The notes under the pieces were generated by a model, which saw only the letters and a list, made by a program, of their open reading frames with translations, was not told the DNA's origin and did not search any database. 64,000 nt of DNA from Undaria pinnatifida. Its lineage: Eukaryota > Sar > Phaeophyceae > Laminariales > Alariaceae. Both the position numbers and the translations under genes were made by a program. Below, in pieces: positions 1 to 64,000 of this stretch. Where the stretch lies: contig JABAKD010000006.1 of the NCBI GenBank assembly GCA_012845835.1, forward strand, positions 1,720,116 through 1,784,115, written 5' to 3'. Each line of letters opens with the position of its first letter. Within the stretch, counting starts at the first letter, position 1.

Positions 1-418
1 GTCGTAGTTCAAGCGGGTGCAAATAGATGCGCCTAGAGCTTTTGACCTCGTGAAAACCCAGACACTTGAAGAGCGCTCGCTATACGTACCTCACCCGAAA
101 AATGTTTCTTTACGCAATAGTCTAGTCTGAATTGAAAGCGAAAATCCGGTGAAACAATCCCTGATCCAGGTATACACAAAAACCATGAATTTTTGCACAG
201 AATAAAAATAATAACACGGCATGCGGACGATTTTGGGGTAAAACGCCTGTTCGTTCTAACAGAAGACTTCTTTTTTGCCAAATCATATTATCGAGGCACG
301 CGTTCCTGTCAGCTCCTGTCCTTCCCTTCAAGCTTGCCGTCGTCGGTCGTATAGCCCCTGCCGAATGTGAGTTGCACAGACATACGGTGGTTATCATAGC
401 ACTGGTCAGCTCACTTAC

Positions 419-559
419 TTGGTCGTTGACAGCGGCAAACCGAATGATGTTCTCCTTCCAGCGGGTCAACATCTTGTGCGACATGGGAGTGGGGTTCACG
501 AACATGAAGCACGTGCACTTCGTCCGCACCCTGCCGTCAAGCTGAAGCATCATATCCAC
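419..559 (-). CDS. Exon 4 of GT77-like glycosyltransferase (47 codons)
   Basis: A 141-nt phase 0-0 exon between acceptor ACATGCAG|GTGGAT and donor GACCAA|GTAAGTGA. It encodes VDMMLQLDG, then CTCFMFVNPTPMSHKMLTRW, then a run ending in NDQ. Cys-Thr-x-Phe-Met, the Pro-Thr, the helix Trp and the terminal Asn-Asp-Gln are the usual landmarks C-terminal of the DxD in this glycosyltransferase family, so it follows naturally on exon 3. The rest of the enzyme should be encoded left of the window or in unrecognised small exons at 1-418. Confidence 0.72.
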
Positions 560-2794
<2,235 letters not shown>

Positions 2795-3182
2795 AGCGGT
2801 TGCCAAGGAGAAAAGCAATATTTGGTACGTCCCACGGTAACAACTTCGACGACAGTGCACCAAATCCCGCGAAACAATGTGGGCAGTGCAACGATATCGA
2901 CAACCCATTGTCGCCAGCTCCAGGCAACCGTTTATGACCGCCCGATTTTCTGACGGGTTTGAACAGCTTTTCAAGTGTGGGCCTGTAGGTTAAACGGAAT
3001 CATGGTCCTGCCGAGTATGTTTTGGTATTTGGCATCATCGTATAATAACATACCTCTGGTAGGACTATTAGTCGGGTCGCGCTAACGAATGCTGCTGTCG
3101 AAGAAACGTCTCGGGCGATATATTTTGTCGAGTTCTTCATATTTGGAGCTCGGAAATATCTGTTGCACCCGCAATCTTGGAT

Positions 3183-3335
3183 AGCTTGTTCACAAAAACC
3201 CACCGATTGCAACCGCGGACCGATACCGGCAGTCTACTCACTCCCACGAGCCAGTACCCCCCAGCGGAAAGATACCCACGAACCGAAACCGGCAGCTCAA
3301 CAATATCCGTGAACCGAAACGGCATATGAAGTGCT
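3183..3335. repeat. Imperfect ~45-bp tandem repeat with CACGAACCGAAACCGGCAG core
   Basis: Three to four diverged units contain CCACGAACCGAAACCGGCAG or close variants (near 3,205, 3,245, 3,275 and 3,310). Similar isolated units occur at about 1,700, 2,535, 4,290, 4,375 and 6,420 in the same intron region, so this looks like an old scattered minisatellite. Confidence 0.5.
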
Positions 3336-4043
3336 GGTATACCCGAGAGCCGTCCCACGGAAGGGGTTCGACGTTTTCGACCAAACCAAAACGTTTCTGA
3401 CCGACCGCAGGTGATGGGGTGAGGGACGACCGGTTAGTCAAGTGATTTCGCACGGGTATAATAACATTTTCTAGGACTAGGGCACAGAAGCTTACTCTGG
3501 CTGTGCCAACGAATGACCTCGAAGGCATTGTTCGGTTCATGATGGATGATGATGATGATAGTGATGGATGATGGATGATGATATTTGAGCTAGCTCCCAG
3601 TGTTGGGAGCTTACGGAACTTTCGCGGAATCTGCTGCTTCCCAACAGTGTGGATGGCTTCGGCAGCGTATCGATACTCACGACCCAAAGCCTCGCGATAC
3701 ACCAACGGACCACTTACGTTGGAGGGTCATCCCACGGTAGCCGTTGCACTTGGTGAGCCAAACGCGTTTGACGTTGCATTCGGTTGAGTTCCTAAAGTCG
3801 AGAACTACCGGGTTTTTTCTTTTTTATTACGAATATATATACATTAATCTGATTTTTTTTCACGAAAAGCGCATTCAAATGTTGCCCGGGTTGCGCGAAG
3901 TAATGTCTTCGATCTCGTGTTTCGGGCGACATATTGCGCTCCGCATTTTCGAAATCGAGGACGGGTTTCTTCACCCCTGGTGTGGGAACGCCTTCGAGAA
4001 CGTTCAAATTTCGGACGACTACAGGGGAGGACGGTGGTATCAC

Positions 4044-4092
4044 AATAGTTAAGCCAGATCCCATCCGGGTGGGACCACAAACCATACGCTGT
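4044..4092 (-). pseudogene. Degraded copy of the GT77 DxD exon (pseudo-exon copy 2)
   Basis: Reads AYGLWSHPDGIWLNY, matching exon 3 GYTMLWSDSDVIWLN. About 25 of 30 nucleotides agree over the core. Both aspartates of the motif region are altered (SDSD to SHPD, V to G), and similarity stops after the WLN. It lies in intron 3 and shows that the exon has been copied at least twice. Confidence 0.5.
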
Positions 4093-5374
4093 GGTATCAC
4101 AATGAGTAATATATCTGTATAAACGCGCGGGCGTTGCATGACGTGAGTGTAAGGCTTGTAAACGTGAGTGTCGGCCCTCAGACAGATCGAGCTTACAGCT
4201 GACGTATCTGAAATGTAGAACAAACCAACCGCAAACCAAACCTAGCGGTGAATAACGCACCAGGCTGTTTTCGCAACGTTAGGCTACCCAATAAACCCAA
4301 TACCGGCAGCGCAAAAACATCAACGAAAATGGAAAAAAAAGAGGCCGTTAAACAACGCACACGAGCTACCCACCAACCAATACTGGCCCCGACACAATGT
4401 GTCCCCATTGCCCAAGATCTGGTCAGCGAGACGATCCCCACGAAGCATACTACGAGACAGAAGGTTTCGCTTTTTTTAAAGACCGGTTCTACGATACGCC
4501 CCCCCCCCCCGCTATGGCGACCGATATTCTTTAACGATCAAGGCTACGGTGGATGGGACAGTTTCGGAGCATTTGTTTACAGTGATTTGGGGTTACCTAC
4601 GCGAGTGATCCCTCTGTTCGTCGGAGGTGTTGGGGGTGTTCAGCTTCCGAGCTGCCGAAATTTAGGTACACGAAGCCGTAACGGAATGGCAACAGAACCC
4701 TTTTGCGTGAAACATATACCCGAAAGGGGTTTTGATGGTGCGAGTGGCTTAAACTCGGAAATGAAAAATGGGGTACTCCCCCAGCAGTAGTCTTCGTCTT
4801 TCGTGGGTGCTCGACACAAGGAAGGATTGCATGGAGCAATATCGTACCACATACTCTTGTTTGCAAATGATTATGTTTGATTATCGAACGATGAGCTCGG
4901 GTTTGCAAGGAATGCCGTATTTAAGGAGACACGGCCGGGAGCCGGTTTTGAAATAGGTGATTTGGTGAAAAAAGAAAACAGTGTGGGGGCCAGCGCAGAA
5001 CGATGACTTTGAAAAACATTATTTTGGCCCTTGCGATGGTGGAGGTGTGCCCTTTTCTGGAAGAGGCTCCTGAAAGGAGGAGTGCTATCCCCCGCCCAAA
5101 CCCTGATCTTGACGAAACTGACAATACAACAGGCCAACGGCTAGCTAGCGGTAAAAACACATCAACAACGGCCAATGAAGAACGGCATTCTGATTGGTTT
5201 GCGTCAAGGAACCACGTCACTCAGAAAAAAAAAAGTTCCTCACAAAAATGCCACCATACGTTTCATTTTCCACCTGCTAAGCTTATCGTAGTCTACCTTC
5301 AAATTTTGCGTCCCCATGCCGACAGTGATGTACAGCGAAATTTTCCCAAACAAGTTGGAGTCGTTCCACGGTAG

Positions 5375-5441
5375 CCCCCCTAGTTTATCTTCAACGAAAT
5401 CGGCGGTTTGAAAACCAGCCCCAAGCAATATCACCAGACGT
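5375..5441 (-). repeat. Intronic sequence shared with 20,503-20,570 (copy 1)
   Basis: About 65 nt, read on the minus strand as GAGFQTADFVEDKLGG, closely resemble the sequence at 20.5 kb, which reads GAGFETAAILFKKHWGG. Both copies sit in introns of the same gene on the same strand. They are either a dispersed repeat or a duplicated exon remnant; no family recognised. Confidence 0.45.
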
Positions 5442-6101
5442 GTTGTACCCCGTTGCCACCAGTGCGACAGCCCTTTGCAAACAAGAATCTACGTGAAGAT
5501 ATATGTTTTCACAGCGTGCTTTCTCTTGTCTAGCGGGCATGGAACCTTTGTTGAAAGAATATCGATCTTTTTTGCGGGGGGGAGGGGGGGGCTATCGTAG
5601 AAGCATTCATTGGTTGAAATCTCGTCAGATTTCAGCATATGGTTTGTTTTGTACCTAGGCCATAGGATTGCTAATGGGGACAAGCGTACAACTTGCCCTT
5701 GATAAATCAGGTTTTAGGCGAGAAACAGAGCCGCGCCATCCCGCGCCATGGATGCAGCAAACATTTCTGAGCTGCGCACTAGCACGAGGAACTCGGTATG
5801 TCAAGTGCAACATGACTTCTAGAAAGGCTCTCGTTCGCGTGCCACCAGACCACGTGTTCTATGCGGCAGTCCTAACTCACACTTTACCCCAAACTATATC
5901 ATACGAACCGAAAGTTTGGTGCTCTTGAGGAGGTCATGAAGGTCACCAGTCAGAAAAGGTTGCGTGTCCAAAACGTGCTATTCCTACCACCGTGAGATGA
6001 CTCAGCAGCTAGCTCCTCAAGTACACAACTACAGATACAAGGTGGAAAAATGTATACATGTATGTCGCTACCCTAGCATGAGCCCCCCACGAAAGACTTA
6101 C

Positions 6102-6219
6102 ATTCGACTCTACTTTCACTTCCGGTGAGAGAGGTGGAGGGGAGTTGAGCCACATCACATCCATCTCGGGACAAGGGCATCGGATAGCTTTCGATGACGA
6201 CCATAAATCCCATGAACAT
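6102..6219 (-). pseudogene. Degraded copy of the GT77 DxD exon (pseudo-exon copy 1)
   Basis: Aligns along about 115 nt with exon 3, including its donor (TCGAAT|GTAAGTCT). One frame gives 'MDVMWLNSPPPLSPEVKVE' after the copied DxD position. An extra base just upstream of it breaks the frame relative to exon 3, so the N-terminal half (GFMVVIESYPM) reads in a different frame. It lies 0.6 kb downstream of the intact exon, in intron 3. Best explained as a local exon duplication that has decayed. Confidence 0.6.
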
Positions 6220-6780
6220 AAACCGGTGTGGCAGCGGCACCCACGAACTAATATATAAACGGGACTGCAACCAAAATCAAGAAACGAAAAAAAAACAGCG
6301 AAAAACCCGCAACCAATGCCCAACGACTAGTTCCAGCATTGGGACCGTAGACACGAAGTAATGCCTGCAGTTCAACAATTCCAACGAATGCATTACCTCA
6401 TGACAACGGCAACCGCCAACGAACCAACACCGGGAGCGTCACAGCATCCACGAGCCAAACCTGGCGGTTAAAAAACTACACCCGCAAGAAAAAATACCCT
6501 CCGAGTAAAAGCAATACCCAGAGGCATCCCACGCCAGGGTGTCCGGCAGGATTCGCCTCTAAGATCGTAAAAAGACGAGCTCTCAATATCTCACCCGGAC
6601 CTGACCTTCGACGATACTCGATTGCGCAACCCGACGGACATTTGTATGCGCTAGTTGTAGGAGAACACCAAAAGGAACACGATCATGTTAACCAATAGTT
6701 CACCACTTGGGGGAAAAACCGGTCTCGAGGTGCAACACCTAGGTCCTATCGTGGGATGACATGTTAACAGTATCACTTAC

Positions 6781-6957
6781 GTTTGAGTCCGGTCCGACTT
6801 GAGGCAGCAGAGGAAGGGGGTTGTTGAGCCAGATCACATCCGAGTCGGACCAGAGCATCGTGTAGCCTTGGCTGATGATGGAGTTGATCATTTGGGGTCG
6901 CACGAGGACCGCATCGGCAAAACGTTCGTCCCCAAGAACGCCGGCCTTGATAGATTT
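6781..6957 (-). CDS. Exon 3 of GT77-like glycosyltransferase: DxD catalytic exon
   Basis: Encodes 'VLVRPQMINSIISQGYTMLW' and then SDSDVIWLNNPLPLLP. RP...I..GY..LWSD.D..WL.NP is the signature of GT77/PF03407-type transferases, and the SDSD residues supply the metal and nucleotide-sugar binding DxD. The donor at the 3' side is excellent (TCAAAC|GTAAGTGA), phase 0. The start is less certain: acceptors CAG|AAATCT (6,957) and CAG|AGTAGA (6,966) both keep phase 0 with exon 2. The open frame continues upstream to about 7,072 through a Gly/Arg-rich stretch (GGGGRGAGG), so a longer exon is possible. Two degraded copies of this exon lie in the next intron. Confidence 0.72.
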
Positions 6958-7072
6958 CTGTCTACTCTGTTTGACGATTGAACGATCGGTGCAACGTGCG
7001 CGAGGTGGAATGAGATCGATACCCCCCGCCCCCCTTCCCCCGCCGCCCCGCACGACTGACACGTTCATGCCA

Positions 7073-10000
7073 CTGCAACACGATGCGCATTGGTTTTGGT
7101 CTCGAGAAGGACCACAATGTGTCATTTCACTTGTTCTTTTGCCCTGCGTCTACCACCATCGCGTCACCCACGTACATCTTCCTGCGTTGTGGGATCGTGA
7201 TGGTCCCAGGGAGCATACTCCGCGTGTACCATTCAGAGAGCATCAAGAACCCTAGCTTTAGCCCAACCAATCCCACCACGGTTGCATCAAACATGACCAA
7301 TGGTACCTTAGGGGCGTACCCCTTCTGAGGATTCCGTATAGGTGGTTCCGGCCAATAGCGCGAATGCCTGCGGCACTATGGTGCTCCATAGGCTTCATAA
7401 TGATAATGGGCATGGGAAAGTTTGTTGCTACGCTCGTGTTGTTGATCGAGATACGTTCAGGGTCGTTTGCCGTGATGGCCGGAGCCCAGTCGTGAACGCG
7501 TAACGTCCAGAGACGCCCGTATACAATGATGGCAATCACTTATTGAGAAAATGACGCGTGCTGCGAGAGCGGGAGTACTCTTTATATATATATACTATAT
7601 ATACATGAATGACGGGGGTCTCCTTAGGCCAAATCGTCATTATTACGGTATTTTTTATTCTGCAATATATATTTTTTGTACACCCTATGCCATGATACGA
7701 GCTGGGCCGGCCAAGAGGGTGGGGAGTGTGTTCAACCGAGGTTGCACAGCCCAATTTATGATCGTTTTCCTCAAAATTTTGACAACCTGTTCCACAGACA
7801 TATACGACAATGATAGCTATATAGTTCTTTTTTGGTTTTGTTTTTTTTTGACGAGTTATGTCCGATGAAGGATTTTCGAGATTTGGATTATTCGTGAAAA
7901 AATGAGAAAAAAGAAAAGAAAAAGAAAAATAATCACAGGCGTTATCTTCATATGTGTCTTGCGGACCACTTGTCGAAATTTCATCAAAAACACATGTGAT
8001 TTGCACTGTGTGTTCGCAAATATATAATTGCTGTACGCACCAGTTTCGCTCAAATCTGCCCAAGATCTCGTCCGATATCCTGTTTATGTTGAAGACAGAA
8101 TACCGACCACATCCAACCAAAACACACTCGGGAGCAACCGTTTTTGCGGAGCGAGACGCAATCATGAACTAAGTGCGTTCAGAGAGCAAAGTCGACGTAT
8201 TGTGTATGTACGTACGAGTTCGTATATTGTACGACGTAGCAAGACCTGCTCTGGCATGTACAGGTACACTCCTGGAGGGGAAAAACACAAAGTTTACGTT
8301 CAAAAATAACAGATGCAACCGAAGCTACGTACTCGTACAACAAACGCAGGCGCCACTTCCCGGTGCTCGTATCTTCGAATACTCTAGGTACAGAGATTCG
8401 CAGCCATCGCTGCTTGGTTGCCGCGCTTGGTGGCATGTTGTGTGTTATGTGTGAGGCAGCACCAGCGTGACCATGTCTGTGGCGACAGCGAAGCAAACCC
8501 AAATTTGAAAATTGCGCCGCAAAAAATATTGTAAAAAGCAACGGTTTCACCTTCTTCTCTAAATCCAGTACGATATGGTGCCATGAAGTTTCTAAACGCC
8601 GGAACCTTCTCTGCAGCAAATTCCAACATTTTTTTTCAGTAACATTGAGCTCCCAGTGGTTCGAATTTTACGGTTGCAACACGGAATGAATGTTAGTATG
8701 ACAGCCGACCCAGCTCGTAAATAATCGTTCTTCGTCGAGTTGCACTACAACAACACGATAATTATTGTTGGGGCAAAGCATGGAGCTCCTCGAGGGCGGG
8801 AGCTTCAGAAAATAAAACAATTCCACCACGTCTTCACGCCGTACCATGTATCAAACGCCGTCAATGTTGGGGGTACGACACGAAAGCAAGGGCTCACAGG
8901 TCAGAAATATTTTACGTCTCCGTCCAAGTTGCTTGCTGATCGGGGGTGATATATTCTGCCGTAGGTCAGACGTAATATGTCGCTTTGGGAGTGCATGTTT
9001 CTTGTTTTAGATTCCTCCTTTTGACGCGCTGTACATCTCACCGATACCTTGATCCAGAGAAACACCAAACCGCCTACCAAATGTGCGACAAAATCCCGTG
9101 GCCCTTAGGATAAAAACGAAAAACGCGCTGAAAAAGAAAGAACGAAATCAGACGATTTCGTGTCAAGGAGCCTCCGTCATCTAGAAACCAAGGTGTAGCT
9201 AGAAAGTGACACGACGTCGATCGCAACACACCTGCAGTCATTATTTTTTTGCGTGGTCTGTAGATCATTTTGGCGGGTGCATGACATAAGCCCTTCAGGT
9301 TGAGGTGGACGAATATTTTTCTGAGGTTTACTAACCATATGATGAGGAGATTTATACCTCAAACTAACATGGACATATATATGTGTTCTTTAAATTGATA
9401 GTGTTCGACCTCATTTGACCAACTTCAAGGGCCCGGGACATTATTGTTGATCGTACTCAAACACGAATGCCGTTCCGACGATTTCATGAATGGGTTAAAG
9501 AGCCCAGTCACGCAGAACACACTTTAAAGGCCGGAAAGTGTTCCTCGGGAACTACTGGAATACATATGCCAACAATTTTCCCGCCGGGAACTGCTGGAAT
9601 ACGTATTTTACATTTACCCAGAATGCTTTCGTGCGCACAGAAAACGTTTAGAAAGTAAGCGTTGGGGTGAACCATGCATCTCCTAGCCTCAGAACCAACA
9701 CGATGCACCTCTACGTAGCATGTGTGTCCTACCGTACCCTGTTTCCAGGGCGTATATAACTGTTTTAGTTTTCCAACGGTATTGGTAGGCGTTCGATGAA
9801 GGAGCTCGGAGCTCCGTCGACCGAGACCAGTTGTCTGGTTAATTTTGTCAAATATACGAAGGAAGGGTTTAATCAATCTGAGCGGGATTTGCCGCGCATG
9901 AGCTCGCTGCTATTATTGTCAATGCGATTGGATTCAGTATCCACGTTTCCGCTCTTGCGTCAAAGGAACCGATTTAATTTTGCGCTTCATTCAGCTGACA

Positions 10001-11007
10001 CCCTTTCGAACAAAACACACTGCAAATCGAGGCACTTCATGAAATCTTGCCCACCCCAACACTATACCAGATGAATAAAGTATAACGCGAGCTGGCAAAG
10101 ACGCCACCGCTGGGGAGAGGTCCAGACCGGTGTTTCAAAGCGGTCTCCCTCCAGGCGAGTAGAGTGCATGCAACGGAAATGGCCACTTTGAGAGGAACTC
10201 CTCCAGAGTTGCACGTAGGCATATATATCGTTCATTCGCCCGTGAGACATCTCACGTTATAGACCAGATGTCACTGTTTTAGCTCAACGTTTTCTTGTGG
10301 CCACCGGAACTCCCCAAGCGAGGAACTAACGTCTTGCATGACCCGTTTACGAGTATGTTTGGTGTGTTAACAGGGATAGCGCCAGGAAGGATCGGTCCGG
10401 TTGCGCGCGATTGAGTGCCTTCGGGGCCACGTTTCGGCGAAGATGTGTTGCTCCTCGTTTTTGGAGGGTCAGAAACGTCCGCTGCACGACAACCGTGGGA
10501 TGGCTCTTGTTCGATATACACACCTTGCCAATCGTCCGAGGAAGCAACTTCGTTGGCCTTATAGCAATAGTTTCCGCCGTTCGACGACACGTGCTACGAT
10601 AGAGGAAATATATTCCGGCTGTTTTCGTTCAGAAATACGGGGCTCCATAGATCGAAATCGGAGGAATTGTATTAAATTCTGCTCCCAAGAAAAAAATTTG
10701 GTGTACCTAGGTCATGGGTTTGTCCATGACAAAAGCGCTTTCATGTTTTGAAGCTCAGTTTTAGTGCGAGGTGTATAGAGTGCTTATACTGCCGCTTCTC
10801 AAGTGCGGAGGGTCTGAACGAAAAAAGATAAACCTCTGTCGCAGACCTATGTCCGTCTCCTATCCACACTGTATACAAGTGGAGAAGTATTGTTGTTTTT
10901 CTTCGTGATGTAACTCTGAGCCTGATCGACTAACATCGTCTTGATTGTCGAGCTTCAGCTGGTGGTGGTGCTCGTTAGAAGGACATGTAGACTATATGAT
11001 ATAAAAA
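7073..11007. other. Intron 2, left part: no recognised feature
   Basis: No convincing domain, RNA gene or repeat. Several minus-strand open stretches (7,090-7,330, 7,350-7,540, 8,030-8,165, 8,540-8,620, 9,510-9,876, 10,280-10,590) have donor-like sites nearby but no recognisable protein similarity. They could include small exons that I cannot confirm. Confidence 0.3.
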
Positions 11008-12062
11008 GTTAAAACACACTCCAGCTGTAAGATCGAATATCATGTCGAAACTCGTATTTGCAAGCTGTGTGTCATACTTCGATCGCGCGTATTACGGGTT
11101 GTGTGTCCTCGTTAAGGATATAGGTCGGCGACTCCCCTTGCAACTACAGTGTAGCTATCAAGGTCAACAGGGTGATTTTAATCAGTCTGTGCGCAGAAAC
11201 TATAAAACCCGTTTCTGAGGGGGACAAAATCTGACAGCTGTGGAGGGAAATGCATTTGTTTATCAAGTGGATCCTGTGAGTCGAATAACCGGTGGGGGGG
11301 GGGCGGAGGTTTGATGGACGTGGGTGCCTGGTTTTGATCAAAAGTGGGGCGAGAGGGGGGGGGGGGGGAGGGGGGAGAGGGGGGTGGACGGGCGGGGTAG
11401 CTTCAGTTGTGCGTGGAAACTATAAATTCTTCAAGGGGATAAAGCTAACGGTTTTGGTATATAGACGAATGTCACCTCATTATCGTTTTAGATCCGTTTA
11501 TGCCGCTGCTGCAATTCCCACCTCCCCCCCGCCCCCCCCCCGCCTCCTCCTTCCCCACCACCCGCACCATTGCCTAGACCTAGCACCACGCGTATAGAAA
11601 ACCCCTACATCTATTGGACCTAAAGCCCTTCCCCACCCCCCACAAGAAGGATTTATAGTTTTCACGGACAAATGGAGCTGCGCCACCTGTCCCTCCCCCT
11701 CTTTCCCCCCCCTCCCGCCCCCTTTTGATCAAAATCAAGCCCCCACGTCCTTAAAAACTCCGCCCTCCCCTCCCCGGTTATTCGACTTACATGGTTCACT
11801 TGATAAACGGATGCATTTCCTTCCACAGGCTGTCATATTTCCCCCCCCTCAGAAACGGGTTATATAGTTTCTGCGCACAGACTGCCTAACATCACCCTGT
11901 TGACTCTGATAGCTCTGCTGTAGTTGCAAGGGGAGTCGCCGACCTATATCCTTATCGAGGACACACAACCCGTAATACGCGCGATCGAAGTATGACACAC
12001 AGCTTGCGAATATGAGTCTCTACAAGATTCTCGATCTCACAGCTGGAGTGTATTTTAAACTT
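11008..12062. mobile_element. Poly-G modular repeat, palindromic copy with long inverted arms
   Basis: The left arm (about 11,008-11,295) and the right arm (about 11,765-12,062) are inverted copies of the same ~290-nt head. It starts ACACTCCAGCTGTRAGATCG and runs through a conserved TAAAACCCGTTTCTGAGG stretch to CGAATAACCGGTG. Between them are G-rich (left) and C-rich (right) halves that are themselves inverted. No coding capacity. The structure fits a fold-back or MITE-like non-autonomous element of about 1.05 kb. Ends are AT-rich (AGTTAAAACACACTCC and its mirror). It is the only copy in the window with both heads and the full body between them. Confidence 0.65.
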
Positions 12063-13997
12063 TCATTATGGGCTTATTTATAGAATATATACCTGGTATG
12101 ACCGCGCTTGACTTCTTCCCCTTCACAAGGTCCATATTCATGCTTTTGATTAGTCATCCAACGGTACCGTTTCACGATTTGAGCCGCATCTTTCTGACCG
12201 GCTAAGTTCCTTGACCGGGGAAATACCGGATATTATATTGATTCGCTCTGGAATATCGTTGTTTTGGGACTAACGCTTAGATTGTTGATCGGGTGATGCG
12301 AACGAAGACCTCCTTTGGAAAGTCCTGTTCCGGGTGATGTACGGAGCTCCGCAGGCCAGGGGCGCGAAAACATCCTCTGCATCACTTCTGCGGGACTACC
12401 TACTAGCGTCGTTTTAGGTCCTAATCTCGCGAATAAAGTTGCTCAAAATATGGTCCCCCTGCTGTACTACTCATTCTTGTTGTGCTTCAGATGGTAACCT
12501 TGTCAACAAACCTAGGCTGCTGTGTTTCTGTCCTTGCCCCATATCATACTCAAGTGACGAGAATTTTAGTTGTCGCGCTTAAGTTCCACTCTTATCAATA
12601 CGATAGACAAGCCCATTCGTCTCAGTTGCCACGATTAAGCTCCTACATTTTTCTACTGCGCCAGGGAACTTCACTGGTCATAGTTGTGACTCACCAGCTC
12701 CCAGCCTAGTCAATGGCAACTCGCTTGGTTTGCCACGCTACAATTTACACAGTTAAGGATTCAGGTAGTCTTACCAAAAATATGCTGTGTTTTACGGTGC
12801 AAGAGCACAGTTTAGACCAAGGCTATGGTAGGGGGGGTACCCCCATTTTCACTGGTGTGTTTGAGCCAATCGCACGAGTAGCTCTGTACCCTACGGATGA
12901 AGATGTTTTAAGAACTTGGTTTGCCGCAGCTTAGATCACCTTTGCATTGCGGATTGATTTCGTCAATGTAAAACATAAAGAAAACGTAAGATTGCATAGG
13001 AACAAAGGGGTTACTCGCGCGAGTGACCCCTAGCCACTGAAATTTAAGGCCCAAAAAGGGACCCCCCTACCGTAGCCTGCGTCTTTACTAGTAGTCACGT
13101 TCACGTCTCTGCGTATGTTGAACCTCGACCCATGATACGATCGAATTGTTGGTGTCTCCGAAATGACGAGACCATATAATTCTTGCTCTAATCGCCATAG
13201 TAATTTCATTCTTGCTCGGCAACATAATTCAATTTGTTTGTACGACACTTGGGCCATGGGCTCACCCAAATTCGGGATGCATTTGTACCTTTATTCTATT
13301 ACTCGGTTTTTGGGGAGGGCGGCATAAAACGCTCGACATGAGGAGTCTCAGAACAAACCTTTTGTTCCTCGCTACCTTTGCATGTGTCTAAGGTAGCTAT
13401 ACCTGTCGTTCTTCAGTCTGCTACCCTCGAGGACCAGCCATTGTTATACTTTTGGCTCGTGAGCTCTAGTCCTCGTTCAATGGACGAGCTACGCTCATCG
13501 TATTCAGGTGTCTCCGTTCATCTCTTTCTACCGTAGTATCAACGTGCCAGTTACCCCCAGTCGTCTTAGTTGTGGCGATTTAGCCGTTTCCCCTGCTGAC
13601 GAGAAGCTTGTCTGATAAATAAAAATATTTCTGTTTTAATGTTTCGATACGTATTCCCAATGGGATGGTTAGTCATAGACTATAGATGCTGCCCCAAACA
13701 AATCGCTTATCGCGGTTGCGTCAGCGAGGTACAGAGTCACTCGTATCGTGCGAGTATGATATTATAGTACGATAGCTCAGACTCGCTAGTAGTTCAAAAT
13801 GAGGGTATGATAGAGTATGATACTACAACACCCTACCCTAGCTTTGATGCTGCTTTTACAATCACAGAGCGTAGCTTCATTGGTCTTAACTGCCGACCAA
13901 AGGCGAAACGGAGGTACCACCATTTATTCTGCTGAACACACGTCACTCGCGCGAAGAACCATTTGTCTCGATCAAAAACGGACTGCGACAAATGCTC
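12063..13997. other. Intron 2, middle: no recognised feature
   Basis: Mid-GC sequence with short open frames only (for example 12,713-12,934 plus and 13,030-13,269 minus) and no domain I recognise. A short inverted match (GGTAGGGGGG...CCCC) links about 12,828 and 13,062. Confidence 0.3.
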
Positions 13998-14240
13998 ATC
14001 GATTGAGCAGCGTGACAAGCGCTTCGATGGCGACGGCGCATACCGCTAACGAGAAACAACGAAAAAAATGTGTTCGACTGAGGACGCAGGGTAGCCGCAC
14101 TAGCGCGAACCTTGAAATCGATGGAGCAGCGTGACAAGCACTTCGATGGCGACGGCGCATACCGCCAAAGAGAAACAACGAAAGAAATGTGTTCGACTGA
14201 GGACGCAGGGTAGCCGCACTAGCGCGAACCTTGAAATCGA
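13998..14240. repeat. Two-copy tandem repeat, period 119 bp
   Basis: Copies 13,998-14,116 and 14,117-14,235 agree at all but a handful of positions (for example CGCTTCG/CACTTCG and GCTAACG/GCCAAAG). The period is not a multiple of three, and frames differ between copies, so this is a recent non-coding duplication in intron 2. Confidence 0.9.
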
Positions 14241-14931
14241 CCCCTTACCACATGCAGCCTTCGCCTGCCGCGTGTCAGCTCCTAAGCAAATCAATGCGCG
14301 AGGGAACCCTGGCTGTCTTAGCTTCCATGGTTCAGCTTTCAAAAGGTTTCAATGCACCGAGGCATTTTAGCGGCCCCGAATGCCGCACCTCAGCTACCTA
14401 ATATATCAAAGGAAATTTTTATAGGTGCCTTTCGTCGGCTCCTCCTCTTATCAACCCAATTAAATACCTCAAAACTTCAGCCACGCTTCCCCCACCTACC
14501 CTCCGTTCTAGGTACCCTCATGTGTCCAAACGGTCAAAGTTATCGCGCGGCCATGGGTGCAGCAGGTTGATTCACCTCGGCCGCGCCGGGGAGCATAGCT
14601 GGGAATCTTTCGCCTTCGGTGTTATCCGTACCAATGCATTCGTGTCAAAATTATTGCGCTTCAACTGCTACCCTTAACAACACAACGCGTTTAACAACCG
14701 AGTTTAACCCAGTACACTCCCCAGGTAAGGTCACCTTGACCCCGCGAAGACGAATAGCAGTGCACCATCGCGAGTCGTTTTCGTTGTCGCGCGTCAGCTC
14801 TTACCGTATGGACACACCAAGCAAGGTCGTTGGGCAAACCTATCGCGGCCCCACTCCTTCCGCCTGTCAACGCGTTGAGTCTTGGCGTAGATGCCGTGAC
14901 CTCATGAATTATGCACCAGGTACGAGCTCAC

Positions 14932-15021
14932 CTGGACTGCACTGGGATGCATAGTCGTACACCCCGGATCCATCGCATCCATGAAGTCGAAGCTCACCTC
15001 GTCCATGGCCACGAACAGAAT
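14932..15021 (-). CDS. Exon 2 of GT77-like glycosyltransferase (30 codons)
   Basis: A 90-nt phase 0-0 exon between an acceptor ending ...CCCACGAGCAG and a near-consensus donor CAG|GTGAGCTC. It encodes ILFVAMDEVSFDFMD followed by a PGCTTMHPSAVQ segment. This is the conserved second strand of the glycosyltransferase fold ('LVVA.D..S..' in GT77 relatives) and follows directly on the end of exon 1 in that family. There is an internal GAG|GTGAGC that could act as a cryptic donor. The exon is too short to be found as a long open frame. Assignment rests on motif order, splice sites and phase; I consider it probable. Confidence 0.55.
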
Positions 15022-15435
15022 CTGCTCGTGGGAATGCAAACATGGGCCCAGGTTAATCCCATATTTTTGACGAAAATGTGCTGGAGTTTAGCACGTTCGA
15101 AAAACAATATGATCGTCCAAAAACGCAACATTACCTGGATGCCGTTTGTATGTAGAAGCATGAGGAAAAAGGTGTGACTAAGGACCATGCGTTTGTTCAT
15201 TGGATTGCACCTTGAGGTTTTCGAAGATAGATTTTGGGTGAGATGTAGAGCTACTTATGTGACGAAATCGTGAAGTCGGGCTCATCTTGCCCATGGTCGC
15301 CACGAGGGGGACCTGTGTGTGACAATCGAAGTAAATAATCGCATCCGATACACGTGACAACAAAAACACTTAATGTAGACATCTTATCCTGCACTCGGGA
15401 TGGCACCATTTTTTCAGTATATTTGTATTTATATT

Positions 15436-15567
15436 TCTTCCACGAACTTCTGCTTTCCAGCTTCTAGACAAGCCGTGGTCACAGGTCGTCACTTGTCCCC
15501 CCCGGTTATTGCCTTCGATGTTTACTGCGCATAGGGTTCAGCAATCCCGCTGCTCGTCGATTTCTCA
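15436..15567 (-). mobile_element. SINE, 5'-truncated copy (3' half only)
   Basis: Matches the 3' half of the ~310-bp SINE seen in full at 34,073, 58,357 and 62,445. Shared blocks are CTTCTRGACAAGCCGTGGTC, the GTTATTGCCTTCGA block, TAGGGTTCAGCA and CTCGTCGAT. The tRNA-like head is missing, as expected from incomplete reverse transcription. Lies in intron 1 in the same orientation as the gene. Confidence 0.75.
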
Positions 15568-15784
15568 TATGTACAATTAATAAATGAGCACGACCGTAAA
15601 CCAGGCGCATCAAGATTTGTTTAGGTCCATTTCATGGACCATGGGAGTTGGTTGAGAGTAAGGGCTACGCGAAGTATGGGTGGACAAGGGTTGGATGGGG
15701 CCCATCAAGGAACATCTGAGGGAATGAGACACAGGTATGCTCTTGCTGCTGTGATATTGACGAGCCCCGTTGATCATATGCTGC

Positions 15785-16850
15785 ATAGTCCGACCACCCG
15801 CACGATCACGCGTATAGCAAGCCCCTACATATATCGGAGTATCACACACACGCTTGCCAAGATGACTTCCGACTAAATCTTCGATCTCACGGCTGGAGAG
15901 TATTTTCATATTATGTATGTGCTATGCCTCTTGAAAACCTTTCCCTTCCCCCCCCCCTCCCGCCCCCCTTTTTTTTCCGCTCCCTCTTGCTCAAACGCCC
16001 CACCTAACATCGAATTCTGCCAGAGTAAAAAACACTCCCACGCACTTGATGTCACCTCATCATCTTCCTAGAGCCATCCATGCCCCTGCTGCAATCAACC
16101 CCCCCCCCCTCCCCCTTGGTGCAGTTCAACCCCCCCCCCCAGCCCCTCCCCCACTCCCCCCCCCCTCCAAACGCCTCCTCCTTCCCCACCACCAGCACCA
16201 TCGCCTAGACGTAGCACCCCGTGTATAGCAAACCCCTACATCTATGCGACCTATACATGTTGTTCAAAAACCCTTCCCCGCCCCCCCTCACCCTCACCTC
16301 CACCCCTTCGAACGCTCCGCCCTCTTCTCACTGGTTGTACGATTTACAGGATAGGATTTATAGTTTCCACGCACAGATTATTCTGCCGTGCCCGTGCCCC
16401 CCAACCCCCACCGCTCCCTTTTGATCAAACCCAGGCCCCCACGTCCTTAACAACTCCGCCCTGCGGTCATCGGTTACTCGACTTACAGGATTCACTTGAT
16501 AAACTGATGCATTTCCTTTTGATCCAACCCAGGGCCCCACGTCCTTAACAACTCCGCCCTGCGGTCATCGGTTATTCGACTTACAGGATTCACTTGATAA
16601 ACTGATGCATTTCCTTCCACAGCGGCCAAAATTTGTTCCCCTCTATAACGGGATATATATTTTTCGCGCACAGACTGACAAGCATCACACTGTTGACGCT
16701 GATCGCTACACTGTAGTTGCAAGGGGAGTCGCCGACCTACATCCTTAATGAGGACACACAACCCGTACTACGCGCGATCGGAGTATCACACACAGCTTGC
16801 AAAGATGAATTTCGACAAAATATTCAATCTCACAGCTGGAGTGTATTTCT
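15785..16850 (-). mobile_element. Poly-G modular repeat, minus-oriented copy
   Basis: Carries a partial inverted head at about 15,815-15,900, C-rich body modules to about 16,480, part of the body duplicated around 16,440-16,610 (a ~95-bp direct repeat ending TTGATAAACTGATGCATTTCC), and a complete head ending near 16,850. C runs up to ten. Non-coding; Pro-rich open frames here are artefacts. Confidence 0.7.
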
Positions 16851-17821
16851 ATTTTTATAATATACTATATACTACTAAATACTACTATATACTACTGTGG
16901 GCGGTGCTTCGATCGAGGTAGCACCACTTTCAGCGAAAACGTTCTTGAATGGCCGGGCTTTTTGGGGGATCCTTAAGCCTCGTTAACAAAAAAGTGGTCG
17001 GAATTTCATTTTTGTTCTAGCGACCTGTTCCGTCGAACACCAAGACCGGGGAATCGCTCGTTGGATAGATACTTTCGATTTCTAAAATTCCCTCTTTGGG
17101 TGAGGTGTGAAAACCCCTCAAAGCAAGAGGTCCAGAAACACACGCCCTTCACCTTCACCGTACGTAGCGCAAGCGAGAGTGCGCCAGCTGGCAAACTTCA
17201 ATGAAAACGGACTGGCAGCCAAAATGCTCAACCCTTAGCGTGAGAAAATGGAAAGTACATATCGAGGGAGACACGGAAACGTACCGTGACAACGGCTTGT
17301 GCCTAATGTCGCTGAGGTTTTCTGATCTGAAAACCTCAGCGGGGATGAACTGAGTCGTAACGGTGACGGCGCACAAAAAACTAACAATAGCTGTTGATAG
17401 TAATTCCTACTTCTTCGTAACGAAACACACCAGCCACTCTGAGGTACACGGATTGATGCAGCAGGGGATGGTCTGCTGCTCGTGTCGACTCCAACACAGC
17501 ATATCGTACGACGCGCGCGCGTAGCATGAGTTGCATTTTCCTCCTCACAGTCTTTGTACCTCTGACACACTGACACGTACTGAGACTCTGTCTCAGTGCT
17601 TATAGCTGCAGAGGTGGCACCAAAGTGTCTGTTTGGATCACTTGTGAAGAAGAAGAAATATCATGGTTTCAAGGTGGCGCTTATGTGGCCAAAACATGGA
17701 AACAAAGAAGATGTAAGTAGAGGAAAGAAGATGTAGGGAGTGATCAAGGTGGAGCTGACCGTCACCTGGTAAATACGACACAGTTCCCATGATTCGGGCA
17801 GATGTGCTCTGCGGGTAGCTA

Positions 17822-18482
17822 TACTGGTCGAGACACTGCTTTACAGTTGTATGACGTGGAGCCCGAAGAAGCCTGTCTATGATACGCTACGACGGATTCA
17901 CCGCTCCATGCTCCTCCGAATCCTTGGATAGCGGAAACGGAAGCGCGACGACCACACCCTATCGTACGCCGACGCGCTTGCCAAGACAGCTTCCGAGAGC
18001 ATAGATGCGATAGTCCGCAAACGGAGGATATTGTTTGCGGAATTCGTAGCACGTATGGCGGGGGAGCGTCTGCCACAGAGGGTGATGTTTGGGGAGTTTG
18101 TCGAGGGTAAAAGCTACACAGAGGGGCAAGACGAAGACTGGATAGATCATCTAAAATAGGATATGTCGGTCTTTAAAATGAAATTCGAAAATGGCGAAAG
18201 GCTGATCATATGGATGGCAGATGGTTTCGACGAGTAGGGGAGGGATCCGAGTTGTTCATGCGGAATAGGCATGAAACGGAGAGACGCAAAGCTGCAGAGC
18301 GACACGCAAAGGCTGCAGCAGCGCCATCCACCGTCGGCATCTCCAAGCGGCCGGGAGAAGGGGGAAGGGGAGGGGAGGGGGGGGGGAAGGGGGGGGGGAG
18401 GAGGGAGGGGAGAAGAGGGGAAGGGGAGAGGGGGGAGGGGGGAAGGGGGGGGGGAGGGGGGGCGTCATGCCCAAGAGACTGA
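17822..18482 (+). pseudogene. LINE (non-LTR retrotransposon) C-terminal remnant
   Basis: One frame reads RRIHRSMLLRILG, stop, then RKRKRDDHTLSYADALAK, later RRILFAEFVARMAG, RLPQRVMFGEFVEG and GQDEDWIDHLK. A second frame (from 18,210) reads 'GRWFRRVGEGSELFMRNRHE', then a Lys/Arg/Ala tail. This conserved tail (R...LLRILGWRKR..H.LSYADAL, RILFA.FVARM...LP..VMFGE) follows the reverse transcriptase in many algal and fungal LINE-encoded proteins. The expected Trp of LGWRKR is a TAG stop, and a frameshift near 18,160-18,210 separates the two parts. The RT itself is absent. It lies antisense in intron 1. Confidence 0.7.
18357..18468 (+). repeat. G/A-rich low-complexity tract
   Basis: Over 100 nt of G runs broken by single A or AA, at the end of the LINE remnant. 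Purine-only over most of its length. Confidence 0.9.
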
Positions 18483-18989
18483 AGTCTGGGCTTGGCAATC
18501 ATCGTCTTGAAAATGGTGGGCCTTCAATTTGTTAGTTCGTGCTTGTATGAAAGCCTGATTGGGATGTTATTTGTGGTTTGTGAAACCGTAACGCATCTGA
18601 GGAGATGCTGCGGCACCAGGTTGGTTCCCCGAGAAATAATAAAAAAAAAAAAGTGTGTGGGGTCTCCAATCTCTCATGATTGGGGTCACCACGTGGCTGG
18701 GGAGTAAAAGCCCCTCAGCCGCACTTCGAAACTCTACTCTTCTTCTCATCCCAGCCCGATGGCTCTCCGGATTACGCGACTTCTGTCTCCGTGAGCGAGC
18801 CAGCCATGGACCTACCACCCGTGTACGTGGATGGTCAAACACTAATGACCGTCACAAGATAGCATAAGACCGCCCTGACTTCTTCGCCATGTTGCGTTTT
18901 CTCCCCAGTGCCGTTGACGATGCACTTGATATTTTCTATGAGCCCAATGCCGTTTTTATTAGCCAGTTCCTAGAGTCTGCTGGTAAGAC

Positions 18990-19166
18990 ATTTTTTTTCA
19001 TTTTTTTCTTCTTTTCTCCTTTCCTTGCTTCCTCTTCTTGTCTTATCTTTTCTTGCTTTCCTTGTCTATTTTTTCTTTCCTGTCCTTTTTTCGTTTTTTG
19101 TTTTGCTTTCTTTTCTTTCCTTTGCTTTCCTTTGTCTTCTTGTCTTTTCTTTGTTTCTTTTTTTTA
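18990..19166 (+). repeat. Pyrimidine-rich (TTTTC/CTTTC) tract
   Basis: About 175 nt almost purely T and C with irregular TTTTCTTTCCTT units. Located in intron 1 (antisense strand is A/G-rich). Confidence 0.9.
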
Positions 19167-19369
19167 ATTGACTTTCGTCTGTCGTGCGCATGCGTAGTGA
19201 TAGGTACTAGGTGCAATATATACGTGGTAGTCTTTCTTGGGTGGCAAGCGGTATAGTCGATTTTTCTAGCCGTGAGTAATGAGAGGTATGGTCCTGGCAC
19301 ATTGTAGACTGACTCCGTTTTCATTTTCACATATTTCTGGCGGAGGCATGAATTGCGTCAGCTGTGATA

Positions 19370-19802
19370 TATGCATTATCCCCTTGAAAGGATTCATAGC
19401 TTACATGCACAAATTGCTCCCCCTTCCCCCCCCCCCCCCCCCCCTTCAAACCCGCTCGCTTTTGATCAAAACCAGGCCCCCACGTCCTTCAAAACTCCGC
19501 CCCCCCCCCTCACCGGTTATTCGACTTACAATATTCACTTGATAAAAGGATACATTTCCCTCCACAGCTGTCAGATTTTCTCCCCCTCAGAAACGGGTTT
19601 TATAGTTTCAGCCCACAGACTGACTAAAATCACCCTGTTGACCCTGATAGCTACACTGTAGTTGTAAGGGGAGTAGCCGACCTATATCCTTAATGAGGAC
19701 ACACAACTCGTAATGCGCGCGATCGGAGTATCACACACAGCTTGCAAAGATGAGTTTCGACGAAATCTTCGATCTCACAGCTGGAGTGCATTTTCATTTT
19801 TT
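19370..19802 (-). mobile_element. Poly-G modular repeat, minus-oriented copy (body end plus full head)
   Basis: A run of about 20 C near 19,430, then the body junction TTTTGATCAAAACCAGGC, then the full head in reverse ending CACAGCTGGAGTGCATTTT at about 19,800. Confidence 0.75.
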
Positions 19803-19879
19803 TAATATGCGTGTACCACCTTGGGTTGTGTGGGTTTTTTCCCTGGGGTATTCCTCCACTCCAGAGTGACTGAAGCTTG

Positions 19880-19945
19880 TCCCGTGACCACGGACTTGAT
19901 TATGCGAGTTAATGTGAGAACAACATCAACAACAACAAAAACTCA
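19880..19945 (+). repeat. (CAA)n-tailed dispersed motif, copy 1
   Basis: GTGACCACGGACTTGATTA then TGCGAGTTAATGTGAGAACA followed by ACA/CAA repeats. The same lead-in precedes CAA repeats at 29,898, 33,896 and (inverted) 21,765. Confidence 0.6.
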
Positions 19946-20502
19946 CCGACAAACCTTCTTACAGTTAAGTGGGACCAAGGTTGGGCTGACCAGGACCTGA
20001 TCGATACGGCACAATGCCCATGCCATCGACAGATATACTCGTCGAGATGTTGTACGTACCGACCGACCGTCCTTCCTATAGTTAAGTTCCTTGCAACATG
20101 CCTTGCAACGTTCGCCGACACTTACCATGTGAAGTTTGCGTATACAATACACCGACGTGGAGTATCAAACCGATATTCCCCGCATATTGTATTTCCCTGC
20201 ATCTAGATGCAGACACTCAGTGATCTCAGGCTAGTGACTGCCATTGGGAACGATAGCAATGTACTAAGTCCATGTTTCAGTTACCCCCGCCCTCTTCAAA
20301 TTTCAACCTCGTACTATCGAAAGTTTAGGCCACATGGCTCTCTCATTATCATCACCACCATTGTCACCAATATCTGAATCATGTCCACAGCAATCGCAGC
20401 ATATATCATCGACACCATCACGCGATTGCCATCGAAATCATGCCGGAAACTCACTTGAGAACGCAGCCTGGGGGACATACACAATTTCTCGAGAGTCTTA
20501 AT

Positions 20503-20570
20503 ACGGTAGCCCCCCCAATGTTTCTTGAATAAAATCGCGGCGGTTTCGAAACCAGCTCCTGCCGTTACCT
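20503..20570 (-). repeat. Intronic sequence shared with 5,375-5,441 (copy 2)
   Basis: The minus strand reads GAGFETAAILFKKHWGG. The open stretch runs into a good donor (TCTCAA|GTGAGTTT) at about 20,459. Could be an unrecognised alternative exon of the glycosyltransferase or a repeat remnant. Confidence 0.4.
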
Positions 20571-21298
20571 CCTGATACGGGGCTTCTTGGCGTAGCGTTC
20601 GATAGTTTGTTGGGAAGAAGAAAATACAAGAGAATTTACTTTTCATAATCTTCGTTCCTCGTGTCGTGCAGCCATGAAACGTTCGTTAAAGGAAAACGCT
20701 GTCTTGTGGGGCGGGGCTATCGCGGAAGCAATCTTGATGCAGACCGGGGTTGATCCCAGGGGCAAAAATTCCTTAACGAGGACGGTGTCGGTATCACTTG
20801 TTCCGTTCAGAGCGCCAACCAGACCCACACATACAAACAACACATGTTTCGTGGGTGATATCATACTGCGATTGAATCTACGACATGTCGGACCAAGAAA
20901 AAATCTGAAGAGAAGGAAATCTAATGAAGTAGGCGCCGGGTAGTTGGGGATGCATGCGCCGCTTTGGCACGGGGAGAAACACCCCCCTAAGACGCCGAAA
21001 ATAGAAGGGCGAAAAGACAATGTATCGTCTTCAAGAGCGACAACAGCAACAATGTCAATCAATGTTGACAGCATTAATGCCTTAAGATGTATCTGTTGAC
21101 GCCCCGCGGGCGGACAAAAAATCAATACCCTGGTAGGTGGAAGAGCTAAATGCTCAGGGAGAACAAAGAGGTAGGCGGATGAAAAGGTAAGAAATTTAAC
21201 GAGGTAATTCCCCCGGGACGCTCACAAGGTTTTGGGGCTTCACCCGCGGTGTAGTTGTTCGGGGGGGGGAGGCTTCTCAAATGATATTTAAGCCTTCA

Positions 21299-21378
21299 CT
21301 GCTGGAAACCCATTTGGGGAACGAAATTTCTTGAATTTAGTATAGAGAGGGACTTGGGGGCTCTAAAGAGGTTACAGT
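21299..21378 (+). repeat. 80-bp dispersed repeat, copy 1 (inverted partner at 23,838)
   Basis: Contains CTGGAAACCCATTTGGGGAA, CTTGAATTTAGTATAGAGAG and GGGGGCTCTAAAGAGGTTA. The reverse complement of 23,838-23,922 carries the same blocks with about 10-15% differences. Confidence 0.65.
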
Positions 21379-21583
21379 AAACCAATCCGTGCATGCCCGC
21401 CATCATTAATATATACGACTTGATCGTTCTCAGAACTCACCATATTCGCCATCACCGTCATCGTCATCGCCATCACCGTTGAAACGCCCGCCATCCAGGC
21501 CATTATGGACACCATGATTCAAATCGTCACCGTGTCACCACCCAACCATCATGGTCATCATTGCACTCTCCTCCTAACTGTTG

Positions 21584-21593
21584 TTGTTGCCGG

Positions 21594-21633
<40 letters not shown>

Positions 21634-21646
21634 GCTGTTGTTGTGG

Positions 21647-21716
<70 letters not shown>

Positions 21717-21800
21717 GGTTGTGGTTGTTGTTGTTGTTGTTGTTGTTATTTTTTGTTCTCACATTAACGCTTGTCAAACATCTACAGTCCGTGGTCACAC
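21584..21800 (-). repeat. (CAA)n microsatellite with conserved lead-in (minus strand)
   Basis: About 165 nt of TTG/GTT repeats on the plus strand (21,584-21,748). They are followed by TTGTTCTCACATTAACGCTT and AGTCCGTGGTCAC, which on the minus strand read GTGACCACGGACT...GCGTTAATGTGAGAACAA. This is the same lead-in as the CAA repeats at 19,894 and 33,896. It lies in intron 1, 160 bp past the exon 1 donor. Confidence 0.75.
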
Positions 21801-21962
21801 AAAGGTACTGGACTCTATTATTAGGATGTTCCGTAAAACCAAATAAAAAATAAATAAACGTTCGCTCGGGAGATACTACGCTTTCCCGCCGAAAAACGCA
21901 CGATACGAAGAAGGCGCACAGTTGAAATGATCCAATGTGCAAACTGAACTCATATGTCTCAC

Positions 21963-23216
21963 CTTAGCATCGCCCCCTGTAGCCTTCTTCACCGAGCGCC
22001 AAAAGTTAGTTGCCATATCTAAATAGCCGCAGTTCACATTATTCACCACGACTAACCCTTTAGACGTTCCAGAAGTAGACCCTTTCACCACCGCCGTATC
22101 CAGAATATACTCCGGCGGCCACGGAGCCCTAGCAATCCTGCTGCTCCTTCCCACGCTACTGCAAACACCGCTTGTTCCCGTTGCTTCGTCCGGAGATTTC
22201 GCTTTCAACAAATTTTCAAGTGGAGATACCCCTCGAGGGGGACCACCATCACCGCTGCCATCATCACAATCTGTCACGAGTCCAAGATCCAGTCGTCCAA
22301 TATTAACGTCCACCTCGTTCTTCCCCCTACCGGGAGTTGTTGTGGGCACGCCACTCCAGCCGGGGTACTTGCCTACCTCGAAACCAATCGAAGACGCTTG
22401 GGCAAAGAAAGAGGGCACAACCTTAGTACCGTCAACCAAGAAGTGCTGCTCGTCTATCGCGAAACCCTGGTTGCTGCGTATCAAAACCGCGATCGCATCA
22501 AGCAGGGAAAGATTTTCCACTTTCCAGGTCTCTAGCCCAGCGCGCGCCAATCTCCACCTCTCCAACATGGCGCGGTTGCACCAGATTTGTGAAACAAACT
22601 TATCGGAAAGCCAGTGATTTCCAGCGGGGTCAATACCTCTCGAGCGAGACCGCGTGAGAATCGCTGTTGGCTGGCGTGCCTGGTGCAGTGGCTGCGAGAT
22701 GCTCTCCACCGACTTGGTTAGCCCGGGGTGGGGTAGAGCTCCTTCCCCGAGAAGCCCCACCCCCATCAGTTTGTTGTCGTGTGTGGACACGAAATTTTCT
22801 AGGACTGCGGCCCACGATGACGTTCCATCTACTCGGAAAGGCTGAACGTGAGGCACTGCTGCGATGGATTCCTCTAATCCGGGGGTAGTGCAGAGAACAT
22901 ACACGTTTGGGAGTGCGTCGGTTGTCCCCGTGTTGACGTCTTGGGCCCATCGGGACCAAATTTGTAGAGCGTATGCTCCTGCAGAGCCGCCAACAAGAGC
23001 GACAAGAATCGCCGGCATGGTGTCGGCTTGTTGTGCGACATATTCTGGTTCTCCTAAAGGGACCCCAATAGTAGCAGTGGCTGTTATCGCTGTGAAGACA
23101 GGGTGACATAACCACAACCGCCGTGCGACGCGTTGTAGTCCGCAGAAGAAGCTGCCGTAGACTCGTGTCATGGCCATCGCAATACGGCGTGGCAATACCG
23201 TCCGTAGATGCTTCAA
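21963..23216 (-). CDS. Exon 1 of GT77-like glycosyltransferase (418 codons)
   Basis: Open from the furthest upstream in-frame Met at 23,216 and ending in phase 0 at a strong donor (CTAAG|GTGAGACA) at 21,963/21,962. The first ~50 residues are Arg-rich and almost without acidic residues, and hydrophobic stretches follow (around residues 40-55 and 66-85, 'MPAILVALVGGSAGAYAL'). This fits a signal anchor or an organelle/secretory leader. The middle ~300 residues are not recognised. The last ~35 residues ('GLVVVNNVNCGYLDMATNFW') match the first beta-strand region of nucleotide-diphospho-sugar transferases, so the catalytic domain starts here and continues in exon 2, 6.9 kb downstream. Reading continues past the donor for 29 more codons to a stop, which is why a single-exon reading of 446 codons is also possible but less likely. 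Confidence 0.6.
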
Positions 23217-23837
23217 GCTGACGAGATGGTTACCACTTGAGGGGTCGCTTCTTGATCGCGTCCTCCTTCGTGTGGTGTTTTACGAAACAAAGGTAGACGT
23301 AAACAAGTGCGTATGTTTATGCAATATAGCGATATAGCACAGTAATGGCGGGCCTCCATATATTGCCAGCATGGGGCACTCTAGAACGCCGGCATCACGC
23401 ATGATAATGTGAGGACATCGACAACAACAATAATAATCCCCACCATTTGGGCGAGTGGGTCGGAATGACGTCGAGAGTTCCAAGGGGTGCTAGGCAGTCG
23501 TACCAGCACTATAGGCAAACGTCGAATGATCTGTCACAAGTCTTGAAAGAAAAAGTGGCACTGCTCAAACAGCACTATAGAGGTCAGTGACAATAGTCGA
23601 CCAGCACTATTGGGGACCATATCGATGCAGCTGAACTATTCTTTGTTTTCTATCAGACGGATGAGGGGTGAGACTGCATGAAGTTTCGATTACAAGCTAG
23701 TTTATTTCGATTGAAATATATTTAAAACGGAATTTTAATGGCTTTGGCATGTCAAAGCTAAAGATAAGATACGCAGAACCTATGTTGTTGTATACGCACT
23801 CCTGGCGCAGGAAAATATCCTTGGCAAAATCCTCTTT

Positions 23838-23922
23838 AACCCCTTTAGAGCCCCCGAACCCCTCCCTATACTAAATTCAAGTAAATTTGTCCCCAGAAAC
23901 GGGTTTCCAGTTGTAAAGGGGT
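23838..23922 (-). repeat. 80-bp dispersed repeat, copy 2
   Basis: Inverted partner of 21,299-21,378. The two copies flank exon 1 of the glycosyltransferase at 0.6 kb on each side. Confidence 0.6.
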
Positions 23923-24939
23923 TAAGACGTACTACTACTGTAGGAGATTTTATTTTGGCTCTTAGAACTGAATTCAGGGTCAATTATACCAGTTTCACTC
24001 GGCTGGACTGTCGAAAACACCGATACACTCTTCGAGATCCATCTCCTAGTTTCCCGAGGGCTCTCTGGAGCAGTTTTCCGTTTCTCCAGGGTCTCGTTCT
24101 GATTTTTGGCGCAACAAATCAGTTTTCAGAAATATATGTTGTTGCTCAAAACTAAAGCTAAAAATATTGGATTTTTGAGGATATTTGGCTGAAAATCATG
24201 AGGTCGTCAGAACTGGCAAATTGGACCAACAGACGAACTACAAATTCGGAAAAAACGGATGAGTGCGTCAGAAAACTCTCGGAAACCTCCGGGGATAATT
24301 CTAAAGAATATATAGGTATTTTTTGGTCGTTCCGCCGAGTAAATGGCGTATAATCAGCCAAAATTGTCAGTTCTGAGGCCAGAAAAAATGAATAACTTCC
24401 TATAATAATCAGTCTAGGAATAAATAATGAAGTCTTTGGAATAATCCTCCTTGCCAATGACGCAGCAGTAGCTTTTGCGATGTTCTTGCCCCACAAATCG
24501 TACCAGATAAGTTTACCAAATACATTTTGGTGTTTGAGGTTGTCCGCACATTGTTGATTAGTTTTTCATAAACGCGCGGCGAAGCGGCGCTCGGGTTGGA
24601 GCCCTAGCCTGGGGTAGGGTTGGGGTTAGGGTTAATAATGTGGATCCACGCCCTTTCTCGACTTCACGAATAAATAAATAACAAAAACACAAATAAAAAC
24701 AGATTGTAAACCGCTAAAAAAAGAGAAAAGCGAAACATATTTGGGACAACGATACGAGTATATGGTACGATTTGTGGGACAAAGCCGGTAATAATGGCAC
24801 TAACTGAGGTCTACTCTCGCTACAAACAAACTCTCAGCGACATTCCCAAACAAAGGAAAACTTTTACGATCCGGCGGGAATGATTTTAATGAAGCTCTAC
24901 ACAGCAACACTGTATTATTATTACAGTTTCCGAGCATGT
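23923..24939. other. No recognised gene; short telomere-like tract at 24,609-24,637
   Basis: Mostly AT-rich unique-looking sequence. GGGTAGGGTTGGGGTTAGGG occurs once near 24,613, a short degenerate TTAGGG-like interstitial tract of about 25 nt, too short to indicate a chromosome end. Confidence 0.4.
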
Positions 24940-25340
24940 ATTGAAATGTCCCGCCCCCCGCCCCCCCCCTTCCCCCCCCGACCCCTCTTGTTCAAACGCC
25001 CCACCGAAATTAAACTCAAAATCTACCAGCGTAGTGAACACGTAAACACTACCGGCCAGCTGATGATATCATATCATTATCTGTCTAGCCATCCACGCCG
25101 TAGCTCCACCTCATCTCCGCCTTGCCCCCCCCCGCCCCCGCCCCCCTTCTTTTTGTCTTTTTTACCCCGCTCAGTTTGTTCAAACCCCCCACTTACAATC
25201 GAAATCGGCCAACGTAATAAACACTCCTACCTAATTGATATCGCGTCATTATCTTTGTAGCCGTCCATAACGTAGCTTTCATTCATTCTTACCACCTAGC
25301 ACTACGCGTATATCATGCCCCTACATATATTATAGAAAAT
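24940..25340 (-). mobile_element. Poly-G modular repeat, minus-oriented body modules
   Basis: C-rich modules with CTTGTTCAAACGCCCCACC, GATATCATATCATTATCTG and CTAGCCATCCACGCCGTAGC blocks. These are the reverse of the module seen at 37.1-37.9 kb. It abuts the next head at 25,341. Confidence 0.65.
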
Positions 25341-25556
25341 AAAAATACACTCCAGCTGTGAGATCGAACATTTCGTCGAAACTTATCTTTGCAAGCTGTG
25401 TGTGATACTCCGATCGCGCGCATTACGAGTTGTGTGTCCTCATTAAGGATATAGATATGATCAATACGCGCGATCAGAGTATCACATACAATCTTGCGAA
25501 GATGAGTTTCGTTCAAATCTTTGATCTCACAGCTGGAGTATATTTTAATGTTATAT
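25341..25556. repeat. Head-to-head inverted pair of poly-G-repeat heads (near-perfect palindrome)
   Basis: Plus-oriented head (25,345-25,450) meets an inverted head (25,455-25,553) with only a few nucleotides between. Arms of about 95 nt include AATACACTCCAGCTGTGAG and TGTGATACTCCGATCGCGCG and their mirror images. Single-stranded DNA or RNA here would fold into a ~95-bp hairpin. Confidence 0.75.
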
Positions 25557-26402
25557 ATGTGACCTAAACTTTTTGAAAAGCCTTCCCCCTCCCCCCTCCC
25601 AGTACTTTTTTTTGTTTTTTCTGCTTTCTCTTGCTCAAACGCTCTGCGTATCAAAATCCGCCAGAGTAATAAACACTTCAACGCACTGGATATCACCTGA
25701 TTGTCTTTCTAGAGCCATCCATGCCACTGCTGCATTCCCCCCCCCCCTCCGCCCTCCTTCCCCACCACGCGCACCATCGCCTAGACCTAGTACATCACGC
25801 GTATAGCAAACCCCTACATCTATGCGACCAAAAACCCTTTCGCCCGCCCCCCGCCCCCCTCCCCCACCCCAACCTCCCCACCTCCCCACCCCACCCCCAC
25901 CCCCTCAAACACTCCGCCCTCTACTCACTGGTTGTACGACTTACAGGATATAATACATGATCAACTGGTGCATTCTCTCCAAAACCGTCAGATTTACCCC
26001 CCTGAAGGATTTATAGTTTCCACGCACAAATTGGGCTGCCCCACTCGCCCGCCCCCCCACCCCCGCTCCCCATTTGATCAAACCCAGGCCCCCACGTCCT
26101 TCAAAACTCCGCCCTCCCCTCATATTCCAATCACAGGATTCACTTGATAAAATGATGCATTTCCTTCCACAGCTGTCAGATTGTGTCCCTTTCAAAAAAG
26201 GGTTTTATAGTTTGTGCGTACAGACTGACTAACATCACCCCTGTTGACCCTGATAGCTACACTGTAGTTCCAAGGGGAGTCGCTGACCTATATCCCTAAT
26301 GAGGACGCACAACAACCCGTAATACGCGCGATCGGAGTATTACACACAGCTTGCAAAGATGAGTTTCGACCAAATCTTCGATCTCACAGCTGGAGTGTGT
26401 TT
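25557..26402 (-). mobile_element. Poly-G modular repeat, minus-oriented copy with complete head
   Basis: Body modules with C-rich tracts (25,585-26,110) followed by the full head in reverse, ending ATCTCACAGCTGGAGTGTG at about 26,398. Confidence 0.75.
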
Positions 26403-26864
26403 CGATTGTTGTAGTATATCGTGGTCCGGGATATATTGTCTAAACATTTTACGGCTCATGACAAAGGAGGCCAAGTCCCGGCTGCGTACGTTGTCGAAGT
26501 TGGTTCGTGTCGGCTGCGGGGTCGAGATAGCGTTATCTTGGAACCCGAAGATTACTGGGCACAGCACTGACCGCGTGCATATCGATGTAGCACTATGCAG
26601 GAATGCCCTACTACTACCGAACAATGAAGGGTAAAGTAGGAAAACAAGATAATTACAACTGCTGTCGCGCAGGTTTTGAGCACGATATTACAACGATTAT
26701 TATGCAATAAACCACCACCCTAGAGCGGCTAGTCCGCGAACCCTAACGATGCATGCTAACCCTAGAACAAACCCAACCACACCCATCCCCGGATCGACTG
26801 CTGTAGAGCTACCTACTTCTGCTATGGAAGCGTCCGCACAATATTGGAAAATAATGTGCAGGTC
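26403..26864. other. No recognised feature
   Basis: A plus-strand open frame (26,359-26,634) runs out of the repeat head into unique sequence (MTKEAKSRLRTLSKLVRVG...), but it has no recognised domain. The rest shows nothing I can name. Confidence 0.3.
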
Positions 26865-27275
26865 CGAGGACCAACGCCCGAATGGGTAGGTTGGACCGTA
26901 ACTGGACCAAGTCCGGCGGAAGGCCATCTCCCATGGCCAGGGGTTTTGTTAGTGGGTGAGCTTGCGCAAGTCCCACACTACCCGGAAAGATGACATTCCG
27001 GGTGGCTATCTCCACCGAACCTGACCCTCAGGGGACAGGCCGGGTCGACATACACACGCATCCGTATACAACGGCAGCTTGCGTTGCCGGGGTTGTAACG
27101 AAGACCACTGATAGGGACAGCTTACGCTATACCTACAATGGGACCCGAAGGGTGCGCCAGCTAGCGTTGGGCTGCGAAAGCAACTGAGTTAAATCGACAC
27201 ACGACGCGTATGAAAATACGCGGAAGTGTGGTGAGCTAAAGCTTTATTTTTCCCCATCATCCGCCGGAGGATAAA
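26865..27275 (+). repeat. ~400-bp dispersed repeat F, copy 1
   Basis: Nearly the same sequence occurs inverted at 61,552-61,951. Shared blocks are GGACCAACGCCCGAATGGG, CCGGAAAGATGACATTCCGG, CTATACCTACAATGGGACCC, CGCGTATGAAAATACGCG-like and CCGCCGGAGGATAAAAAA. It contains a 65-codon open frame preserved in both copies, but with no recognised function. Type of element unknown. Confidence 0.75.
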
Positions 27276-27455
27276 AAATAAAAAAATAAAAATAAAAAAA
27301 AATTGCAGGTTATTTCGGTTTTAGGGAAAGATGTGTGTCGACTAGTGTCGACCCCATTACGTGGAATTCCAAACGACGCGTATGAAAATACGCGGAAGTG
27401 TGGTGAGCTAAAGCTATATTCTTCCCCATCCGCCGGAGGATAAAAAAAATATATA
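27199..27455 (+). repeat. Tandem partial duplication of repeat F 3' end
   Basis: The ~80-nt segment from ACGACGCGTATGAAAATACG through GAGCTAAAGCT to CCGCCGGAGGATAAAAAA occurs at 27,200-27,275 and again at 27,373-27,452, each ending in an A/T-rich tail. Confidence 0.85.
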
Positions 27456-28472
27456 TAAAAAAAAAATTCCAACGGAAATACCGTCGTCCAAAGATCTATG
27501 ATACGTACATACATGCGTACGTATCTAAATTCCTTGTGAAGACGATATTATTTTTTCCTGCCGCCTTCAACCTCAGGGCAGCGCTCACGTATGGATCCCT
27601 ACAATAGCCATGCTTCGGGACGAGGGGTTCGATCTATGTATGGGAGTGATGAGTCTCACGGACGAAGAAACTGTCTCCTCGAGCTGTGTACGCCGTCAAA
27701 ACAGAGGAACCGCCAACTATTATTACCCATTCTTTGCGAAGCAACTACTACTGTAACAGCAGTACTTGTAGTTACGTAGTGTAACTCCAAAAAAAAAAGG
27801 AATTCTACTATTATTATTTGGTAAGAAAAGAGTAGCGCTAGTACTGCTCTTTTGACAATAATGATATCATACAACTAAAATCCGGAGACATCGTAGTGCA
27901 GACAACAGACCAAGAACAACGTTAAATCCGCCCAAAGTTTGTATTTGTTGTGAAAGAACGCCGTGTTTAGTGCGTGCGAGCCGGTCACCCCGGGGTCTAG
28001 TGGTTGCCCTCGAATACTACTACGGAGCGTTGGTCCTTCGTACTTGAGTTCAACTCTTGCCGTCGCATTGAGACTTGAATATATTTGCGTAAATATATGC
28101 AGAAAAAAAAAAAGCCAGCTGTTGAGAGCGCCAAGCAGCGGGGTGGATACTCATTATTCAACGCGAGTCGACGAGACAGCAGAATGCTGAGTTTTTCTCG
28201 CGATAAAGATAAGGCACCTACCGTACTGAGGAGGGAGGGCGAGGGCCCGCTATGTGACATCCGTGATCTGAGATATTACTGCTACAAGGGAGCGCCGGAG
28301 TAATGCGAGGAAAATATATCGGAGATGATGGGAAAATATATAGACTGTTAATGGGTAAGTTATCCGATTCATCATACGTGATCACACGGTACGCTGCGTA
28401 AACCTTGAAAGGGCAGCGTAGAGCGTGTGACGAATGGGAAAGAGTGGTTGGTCCCTTTACACCACAGACAGA
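27456..28472. other. No recognised feature
   Basis: Mixed-composition sequence; no domain, RNA or repeat recognised. Confidence 0.3.
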
Positions 28473-28487
28473 CGCAACAGCAACAGC

Positions 28488-28530
<43 letters not shown>

Positions 28531-28578
28531 CCAACAACAACAACAACACCAACAACAACAACAACAGCAGCAGCAACC

Positions 28579-28648
<70 letters not shown>

Positions 28649-28650
28649 CG
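28473..28650 (+). repeat. (CAA)n microsatellite
   Basis: About 178 nt of CAA/ACA repeats with a few CAC and CAG interruptions. Unlike the other CAA tracts in the window it is not preceded by the TTAATGTGAGAACAAC motif. Poly-Gln, Poly-Asn and Poly-Thr open frames here are artefacts. Confidence 0.97.
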
Positions 28651-29150
28651 CACTATCGTGGAACCTCTATTACTAATGGACAGAAGTTCCAGGTATATAG
28701 TTGAGGATCACAAATAGGTTACACTTAAGCTCAATCATCAAAGACGAGCGAAATCCGTAGCAAGTCAGACTGTAAAACCGAGCGTATGACAGCGAGCAGA
28801 GGCTGCCGCAGGCTAAAAACAGTGTGCGCGTACCGTGCGAAATCCGTTTATCATAAATCTAGTTTTTACGTCTCAGAGCATCTTACGTTTGTCTTAGCGC
28901 GCCTTGCATTCGTCTTAGCTCGTCTAAAAATCTTCTTCGTGTGTCTTAAATTCGTCTTGGCGCGTTTGTTTCATCAATTTTGGTCTATGAGGCCATTTCT
29001 TATGCAGTCGGATTCCGCCAGTCGAAAACGGCCTTTTTCGACTGGAGGACTGTTTTTCGACTGGATTCTTCTGGTCTTTCTTCTTATCGTCAGTCGAGTC
29101 GATTCTCAGTTCTATAGTTTTTGTGCTCTTCCTGTGTGTGTGTGTTCTTC

Positions 29151-29512
29151 ACATTAAACCGTTCTTCTACTCGTCGACATCCAGCACACCCAGTGTCCGT
29201 ACTGATTCTTCACCCTAGAAAGATCAGCTCTGTGGTCACAAGCCACGACACAGAGATAATGCATCGTAATGCATTCGACAACGCAATGTCATGCCCTAGT
29301 ACTGGGTACGACAGGCACAACATACATACGTCAGCAACAGAAATACATTGGAAGAGAGAAATACGAAATAAACAAAAACAAAAACAAAAACAAAAAACAA
29401 AAACAAAATAAGAAAACAAATAAAAACAAAGATAAAAATAAAACAAAAAATGAAACAAACAAAATGAAGGGGAAATCGAAGAAACAACCCAACCGGAAAG
29501 GAGAGCCAAAGC
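29151..29512 (+). repeat. Dispersed repeat E, copy 1 (inverted partner at 63,645-64,000)
   Basis: About 360 nt with only about four differences from the reverse complement of the window's right end. Starts TCACATTAAACCGTTCTTC and runs through an (AAACA)n-like stretch to CGGAAAGGAGAGCCAA. Could be part of an LTR element whose ends are not both visible here. Confidence 0.8.
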
Positions 29513-29884
29513 TCGGAAAAGAAACATAATAAAATGAAATAAAATAAAGTAAAGTAAAACCAAAATAAGATAATCCGAACACGAGCCAAAAACCTGGACA
29601 CGCAAGGAGGGAACAAAGGGGAAAAACTTCCTAGAGACGGTTGGTGTGAGGGAGTAATGCTGTACAGCTAGTCGAAATCATTTGGCAGCTCTGTGCTTCG
29701 CGCTTTCTTCGCGAGCAACGGCTCGACGAACCCTTGTCCCAGGGAGTTGATGGCTTTGGGCTTGGCAGAAAGCCGCCAAAGCTACGTTCGTGGAGTTGCA
29801 CTCAGCCGAGAGCCGCCAAAGCTTCAGCAGCCGCAGCCGTTGTTGGCCGAATAGGATCGAAACCGCGCATTTCTGTCGTCGTGT

Positions 29885-29918
29885 GATACACGAACTTGAT
29901 CATGCGAGTTGATGTGAG

Positions 29919-29950
<32 letters not shown>

Positions 29951-29952
29951 CC
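29885..29952 (+). repeat. (CAA)n-tailed dispersed motif, copy 2
   Basis: CTTGATCATGCGAGTTGATG then TGAGAACAACAACAACAAC. Same lead-in as at 19,894 and 33,896. Confidence 0.6.
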
Positions 29953-30071
29953 ACGCTGCTAGCGAAAAAAGCTAGGAATGCGCAACGCTGAGTTGCTGCG
30001 AGAAGCAACAGCTGGGATAGCCAAGCCAGCGTCAGGGCCTTGTATGATACTGCAGTGTGGTACCTGGTATG

Positions 30072-30341
30072 TGTGAAATTAATAGGTGGGGGACACAGAG
30101 TGCCCCCTGCAGGTCTGCCAATTGAGCAGGTCTTCGGGGAGTACTCACTTTCGTTCCTTCGTAGAGATGTAGCTTTATTCGTTTCCACCAGAGCCCGGGA
30201 TAGCTTCTGAGATCGGAGGCGCGTGCCTCCGATCTAATTCCTAACTTCCCCGAATATAAACCGCCAACCTTATCATACGAAACCCATCCAAATGATCTCA
30301 AATTCGGATACCTACAGGCCTTTCGAGGCCGTATCTTAACA
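30072..30341 (-). repeat. LTR (3' LTR of the minus-oriented TRIM)
   Basis: On the plus strand begins TGTGAAATTAATAGG and ends CGTATCTTAACA, so on the minus strand it is TGTTAAG...CACA with the usual TG/CA ends. A purine-rich AGGGTGGG precedes it on the minus strand (30,346-30,356), fitting a polypurine tract. Confidence 0.9.
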
Positions 30342-31141
30342 CTAGCCCACCCTGATGAGTCGCATATGCAGAAATATGGGAGATTCGGGGAAACTCCGGT
30401 TCTACGAACTAGACCATGAGTCGAAGATGCGGCTCCTCAAACCCCACTCCCACACCTCTAACCGTCTGGCTATGGAGCCAGGAACACGCGAAGAAAAGCA
30501 GTAGAAAGAAAAACAGACCCTACAGCAAGGCAATAGTCACCCATCAAAAACTTGCCGCATGCCGCCGGCGTGGCGGGGGGGCAGAAAAGGCTCTAGAACC
30601 TGCCGCATGCCGCCGGTGTGGCGGGGGGGGGCAGGAAAGGCTCTACGGTAAACCAACCACAGAAAAGGTACTATGGCGATGCCTCGCAAAAGATCTCGGT
30701 GTTTTAGTGTTGGCCTTCCCACACCTCAAACCGACCGCCACCTCGTGGTCAGAAAAAGTGTTTCGAGGGTCGACCGTCCCACACCTCAAACCGACCGCCA
30801 CCGCCTGGTCAGGGAGAGGGGGGGATGCACACATACGCGTAAAAAAGGCGACGCGCCGTCGCTGCAGCTATATTGTTGCGCGGCGCGTACCTAGAGGGGG
30901 AGCGCGCAAAGCGCAGGCTCCCGTGCCATGGTTGATGGGGGCGGCGTTTGGAGCGCGTACCCCCATTGCTGAGTTTATGCCGCGGCGGAGGGAAACGGCG
31001 CTGGAAGCGCGGTTCCCGTTGCCGAAAGCACTGTCTTGGGTGGGCTCGTGCCCCGCACTGAACATGCTGCCTTGGGTGGGGTCCCTCTCACCTCTACCGC
31101 GTTTCACGATTTTGGATTCGAAACCCATTGTGATTTCACGC

Positions 31142-31169
31142 GCAGGTTCGTGTCCTGCCGACGACGCCA
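31142..31169 (-). promoter_or_regulatory. Primer-binding site copying a tRNA 3' end
   Basis: On the plus strand the sequence has perfect tRNA 3' architecture: T-stem GCAGG, seven-base loop TTCGTGT, T-stem CCTGC, acceptor strand CGACGAC, discriminator G, CCA. Read on the minus strand it begins TGG two bases after the LTR. A G discriminator would fit tRNA-Arg, -Asn or -Asp; which one cannot be decided here. Loop position 58 is T where tRNAs have A. Confidence 0.8.
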
Positions 31170-31171
31170 CT

Positions 31172-31441
31172 TGTGAAATTAATAGGTGGGGGACACAGAG
31201 TGCCCCCTGCAGGTCTGCCAATTGAGCAGGTCTTCGGGGAGTACTCACTTTCGTTCCTTCGTAGAGATGTAGCTTTATTCGTTTCCACCAGAGCCCGGGA
31301 TAGCTTCTGAGATCGGAGGCGCGTGCCTCCGATCTAATTCCTAACTTCCCCGAATATAAACCGCCAACCTTATCATACGAAACCCATCCAAATGATCTCA
31401 AATTCGGATACCTACAGGCCTTTCGAGGCCGTATCTTAACA
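31172..31441 (-). repeat. LTR (5' LTR of the minus-oriented TRIM)
   Basis: Identical to 30,072-30,341. Followed (minus sense) after two bases by the primer-binding site. Confidence 0.9.
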
Positions 31442-31791
31442 TATGGGTGTGTGGCCGTGTGGCCGTTTGGGTGTGTGTTTGGTGGTGGGATGAGCGATGC
31501 GATCGGTTCAAAAAACACGTTAAAAACTTTTTTGACTGAGTTTTTCGACTGGATCCGCCAGTCGGAATTCTCAGTCGAAAAAAGTTGAGTCGTTAAAGAC
31601 CTTTTTCGACAGTGTAGTGGTACTCCGAGTGGGGGATGCGTGGTTGGTCGGTGTTGGGAGGCGTGCTCCTCATGGGTTCCGGTGCCCTTGTTTGGTCTCT
31701 CCTCATGGCTCGCTGGATAGACTCAAAAGCTTATATATTTTTTCCCTACATTGAATGCTGAATGACAGCAATAATAGCAGGTCTGCATGGT

Positions 31792-31843
31792 AGCGCAGGG
31801 TAGAGCAGGGTAGAGCAGGGTAGAGCAGGGTAGAGCAGGTAGT
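31792..31843 (+). repeat. Minisatellite, (GTAGAGCAGG)n
   Basis: Four to five copies of a 10-11-nt unit GGTAGAGCAGG. Confidence 0.9.
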
Positions 31844-32102
31844 GAGATGTGGGGCGTCCCTCTTGTCTCATCATCGTCATCTACATTATCGCCCATCTAT
31901 GATGGCCTTGACGTGAATGAATGTGACATCTACTGTCACGTGGTTTAACCTCAACCATGACATGGCTTCACGTCGAATCTATAAAACTATCCTTCTACGG
32001 AAGGCACTCCATTACAACAGCGTAAAGAAAGCCCGATATGGGCTTCCGTCGAAAAAGGCCGTTTTCGACTGACAAATCCGACTGCATGAGAAATGGCCTG
32101 AA

Positions 32103-33190
32103 GATGTTTTACTCGTCCTGGCGCGTCTTACATTCATTCGTCTTGGCAAGTTTTGTGGTTTTATGTTGCCGCGTCTTGGGTCCGCCTTGGCACGTCTTAG
32201 AATCGTCTTGAATAATGTGTACTAAAAACGAAAAAAACGTCGAAAAACAACCGACGGAGGTGGTAGTAGTACAGCAGTCGACCCCGCTTGAAAGACACAC
32301 CACGTTTTCTTTTTCGAGTGTCCTTGACGCGGATAAGTGTCTTGAAGATTCCGCGGTCACAAACTCACCTTCCCCGGGGGAAACGTAGGCGTAGAATGTA
32401 AATATTGCCAAACGACGCGCACTCGCAGCAGGAATGCGACCACGAAACGGTGTTGTTGTTTGAAATTTACGACACGAGATGATTTGAAGGCCGCAACTGC
32501 TGCTGCTTTACCCCAATGCGTGCATAACATCGTTTGAATTTCTCTCTGCCACCGAAACGCGGGAAGAGGTGCAGCACGACCTACATAGTGTAATGTGTAC
32601 GGTAGTGCTCTGGTGTTGTATGCTTTTATTATTGTTGTTGAGGCGTTGTCCTCACGGTGAACATCACATCCGTTTTTAGCACTCTGATACGATACGGGGA
32701 CGGCTGCCACCTGGAAACCAAACAAAACCATCCGCACGTGGGACGACACTGCTGTTTGGTAAAATTTTCGTAACGCAGACAACACCAGACACCGAAATAT
32801 CGGGAAAGTACACCGAAAACGAGGACACCGCCCCTTCCCAAAGGTAAAAACGAGGCAACCACAAAACAAATTATTAATATGACAAGTTTAGCTAATAATA
32901 AACGAGACTTCACCCAAGACAAACAAAAAAAACACCAAACAACGAACGCGGGTATCCAAAGTGCCGTTGGCCTAAAACAAAACACTACGCCGCCCACATA
33001 TTTAGAAGAGTCGCCTGCACCTCGCCCCCTTTCTTCGCTCTTCGCTTGACTTGATTTTCATGAGTGAACGAATGCACGGTCTTCGAAAGGAGGTACGCCG
33101 TTTGGCTGTACTCGCCGTCTCTTCCGTCCGTTCGCGTACAAACAGCTATCATTGTAGTGGAGAAAAACATACTTTTTCATGAAAAAAAAG
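32103..33190. other. No recognised gene
   Basis: Contains CGTCTTGGCGCGTCTTA-like short repeats up to about 32,210. Then mixed sequence with a 170-codon minus-strand open frame (32,357-32,869) that has no recognised domain. Confidence 0.3.
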
Positions 33191-33892
33191 GGCAATAACC
33201 AAAAACGGGTATACCCAGTCACTTTCTTATAAAAAAAAGGTACACTCTAAAATAAAGCGAAAAACGCACCCCACGAGCCACGCGATTGGCCAGAAAACAG
33301 TTGTACCTGGTTTTGAGATATATTGTCCCGGGTACACCCGTAAATGACCATTATGTTTGGCTTTCACCCGTTTTCGATTGTATCTAACCAATCAGATGCC
33401 TCCATATACATTATCCCCAATCAGAGGTAATGCATTGATCCCCTATAATATACGACCGTCGCTTTCGCTAGGATGGAACGCGATCGTGGTGCCGGAAAGA
33501 AAGGCCAAGAGGTTCACATCAGCTTCGACCCCCTTCCACATTAAACACCACTTCACCCCTGTCACACACGTAGCTAAAGAAGACAACCCAGCAGGAAACT
33601 GGCGTCCCTGTATCCGTCAGCACCGCCACGCGTGCCCACAGCAACATCCCCCCTACTGATGCCACCGAGGTTGCCAACTCGTACCATGATTTTTGCCCCA
33701 GGCGTATTTTCAGGCTCTCTCCGACGCGTCGTACGGGGAGCGTTTTTGATGAATACCTGGTGCCTGGTTTCATATCGATAGGGCCCATCATATGCCAGGT
33801 ACCAGGTATACGTAAAAAGAAAGGCCCATACGTGAAAGAAAAGCTGAAAGGTTTCGTCATCTACATACCAATACCTGCCTGGTATATGTCTA

Positions 33893-33938
33893 CATTGATT
33901 ATGCGAGTTAATGTGAGAACAACAACAACAACTACGTG
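33893..33938 (+). repeat. (CAA)n-tailed dispersed motif, copy 3
   Basis: TTGATTATGCGAGTTAATG then TGAGAACAACAACAACAAC. Confidence 0.6.
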
Positions 33939-34072
33939 CTGAGGGGCTGATCATACTGCTCGTATGATGCAATTACGAAACTACAATAATTACTGCTATA
34001 AATGATCATATGATACTTAGTATTATCGTTCAACAGTCCATGTTTGACGAGTACCTTGTGGTAGTATGTGGT

Positions 34073-34379
34073 ACATTTTTTTTTTTTTTGCACACTTTCA
34101 CTTTGCAGCTTCTGGACAAGCCGTGGTCACAGGTGTCATCCCTTCTCCTCCCCGGTTCTTGCCTTCAATTTTTATCGCGCATAGGGTTCAGCAGTCTCAC
34201 TGCTCGTCGATTGTTCATCGAGTGTTGCTAACTCACGCACTCGCGCTTTCCGCAAGTCAATTTGTCCACGAGAAAAAGTCCCAACGAATCTATACGAGTA
34301 TGCACTCGGCGGGGCTCGAACTCACGAAACTGACCTATACCAGGCTCGAGGATAACCTGATAGGCCACCGGGGCGACCG
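34073..34379 (-). mobile_element. SINE with tRNA-like head, full-length copy
   Basis: On the minus strand it starts GGTCGCCCCGGTGGCCTATC (A box TGGCCTATCAGG) with B box GAGTTCGAGCCCC about 35 nt further. A unique body follows (CATACTCGTATAGATTCG..., GACGAGCAGTGAGACTGC, CAAGAACCGGGGAGG) and the element ends in a poly-A tract (T13 on the plus strand at 34,077-34,089). Same family as 58,357 and 62,445. Confidence 0.8.
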
Positions 34380-34917
34380 GCATCCACCACTATCGTAGTA
34401 CGAGTACGAATGAGTGTGATCACAACAGCAAATACACGTATTTCATTATCGCTCGCTCGTTCTCTCGCACGCCGTCGCTCTTGTTACTACCATGTCCCAT
34501 GGTCATGGGGATGACACTCTGTTTTGAGGTGATGAATACAGTACATGTTTGACGAGAAATCTCGTATACGTGTACATATCGTAGTACGAATACGAAGAAT
34601 GAGGGTGATCATGACAACAAGTGCATGCATTCGATTACCAACAACACAGCAGACATATACCTTGTACGAGTACACGTCATGTCTAGCGTCAGCAGGCCAA
34701 AAAACGAGAGGTTCATCGACTGGCAGTCGCGTGGCTCGTGGGGTTCGTTTTTCACTAGTTTTGAAGGTGTAACCGTTTTTGAGAAAAAAGTGACCGGGTA
34801 TACCCGTTTTTCGTTATTGCCAAAAAATATATTAATAATAATACAACCCTACCCATGATAAGATTTCGCCCACATAATATATTTCAACTTCCAACAAGCA
34901 GCTTGAAAATTTATTAT

Positions 34918-35780
34918 AAAAAATGAAAATACACTCCAGCTAGCTGTGAGATCGAAGATTTCGTCGAAACCCATCTTTGCAAGCTGTGTGTGATACTCCG
35001 ATCGCGCGCATTACGAGCTGTGTGTCCTCATTAAGGATATAGGTCGGCGACTCCCCTTACAACTACGGTGTAGCTATCAGGGTCAACAGGATGATTTTAG
35101 TCAGTCTGTGCGCGGAAACTATAAAACCCGTTTCTGAGGGGGACAAAATCTGACAGCTGTGAAGGGAAATGTATCCTTTTATCAAGTGAATCTTGTAAGT
35201 CGAATAACCGGTGAGGGGGGTGGGGCCGAGTTTTGAAGGACGCGGGGGCCTGGTTTTGATCAAAAGCGAGCGGGTTTAGAGGGGGGGGGGGGGGGGGGGG
35301 GGGGGCAGCTCAATTTGTGCCTGGAAACTATACATTATTTTGAGGGGATAAATGTGACGGTTTTGGAAATAATACATGAGTTCATCATGTATATCCTGGG
35401 GTAAGTCGTATAATCAGTGAGTAAAGAGAGGGTGGAGTGTTCGAGGGGGTGGGGTTGGGATGGGTTGGGGGGGAGGTGGGGGGTGTGGGGGCGGGGGGGG
35501 GTGGGGGGGGGGGGAGGACGGGCTTTAGGTGAGGGGTTTGTTATACGTGTGGTGCTAGGTCTAGGCGATGGTGCGGGTGATGGGGGGGGGGGAGGGGACA
35601 CAGCGGCATGGATGGCTCTCGAAAGATAATGAGGTGATATGTTGTGCGTGAAGTGTTTATTAATGTAGCGGATTTCGATATTTGGTGGGGCGTTTGAGTA
35701 AGGGAGATCAAGAGGGGGGGGGCGGGTGGAGATTTTTTAGGAGGTTTAGGTCACAAATAATATTCACTTACACCTCGGCT
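34918..35780 (+). mobile_element. Poly-G modular repeat, plus-oriented copy
   Basis: Full head from AATACACTCCAGCTAGCTG (34,929), the TAAAACCCGTTTCTGAGG and CGAATAACCGGTGAGG blocks, a 25-nt G run at 35,281-35,305, a second body module (GGAAACTATACATTATTTTG), more G tracts, and module C with TATACGTGTGGTGCTAGGTC. Confidence 0.8.
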
Positions 35781-36374
35781 GTGAGATCAAAGATATGAAG
35801 CAGCTTGTTATACGCGTGGTGCTAGGTCTAGGCGATCGTGCAGGTGGTCGGAAAAGAGGCGACGTTGGAGGGGCTATTATATAAAATGAAAATACACTCC
35901 AGCTGTGAGATCGAAGATTTCGTCGAAACCCGTCTTTGCAAGCTGTGTGTGATACTCCGATCGCGCGTATTACGGGTTGTGTGTCCTCATTAGGGATATA
36001 GGTCGGCGACTCCCCTTTCAACTACAGTGTAGCTATCAGGGTCAACAGGGTGATTTTAGTCAGTCTGTGCGCGAAAACTATAAAACCCGTTTCTGAGGGG
36101 GACAAAATCTCACAGCTGTCGAGGGAAATGTATCATTTTATCAAGTGAATCCTGCAAGTCGAATAACCGGTGAGGGGGGGGGGGCGGAGTTTTGAAGGAC
36201 GTGGGGGGCTGGTTTTGATCAAAAGCGAGCGGGGTTGGAGGGGGGGGGGGGGAAAGGGGGGGAAGGCGGACTGGCGGGCAATTTGTGCATGTAAGCTATA
36301 AATCCTTTCAAACAAGGGGATAAATCTGACGGTATTTTGGGAAAAAAAAAAAAAAAAATGCACCAGTTTATTAT

Positions 36375-36413
<39 letters not shown>

Positions 36414-37233
36414 GGGGGGGGGGATGGGGCGTGTGGGGCGGCTCAATATATGCGTGGAAACTTTACATTTTTTTGAGGGACAAATGTGACGGTTTTGGAA
36501 GTAATGCATCAGTTTATCATGTATATTCTGGGGTAGCTCGTACAATCAGTGAGTAGAGAGAGGGCGAAGTGTTCGAGGGGGTGGGGTCGGGATGTGTTGG
36601 GGGGGTTTAGGGAGGTGGGGGTGGCGGCGGGATGGGGGCGGGGGGGGGGGGGCGGGGGGGGGGGCGGGGGGGGGGGGGGGGGGGGGGGGGGGGAGGAAGG
36701 GTTTTAGGTGAGGGGTTTGTTATACGTGTGGTGCTAGGTCTAGGCGATGGTGCGGGTGGTGGGGAAGAAGGGGGCGTTCGGTGCGGGGGGAGGGGGAAAG
36801 CAGCGGCATGGATGGCTCTCGAAAGATAATATGCTGTGCGTGAAGAGTTTACTAATATGGCGGATTTCGATATTAGGTGGGGCGTTTGAGCAAGGGAGAG
36901 CGACAACGGGGGGGGGGTGGGGGGAGATTTTTCAAGAGGTTTAGGTCACAAACAACTTTTTCAAATACACTTCGGCTGTGAGATCAAAGATATGTAGGGG
37001 CTTGTTGTATGCGTGGTGCTAGGTCTAGGCGATCGTGCGGGTGGTTGGAGAAGACGGGAGGTTGGAGGGGGGGGGTTTTGCGGGGGGGTGGGGGGGAAGA
37101 AATGAAAACTACGTCATGGATGGTCAGAAAGATAATGACGTGATATCAACTGCGTATAGGTGTTTATTACTCAGGCCGATTTCGATTGTGAGTGGGGCGT
37201 TTTGTTTGGACAAACTAGGCGGAAGGGGGGGGA

Positions 37234-37265
<32 letters not shown>

Positions 37266-38035
37266 GGGGGGCGGGGGGGGGGGGGGGGCGCGGGGAGGAC
37301 GGGAGGGGGCGGGGGGGGCGGGAGGAAGGGTTTTAGGTGAGGGGTTTATTAAACGTGTGGTGCTAGGTCTAGGCGATGGTGCGGGGTGGTGGGAAAAAAG
37401 GGGGCGTTCGGGGCGGGGGGGGGGAAAGCAGCGGCATGAATGGCTCTCGAAAGATAATGAGGTGATATCCTGTGCGTGAAGTGTTTACTAATATGGCGGA
37501 TTTCGATATTAGGTGGGGCGTTTGAGCAAGGGAGAGCGAGAACGGGGGGGGGGGTGGGGGGAGATTTTTTAGGAGGTTTAGGTCACAAATAATGTTCAAA
37601 TACACTTCGGCTGTGAGATCAAAGATATGTAGGGGCTTGTTATATGCGTGGTGCTAGGTCTAGGCGATCGTGCGGGTGGTTGGAAAAGACGGGGCGTTGG
37701 AGGGGTTTTATTTGGGGGGGGGTGGGGGGAAAGAAATGAACACTACGTCATGGATGGTCAGAAAGGTAAGACGTGATATCAACTGCGTGTAGGTGTTTAT
37801 TACTCTGGCCGATTTCGATTGTGAGTGGGGCGTTTGGACAAACTAGGCGGAAGGGGGGGGGATCGGGGGACAGGGGGGGGGGGGGGGGGGAATGGGTGGG
37901 GTTTTAAATGAACAAGAGGGGTCAGGGGAGGGGGAGGGGAGGGGGGGGGGGGCGGGGGGCGGGACATTTCAATATGTGCGCGGAAACTATAAATCCTCAA
38001 AGGGGACAAACCTGACGATTGAAGCAATAAGACAT
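35781..38035 (+). mobile_element. Poly-G modular repeat, long plus-oriented array
   Basis: Begins with module remnants and a new full head at about 35,888. Body modules follow, separated by G tracts, including a 38-nt G homopolymer at 36,375-36,412, and module C is repeated three times (about 36,715, 37,345 and 37,640). Ends with GGAAACTATAAATCCTCAAA and ACAAACCTGACGATTG near 38,010. Gly-rich and Pro-rich open frames here are artefacts. Confidence 0.8.
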
Positions 38036-38458
38036 CCCTTTATATCATCTGCCTTGTAATGTTTACTATTCTAGAAGGTTTGATGTTAGATGCAGCATGC
38101 AACCCAGTGTTTAAGTGTAGTAAATACCGTGTTATTCTTCATAATTTGTTGTTGTATGATAGATGCATCGAAAGCTAGAATATTTTATAGAATATTTGTA
38201 GTCACCATTATTTTCTGACATCGCTAATAGTAAGAAAGATATACGTATTGTCAAATACAACAGTAACAGGCGAGGTGATGTGGTCATACACTGTTTGTCA
38301 CCACCATCATACAGTTAACATTATTTTCTGACATCGCTAATTAAAAGAAAGAGATACGTATTGCCAAATACAACATGCGAGGTGATGTATGTGGCCATGC
38401 ACTGTCTCCGCCATTGCACACTAGAGGGAGAAATGCGAATCGTCAGTTTTCAAGGAAC
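38036..38458. other. AT-rich spacer with short internal duplication
   Basis: CATTATTTTCTGACATCGCTAA followed by an AAGAAAGATATACGTATTG-like string occurs twice (38,207-38,252 and 38,320-38,371), each followed by an AATACAACA and GCGAGGTGATGT block. No gene seen. Confidence 0.5.
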
Positions 38459-38494
38459 GCTTGGTATACATGCGCTCAATTACGTTACCTCGTT

Positions 38495-38706
38495 AGCAGA
38501 ATATTATCGAAGTATGAGAAAATATGGGTTTTGTACGTACGTAAGAAGTTTGATCAATCAGATCAATGCGGTAATTCATAGTCGTATGAATGATAGCCTT
38601 GGGTACACCTGGCCCAGCTGTGTAGGCGACGACCTGCACGCGGAGAACGTAGGGGAGCAGAGTCAGAGCTACAGGTCCAAGGTGTGATACCGACTAGTTT
38701 AAGTTC
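38495..38706 (+). repeat. Split direct repeat A1
   Basis: About 212 nt starting AGCAGAATATTATCGAAG and ending GACTAGTTTAAGTT. Repeated with about 8% differences at 44,017-44,228 (A2). The Gag ATG follows 15 nt after its end, so A1 probably serves as the promoter/leader region. Confidence 0.9.
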
Positions 38707-38720
38707 GTGCACCCCCAACG

Positions 38721-40163
38721 ATGGAAGAGTGCAAATCACCGGAGGCCGAAGCTCTCGTGGCTGCTGCTGTACGCGACCCTAATATGGCCGCCTCGGATGC
38801 GCGAGTCGAGGCAGAGGCTTATGCTGCTGTCGCTACTGTGCAAGTTGGGGTCGACGCTCGCCGTGCCGAAGCTCTGGCTGCTGTGCAAGCTGAGTCCGAA
38901 GGTCGCCGTGCCGCAGCAGCTTCGGTTGCTGCTACTGCTGCGCCTGGCACCGGGGCACCATCTTTATTCAGCCCTAGTCCCGCTGGGTCCGAGGCTGCGG
39001 GGGTCACATCGGCTGAGGTGCTCCCCTGGCAAGGGCAGGTGTCTGGCGAGTTCGCTCGGATAGACGTAGACGTGATCCGCCTCAAGGCGACGATGGATCG
39101 ACTGCTCGCATCCGTCGAAACCTTGCAGGATGCGGTGGCTGGTGGCGCATCAACAGTCGAGAATGTGGAGGCCATGTTACAGCAGTTCATGAACAACGTT
39201 GGCGATCGGCAGCCGGCTTCACGGGATAGTGGGGACGTGAGAGAGCGCCAACTCCAGAAGTCGCAACTAACCGACGATACGGCGCTCTGGAAAAAGATGG
39301 CGTCTAGGAAACATTGGGTGCTCCGCGGGCGCATACCTCCGAACATTGGCGACTCGGCGGCGGATATCCAGTCCTTCGTAGGCGAGGCCGTCAACGTCAC
39401 GACGTCAGTGGCTACCCAGCTACGCGCGATCAGTGACTTTGACGTTCGTGCGTACGGGCCGCGGGCGGAAGGGATGGTCGACCACCTGCTAATGGTCGCT
39501 GACCGCCTTGAGGTTTTGCGCCAGGCTCTTGTGGCGGTCCTGTCTGTTGGATTTTCCCTCGATAGCGACGGCGACCGTCACTGCCGGAAAAGGGTGGGAA
39601 CGATCGATGCCGCCTTCATGTCGGCGTCGGCCGACCTACGCCGGCATACCCTGAGCAATATGATCCTACTCTCTGGCCCCGCGGCGCGGGCTGTCATGAC
39701 CGAGATGGTAAACGACGATCTTCGCCTGTGGGTCAACGACCTCATGCGATTTGCACAGCAAGTCCGCCCGCCGATGGTGCCTCCTCCGTCCGACTTCCCG
39801 TTCTCGATGCCGCCTGTGCCTTCGTTCAAGCGCACGAGCGCCTTTTTCTCTAGCGGGGAAGACGTGCTCAAGCTCGTCGAAGGATTGCATGTCCCCCGCG
39901 ACAGCCAGGACGGGCCGTCCATGAGAAAAAGCAACCCGGCCAGCCCCGGTACACCAAAGAAAAAAAATCGCTGCCCAGTGCCGGCAGTTTGCTTCTCTGG
40001 GCCGATGCCGGTTCTCCAACTGCAAATTCTTGCATTCGGCTCCCCCGGCCGACGCCACTTCACTCGATGCCCTTCGCGACAGTGGCAGTTCAGCGGCGCC
40101 GCCTGTTGGGTCGCGGGCGTTGGCGCTGCGGTCAGAGCCCCGCGGTGGGTCCGGAGGTGGTAG
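38721..40163 (+). CDS. Gag-like protein of the DIRS/PAT-like element, with frameshifted CCCH finger
   Basis: A 480-codon open frame starting 15 nt after A1. The N-terminal ~110 residues are Ala/Glu-rich with EAEAYAAVATVQVGVDARR-type helices, likely coiled coil. The middle (residues ~110-400) is a helical Gag-like region without named domain. Just after an A-rich run (39,958-39,967) the +1 frame encodes a C-x8-C-x4-C-x3-H zinc finger (CRQFASLGRCRFSNCKFLH, 39,979-40,035). The annotated frame therefore loses its nucleic-acid-binding finger to an indel, and residues after ~413 are out of frame. CCCH fingers, not retroviral CCHC knuckles, are seen in Gags of some DIRS-like elements. Confidence 0.75.
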   Translation: MEECKSPEAEALVAAAVRDPNMAASDARVEAEAYAAVATVQVGVDARRAEALAAVQAESEGRRAAAASVAATAAPGTGAPSLFSPSPAGSEAAGVTSAEVLPWQGQVSGEFARIDVDVIRLKATMDRLLASVETLQDAVAGGASTVENVEAMLQQFMNNVGDRQPASRDSGDVRERQLQKSQLTDDTALWKKMASRKHWVLRGRIPPNIGDSAADIQSFVGEAVNVTTSVATQLRAISDFDVRAYGPRAEGMVDHLLMVADRLEVLRQALVAVLSVGFSLDSDGDRHCRKRVGTIDAAFMSASADLRRHTLSNMILLSGPAARAVMTEMVNDDLRLWVNDLMRFAQQVRPPMVPPPSDFPFSMPPVPSFKRTSAFFSSGEDVLKLVEGLHVPRDSQDGPSMRKSNPASPGTPKKKNRCPVPAVCFSGPMPVLQLQILAFGSPGRRHFTRCPSRQWQFSGAACWVAGVGAAVRAPRWVRRW

Positions 40164-40469
40164 TGGCGGCGCGGGTTTTGGATGAGGAAACGGGCCCTTC
40201 CTGTCGGTTGGGCCAACATCTAGGGGGGCGGCTGCTGAGCGTGCCGTTGGTAGAGCGACGACGGCGCCGAGGGCCAGCGGGGGAGCGGGGGACCGGCCGG
40301 CCACCCAAGACGTAGGGGGGGGGCTGCGTGAGCGTGCGTTGGTAGCTCTGGCTGGCGATGGGGGTGTGGGACGTGCTCGCGCGGCGGTGGCTCCGGCTTC
40401 GGTCCTCTTCGAAGGGAAAGGTACGGTTTCTTGAGTGCGTGTGCGTGAGGGAAAGGTACGGTTTCTTGA

Positions 40470-42324
40470 GTGCGTGTGCGTGATGTGCCGGCTGACTTGC
40501 TGCGTGTACAAAGGGCAGTTGTTGGCGTACGTTCGGGTGCCTTGCGACTCACTTGGTTGGATGCTTGGGCGGTTGTAGTGCAGTCGATGGCCGACCAAGG
40601 CTCCACGAGCCTCGGTCATCTCGCATCGGAAAGCTCCTGCCTCTTGAGACAGTGTCAGGGCAGCGTTGTCCAACTTACATCCACCATCGGCCCCTCACTG
40701 TTTTCGCCGCATATCAACGCGGCTACCGTACGGCACTGGTTTGGATCAGCCAAGAAATTTACCTCTACCTCCTTACTACTTCGCGTGTTGGCGCCCGGCG
40801 CACCAGTGGGGGTAACAGGAGGAGGGGGATCTGACCGCTGAACTTGCTTATGGTAATCACCCGAGAATCGCACAACACGACGTCGCGATCCACAAAAAGA
40901 TTTGCGAGTACGTCGTGTACGGCCGCGCATTGGTACTTGATCTGCGTTTCGCTGGCGAAATTTTGGGGCTTCATATTTCACCGCTTAGCGTCGTTCTAGA
41001 ACGCAAATTTTGGATTATTCACGACCTCACGTTTGCGCGCGCGGGGGGTCGGACCAGTGTTAACGGTGACACGGATTTTGATTCCGCGCCACCGTCCGAG
41101 CTCGGCCACGTGCTTCGTGAGGTTTTACTTCGGGTAATGTTTTTGAGACAGACCCACGGTAGTAATGCTCGAATCCTCTGGTGCCGTGTGGACGTCAAAG
41201 ATGCGTCTCGACAGGTTTTGGTTGACTCGGCAGGTGCGCCGGTTTTCGGTTACCTGTTCGGTGATCGCGTCGTCGTGGATTTACGCTTGCAATTTGGGTG
41301 GCGTAATTGCCCGGGGTTTTGGGGTTGATGGCATCCGCGCTCGAGCATGCTCACACCCACTCTACGTTTCAAGGCGCAGATGTTTCCCAACAAGGGGCTG
41401 CGGCCCGTCGCGCACGTCCGAATTTCCCCGCTGCGGGGGGTTCCAGTTGTCTCTATCCCGGGCGATTGTGGCCCTGTCGCTGGCTCTGGTGGCAACGCCG
41501 GGAACTACTTCTTTGTGAGGTATTACGTAGACGATGGCATTCTCATCGAAGTGCAATGGTGGCCGGACGGTCGCCGTTGTTTGCGCGCTGTCCAGTCGCT
41601 GGCATCGGACCATTTTCGCTTGTTGGGCGAACGTGGCGTCTCTGATCCACCCCTCTTGTCCGCCAGAAAAATCACTGACTGGGACACGCAACTGGAGGTG
41701 TTGGGTTGGATCATTGACACAGAGGCACTTACGGTTACGTTGCCGTCCATAAGCGCCTGAAGCTGCAAAATCTCCTTGCGGAGTGGCCCTCGTCTCGTAC
41801 ATCGGCCTCAGCGAGGCAGGTGACGCAGCTCGTTGGCTTCCTTATACATGTCTCTTTTGCTGTGCGTCCGGGGCGGTTTTTCGTGAACCGTTTGTTGGCT
41901 TCGGTGGGTATGCCGCGCATATCTGCCGGAGCCGATTTAGGTTTTTCGTACGGCCAATCCCGGGCGGCGCCTCGTCTTGGGACCCAAGTATCACGGGGAC
42001 CTCGAGTTTTGGCGGTGGTTTGTTGAGGAAGGATTGGACGCGCGCGGTGGAACCTTGTCGGCTCCGATGTATCATTTGCTTGAGCGCCCCTCCCAACGTA
42101 CTATATTTTCGGATGCATCCAAAACCACTGTCGGGTGTTTCTGCCCTGAAACTGGGGTATACTGGAGATACGATCTTGGCGCCGGGGAACGACCTCGCTT
42201 TTGTGGGTCGAGCAAGTCAGTTGCAGGCGAGAACGATATATCGATTCCCGTTCTCGAACTGCTAGGTATGGTCGTCTCCGCTTGGGTCCTCGTATCTCTG
42301 TGTGCCGAGCGCCCGCCGCGTTAG
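40470..42324 (+). pseudogene. Pol of DIRS/PAT-like element: reverse transcriptase and start of RNase H, frameshifted
   Basis: Fragments in three frames line up as one polymerase. 40,470-40,841 is an N-terminal extension. 40,842-41,328 contains RKFWIIHDLTF and RVDVKDASRQVLVDSAGAPV. 41,347-41,760 contains the catalytic YVDD box (41,524-41,535, RYYVDDGILIEVQ). 41,765-42,030 is the thumb-like QLVGFLIHVSFAVRPGRFF. RNase H begins with the first Asp in FSDASKTTVGC (about 42,106) and the Glu in PVLELLGMV (about 42,255). Frameshifts lie near 40,825 (G run), 41,325 and 41,390. The palm motifs and LRLQFGWRNCP are typical of DIRS-clade RTs. Confidence 0.8.
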
Positions 42325-42600
42325 GGGACTGCGTGTTGTTGCGTGGCGACAACAAAGCAGCCGTAGAGTGGGTGAGGCGGTGTCGAGGTGGCAAGGAGCC
42401 GAGATCGGGCGCGCTGATGCGCCTCCTTGGTGTGCTCAAATTGTCTTCTGGCTGGACGTTTGACGCGAAACACGTACGGGGTATTTTAAGGTTGCCGCTG
42501 ACGGTATCTCACGCTGGGATCGCGCTTCCGTCCTCGTTAATCTGCATGCTGTTCGACCGCATATTCCGTGGCAGGAGCAGGATCTGGGGGCCGCGGGCAT
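42325..42600 (+). pseudogene. RNase H C-terminal part of the DIRS/PAT-like element
   Basis: Contains the third catalytic Asp in LLRGDNKAAVEWV (about 42,340-42,375) and FDAKHVRGI. A shift to another frame then gives AADGISRWDRASV (about 42,495-42,530), the usual last Asp of the domain. Broken by a frameshift near 42,490. Confidence 0.7.
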
Positions 42601-43644
42601 ATCCCTATGTACTTCGGTGTTGGCCTCGAACTCATGCGACACGCCATTGCGGCCTCGTCTGAACTCACTTATGAGGGGCATTTTGGCACATGGGTAGAAT
42701 ATCGGGTACGTTGTGGCTTGCCAGTGTTTCTCGATCGGTGCCGAGACGGCATGGCTAACGTTTGGCATGTGTTTGAGTACGTCGCGTACGCCTTTTCGAC
42801 CAAGAAATTGCGGTCGGAAACTATTGAGAGCCATTTGTCAGCGATCAAGTTCTTTCACCGTATTTCGAGAGGTTTTAAGATCGACACCACTCATCCCGTG
42901 ATTGCTAATGCTCTTAAAGGCGCCGCTCGTTTGCATGCTGACATTGGCAACCAGGCAACCGTGCGGCGGCCCGTTTCGTGGGATATGCTGCTCGCGGGCG
43001 AGAAACTGATCCCCTCGTGGCGTGCCGGGGGTCGTGTTTTGTGGCTTTGCCCTGTGCGCTTGGTTCTGTCTCTTGACTCGCGCGTCAGAAATGTTTGCGG
43101 AAACCCGGTTACGATTTCACGAGATTATTGTTTGCGGCGTGCTGATGTTGCCTTCTTTCGCGGAAATATTCAGCTTACCGTTGCGCAGTGGTCAACAGCA
43201 GATCGTGTTGAGGTTCGGTTTCGCGGGTCGAAGGGTGACCAACTGCGGAAAGGGGCGGTTGTCACGCGTGTGCGAAAGGGTCCGTCGATGCGCGTGGGGG
43301 AAGGTGGCGGCGCCGTCGATCTCATGGTCGAATTGATGTCTTGTTACTTGTTTCTTCCCTCTTCGACCCCCTTGGTTGCGTTTGGCGTTGGTAACGGCAG
43401 ATGGTCCATGTGGACACAACATCAAGCAACAACAGCTTTGCGGAAAGTGGTTGCGTTGGCGGGTGTGCGTGCGGAGGAGTACGCCTTGCACTCCCTGAGG
43501 ATTGGAGGCGCAACGCACTTGTCGGCGGGGGGTGCAACACCGGAGGTGTTGCAGCGTGAGGGTCGATGGGCGACCAATGCATATAAGACGTATGTCCGTA
43601 GTCACGGAAAGGACGCCAGTTGGGTAGCAAGTGCTATGGCCTAG
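42568..43644 (+). CDS. Tyrosine recombinase of the DIRS/PAT-like element
   Basis: A 358-codon open frame. The N-terminal SAM-like core-binding part spans about residues 30-140 (SAIKFFHRISRGF, VIANALKGAARLHAD). The catalytic part ends in LHSLRIGGATHLSAGGA and GRWATNAYKTYVRSH, giving the His-x-x-Arg pair, the Trp and the nucleophilic Tyr. The first catalytic Arg (RASE block) is present only in a shifted frame at about 43,070-43,090 (LLTRASEMFAET). The main frame between roughly 43,050 and 43,125 is thus probably distorted by two compensating indels. Ends at TAG 43,642. It would recombine circular element DNA into the target. Confidence 0.8.
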   Translation: MAGAGSGGRGHIPMYFGVGLELMRHAIAASSELTYEGHFGTWVEYRVRCGLPVFLDRCRDGMANVWHVFEYVAYAFSTKKLRSETIESHLSAIKFFHRISRGFKIDTTHPVIANALKGAARLHADIGNQATVRRPVSWDMLLAGEKLIPSWRAGGRVLWLCPVRLVLSLDSRVRNVCGNPVTISRDYCLRRADVAFFRGNIQLTVAQWSTADRVEVRFRGSKGDQLRKGAVVTRVRKGPSMRVGEGGGAVDLMVELMSCYLFLPSSTPLVAFGVGNGRWSMWTQHQATTALRKVVALAGVRAEEYALHSLRIGGATHLSAGGATPEVLQREGRWATNAYKTYVRSHGKDASWVASAMA

Positions 43645-43847
43645 GAAGGAATTAGCGGTGGGGTTCAGCCGGGGCAGGGCACCCAGTGGGGGCGAATTAA
43701 CCCACCTTTAGATCTGACTAGTTAGGCAAACGCGGAATCACAAAGAAGTGTGTTATCCCGTGTGCACTCTACGACTCGCGAGTAGGGGGGGGGCGGGGAG
43801 GTGAGACTACATCCGTAATACGGGCCTACTACCAGTTGTGCTGGAGG

Positions 43848-44016
43848 CTGGCGTCGAGAGTTCGATGTCGCCAGTTGGTTTGGGAGTTGACTCGTGTATA
43901 CGGATGTTGGCGGGGGGTTGCCGGCAGGGCAGCCCCGGGGTATTCCCATCTCCATCCCCCCTCTCCGGGCGGGGGGTTGCGCATTAATATAATACAACTT
44001 CGAAAGCAAAGTGCAA
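43848..44016 (+). repeat. Split direct repeat B1
   Basis: About 169 nt from CTGGCGTCGAGAGTTCGATG to GAAAGCAAAGTGCAA. Repeated at 44,750-44,918 (B2) with about 6% differences, and directly abutting A2. Confidence 0.9.
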
Positions 44017-44228
44017 AGCAGAATATTATCGAAGTATGAGAAATAATGGGTCTTGTACGTACGTAAGAAGTTTGACCAATCAGATCAACGCAGTAATTCA
44101 TAGTCGTATGAGTGATAGCCTTGGGTACACCTGGCCCAGCTGTGTAGACCACGACCTTCACGCGGATCGCGTAGGGGAGGAGGGTCAGGGCTACAGGCCC
44201 AAGGTGTGATACAGACTAGTTTAAGTTC
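44017..44228 (+). repeat. Split direct repeat A2
   Basis: Second copy of 38,495-38,706. The B1-A2 join is the expected circle-junction-like arrangement of PAT-type elements. Confidence 0.9.
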
Positions 44229-44749
44229 CCACCCACCTGCCCGTGCTTTTGAGGGAGTCAGTGGAGGGGGAATTAATCGGTCGCAGTAACGTTGCGCGTG
44301 TTTGTTACTGTCTTGGTAAACGTACTCGTTTGCGCTGAAGATGCGACGGGGTTTCGTAGATTGCGCAGGTTGCGGTGGGGGCTAGCCGCATCAGTGTTAT
44401 AGCGGGTGTCCGTTGTTGCGTTCTTTAATCAGCATGTGTAATATCTGAGTATCCCTCCGTGCGGTGGGCTTACGTATGACTGTTTTACGCAGATATTATG
44501 TTGACAGTTAACAGCGAACGTCGTGACGGTGCATCGGCTCGGATTTAGCGCTCAATCTAAAAGTGTGGGAGAGGGGAATTATCCGACATTTGGCAAGGAA
44601 GTGCATTTGTTTAATGTACATGGTGTGTGCAGGCGTGCATATATATTACACGCGTGTGTACGTTTTTTTATATATATAAGCTGCACATTGTAGGTGGTTG
44701 CCTCGTATGTCTTCTTCGAGTTGCCAACGATTGTTCGTCGTTGGCTGTA

Positions 44750-44918
44750 CTGGCGTCGAGAGTTCGATGTCGCCAGTTGGTTTGGGAGTTGACTCGTGTA
44801 TACAGATGTTAGCGAGGGGTTGCCGGCGGGGCAGCCCCGGGGTATTCCCATCTCCAACCCCTCTCTCCGGGCGGGGGGTTGCGCATTAATATAATACAAC
44901 TTCGAAAGCGAAGTGCAA
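44750..44918 (+). repeat. Split direct repeat B2
   Basis: Second copy of B1, forming the right end of the element. A2 and B2 are separated by about 520 nt of non-coding sequence. Confidence 0.9.
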
Positions 44919-44961
44919 GTCATGCTTGGTATACACGCGCTCAATTACGTTACCTCGTTAG

Positions 44962-45716
44962 TCATACTTCGCTTGGCATAGGTTGGGAGGCGATCATGCG
45001 GACGGAATGTACGAAATACCCTACTTAATGAGTTGGTAAGGTTGTTTACCGCAATTTTAACACATCTGCCCGTGCTTCCTTTTCCAAATTATTATTGTCT
45101 CAAATAAATGTACGATTTCACGCCGATGATTTTTACCTTGCCGATGTGGGTCTCTGCGGACGTCAATTTTACGACAGACATACATCTTACAGATAAATCA
45201 GGCGATGTTATCACTATTGTCATATACATGCGATGTCATCACTATTGATCGCGAGGGTGATTCTACTTCGTTAGGTATATATGGGCACTGGCCCGAAATT
45301 CGTCGAACTAACAACTGACCTCCTGAAAATATCTTCATAAAATGTTAGAATGACAGCGAATAAATTTAGAACCGTGGGTTCGTGTCCCACAGAGATTTTT
45401 TGGGGAGTAGCCGACTTTTATTCTCGAATGCTGAATTAATATACTAATATTAACATATTAGACAACGAGTAATAATCTGTATCAGTTCTCCTCCCGATAT
45501 TCAAGCAGAGAAAAACAGAATAAACCACCTACCATACATACGATAGAGCAGTATAGTAGAAACTACAGCGATAAACTTATATAATAGATATGATGTTAGA
45601 TCTAGCTCAAAATCCCCCACCTAAAGTAAAAATAAATACCAACAACACTCACCACTAATATTGAAAAAAAAGACCCCCTCCCAAACAAAAGCTCACCCGT
45701 TTAGTACTTGAAAAAT
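44962..45716. other. AT-rich spacer, no recognised gene
   Basis: Contains an isolated T-arm-like hairpin GTGGG-TTCGTGT-CCCAC at 45,373-45,389 without the rest of a tRNA. It has the same unusual TTCGTGT loop as the primer-binding site at 31,147. Confidence 0.35.
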
Positions 45717-46966
45717 TTAAATACACTCCAGCTGTGAGATCGAAGATTTCGTCGAAACTCATCTTTGCAAGCTGTGTGTGATACTCCGATCGCGCGTATT
45801 ACGGGTTGTGTGTCCTCATTAAGGATATAGGTCGGCGACTCCCCTTGCAACTACAGTGTAGCTATCAGGGTCAACATGGTGATGCTAGGCAGTCTGTGCA
45901 CGGAAACTATAAAACCCGTTTCTGAGGGGGACAAAATCTGACAGCTGTGGAATGAAATGCATCAGTTTATCAAGTGAATTCTTTAAGTGGAACAACCGGT
46001 GAGGGGAGATCGGAGTTTCGAAGAACTCGGGGGCCTGGGTTTGATCAAGAGAGTGCCCGAGGGGTGGGGTGGGGTGGGATGGGGGGGGGGGAGCAGGCAG
46101 GGCATCTCAATCCGTGCGTGGAAACTATATACGCGTGGTCCTATGTCTAGGCGATGGTGCGGGTGGTGGGGAAGAAGAGGTCGTTGGTGGGGGGCGGGGG
46201 GCGGGGGGGGGGGGGGGGTGAATTGCAGCAGCGGCATGGATGGCTCCAAAAAGATAATGAGGTGACATCAAGTGCGTGCAAGTGTTTATTACTCTGGAAG
46301 ATTTCGATCCTAGGTGGGGCATTTAAGCAAGAGGGAGAGCGGAAAAAAAAAAAAAAAAGGAGGAGGGGAGGGGCCAGGTTTCGCGGAGGGTGTTGTGGGA
46401 AAGGTTTTTCAGGAGGTGTAGGTCACAAAATTTAACAATAAAAACAAAAAAAAAATCTCCAGCTGTGCGATCGAAGAGTTTGTCGAAACTCATCTTCAAC
46501 TAGCTTGTGTATGATACTCCAATCGCGCGTATTACGCATATTATATGTAGGGGTTTGCTATACGCGTGGTGATAGGTCCAGGCGATGGTGCGGGTGGTGG
46601 GGAAGAAGCGGGCGTTGGAGGGGGGGGGGGAGGGGGGGGGATGAACGAAGGCTACGTCAAGGGGGGCTAGAGAGATAATTACGTGATATCAGTTGCGTGG
46701 AAGTGTAAAAAAATCTGGTCGATTCCGATTGTAAGTGGGGCGTTCGAGCGAAATATCGGGGTGAACAAGAGGAGGGGGGGGCTGGGCTGGGGGGGAGGGC
46801 GGAAATGAATTGGAGCTACGGCATGGATGGCTACAAAGATAATGATGTGATATCAGCTGGCTGGTAGCGTTTACTATTTTTATTTTTGGTGGGCGTTTAA
46901 ACAAGAGGGATCAGGAGGGGGGGGGGAAAGGACACCTTATTATGTGCGCCGAAAAAATAAAGCTTT
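45717..46966 (+). mobile_element. Poly-G modular repeat, plus-oriented copy, interrupted by the gypsy element
   Basis: Full head (45,719 on), body with G tracts (46,080-46,215), module C (46,130-46,330), a second shorter head (46,450-46,530) and further modules to TATGTGCGCCGAAAAAATAA at 46,960. The repeat resumes as GAGGGGACAAACCTG at 57,458, beyond the retrotransposon. Confidence 0.75.
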
Positions 46967-46968
46967 GT

Positions 46969-47410
46969 TGCGGCGGATTGACATGACGTCACATGAAACC
47001 CCGTGGCGGAATGCTGCCGAGGTCTGTATAACGCCGATCAGTCTAGAAAGCGTGCCGCTCACGGCCTCAGCCCAAAAACAAACGAAACCAAACGAGAAAA
47101 AAAAGAACCTGAACTTGATTTGGCGCGCGTGAGTGACTGCGAACCGAGCTTGAGTACAGCGATCGTTACCGTGAGGCATTGTTGGAGGTTTCATCCGGAG
47201 ATATGTTATATTGTACGAGCGCTTGGAAGAGGACTGCGTGAGACGAGACTGGTGTTTGCAGGCAGCTGTTGCAACAAGCAGACGGGAGGAATCAGCCTGA
47301 AGGTAGACACGGAGGAAACGAACTATTAATAGAGGCGGTGAGAGAGTTGGGACAAGGGATTGGAGACTTGGGTACGTGTGTCTAAAATAGCTCATTAATC
47401 GTTCGTTACA
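46969..47410 (+). repeat. 5' LTR of the gypsy element
   Basis: 442 bp, TGCGGCGGATTGAC...CGTTCGTTACA, TG/CA ends. Contains the CRE-like palindrome TGACGTCA at the start. The 108-codon open frame within it is not a gene. Confidence 0.92.
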
Positions 47411-47431
47411 TGGGGCTTCAGCTGGGATACG
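47411..47431 (+). promoter_or_regulatory. Primer-binding site of the gypsy element
   Basis: TGGGGCTTCAGCTGGGATAC directly follows the LTR and begins with TGG, complementary to a tRNA CCA end. The first 18 nt would pair with a tRNA up to position 59. The next base is A where a copy of A58 should give T, and the following CG fit positions 57-56. Confidence 0.65.
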
Positions 47432-48168
47432 TGGGGGTTGATAGTCTCGCTTGACGCAGGTAGAAGTACGGTCGTAAATGCTCAGGTAGAAGTGCAGCTG
47501 CATGCCGGGCCATTTTTGGTTGAATTAATTCATAAAATAGAGTGTGGAAAGAAAGGAGTAGTCTAAATATGAATGGATTTTACACGATGTTGAAGAGAAT
47601 TCCATGACAGTTCAACTCGTTATTATCATGTTGAATATCTCGCTCGTGTAGCAAAATCTCGCTTGAAGCAGTATCACGAACCCCACACGCTGCAGGATAA
47701 CCACAAGCAGACACCGCAGAAATATAAGCAGCAGTACAGCAGGCCGCATGAGTGATGAAGATCGGTGGTCGTGGTCTCTAGATAGTGTAGGCGAGGAATG
47801 AGACGCTTGATAGTTTATACATGATGAGGAGTCACGCAGTCCATGCTACGCACAGCAGTACATAAAGAGAGCAAACGAGATTCTCCCCGCTTTGACTGAC
47901 TTACTGTTTTTTTTGTATGCGATGCAGACGAATCATTGGTATGCATCAATGGTATAAATTGCTTCGCAAGCCATGCATTTTTTTTTGCTTTCGTGCTCGT
48001 ACTTACTCTCACGACGAGTACTTCTGCATTGTTGTACCAGATGTGTATGTCGTCGTGCTGTATACGTGCGTATCATATTTTCTGTATGTCATTTGTGATA
48101 TGCTCTTGTTATTTTGTGCTGCGCCAGTTTTGACACCACCAAACTGACCAGGTATACCTGATTTTGCC

Positions 48169-48199
<31 letters not shown>

Positions 48200-50212
48200 G
48201 TATCAGTACGTACTCAATCGATAACGGATGCATACAGCAAGCGATGGTACAATGCGATCTCACAACCGGAGTGCATTTTAATTTTTACAGTATCTGTAAA
48301 CCAAAATTTTCAAATTTTGAACTGGAAAAGATATACATGCATCCCTGCCTGCTAGTAAGCCTTGCCTACATGCAAGTTGGGGGGGTATTCATGTAGGCAG
48401 GATGGTGAGAAGGAAGTAACATGGACTGTTGAGCCAGTAAAATAATGTAGTAATAAAAATATTATACATCATTTGCTCATACATATACCTACTACTGCTG
48501 TATAGACTAGACTATATGGTCAAAACAGTGTAGGGTTGTGAGTATAGAGTAATATATGTATACGTTATCATTGGGGTTACTTGTTTGTTGCACCTTGTAT
48601 AGCACGAGAAATCGATTGTTCTGAAGGATTAGTAATTGCTGTACGGAAGAACAGTAGACTATACAAGTTGGTCTTGTTTATTGTACCTTGTATAGAATAG
48701 TACACAAGTTGGTATTTATACTACGCGAAATCGTAAATCTCCGGGCTGGGTTATTTTGGAAAAATATAGCAAAGGCTGACTAAGTTTTATAAAATATGGG
48801 ACGTAAATTCAGGAATACGAGACCAATAGGACATTGGGAAAGGATTATCGTCAGTACCGATGGCGAGTAAGTTCATACGTGATAAGTCACTGTAGGGGTG
48901 TGCTTGCGTTCATCATACGGGTTGAAAATGAGTTCGGGTCTGTTAGTTGATCTACACTTACTTGTTGCCTGTGAGACGACCATAAGACGAGTTTTTTTTT
49001 TTGCATGCAACTTGGTTTTGGCCTTTGTGATGGGGATTTTGTGTCTTCGCAGGTTGTATAGGCACTGCAAGGTCGTTCTCACAGGTGTTTCAAGAGTAGT
49101 GATACTGCAAACTGGTTCTGGTTTTAATTTTGTATGGGGAATGTAAACCTTTCTATAGCTGCTCTTTGTCATGCTAAGAACTTACCGGAATTGTAAACAT
49201 GGTTTAGGAACATTATCATATTGGAATGGGAGGGGAAGAAGCTTGATAAGTACGTTGGAATCTTGAGGATTGTAAATAATGCATTAATGGAGGGGGAGCT
49301 TGATAAGTACGTTGGAAATTTAAGGATTGTAAAGAATGCATTAATAATAAGTCTATTGGAAACAAAATTTCATTTCACATGTCAGTGGAGCTATACCCGA
49401 CATGGGAACTACTGCATACAGTGGAGCTACATGGAGAGCTACTATACAAGTCCTTTCTAGGCGCGTAGTAATTTACTACTAATAGCTATCTATGCATGAA
49501 TATATGTAGACCTTGAAACTTCATCGATTGTTGTGTTACGTATGGACGCTTATACCTCGATAGATGTATACAAAATCATGGATTATGCTGTTCCAAATTC
49601 GTTCAGATAATGTGCATGAAGGATGTACAACATTGACAGATATAGCTAATAAACGCCTACAAATAGGTTGATAAATAGGTTGATATTTCTTAGATACTTG
49701 AGGGATTCCATACGTTACTCTGTTGGTGAAGACTCGAGCTTTCGAAGGGCAGCATTTCCGAAGGATTACATGTATATTATGATAAGGCGACAACTTTCAA
49801 CAAACCAGGAAGGTAAATATGCATGTACTCGAAACCTTTCACCACCCCTCTTTCCCACTCACATTGTCCCAAGCCACTGTCTATACCCGTTTGGTGCGGA
49901 CAACTTGGTGTTACTAGACTCCATCGATTCCCTGGACTCCACTCGTCTCCCTAGACTGCATCGTTGGATACCATCTTCACCTTATACGACGCAGCTTCGT
50001 CGAGTACATCGTGTACCACGCAGCCTCATCGAGCCCGTCGCATACTGCGTAGCTCCTACTACACAGCTCCATTCGTCGGATACAACACAGCGTCGTCGAG
50101 TCCGTCGTGTACTGCACAACTTCGTCGAGTTCATCTTTCTCTACACGACAGCAAAGCGAGAGGTTTCGTCAAAGGGAAACGGGCGGCGTCCCGAGGAGGG
50201 AGGGAGGAGTAA
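47432..50212 (+). other. Leader/insert region of the gypsy element, largely AT-rich and non-coding
   Basis: Unusually long (2.8 kb) for a leader. Holds a poly-T tract (48,170-48,199), a ~70-bp tandem duplication (49,229-49,350, GGGAGCTTGATAAGTACGTTGG-like), and a run of about four imperfect ~40-bp units around CAGCTTCGTCGAGTACATCG (49,985-50,150). It also holds a 43-bp segment at 48,321-48,361 that reappears at 50,392-50,434 in the Gag-like region. This suggests that part of it was inserted or rearranged after the element formed. Confidence 0.5.
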
Positions 50213-50803
50213 TTGGAGAAAATAACATGGCAGGAAGAGGGGGGCCTTGTTGGGGAACTTTTTAATGCACCTTACCCGAGGGGAGGCCCACCACAAGGAG
50301 GCCCGTCACAGAGCGGCCAGGCTGGAGGCCAACCAGAGGGCGGCCAGGTTGGACGGGGTCCACATGGTGGCGCAGGACAAGGGGCAGCAGGACTGGGAAA
50401 TATATACATGCATCCCTGCCCGCTAGTAAGCCTTGGACTGGCAAATACTGTAGGAACGGGAGGCGGTACAATCAGATGTCCGCTCCCTCCTTACCGTCAC
50501 CGTTTGGAATCGGAGGACAATGGGGTCCACAGACAGCCCCAAGAGGAGCACCACCGAACCCTAGATCGAGATGGGGACCTCCGATGGCGCCAAGATCGCT
50601 GGCCAACAACAGCCAGGGTTTGCTGGCCAACAGCAGCCAGGGTTCACTGGCCACTAGCAGCCAGGGTTCACTGGTCAAACAACAGCCAGGGTTCGCTGGC
50701 CAACAGCAGTCAGGGTTCACTGTTCAACAGCAGCCGGGGTTCAGAGAGTTCCTCGCACCGATCGGGAATGGGAGCACTGCAAACTAAGACGTCACAGGTT
50801 TGA
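50213..50803 (+). CDS. Gag-like Gly/Gln-rich protein, partial and frameshifted
   Basis: Opens with MEKITWQEEGG and a Gly/Pro/Gln-rich stretch (RGGPPQGGPSQSGQAGGQPE). From 50,606 to 50,740 a 24-bp unit is repeated about six times. In one of the three frames it encodes QQQPGFAG/QQQPGFTG repeats, with frame slips and one stop between units. There is no CCHC knuckle. Position just before the protease makes it the Gag C-terminal region; the capsid-like part is not recognisable. Confidence 0.45.
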   Translation: MEKITWQEEGGLVGELFNAPYPRGGPPQGGPSQSGQAGGQPEGGQVGRGPHGGAGQGAAGLGNIYMHPCPLVSLGLANTVGTGGGTIRCPLPPYRHRLESEDNGVHRQPQEEHHRTLDRDGDLRWRQDRWPTTARVCWPTAARVHWPLAARVHWSNNSQGSLANSSQGSLFNSSRGSESSSHRSGMGALQTKTSQV

Positions 50804-50841
50804 GTTCATGCAACGTTGTGGCATGCAACGAGCTCGAGCCG

Positions 50842-51837
50842 GTGACTTCCGATTCCGGTGCTGGTGGATACTGAGGCGGGTGGAGGAAACTACGTGTCAC
50901 GGCAGTTCATCGACCCATTGAAGAACGTGATAGTTGGAGAAAGTCGCTGATAAATCCAACGGGAGACGGCCTACTCCGCACAGCAAACCCAAAGTACAGC
51001 GCCGTAACCCCGATGGAAGTAGTAGGCTCGTGCTTGCTGCCACTAGTCTTTGCACCGGTCGATCAAATATTCCGTGTGAAGTTCAGGGTGGTGAAAGGAC
51101 TTCCGTATGCGATAGTGCTTGGAGCCGCGTTCATGAAGGACAATCGAAGTATCATCAGTTTCGATGGCGAGGAGGATTTCCGGCCGACACGATCCTCATC
51201 GTGGGTACCATTCGCCCCGAAAGAGGTCAGAGAGGCCGCGGCAGGAGCGATGTGTGCCGAATGGGACCGCTATTGCGCGGTGAAACCGTCAACGGGCAAG
51301 CAAGAAGCGGAAGAATTTGAGAAACCGAAGATCCCGGCGGGGATTATGGAGTTAGGAAACTCTGTTCGGGAGGACGAACGCACTCTGCACTGGAATCTAC
51401 GCATTGCGAAAGACGTAGAGGTTCCAGGTGGTACCAGTATCCAGGTAGACGCTTTTGTCAAAGGCCCTCAACCTCAAGTACAGCAGCTCGTAGTGGTAGA
51501 ACCAACTAACCGCTATGAGCTTCAACTAGGAGTGGATCTAGGAGTGCCAAGGGCACAGTGGTGGTTCCCAGGTATACCACTTCAATGTAAGTTGTCGAAT
51601 GTTACCCAGGATAATATGAAGATCCAGCGGGGGCTGGTTATTGCGACGGTTTACGCTGTTAACAATTACGATCGGGAACGCATGAAGTCACTCATGAACC
51701 CGATGTCGGAGAAACCGACCAGCCCTTATATCAAAAAGAAAGACAAAGGGAGACCACCGGAGCAATGCAACAAAGGGGGTGAAATCGCAGAGATTTCGAG
51801 CGAAGACCCCAAGGTTGACCTTGAAGAGGCCAACTAA
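50842..51837 (+). pseudogene. Aspartic protease and linker of the gypsy element, broken
   Basis: The flap-side start reads PVLVDTEAGGGNYVSRQFI (50,852-50,908). The catalytic triad normally reads D-T/S-G-A and is here D-T-E-A, so the active site is altered. A TGA follows at 50,948. The open frame from 51,013 continues with YAIVLGAAFMKDNRSIISF, the second conserved protease block, then a ~200-residue linker to VDLEEAN and a stop at 51,837. A tandem duplication of AACT (51,834-51,841) causes that stop and shifts the frame into RT. Confidence 0.65.
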
Positions 51838-52840
51838 CTTCGGACAGCTCAGTCCGAGCAAAAAGGACACATTGATAGGCATTCCCAACGAGTACATCGA
51901 CGTGCTCGCGGTCAACCCCAATAGCGTACCAGCGTGCAAAGGAGTGCCCATGCGACTGGAGCTCAAAAATCCCAACGTCAAGCCATACGTGGCGCCCATT
52001 CGACCCTTCAGCCCGGAACAGCGCGAGATGATTCAGACTGAGGTGATGAAGCTCCTGAAGAATGGATCCATTCGGGAATCAACTTCCGAGTGGGCCGCCA
52101 ATTGCTTGACGGTTCGCAAGAAAGATGGGACAGTGCGGGTTGTGCAGGATTTTCGAGGTATCAATGCGCTTCTCAAATCACAGAGTGGTGGACTCGGAGA
52201 CTTGCATCATATTATGGATGAGATGGAAGGGTCGAAATATTTCTCCAGCATCGATTTAGCTTCAGGATTCTTACAGCTAGAGATCCATGAGGATGATCGA
52301 CACCTGACGGCATTTCGAGACGCTGACGGGAAGCTGTACGAATACGTTCGCTGCGGCTTCGGATTGAAGATAGTGCCTTCGGCGTTTGCCAAATACGTTG
52401 GAGGGCGACTGTTAACCGTCAAGGATAGGGGAATCGAGAACTGGTTGGACGACATCGCCATCCCGTCGAAAACCATTGAAGGTCAATGAGGACTGCTGCG
52501 AGAAACGTTAGAGTGTCTAAAGCAAGGACGGTTAGCCGTAAATGTTCAGAAATCGCATTTCTGTCAGTCGGTCATGGAGTTCGTCGGCATGATCGTGGAT
52601 AGACTTGGTACCAGGCCAGCCCCGAGCAAGATCGATGCTATCACACAGCTATCCAGGCCGAACACGGTGGAGGAAGTGCGAGTGTTGCTGGGCATGACAG
52701 GGTACTTACGACAATTCGTACCCCAGTATAGCACAGTGGTGGCGCCCATTTCCGACTTGTTGAGAGATCCAAGGGTTCAGAACCAAGAGAGCGAAGAAAG
52801 AGAAAGTCCCATGGGGAGAAGAGCAGAAAAAAGTTTTTGA
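51779..52840 (+). pseudogene. Reverse transcriptase of the gypsy element (one internal stop)
   Basis: Conserved blocks in order: SVPACKGVPMRLELK, LLKNGSIRESTSEWA, TVRKKDGTVRVVQDFRG, YFSSIDLASGFLQLEIHEDD (catalytic Asp of motif A), YVRCGFGLKIVPSAFA, and the catalytic box NWLDDIAIPS. Here the usual Tyr/Val before x-DD is Trp-Leu. A TGA at 52,487-52,489 interrupts the frame, which then continues through SHFCQSVMEFVGMIVDRLG and LLGMTGYLRQFVPQYS (thumb and connection). A frameshift near 52,775 leads into the RNase H frame. Confidence 0.88.
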
Positions 52841-53280
52841 TGCGCTTATCGAAGCTTTCACGTCACCTCCAATCCTAGCCCTGCCGTTGTGGACAGAGCC
52901 GTCCTCGCTGTCTACCGATGCCCGTGAGGTAGGGGCAGGAGCGGTGCTAACACAATGCATCGAAGGAGTGGAAAAGGTAATCGCGTATGGCAGCAAAAGG
53001 TGGTCGAGAGGAGACTCCAAAATATCAGCAACGGACCGTGAATGCATGGCGATCATGTGGGCAGTGAGCAAGTTCCAACCCTATCTTTGGGGGCGACCGT
53101 TCACGCTCATCACGGACTGTTCAGCGTTGACTTGGCTCTTCAAAAGCCAATATCTCACTCCGAAATACCATTGCTGGGCTCTGAGGTTGATGGAGCACGA
53201 CATAACCTTGAAGTGGCGGCCGGGGACACAACTTCAGCCCCCAGACGCCATGTCGCGGTTACCGAACAAGGGCATCGTAA
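52840..53280 (+). CDS. RNase H domain of the gypsy element (N-terminal part of a 680-codon frame)
   Basis: Frame open from about 52,778 and shared with the downstream methyltransferase. All four catalytic acids are visible: Asp in STDAREVGAGAVL, Glu in ATDRECMAIMWAV, Asp in LITDCSALTWLF, Asp in QPPDAMSRLPN. KWRPGTQLQPPDAMSRLPN is the standard end of gypsy RNase H. No conventional start codon is expected, since it is made as part of Pol. Confidence 0.88.
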
Positions 53281-53505
53281 TCGAATATTTCAACGACTCT
53301 TTCCCAGGAGACGAGTCGTTGCCAAACGTTTACAAAGGGCCACAGGGGCCAGTGCTCGACGGCAAACACCTCGAAACCCTGGGAGTGGAAGATGTGGACA
53401 GAACTAGCACTCAAAGTCTTGCAGCACTTGCAGCTGTCGCATTCACACCCGCAGACCCATCAGGGACAAATACTCAACAGGCCGAGCTTGTCATCGCAAC
53501 GGAGC

Positions 53506-54480
53506 TTCCAGTGATGGTCATGCTCGACTGTGGGGGGGGAGGCAGCATCCTTGCATCAGAGGGGTTGCTGACGGTCAGAGGAGCAGTAGACCAGGACTGG
53601 AGAGCACTAGAATACATCAGAGCAAACGGACTAGACAAAGGTGCAAAGCTACTTAGGGTGACAACAGGGTCGCCGGAATGCCTAATCATGTTGAGAGAGG
53701 TGAAACCAGACGTGGTGGTCGGTGACGCCTGCAGGAGTTTTGAAAGGATACGAGAGAAGGAGGGAATATCCGGAGCGAGTAGCCTAGTCCAAGCTGCTAT
53801 CGTTATAGACGCGCGGGTTTTCATCCTCGAATGTTTTGGCAACCTTCTGCGAACGACGGTATGGAATGACGAAATTCTCCCCGCTTTGGAACGAGAGTCA
53901 ATCATCGTGGACAAAGCGGAGATACTAGCGAGCCAAGTAGGGATTCCGTGGAGAAGGAAACGGACATTCGTGGTAAGAATCAAGGGAGGCCTTGCCACAA
54001 AAGGGAAGTTAGCCGTTTGGAAGCGGAGGTTGGAGAAAGTAAAGCAGAAAGTTCAGCAATTAGGGGAATTTCTGGGACGAAGAGGCGCATACTTCTTGAA
54101 ACGAGGTAACGGAGAGCGAGCAACTTACTCGTTCAACGAACCCATCATCTCTTTGAACCGTGCTCACGTCATGGGAGAAAAGCCAACCGAAGGGTATATC
54201 GCACACCCAGCGGATGCGGCACGCCTTGAAGAAGCCGAAGAGTTGCATTTCAACGACTACGCCAAAATCACCACAGGGCAGGAGCACTACGTGATCCCAC
54301 AGACGGTTAGCAAAAGCGCAGCGGCAAACGTCATCTCAGATTTCACGTCTCCTCCAATGTTACGAGCAGTATTAGTTAAACGAGCTGTTCAAGGCTTACT
54401 GGGAAAACCGGTACCAGAGGTCGCGGAACTAGAAGGATTGGTCTGCATGGTGTTAGAAGATTACCTCGCAGCATCAAAAG
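53506..54480 (+). CDS. Cytosine-5 DNA methyltransferase domain within gypsy pol
   Basis: In frame with RNase H (frame 52,887-54,926; residue numbers from 52,887). Motif I MLDCGGGGSILASEG (212-226) and motif II AVDQDWRALEYIRANG bind AdoMet. Motif IV is DVVVGDACRSFE with the catalytic Cys at 282 (canonical GxPPCQ, here GDACR). Motif VI is FILECFGNLLRT, Glu 315 (canonical ENV). Motif VIII is VGIPWRRKRTFVV, ending Arg 359 (canonical QRRxR). A target-recognition-like stretch follows, with YSFNEPIISLNRAH. Motif IX/X-like HPADAARLEE and QTVSKSAAANVI come before SPPMLRAVL. Motif spacings (33 and 44 residues) are close to those of bacterial 5mC enzymes. It would methylate cytosine in DNA, perhaps the element's own cDNA; activity is uncertain given the altered PC, ENV and Q positions. 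Confidence 0.8.
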
Positions 54481-54926
54481 CCTTTGAGGTGACAAGAGCG
54501 GTCACGAGATCGCAGGCAAAGGCCACTTTCCAGGGACCGGAGGTTGTCTGGGAGGCACAACCGCCGTTACCTGAGGAGGAGGAGATGGAGAATGCAACGG
54601 CGCAGACGGTCACTACTACTGAAATACCAGTGGAAGTTGATCGCCCACGCAAACGCAGGGGACAGAGAGAGCCCATCCCGAGACCGAAACGGCAACGTGA
54701 CCCGTTGGGAGAATCATCAAAGGACACCAGCAGCCCGTTAAGCGGATCAGGGAAAGAAGCCAAGGGACCCCAGCGGTCAGAGCCATCCATGTTGGAAAGG
54801 GTGACAGCTATTCTCCAGGATTTGCCACAGCTGACGCAGAGGCAGTCCGAAGATATGGTACTTGGCAAGATTCGGAAAAACTCCAGGAAGTGGGAAACCG
54901 AGGATCAGGAGGTGGTGAATATGTGA
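54481..54926 (+). CDS. Basic/acidic linker between methyltransferase and integrase
   Basis: Same frame as the methyltransferase. Low complexity: LPEEEEMENATAQ, then VDRPRKRRGQREPIPRPKRQ (a candidate nuclear localisation signal), Ser-rich, ending in LPQLTQRQSEDMVLGK before a stop at 54,926. The integrase continues in another frame from about 54,890. Confidence 0.6.
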
Positions 54927-55973
54927 TGGATGATAATGGGCTCTTGTGGATGGCACCTCGGGGAAAGATCCCACGACTTGCAGTTCCCCGATCTCTCGTT
55001 CCAGGGATTATGGCGCTGGCGCACAGCACCTATGGGCATCCGGGGACGGCACGAACTACAGCCTTGATAAGTCATCGGTACTGCTGGTCCAACCTCATGA
55101 AGGACGTTAGAGACTACGTCCTCTCGTGTGGGTGCAGACGTCGCAAGCGGTCAGCGAGTCAACGGGTTGCCATGCTACCGTCAAGGTTTCTACGACCCGG
55201 GGAAGTACTCGAAGTCGACATCCAGGACATGGGGGTGAAGTCAGACGCAGGCAACAAAGTTCTACTTGTAGCAGCCGACAAAGCCAGCATGTTCTTGTTC
55301 GCCTTTCCACTTCCCTACGAAAGAAGCAATCGGAGTAGCGAGGAAACTGCTCGAAGTGATGCTTACTTTTGGGCTACCGCTGTATGTTCGCAGTGATCCG
55401 GGATCCGAGTTCACGGCAGAGGTGATGCAACACTTATGTAAGTGGTTGAACGTGAGCATCGCCTATGGGCCTGCCGATCATCTACGTGGACAGGGGGCGT
55501 TGGAGAGACTGGGGGGGTGGCTACACGAAGCACTAGGAGAACTGTGCAAGACCTGGCCTCGCAGATGGGACGAGTACGCACAACCGGCACTGTGGATCCA
55601 TCGTACCACGCCGGACCTGCGCCTACCGAGGAAGCCAACGCCCTTCCGTGTTTTCTTCCGTCGTGATGCACGCACGCAACTTGATGCTGCGCACCCCGAG
55701 GTAGATGGTGGTGATGTCAGAGGCGGGATGCACGGTTACGTGGCCGACAAACGTCAAGCATACAAAGAGGTACGGGATGTACGGATGGGTCAATCGAAAA
55801 GACATGAAGGCAGGCAGAAATATCGTGAGAGTCGGAATGCTGAAATCGGTCGGACCTCGGTGGGAACCCGTGTTGTTGTCGGAGATAATGTGCTGGTGAA
55901 GGAGGCGGAGTCTGTGATGGAAAGGGAAGGGATACATCATAAACTGGCCCACGAGCACTGGACCGGACCTTGA
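54890..55973 (+). pseudogene. Integrase of the gypsy element (zinc finger and catalytic core, frameshifted)
   Basis: The zinc-binding N-domain has HSTYGHPG...SHRYCW...YVLSCGCRRRKR; the second pair is C-x1-C where C-x2-C is usual. The catalytic core has the first Asp in LEVDIQDMG (about 55,217), the second in YVRSDPGSEFTAEVM (about 55,395) and the Glu in QGALERLGGWLHEA (about 55,504). A frameshift near 55,325 separates the first and second acids. A helical region with TPFRVFFRRDAR and an SH3-like end LAHEHWTGP follow. A TGA at 55,971 stands where relatives have Trp. Confidence 0.85.
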
Positions 55974-55976
55974 GAT

Positions 55977-56393
55977 GTGACTGAAGTTGTCTTACCAGGA
56001 CTCAGTTACATCGTCACGATAAATGGGCGAGGGATTCGCCAACGACGGACGTCAGTATCGAATATCAAGATGTTCCACTTACGTCCGGATGACCTCCGTC
56101 ACGACTTCGAAAACGAACTTGCTCACCTGGCATGGAGAGTTGACTTCGGACTGGCGGAGCCGTCGATTGTAGCGTCGCCTATGTATACCCTATTAGACAG
56201 AAAGACTGTGATGGGTCAAGGCAACGCTTGGAAGTGGCGATACAAGGGACGATTCGTGGATGGCACAAAGTCGCAGTGGCTGTCCGAAGAGGAGGCACGA
56301 GACAGCTTCACCCCTTCACAGTTGGACGTTTTCATGCGCTGTGGGAAACGTATCACGGAGCGGAGTGCCGGGCAAGACCAACTTCGACACTAA
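55977..56393 (+). CDS. Integrase C-terminal tail with chromodomain-like module
   Basis: Continues in frame after the TGA with an SH3-like barrel (SYIVTINGRGIRQRRTSVSN). Then YTLLDRKTVMGQGNAWKWRY and KGRFVDGTKSQWLSEEEA, which resemble the chromodomain core (Y.v..ild.R......y.vkWkg......tW...). Chromodomains in gypsy integrases recognise histone marks and direct insertion. Ends by a frameshift near 56,335; a helix in another frame (FHALWETYH) would complete the fold. Confidence 0.6.
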   Translation: MTEVVLPGLSYIVTINGRGIRQRRTSVSNIKMFHLRPDDLRHDFENELAHLAWRVDFGLAEPSIVASPMYTLLDRKTVMGQGNAWKWRYKGRFVDGTKSQWLSEEEARDSFTPSQLDVFMRCGKRITERSAGQDQLRH

Positions 56394-56635
56394 CGCGGAA
56401 GGAAAGAGATGGGATCGACCGCGAACAAGCGTTGAAACAACACCCCGTGGGGACCGTGATCCGGAGGGAATTCGCGGACGCTGAAGGAAACAAAAAGCGC
56501 CACCTTTCAAAGGTCTTCGACTACAAGTCACCGTACTGGCGGATTCGGTGCGCAGACGGAGATTGGGAGGAGCTCAACGAACGTGAAATCCTGAAAGGTA
56601 GGAACACCGGAAATTCGCAATCCGGTCCCCCTTAA
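56228..56635 (+). CDS. C-terminal Tudor-like module of gypsy pol
   Basis: In this frame the informative part is 56,430-56,610: HPVGTVIRREFADAEGNKK, VFDYKSPYWRIRCADGDWEE, LNEREIL. The pattern G..v.r.F....g......V..Y..PYWr.ryeDGD.Eel...El is that of the small Tudor-like domain of plant PTM/DIR17 proteins, which is also found at the ends of some retrotransposon polyproteins. Suggests a second chromatin-reading module after the chromodomain. Residues before 56,400 in this frame mostly shadow the chromodomain frame. Confidence 0.6.
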   Translation: MEVAIQGTIRGWHKVAVAVRRGGTRQLHPFTVGRFHALWETYHGAECRARPTSTLTRKERDGIDREQALKQHPVGTVIRREFADAEGNKKRHLSKVFDYKSPYWRIRCADGDWEELNEREILKGRNTGNSQSGPP

Positions 56636-57003
56636 ACGTGGAACGTGATATGGAGGCGGATGGAGAAAGGGAGAAGACGTTGGCCGAAAATCGACCAGCG
56701 AGGAGGATCAAGGCCTCGGCCTACCCGGGTTAATGGGAATAGCCGGAAGGTGGTGGAAAAGAGGCTTTCAGCTGGTGCGCTTGATGAGAAATACTAGAAA
56801 GTCCAGCAATACCGATCTGGGACCTAATGCGAAAAAGCGCGAGGCCCAGGGTCCCTACCCCCTGAGAGACGCCTATCCATGAAAATGTTAGACGCCACTC
56901 ATTCGAGCCTTAGGGTAATCGAAACACGACTAAGTGTGGGAAAAGGCTCTCACTCTTACTCCAGTGTATCCGCAGCCCGGTTAGCACGGTGTTCCTGAGC
57001 CGT
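56636..57003 (+). other. 3' untranslated or tail region of the gypsy element
   Basis: No conserved domain. Short open stretches only, leading to the polypurine tract. Confidence 0.4.
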
Positions 57004-57016
57004 GCTGGAGGGGTTT
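57004..57016 (+). promoter_or_regulatory. Polypurine tract of the gypsy element
   Basis: GCTGGAGGGGTTT directly before the 3' LTR. A short purine run (GGAGGGG) in the position used to prime plus-strand synthesis. Confidence 0.6.
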
Positions 57017-57452
57017 TGCGGCGGATTGACATGACGTCACATGAACCCCCGTGGCGGAATGCTGCCTAGGTCTGTATAACACCGATCAGTCTAGAAAGCG
57101 TGCCGCTCACGGCCTCAGTCCAAAAACAAACGAAACCAAACGAGGGATACAGGAACCTGAACTTGATCTAACGCGCGTGAGCGACTACGAACCAAGCTTG
57201 AGTACAGCGATCGTCACCGTGAGGCATTGTTGGAGGTTTCATCCGGAGATATGTTGTATTGTACGAGCGCTTGGAAGATGACTGCGTGAGACGAGACTAG
57301 TGTTTGCAGGCAGCTTTTGCAACAAGCAGACGGGAGGAATCAGCCTGAAGGTAGACACGGAGGAAACGAACTAGAAGCGGTGAGAGAGTTGGGACAAGGG
57401 ATCGGAGACTTGGGTACGTGTGTCTAAAATAGCTCTTTATCCGTTCGTTACA
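57017..57452 (+). repeat. 3' LTR of the gypsy element
   Basis: 436 bp; matches the 5' LTR with roughly 5% differences, mostly transitions, plus a 6-bp indel near 57,372. Confidence 0.92.
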
Positions 57453-57744
57453 GCTCTAGAGGGGACAAACCTGCCCGTCGTAGCAAGAAAAAATCCCTAT
57501 ATTTTATCTCGTAGATACGTACCTGGTACGAATATTACGTACTATCAATGTCATTCTGGTGTGTGTGCACATGTATACAGTATAGTGTAAACCACAGAAA
57601 TAAATCAATACTTATTATGCTAGATCTAGGTCAAAATTCCCCACCTAAATTAAAAATACCAACACTAACCATTAAAGTGGACTAAAAATAGGACCCCTTC
57701 CAAAACAAAACTCACCAATATAGTATATCACAAGTACCAACACC
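57453..57744 (+). mobile_element. Poly-G repeat remnant to the right of the gypsy insertion
   Basis: GAGGGGACAAACCTGCCCGT resumes the body module that stops at 46,966. Further on the sequence is AT-rich; similar strings (ATCTAGGTCAAAATTCCCCACC, CCAACACTAACCA) occur at 45,600-45,660, so this too may be repeat. Confidence 0.5.
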
Positions 57745-58070
57745 GCAGCTTGCAAAGATGAGTATTGACGCGAAGTTCGTCGAACTCACGGCTGTCGTCC
57801 GCGAAATATATTTTTTTAATTGTATATTTCATGAAAATGAAATAGTACACGTCATTCAGCTGTGAGATGGACCAAAACGGATAAATTTTTTATCAAAACT
57901 CACTGCGCAAGCGTGTGACACTTCGATCGCGCGTGTGATCATTGCGAGATGTGTATACCCTCGTGAGGGATACCGGTCGGTGACTCCCTTACCGATACCA
58001 GGGTCAACAGGACTGATGAGGCGTTCAACATTGTTCTGTGCACGGCAACTGCATAAAAAACAAACAATTA
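57745..58070. repeat. Diverged head-to-head pair of poly-G-repeat heads
   Basis: Minus-oriented head fragment (CAGCTTGCAAAGATGAGTAT, 57,744-57,800) facing a plus-oriented, diverged head (CATTCAGCTGTGAGATGG, GACACTTCGATCGCGCG, ACCAGGGTCAACAGG; 57,853-58,060). Same arrangement as 25,341-25,556 but older. Confidence 0.6.
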
Positions 58071-58356
58071 TTTATCTGTGGAATTCGATATGCGTAAAAC
58101 ATTCAAACAGTAAGTGCTATGGAGTGAGTTCATTTTGGGGGTGGGTTGCTTGGGTCTACCGGGCTCGCAGGCAAGTTTCTGTTTACTCTCTGTATATGGG
58201 TCAGGCCAGCGTAGGTTTTTCGGATTGTAACTAAGTTTTGTCGAGTCATGATGGAACATGCGGTGGACGTCTGTCGCTACTGTTCCGAAGGGATAGCTCT
58301 TCTGCTCTAAGAATTTATGTAATTCAAAGACACTTTTACAAACCTGTGTTGATCTC

Positions 58357-58660
58357 TGGTCGCCCCGGTGGCGTACCAGGTTATCCTCGAGCCCGGTAAA
58401 GGTCAGTTTCGTGAGTTCGAATCCCCCCGAATGCATACTCGTATAAATTAGTGGGGGCTCTTTCTTGTGCACGAACTGAATTGCGTAAAACGCGACGGCG
58501 TGAGCTAACAGCATTCGTTGAAAAATCGACGAGCAGTGGAATTGCTCACCTCTATGGGCGATAAAAATTAAACGCAAGAACCGAGGGGGAGAAGGGACGA
58601 CACAAAGCTTGTCCAGAAGCTGGAAGGTAGAAGCGTGAAAACAGAAGAAGAAAGTGATCG
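58357..58660 (+). mobile_element. SINE with tRNA-like head, full-length copy
   Basis: GGTCGCCCCGGTGGCGTACC with A box GGTGGCGTACCAGG (58,367-58,380), B box GTTCGAATCC (58,415-58,424), then the family body and an A-rich end (GAAAACAGAAGAAGAAAG). Pol III internal promoter boxes are at tRNA-like spacing. Confidence 0.8.
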
Positions 58661-58744
58661 ATTGAAGACCGACGAGTGCGATCTGGCGTTCTGCATCAGG
58701 CGTCGGAAGGTGTACACTTACACAATATACATGGAACAAACATT

Positions 58745-60340
58745 TTGAAACTAGAAATAAACTCCAGCTGTGATATCAAAGATGTTTTCGAAATTCATCT
58801 TTGCAAGCTGTGTGTGATACTCCGGTCGCGCGTGTTACGCGGTGTGTGTCCTCATTAAGGATTTAGGTCGGCGACTCCCCTTTGAACTACGGTGTAGTTT
58901 GTACCAGGCTCAGCAGGGTGATGCTAATCAGACTGTGCGCGAAAACTATAAAACCCGTTTTTGACGGGGGACAGACTCTGACACCCTGTGGAAGAAAAAT
59001 CATCAGTTTATCAATTTTATCCCGTAAGTCGTATAACCGGTGAGAGGAGGGTGAAAGTGTTAAGGGCGTGGGGGCCTGTGTTTGAACCAAAGGACGCCAG
59101 GGGGAAGGGGGAAGAAACGGGCTGGGCAACTCAATCTGTGCGCGGAATTTGTAAATCCTTCAAGGGGATTAATCTTATCGTTGTAGAAGGAATGCCGCAT
59201 CAGGTTATCAGGTACATCCTGAAAGTCGTACAACCAGTGAGGAAGGGCGGAGTGTTCGAAGGGGGACAGGGAGGGGGGGGGGGTAAGGGGATTTCTAGCA
59301 TATTTAGGTCGCTTTGATGTATATCAGTTAGAAGCTTGCCATACGCGTGGTGCTAGGTCTTGGTGATGGGGCGGGTTGTGGGGAAGGATTGGGGGGAAGG
59401 GGGGGGGGGGGGGGGGGGGGGAATTGGAGCTGTGGTATCGATGGCTTGAAAAGTAATGAGATTATATCAATCGCCATGTCGGCGATTCCCGTTGAAACTA
59501 CAGTGTAGCTTGTACCAGGGTCAACAGTGTGCTGGTAATCAGTCTGTGCGCGGAAACTATAAAACCCGTTTTTGAAGGGGACCAAATCTGACGCCCTGTG
59601 GAAGGAAAGACTCTGTTCAAGTATATACCGTAAGAGTCGAATAACCGTTGAGAGGAGGGCGGAGGTTTGATGGGTGTGGGGTCCTTGGGTTTGAACAACC
59701 GGGGGGAGGGGGGGCGGAAACGGACGGGTCAACACAATCTGTGCGCGGAAACTCTAAATCATTTGAGTGGGCAAATCTGACGGTTGTGTAAGGAATACAC
59801 CAGTAAATATTGAAAATCCTGTAAGTCGCACAGCCAGGCGCAGTGTTTTAAGTTGGGGGGGATTGGAGCTATGGTATAAATGGCTAGAATGGTAATGGTA
59901 TTATACCAATCGCCTGGTATTGTTTGTTACTCTGGCAGATTTTGATTTTCGGTGGAGCGTTTGAACAAAATGGAGCGGGGGGAGGGGGGGGGGGGGAACT
60001 CAATCGGTGCACGGAAACTATAAATATTTGAAGGGGACATACCTGATGGTCGTAAAAGGAATGCATCCGTCAATTAGACTATATTTTGTGCTCTGTATTC
60101 GTACAAGCAGTGAGGGGAGGGGAGGGTGGAGTGTTCGAAGAGGGGATTTCCAAAAACTTCAGGTCGCATATACAGACGTATATCTATGAGGAGCTTGCGA
60201 TACGCGTGATGCTAAGTTTGGGTAATGGCGGGGGTGGTGGGGGAGGAGGGAAGGGGGGGGCGGGGCGGGGGCGGGGGGGGGGGCGAAGCGAGGGGGGAGG
60301 ATAAATTGGAGGTACGGCATGAATGGCCAATGAGGTATGT
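58745..60340 (+). mobile_element. Poly-G modular repeat, plus-oriented diverged array
   Basis: Head at 58,757, body modules at 58,930-59,060, 59,135-59,250, 59,545-59,660 and 59,740-59,850, with G tracts between (a ~21-nt run at 59,400-59,420) and module C at 59,335-59,480 and 60,180-60,330. More diverged than the 35-38 kb array. Confidence 0.7.
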
Positions 60341-60794
60341 TCATGGGACTACGGTTTCATGTGCTGCTCTCAGATATTTGGTTTTCAGAGTATAAGCGAA
60401 AGCATTACTGATATATGCTTGGAGGCTTCGTGGGGTGGAAGGTTGCCTGACGGAGGCAGTTGGTGATGATAATGATACGGACCCGGGCTTTGATGGAATT
60501 ATACAGCTCGTATATATGGCCCGGGGTAGTCCGTGACAAATTGCTACGCCTTACTCGTGTGTGTAAGAAGTGCGTGGCATACTGGTACCGCTTCTTAGGG
60601 GATATGTGAGGGCCTTTGACTATCAGTTGCTGGCTTCTGCGTGTGCTTTGTGATATCATTCTATATTATACTCTCCTCACCTATACGGCATCGGAGAAAG
60701 CCGCGCAACAACACAGCTTGCGTAGTTCTAGACAGCGCGATATCGCTTCGGTCCGGCCGGGGGCTGCTGAAGGGGTGTTACCATATCAGAGGAG
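60341..60794. other. No recognised feature
   Basis: Mixed sequence between the poly-G repeat and the Gag-like open frame. Confidence 0.3.
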
Positions 60795-61540
60795 ATGCCA
60801 GAGGGCGATGAGCTGCCCCGGCAACGTTTGTTAACGTTGCAGAAGGAAGTTAACGCCACGACAACGGCGAGGCGTGCGACGAAGGTGGCACGCGCTTTAG
60901 CAGCGTCGGCAAGCGCTTCGGCAGCGTGGGTGATAGGTGAGAGATCACCGGAGCTATTAGCCGAGGCATCGACTCAGCGAAACGCTGAATGTACCGTAGT
61001 GGAGTATTTGTCGGCGGAGTTGGCAGAAGACTACTTCGCAGCCGAGAGGGCACTGACGGTGCCCACGCAGCTAGCGACTCAGCCAGATATGACGTCGGCA
61101 AAGAAGGTGGAAGAGACAAAGAGCCCTACATTGAGGCAGCAGCAGCGGCAGCCGATGCAGCAGCAAGACGTGGAGCTGCTAGCGGCAGCAAGAGTCTGAG
61201 CCGGTAGCAGTGGGGGCTGTAGCGACTAGCAATCGGCCGGAGGGGGTGCGGGCAGTGGCGATCAGCAGTAGTAGGACGGGGTCGAGAAGGAGGGTGGTGT
61301 TGCCGCAAAAAGGGGGGTTTGGCCAGCGTGGTGCATCAACGCATGCATCCGTTTGACGTGGTTACACAAAAATTTAGCATGCCATCGCTTCGACCGGATG
61401 ATGAACCGAGTACGGTTTATGAGAGGTACGAGGAGGAACTTAAAGAGGGGCAGGGGGGTGGCAGCAGTGACCGCAGCAGCAACAGCAGCAGTACCGGCAA
61501 CAGCAAAACGCTGGATGGGAAATGGGATGGAGCATCATCT
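60795..61540 (+). CDS. Ala/Gln-rich Gag-like open frame, truncated
   Basis: 60,795-61,199 encodes a 134-residue Ala/Glu/Thr-rich helical protein starting MPEGDELPRQRLLTLQKEVN and ending in a Gln-rich stretch. After a stop and frame change, 61,319-61,480 reads HPFDVVTQKFSMPSLRPDDE and ERYEEELKEGQGG, then Ser/Asn repeats. The charge pattern recalls retrotransposon Gag N-termini, but no domain can be named. Repeat F begins right after (61,552). Could also be a host gene fragment. Confidence 0.35.
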
Positions 61541-61551
61541 TTTTTTTCTTT

Positions 61552-61951
61552 TTTTATCCTCCGGCGGATGGGGAAAAATAAAGCTTTAGCTCACCACACT
61601 TCCACGTATTTTCATACGCGATTTAACTCAGTTGCTTTCGCAGCCCAACGCTAGCTGGCGCACCCTTCGGGTCCCATTGTAGGTATAGCGTAAGCTGTCC
61701 CTATCAGTGGTCTTCGTTACAACCCCGGCAGCGCAAGCTGCCGTTGTATACGGATGCGTGTGTATGTCTACCCGGCCTGTCCCCTGAGGGTCAGTTTCGG
61801 TGGAGATAGCCACCCGGAATGTCATCTTTCCGGGTAGTGTGGGACTTGCGTAAGCTCACCCACTAACAAAACCCCTGGCCATGGGAGATAGCCTTCCGCC
61901 GGACTTGGTCCAGTTACGGTCCACCCTGCCCATTCGGGCGTTGGTCCTCGG
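61552..61951 (-). repeat. Dispersed repeat F, copy 2
   Basis: Inverted copy of 26,865-27,275, starting TTTTTTATCCTCCGGCGGAT on the plus strand and ending GCGTTGGTCCTCG. A few percent differences. Confidence 0.75.
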
Positions 61952-62444
61952 GAGCATCATCGTTCCATTTTGATCCTGGCAAGGCTCCACTGGCATTCCC
62001 CAGGCATGTTGTCTATCGAGCGTATAGCATTGCTTAGGTAATGAAAATGTTGCGGTGGTGGTGGATTTGGCTTTGTTTTGTTCTTTGTGCTTCCCTTGCG
62101 CCACATGGGTAAATGTTTAGCTGAGTATTTTGACCTCGTTTTTCGTCAGGTTGTGTTTGCTGGGTGCAAAATCATGAGGCGGGTGTGTCATTCATGAGGG
62201 GGGGGGGTGTGATGTCATGCTTTTCTGCTCGCAGAGGAATACGAGGTAGTGTGTGCGGTATATCGCCATCAAACGGTTTGGCGATACTATTTCTCTAGTC
62301 TGACCATTGGACGATTTGACTGGGAAGTATGAAACCTGCTACGAATATTTCCAGCTGATTCTGTGCGCGTTTTTTGTGACGAGATGGAAGGGACGACGTG
62401 GGGATGCTCCGTACAACATGTCATCAGAGGGTATGCAAGTGTCG
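61952..62444. other. No recognised feature
   Basis: Unique-looking sequence between repeat F and the SINE. Confidence 0.3.
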
Positions 62445-62753
62445 TTTTTTTATTTTATTCCCGCACACTTCTACTTTCCAGCTCCTCTGGAGAAGCCCTG
62501 GTCACAGGTGTCGTGTCCCTTCTTCCCCCCCGTTATTGCCTTCGACTTTTATCGCGCGCGTAGGGTTCAGCAATCCGACCCTTCTCGTCGATTTTTTGTC
62601 GAGTGTACGCTCTCGCGTTTTTCGCAAGTCAACTTGTGCGCAAGAAAAAGTCCCCCCGAATTTATGCGAGTATGCACTCGAGGGGATTCGAAATCACGAA
62701 ACTTGACCCATACCAGGCTCGAGGATAACCTGATACGCCAACGGGGCGCGACC
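62445..62753 (-). mobile_element. SINE with tRNA-like head, full-length copy
   Basis: Inverted relative to 58,357. Plus strand runs from a T-rich start through CAGGTGTCGTGTCCCTTC to ACCAGGCTCGAGGATAACCT and GCCAACGGGGCGCGACC. The B box (GATTTCGAATCCCC on the minus strand) carries an extra base, so this copy is slightly degraded. Confidence 0.75.
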
Positions 62754-62834
62754 TGCTAGGCTTTGCCCAGGTACGACCTTCGACGACAGTGGTACGCGTA
62801 CTTGATTTTATGGTTCGTGAGACTCCGGGAAATA

Positions 62835-63530
62835 TTATAAAAATTAAAATACACTCCAGCTGTGAGATCGAAGATTTCGTCGAAACTCATCTTTGCAAGC
62901 TGTGTGTGATACTCCGATCGCGCGCATTACGGGTTGTGTGTCCTCATTAAGGATATAGGTCGGCGACTCCCCTTACAGCTACAGTGTAGCTATCAGGGTC
63001 AACAGGATGATTTTAGTCAGTCTGTGCGCGGAAACTATAAAACCCGTTTCTGAGGGGGACAAAATCTGACAGCTGTGAAGGGAAAGGGGGGCCTGGTTTT
63101 GATCAAAAGCGAGCGGGTTTGGAGGGGGGCGGGGGGGGGGGGGGGGGGGGGGGGAAGGGGCAATTTGTGCATGTAAGCTATAAATCCTTTCGAGGGGATA
63201 AATCTGACGGTTTTGGCACCAGTATATTATTGGGGGCGGGGGGGGGGGGAGGGGGGGGGGGGGGGTTGGGGCGGGGGGGGGGGGGGGGGCAGCTCGATAT
63301 GTGCCTGGAAACTATACATTATTTCGAGGGGATAAATGTGACATTTTTGGAAATAATACATCAGTTTATCGTGTATATCCTGGGGTAAGTCGTACAATCA
63401 GTGAGTAAAGAGAGGGTGGAGTGTTCGAGGGGGTGGGGTTGGGATGGGTTGGGGGGGGAGGGTGGGGGGTTGGGGCGGGGGTGGGGGGTGGGGGGGGGTG
63501 GGGGGGGGGAAGGGCTTTAGAATATGTAGT
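62835..63530 (+). mobile_element. Poly-G modular repeat, plus-oriented copy
   Basis: Full head from AATACACTCCAGCTGTGAG (62,850) followed by three G-rich body segments. It is very similar to 34,918-35,520 but has an internal deletion between AAGGGAAA and GGGGGGCCTGG (about 63,086). Confidence 0.8.
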
Positions 63531-63644
63531 AGCTCTTTGTTCATAGCAGATAGATCATGACTGCTGCTAGTACGTACCAGGTACCAAGTATTAACCCTTG
63601 TCTGATCCCTGGTACGAGCTAACCATCTATTACTACTACTTGGC

Positions 63645-64000
63645 TCTCCTTTCCGGCTGGGTTGTTTCTTCGATTTCCCCTTCATTTTGTTTGTTTCATT
63701 TTTTGTTTTATTTTTATCTTTGTTTTTATTTGTTTTCTTATTTTGTTTTTGTTTTTTGTTTTTGTTTTTGTTTTTGTTTATTTCGTATTTCTCTCTTCCA
63801 ATGTATTTCTGTTGCTGACGTATGTATGTTGTGCCTGTCGTACGCAGTACTAGGGCATGACATTGCGTTGTCGAATGCATTACGATGCATTATCTCTGTG
63901 TCGTAGCTTGTGACCACAGAGCTGATCTTTCTAGGGTGAAGAATCAGCACGGACACTGGGTGTGCTGGATGTCGACGAGTAGAAGAACGGTTTAATGTGA
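63645..64000 (-). repeat. Dispersed repeat E, copy 2 (runs off the window)
   Basis: Reverse complement of 29,151-29,512 with about four differences. It continues to the last base, so the full element extends beyond the right edge. Confidence 0.8.

Follow-up and report, generated by a model that had tools for sequence, protein, structure and literature searches.

C5-methyltransferase domains have been described in retrotransposons of charophytes and dinoflagellates. KnitGypsy-Dnmt3 of Klebsormidium nitens is presented by de Mendoza et al. (2018; PMC5890265) as an LTR Gypsy element present in many copies, with a C5-methyltransferase-derived domain in its Pol frame, as in the Undaria pinnatifida element analysed here. 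According to the description given there, its domain keeps the key functional residues, groups with Dnmt3 and has a Ka/Ks below 0.2. SymbioLINE-Dnmt and SymbioDIRS-Dnmt3 of Symbiodinium likewise carry DNMT domains with functionally conserved key residues, but they belong to the LINE and DIRS classes (PMC5890265). Among brown algal elements, Gypsy-10_Ec32 of Ectocarpus shares its type of host and, putatively, a C-terminal Tudor domain with the Undaria element; the comparison is by description only, and the description in PMC12477816 mentions no methyltransferase-like domain. The same source gives 5mC as negligible in Ectocarpus, and levels reported for Saccharina are low (0.9-1.4%).

Our literature search, which covered open-licence PMC papers, found no brown algal Gypsy element with a C5-methyltransferase-derived domain. 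Outside mobile elements, catalytically inactive DNMT relatives of the DNMT3L type are host regulators, C5-methyltransferase relatives that are thought to act without catalysis.

The Undaria element differs from KnitGypsy-Dnmt3, as the latter is described, in that motif IV and other motifs are altered, the pooled dN/dS of the family is 0.53 and the host lineage is 5mC-poor. Thus, whereas the elements reported in PMC5890265 are said to keep the key enzyme residues, in Undaria the descent of the domain is visible and the catalytic residues are lost. We propose, with a probability of about 0.6, that a captured C5-methyltransferase has eroded in its catalytic function and been kept by a Tudor-Gypsy-like element as an accessory domain without catalysis.

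Organization of the Undaria element

The window, i.e. the whole stretch of 64,000 nucleotides that was analysed, contains on its forward strand an element delimited by two LTRs. The 5' LTR (46968..47410, about 443 bp) starts near TGCGGCGG and ends with TTACA. It is 93.0% identical to its 3' partner (57016..57452), from which it differs by 25 substitutions and 6 gap columns. No perfect target-site duplication was found at this element. Between the LTRs lie reverse transcriptase, RNase H and integrase, in that order and in broken frames. The reverse transcriptase piece of pol (51698..52486, +) harbours an RVT_1 domain at residues 139-260 (PF00078, E = 9.7e-11), and 3' of it pol is interrupted by a stop and later by a frame change. 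There follows an open frame of 720 codons plus stop (52764..54926, +), which codes for an RNase H domain (52812..53195, +; frame residues 17-144, with PF17919 at 17-115, E = 1.9e-26, and PF17917 at 45-144, E = 3.2e-27) and then for the C5-methyltransferase-derived domain of ~300 residues (53505..54395, +; residues 49-345 of the 397-residue query). Comparison with domain-less sister elements sets the outer bounds of the latter at about 53502-54428.

The integrase zinc-binding domain (54983..55147, +; PF17921, E = 5.8e-14) is coded in a different frame, within an ORF spanning 54701-55396. Thus, the original prediction of one uninterrupted frame from RNase H up to the integrase stands for RNase H and the motif blocks, but the frame stops at 54926 and the integrase lies elsewhere. 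The integrase core gave a partial match below the cut-off (55365..55466, +; PF00665, E = 0.05), and a C-terminal Tudor-like domain is weakly detected in this copy (56501..56590, +; PF21743, E = 0.042, 14.1 bits). Judging from the LTR pair and the order of the domains, the element is a Ty3/gypsy LTR retrotransposon. With its pol split into several frames, the window copy is an old, broken relic. Another copy, L006, is open over all 4191 bases of its locus, with continuous RNase H, domain and integrase parts, and its integrase core exceeds the cut-off (PF00665, E = 1.8e-9).

Distribution of the domain and its place in pol

The domain has at least 110 matches in its own genome (104 of 358 candidates scored). 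Gypsy copies of the same order were sought, as the original prediction had proposed, and they abound: RNase H is found upstream in 29 and the integrase zinc domain downstream in all of the best 30 of the 110 loci. We also paired 150 RNase H matches with 128 domain places, namely all 110 own-genome matches and 18 of a further 124, chosen as uncovered. Of 112 close RNase H matches, at least 91 lie within 3 kb of a domain match. In addition to this family (family A), two divergent families, B and C, are known from database fragments or relics. Families A and B are 40% identical over 268 aligned residues. The stretches examined around the family B relics yielded no RNase H, reverse transcriptase or integrase; the place of the domain in pol is shown for family A.

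Four sister Gypsy elements that we read are devoid of the methyltransferase-like domain. The sister elements L080 and L082, in the same genome, represent a Tudor form without it. PF21743 matches L080 with 29.9 bits (E = 4.9e-7), the only score over the cut-off of 27.2; L082 (23.7 bits, E = 4.1e-5) and two further copies of family A (21.2 and 22.2 bits, E = 1.2e-4 and 2.5e-4) fall below it. The distance from the end of RNase H to the integrase zinc motif is 257 residues in L080 versus 603 in L006. The left linkers of these two elements are homologous, scoring 143 versus at most 56 in 500 shuffles, and the right linkers match more weakly (64 versus at most 53 in shuffles). In a tree of 13 of 16 rows, which left out two family B rows without a reverse transcriptase-RNase H match and the partial L081, families A and C group together with support of 100/100. 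The domain-bearing relic L069 falls next to the domain-less L080 with weak support (69/73), and a forced grouping of the domain-bearing families is not rejected (AU p = 0.09).

Of the 21 close copies for which no domain match was listed, we read seven; five of these form a deletion subfamily with a single shared junction and have lost everything after motif IV. This subfamily has multiplied although it lacks what follows motif IV, and therefore that part is not needed in cis. Four of the five have a TAA at the junction, which suggests that they may be helped in trans by complete copies. Copies lacking the region, which the original prediction had regarded as a possible sign of a chance local insertion, thus exist both in sister lineages and in the deletion subfamily. 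Nevertheless, such an insertion is ruled out, because the domain has at least 110 own-genome matches, comes after RNase H in at least 91 of the 112 close copies and occurs in divergent families.

Descent from C5-methyltransferases

A search with PF00145, which had been suggested as a check, gave no match in the window copy at E<=1 for the whole frame or E<=10 for the region. The best methyltransferase-family match of this copy itself is PHROG 363 (E = 0.0049). However, among 16 family sequences (the window copy, 13 loci whose domain is free of stops and two proteins from databases), 11 match PF00145 at E values up to 10, the best being 8.8e-5, 11 match the NCBIfam methyltransferase family TIGR00675 and 14 match PHROG 363. 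The curated PF00145 cut-off of 22 bits is passed by one relative only (L012, 22.5 bits), and none of the scanned family B and C sequences matches PF00145 on its own.

Profile-profile comparison extended this result. With hhalign, a profile of 22 relatives (12 of which were kept by the program's own filter) aligned to 11 C5-methyltransferases with an E-value of 5.8e-6, or 1.6e-6 for the core. The controls were shuffles and reversal; the real score was 51.3, and the best of 200 column shuffles reached 21.9. Each family taken alone also gave a match (A, 2.6e-4; B, 3.3e-4; C, 4.9e-3). The profile alignment is collinear from motif I to motif VIII, including with Escherichia coli Dcm and phage C5-methyltransferases. 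On the strength of the PF00145, NCBIfam and PHROG matches and of a profile-profile score beyond all 200 shuffles, the domain is C5-methyltransferase-derived. Together with its family-wide presence, this bears out the original prediction of such a domain inside a Ty3/gypsy pol. It looks like an independent acquisition in a brown alga, distinct from those described in dinoflagellates and charophytes. A search of viral contigs yielded no relative.

Catalytic motifs and methylation footprint

We examined the motifs in the window copy and counted residues in the best 30 of the 110 own-genome matches (family A). The motif I-like stretch MLDCGGGGSILA (53520..53555, +) aligns near motif I of dcm, at the position of the AdoMet loop. 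The glycine-rich LDCGGGGS is in the expected place, but the F of the canonical F.G.GG is missing. The motif IV-like GDACRSF (53721..53741, +) corresponds to the canonical GPPCQ.F. In family A, the Cys is present in 26/30 copies, preceded by Ala or Thr. In family B, Ser takes the place of the catalytic Cys in all five database proteins covering the position, as GDAS (P0036, P0044 and P0046), RDAS (P0042) or EDAS (P0043). The two family C loci have HAC (L067) and GDAC (L068). None of the compared sequences of the three families retains the Pro of the catalytic Pro-Cys.

The motif VI-like ILECFGN (53823..53843, +; canonical.LENV) retains its Glu, as EC, in all 30 family A copies and in 6/6 family B proteins, and Gln replaces it (QC) in both family C loci and in the family B relic L064. 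In the motif VIII-like IPWRRKR (53943..53963, +; canonical.PQ.R.R), Trp replaces Gln. The basic residues of this motif are kept in part: family A mostly has WRRKR, with the R.KR block mostly kept, four of the six family B proteins have SGKRK, and the pattern YNRK. is found in both family C loci. Beyond motif VIII, a forced alignment reaches the end of the domain at low confidence, and motifs IX and X were otherwise matched by eye.

Thus, the order of motifs I, IV, VI and VIII noted in the original prediction is confirmed, but their residues are not canonical, with Ala-Cys, ECF and Trp at the key positions. The GPPCQ, ENV and PQ.R.R of Dcm and the phage enzymes are not kept, nor are the conserved key catalytic residues of captured DNMTs of the KnitGypsy-Dnmt3 type. 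The domain is therefore probably not a working methylase.

The alternative is that the family A domain is still catalytically active as a cytosine-5 methyltransferase despite its changed motif IV (Ala-Cys-Arg) and methylates the cDNA of the element or its target. The retained Cys, Glu and R.KR block fit this idea, as do the charophyte and dinoflagellate precedents, described as conserving key residues (PMC5890265). It is unlikely, however, considering the loss of the motif IV Pro and motif VIII Gln, the lack of Cys or Glu in families B and C, of which C at least is still constrained, and the negligible 5mC given for the related Ectocarpus (PMC12477816). Nor do the copies carry a clear footprint of self-methylation, be it CpG depletion or an excess of CpG transitions. 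In favour of methylation, the domain segments of the 30 copies have a CpG observed/expected ratio of 0.81-0.92, but the ratio is 0.96 in the window element versus 1.00 in its left flank. Similarly, C-T differences in the 20 most diverged pairs amount to 0.116 at CG versus 0.073-0.103 in other contexts, but in 399 closer, non-independent pairs they are 0.079 at CG versus 0.078 at CC and CT and 0.059 at CA. The suggested self-methylation of the element thus finds no backing in families A, B and C.

Selection on the domain

Between families A and C, pS is 0.76-0.77 and pN only 0.38-0.40 over 287-288 codons. The comparison of family A with L069 gave a dN/dS of 0.21 at a dS of 3.1. As synonymous sites are saturated between families and the proteins are yet still similar, the substitution patterns indicate that the domain is old and kept by selection for protein function. 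Within family A, the pooled dN/dS of 21 copies is 0.53 for the domain versus 0.47 for RNase H. These copies were retained from 30 loci after leaving out seven in which the RNase H match was missing, incomplete or split, as well as L013 and L015, which are near-copies of L012. The Rossmann-like part has the highest value (0.64, bootstrap interval 0.45-0.93, 21 copies; 0.74 versus 0.42 for RNase H in 10 copies without stops), which points to weak constraint on this part among young copies.

This near-neutral value and the deletion subfamily would suit a passive, decaying passenger, captured once and never useful, whose copies amplify faster than it is lost. We give this possibility a low probability, since the low pN at saturated synonymous sites and the identity still shared by families A and B call for long selection, and the TAA at the deletion junctions suggests help in trans.

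Discussion

Our preferred reading remains that of a captured and catalytically eroded methyltransferase. It is very improbable that the domain is a lineage-specific Pol domain unrelated to methyltransferases, with a chance likeness or short-motif convergence: the PF00145 miss in the window copy, the modest single-sequence E-values, searches of solved structures (PDB) by sequence and profile that returned nothing relevant and two AlphaFold models of low quality (mean pLDDT 31.3 and 42.6) would agree with it, but DNA methyltransferase families are the leading match in three independent libraries and none of the 200 shuffles reaches the score of the collinear profile alignment.

A Gypsy ancestor would have taken up the gene for a cytosine-5 DNA methyltransferase, in frame, within the variable stretch that links RNase H to integrase. 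Long selection for protein function would have preserved the domain during the erosion of its catalytic machinery. Loss of the Pro-Cys loop probably preceded the split between families A, B and C, and families B and C would each then have lost one further catalytic residue. At present, the domain most likely serves the Pol polyprotein as a module without catalytic activity, possibly one that holds nucleic acid or chromatin beside the integrase. Against a lack of catalysis, the Cys and Glu held by family A might belong to an unorthodox active site.

We tentatively suggest that this putative pseudoenzyme, long kept by selection, may place or protect the element in a 5mC-poor host, together with the integrase and the chromatin-reading Tudor domain. 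One-domain assays could ask if a methyltransferase used as a binding scaffold benefits elements, and sister elements of this genome that have no such domain are available for comparison. If our reading is true, the capture of methyltransferases by mobile elements may pay via binding rather than methylation.

Organization of the element and of its relatives

In the window (positions 1720116–1784115 of its contig, in a 511-Mb assembly), an open frame at 52764–54926 starts with RNase H. The original prediction that this frame reaches the integrase was right for its course from RNase H onward, but the frame stops short of the integrase domain, which is encoded in a different frame (54701–55396). 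LTRs at 46968–47410 and 57016–57452 flank the element and are 93.0% identical, with 25 substitutions. As its pol is split over several frames, we take the copy in the window to be old and broken. An uninterrupted pol exists in at least one further copy, the 4191-base locus L006, which codes for RNase H, the domain of interest and integrase in a frame open throughout.

The window contains other repeats as well. A tandem duplication (36599–37263 and 37225–37890, 89% identical) was found, and GC skew is very strong (0.61) at 36001–38000. A short repeat family has about ten members distributed over both strands (near 11000, 11640, 16515, 19380, 25650, 34910, 35875, 45710, 58750 and 62835), with pairs of roughly 250–770 bp and 75–96% identity. 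We also noted an exact 270-bp duplication (30072–30341 and 31172–31441, 1.1 kb apart) and an inverted pair of 361 bp, 98.9% identical (29149–29509 and 63640–64000), cut by the window end.

Other Gypsy copies with the same gene order are present: the best 30 of 110 matches in the genome all have an integrase zinc domain downstream of the domain, and 29 have RNase H upstream. We scored 150 RNase H matches from 1275 candidates. Those close to the domain family (73% identity or more) number 112, at least 91 of which are followed by a domain match no more than 3 kb away; the same is true of one of the 38 distant matches (66% identity or less). In the four distant matches that we read (L080–L083), RNase H is followed by a linker and integrase, without the domain; some matches of this sister group lie within open frames of more than 1600 codons. 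The RNase H-to-integrase stretch has 257 residues in L080 versus 603 in L006. Their left linkers are plainly homologous (score 143 versus 56 in shuffles), and their right linkers match weakly (64 versus 53). A C-terminal Tudor domain scores above the Pfam cut-off in L080 and below it in L082; family A, to which the window copy belongs, has the same domain, also below the cut-off. These Tudor domains would place the element near the Tudor-Gypsy lineage, represented in the available text of PMC12477816 by Gypsy-10_Ec32 of Ectocarpus, which has a C-terminal Tudor domain and was compared by description.

The domain also occurs in two divergent families, B and C. RNase H precedes it in the family C relics and in the relic L069. 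The sequence retrieved around the B relics yielded no RNase H and no integrase. In a tree of RT and RNase H, families A and C group together (100/100), with L080 outside this group; the domain-bearing relic L069 falls weakly with L080, so that the capture may predate or follow that split.

Descent from C5-methyltransferases

PF00145 gave no match in the window copy (whole frame, E up to 1; region alone, E up to 10), and other matches in its region after RNase H were all insignificant. The predicted similarity was recovered in 11 of the 16 family sequences (the window copy, 13 loci without stops in the domain and two database proteins), the best being L012 (8.8e-5; 22.5 bits for a cut-off of 22; profile positions 8 to 181 aligned). 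NCBIfam dcm similarly matched 11 of them (best 0.0056), and two PHROG DNA-methyltransferase families matched 14 and 11 (best 1.4e-4 and 0.0025). We then aligned a profile of 22 sequences from the three families, of which hhalign's internal filter kept 12, with a profile of Escherichia coli dcm and 10 phage C5-methyltransferases. The alignment stays collinear across motifs I to VIII (E 5.8e-6, score 51.3). With column shuffles and reversal as controls, and C5-methyltransferases as the sole methyltransferase class compared, none of 200 shuffles came near this score (best 21.9), and the reversed alignment scored 18.5. From the library matches and this alignment, we conclude that the domain descends from a C5-methyltransferase.

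The family profile retrieved 41 relatives from the protein database, and the database protein P0036 retrieved six, itself included. Another, P0005, has 133 member sequences and lies on a 1485-base contig; its last residues resemble what we take to be sequencing-adaptor read-through, and hence some of these relatives may be raw assemblies.

Catalytic residues and methylation footprint

C5-methyltransferases are described by canonical motifs, such as GPPCQ for motif IV, and dcm displays them in the profile-profile alignment. Canonical motifs had also been proposed for the window copy, a claim that fails: motif IV is altered, and the Gln of motif VIII replaced, in all three families. For motif IV, most family A copies read GDAC, and 26 of the best 30 retain the Cys. 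Family B reads DAS, with Ser in all five database proteins covering the site; of the two family C loci, one reads HAC and the other GDAC. Glu at motif VI is present in 30/30 family A copies and 6/6 family B proteins, and is replaced by Gln in both family C loci and the B relic L064. With these changes, no complete catalytic set is preserved across the families.

CpG observed/expected ratios are 0.96 in the window element, 1.00 in its left flank and 0.81–0.92 across the domain segments of the best 30 copies. Among 399 closer copy pairs, C-T differences amount to 0.079 at CG versus 0.078 at CC or CT; for the 20 most diverged pairs, CG is slightly higher (0.116 versus 0.103 and 0.096). In these values we see no clear sign that CpG methylation has persisted in the copies. 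An altered enzyme still active in family A would fit the retained Cys and Glu; in view of the motif VIII substitution and the lack of a clear methylation footprint, we consider it unlikely.

As for the 5mC background, the available text of PMC12477816 describes negligible levels in Ectocarpus, and that of PMC8472486 reports 0.9–1.4% in Saccharina. An exon-by-exon PF00145 search of the Undaria genome gave just two matches, L001 (9584045–9584356, 8.1e-16) and L002 (9595022–9595297, 3.9e-6), neither of which belongs to the domain family. Both are on contig C33. They lie on opposite strands, 11 kb apart, in broken frames with near-canonical motif pieces (TGIGG, ENM). By eye, one lies close to a cysteine-rich, MYND-like piece, and the region is perhaps an endogenous viral stretch.

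Selection and loss of the domain

Pooled dN/dS over 21 family A copies is 0.53 for the domain and 0.47 for RNase H. Within the domain region, it is highest in the Rossmann-like part (bootstrap 0.45–0.93) and the linker before it, both 0.64, and lowest in the C-terminal part (0.37). Restricting the comparison to the 10 copies free of stops gives 0.74 for the Rossmann-like part versus 0.42 for RNase H. Between families A and C, pS is saturated in the domain (0.76–0.77) and pN is 0.38–0.40 (287–288 codons), with pN of 0.22–0.26 for RNase H and RT. The comparison of A with L069 yields a dN/dS of 0.21 in the domain and 0.16 in RT. Families A and B are 40% identical over 268 aligned residues. The domain changes faster than the core enzymes, yet has long been under protein-level selection.

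Among the 21 close copies for which no domain match was listed, we read seven. Five (L094, L095, L097, L099 and L100) share a single junction, apparently at a short microhomology, with a deletion of ~238 codons from just past motif IV to beyond the domain end; four have TAA at the junction, and the frame of L095 is additionally broken. The deletions of L096 and L098 differ. As such copies exist, the element can lose most of the domain and go on spreading, probably because complete copies assist it. They would suit a domain that is a useless passenger, a reading that we find slightly more doubtful still than an active enzyme, given the long-term selection.

Probable capture by a brown-algal Gypsy element

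A false likeness to methyltransferases is very improbable given the profile alignment, even though a search of solved structures without relevant match and two low-confidence structure predictions (mean pLDDT 31.3 and 42.6) count against descent. We favour, with a probability of roughly 0.6, a methyltransferase that would have been captured by the element and then made into a Pol module without catalysis.

According to the available text of PMC5890265, retrotransposons have captured DNMTs with conserved key residues in Symbiodinium (LINE and DIRS) and Klebsormidium (Gypsy, with Ka/Ks below 0.2). The Sola1 DNA transposon of Ectocarpus carries a methyltransferase of a different kind, N4-cytosine or N6-adenine, as described in the available text of PMC12477816. 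Our search of open-licence PMC papers listed no description of a brown-algal Gypsy element with a C5-type domain.
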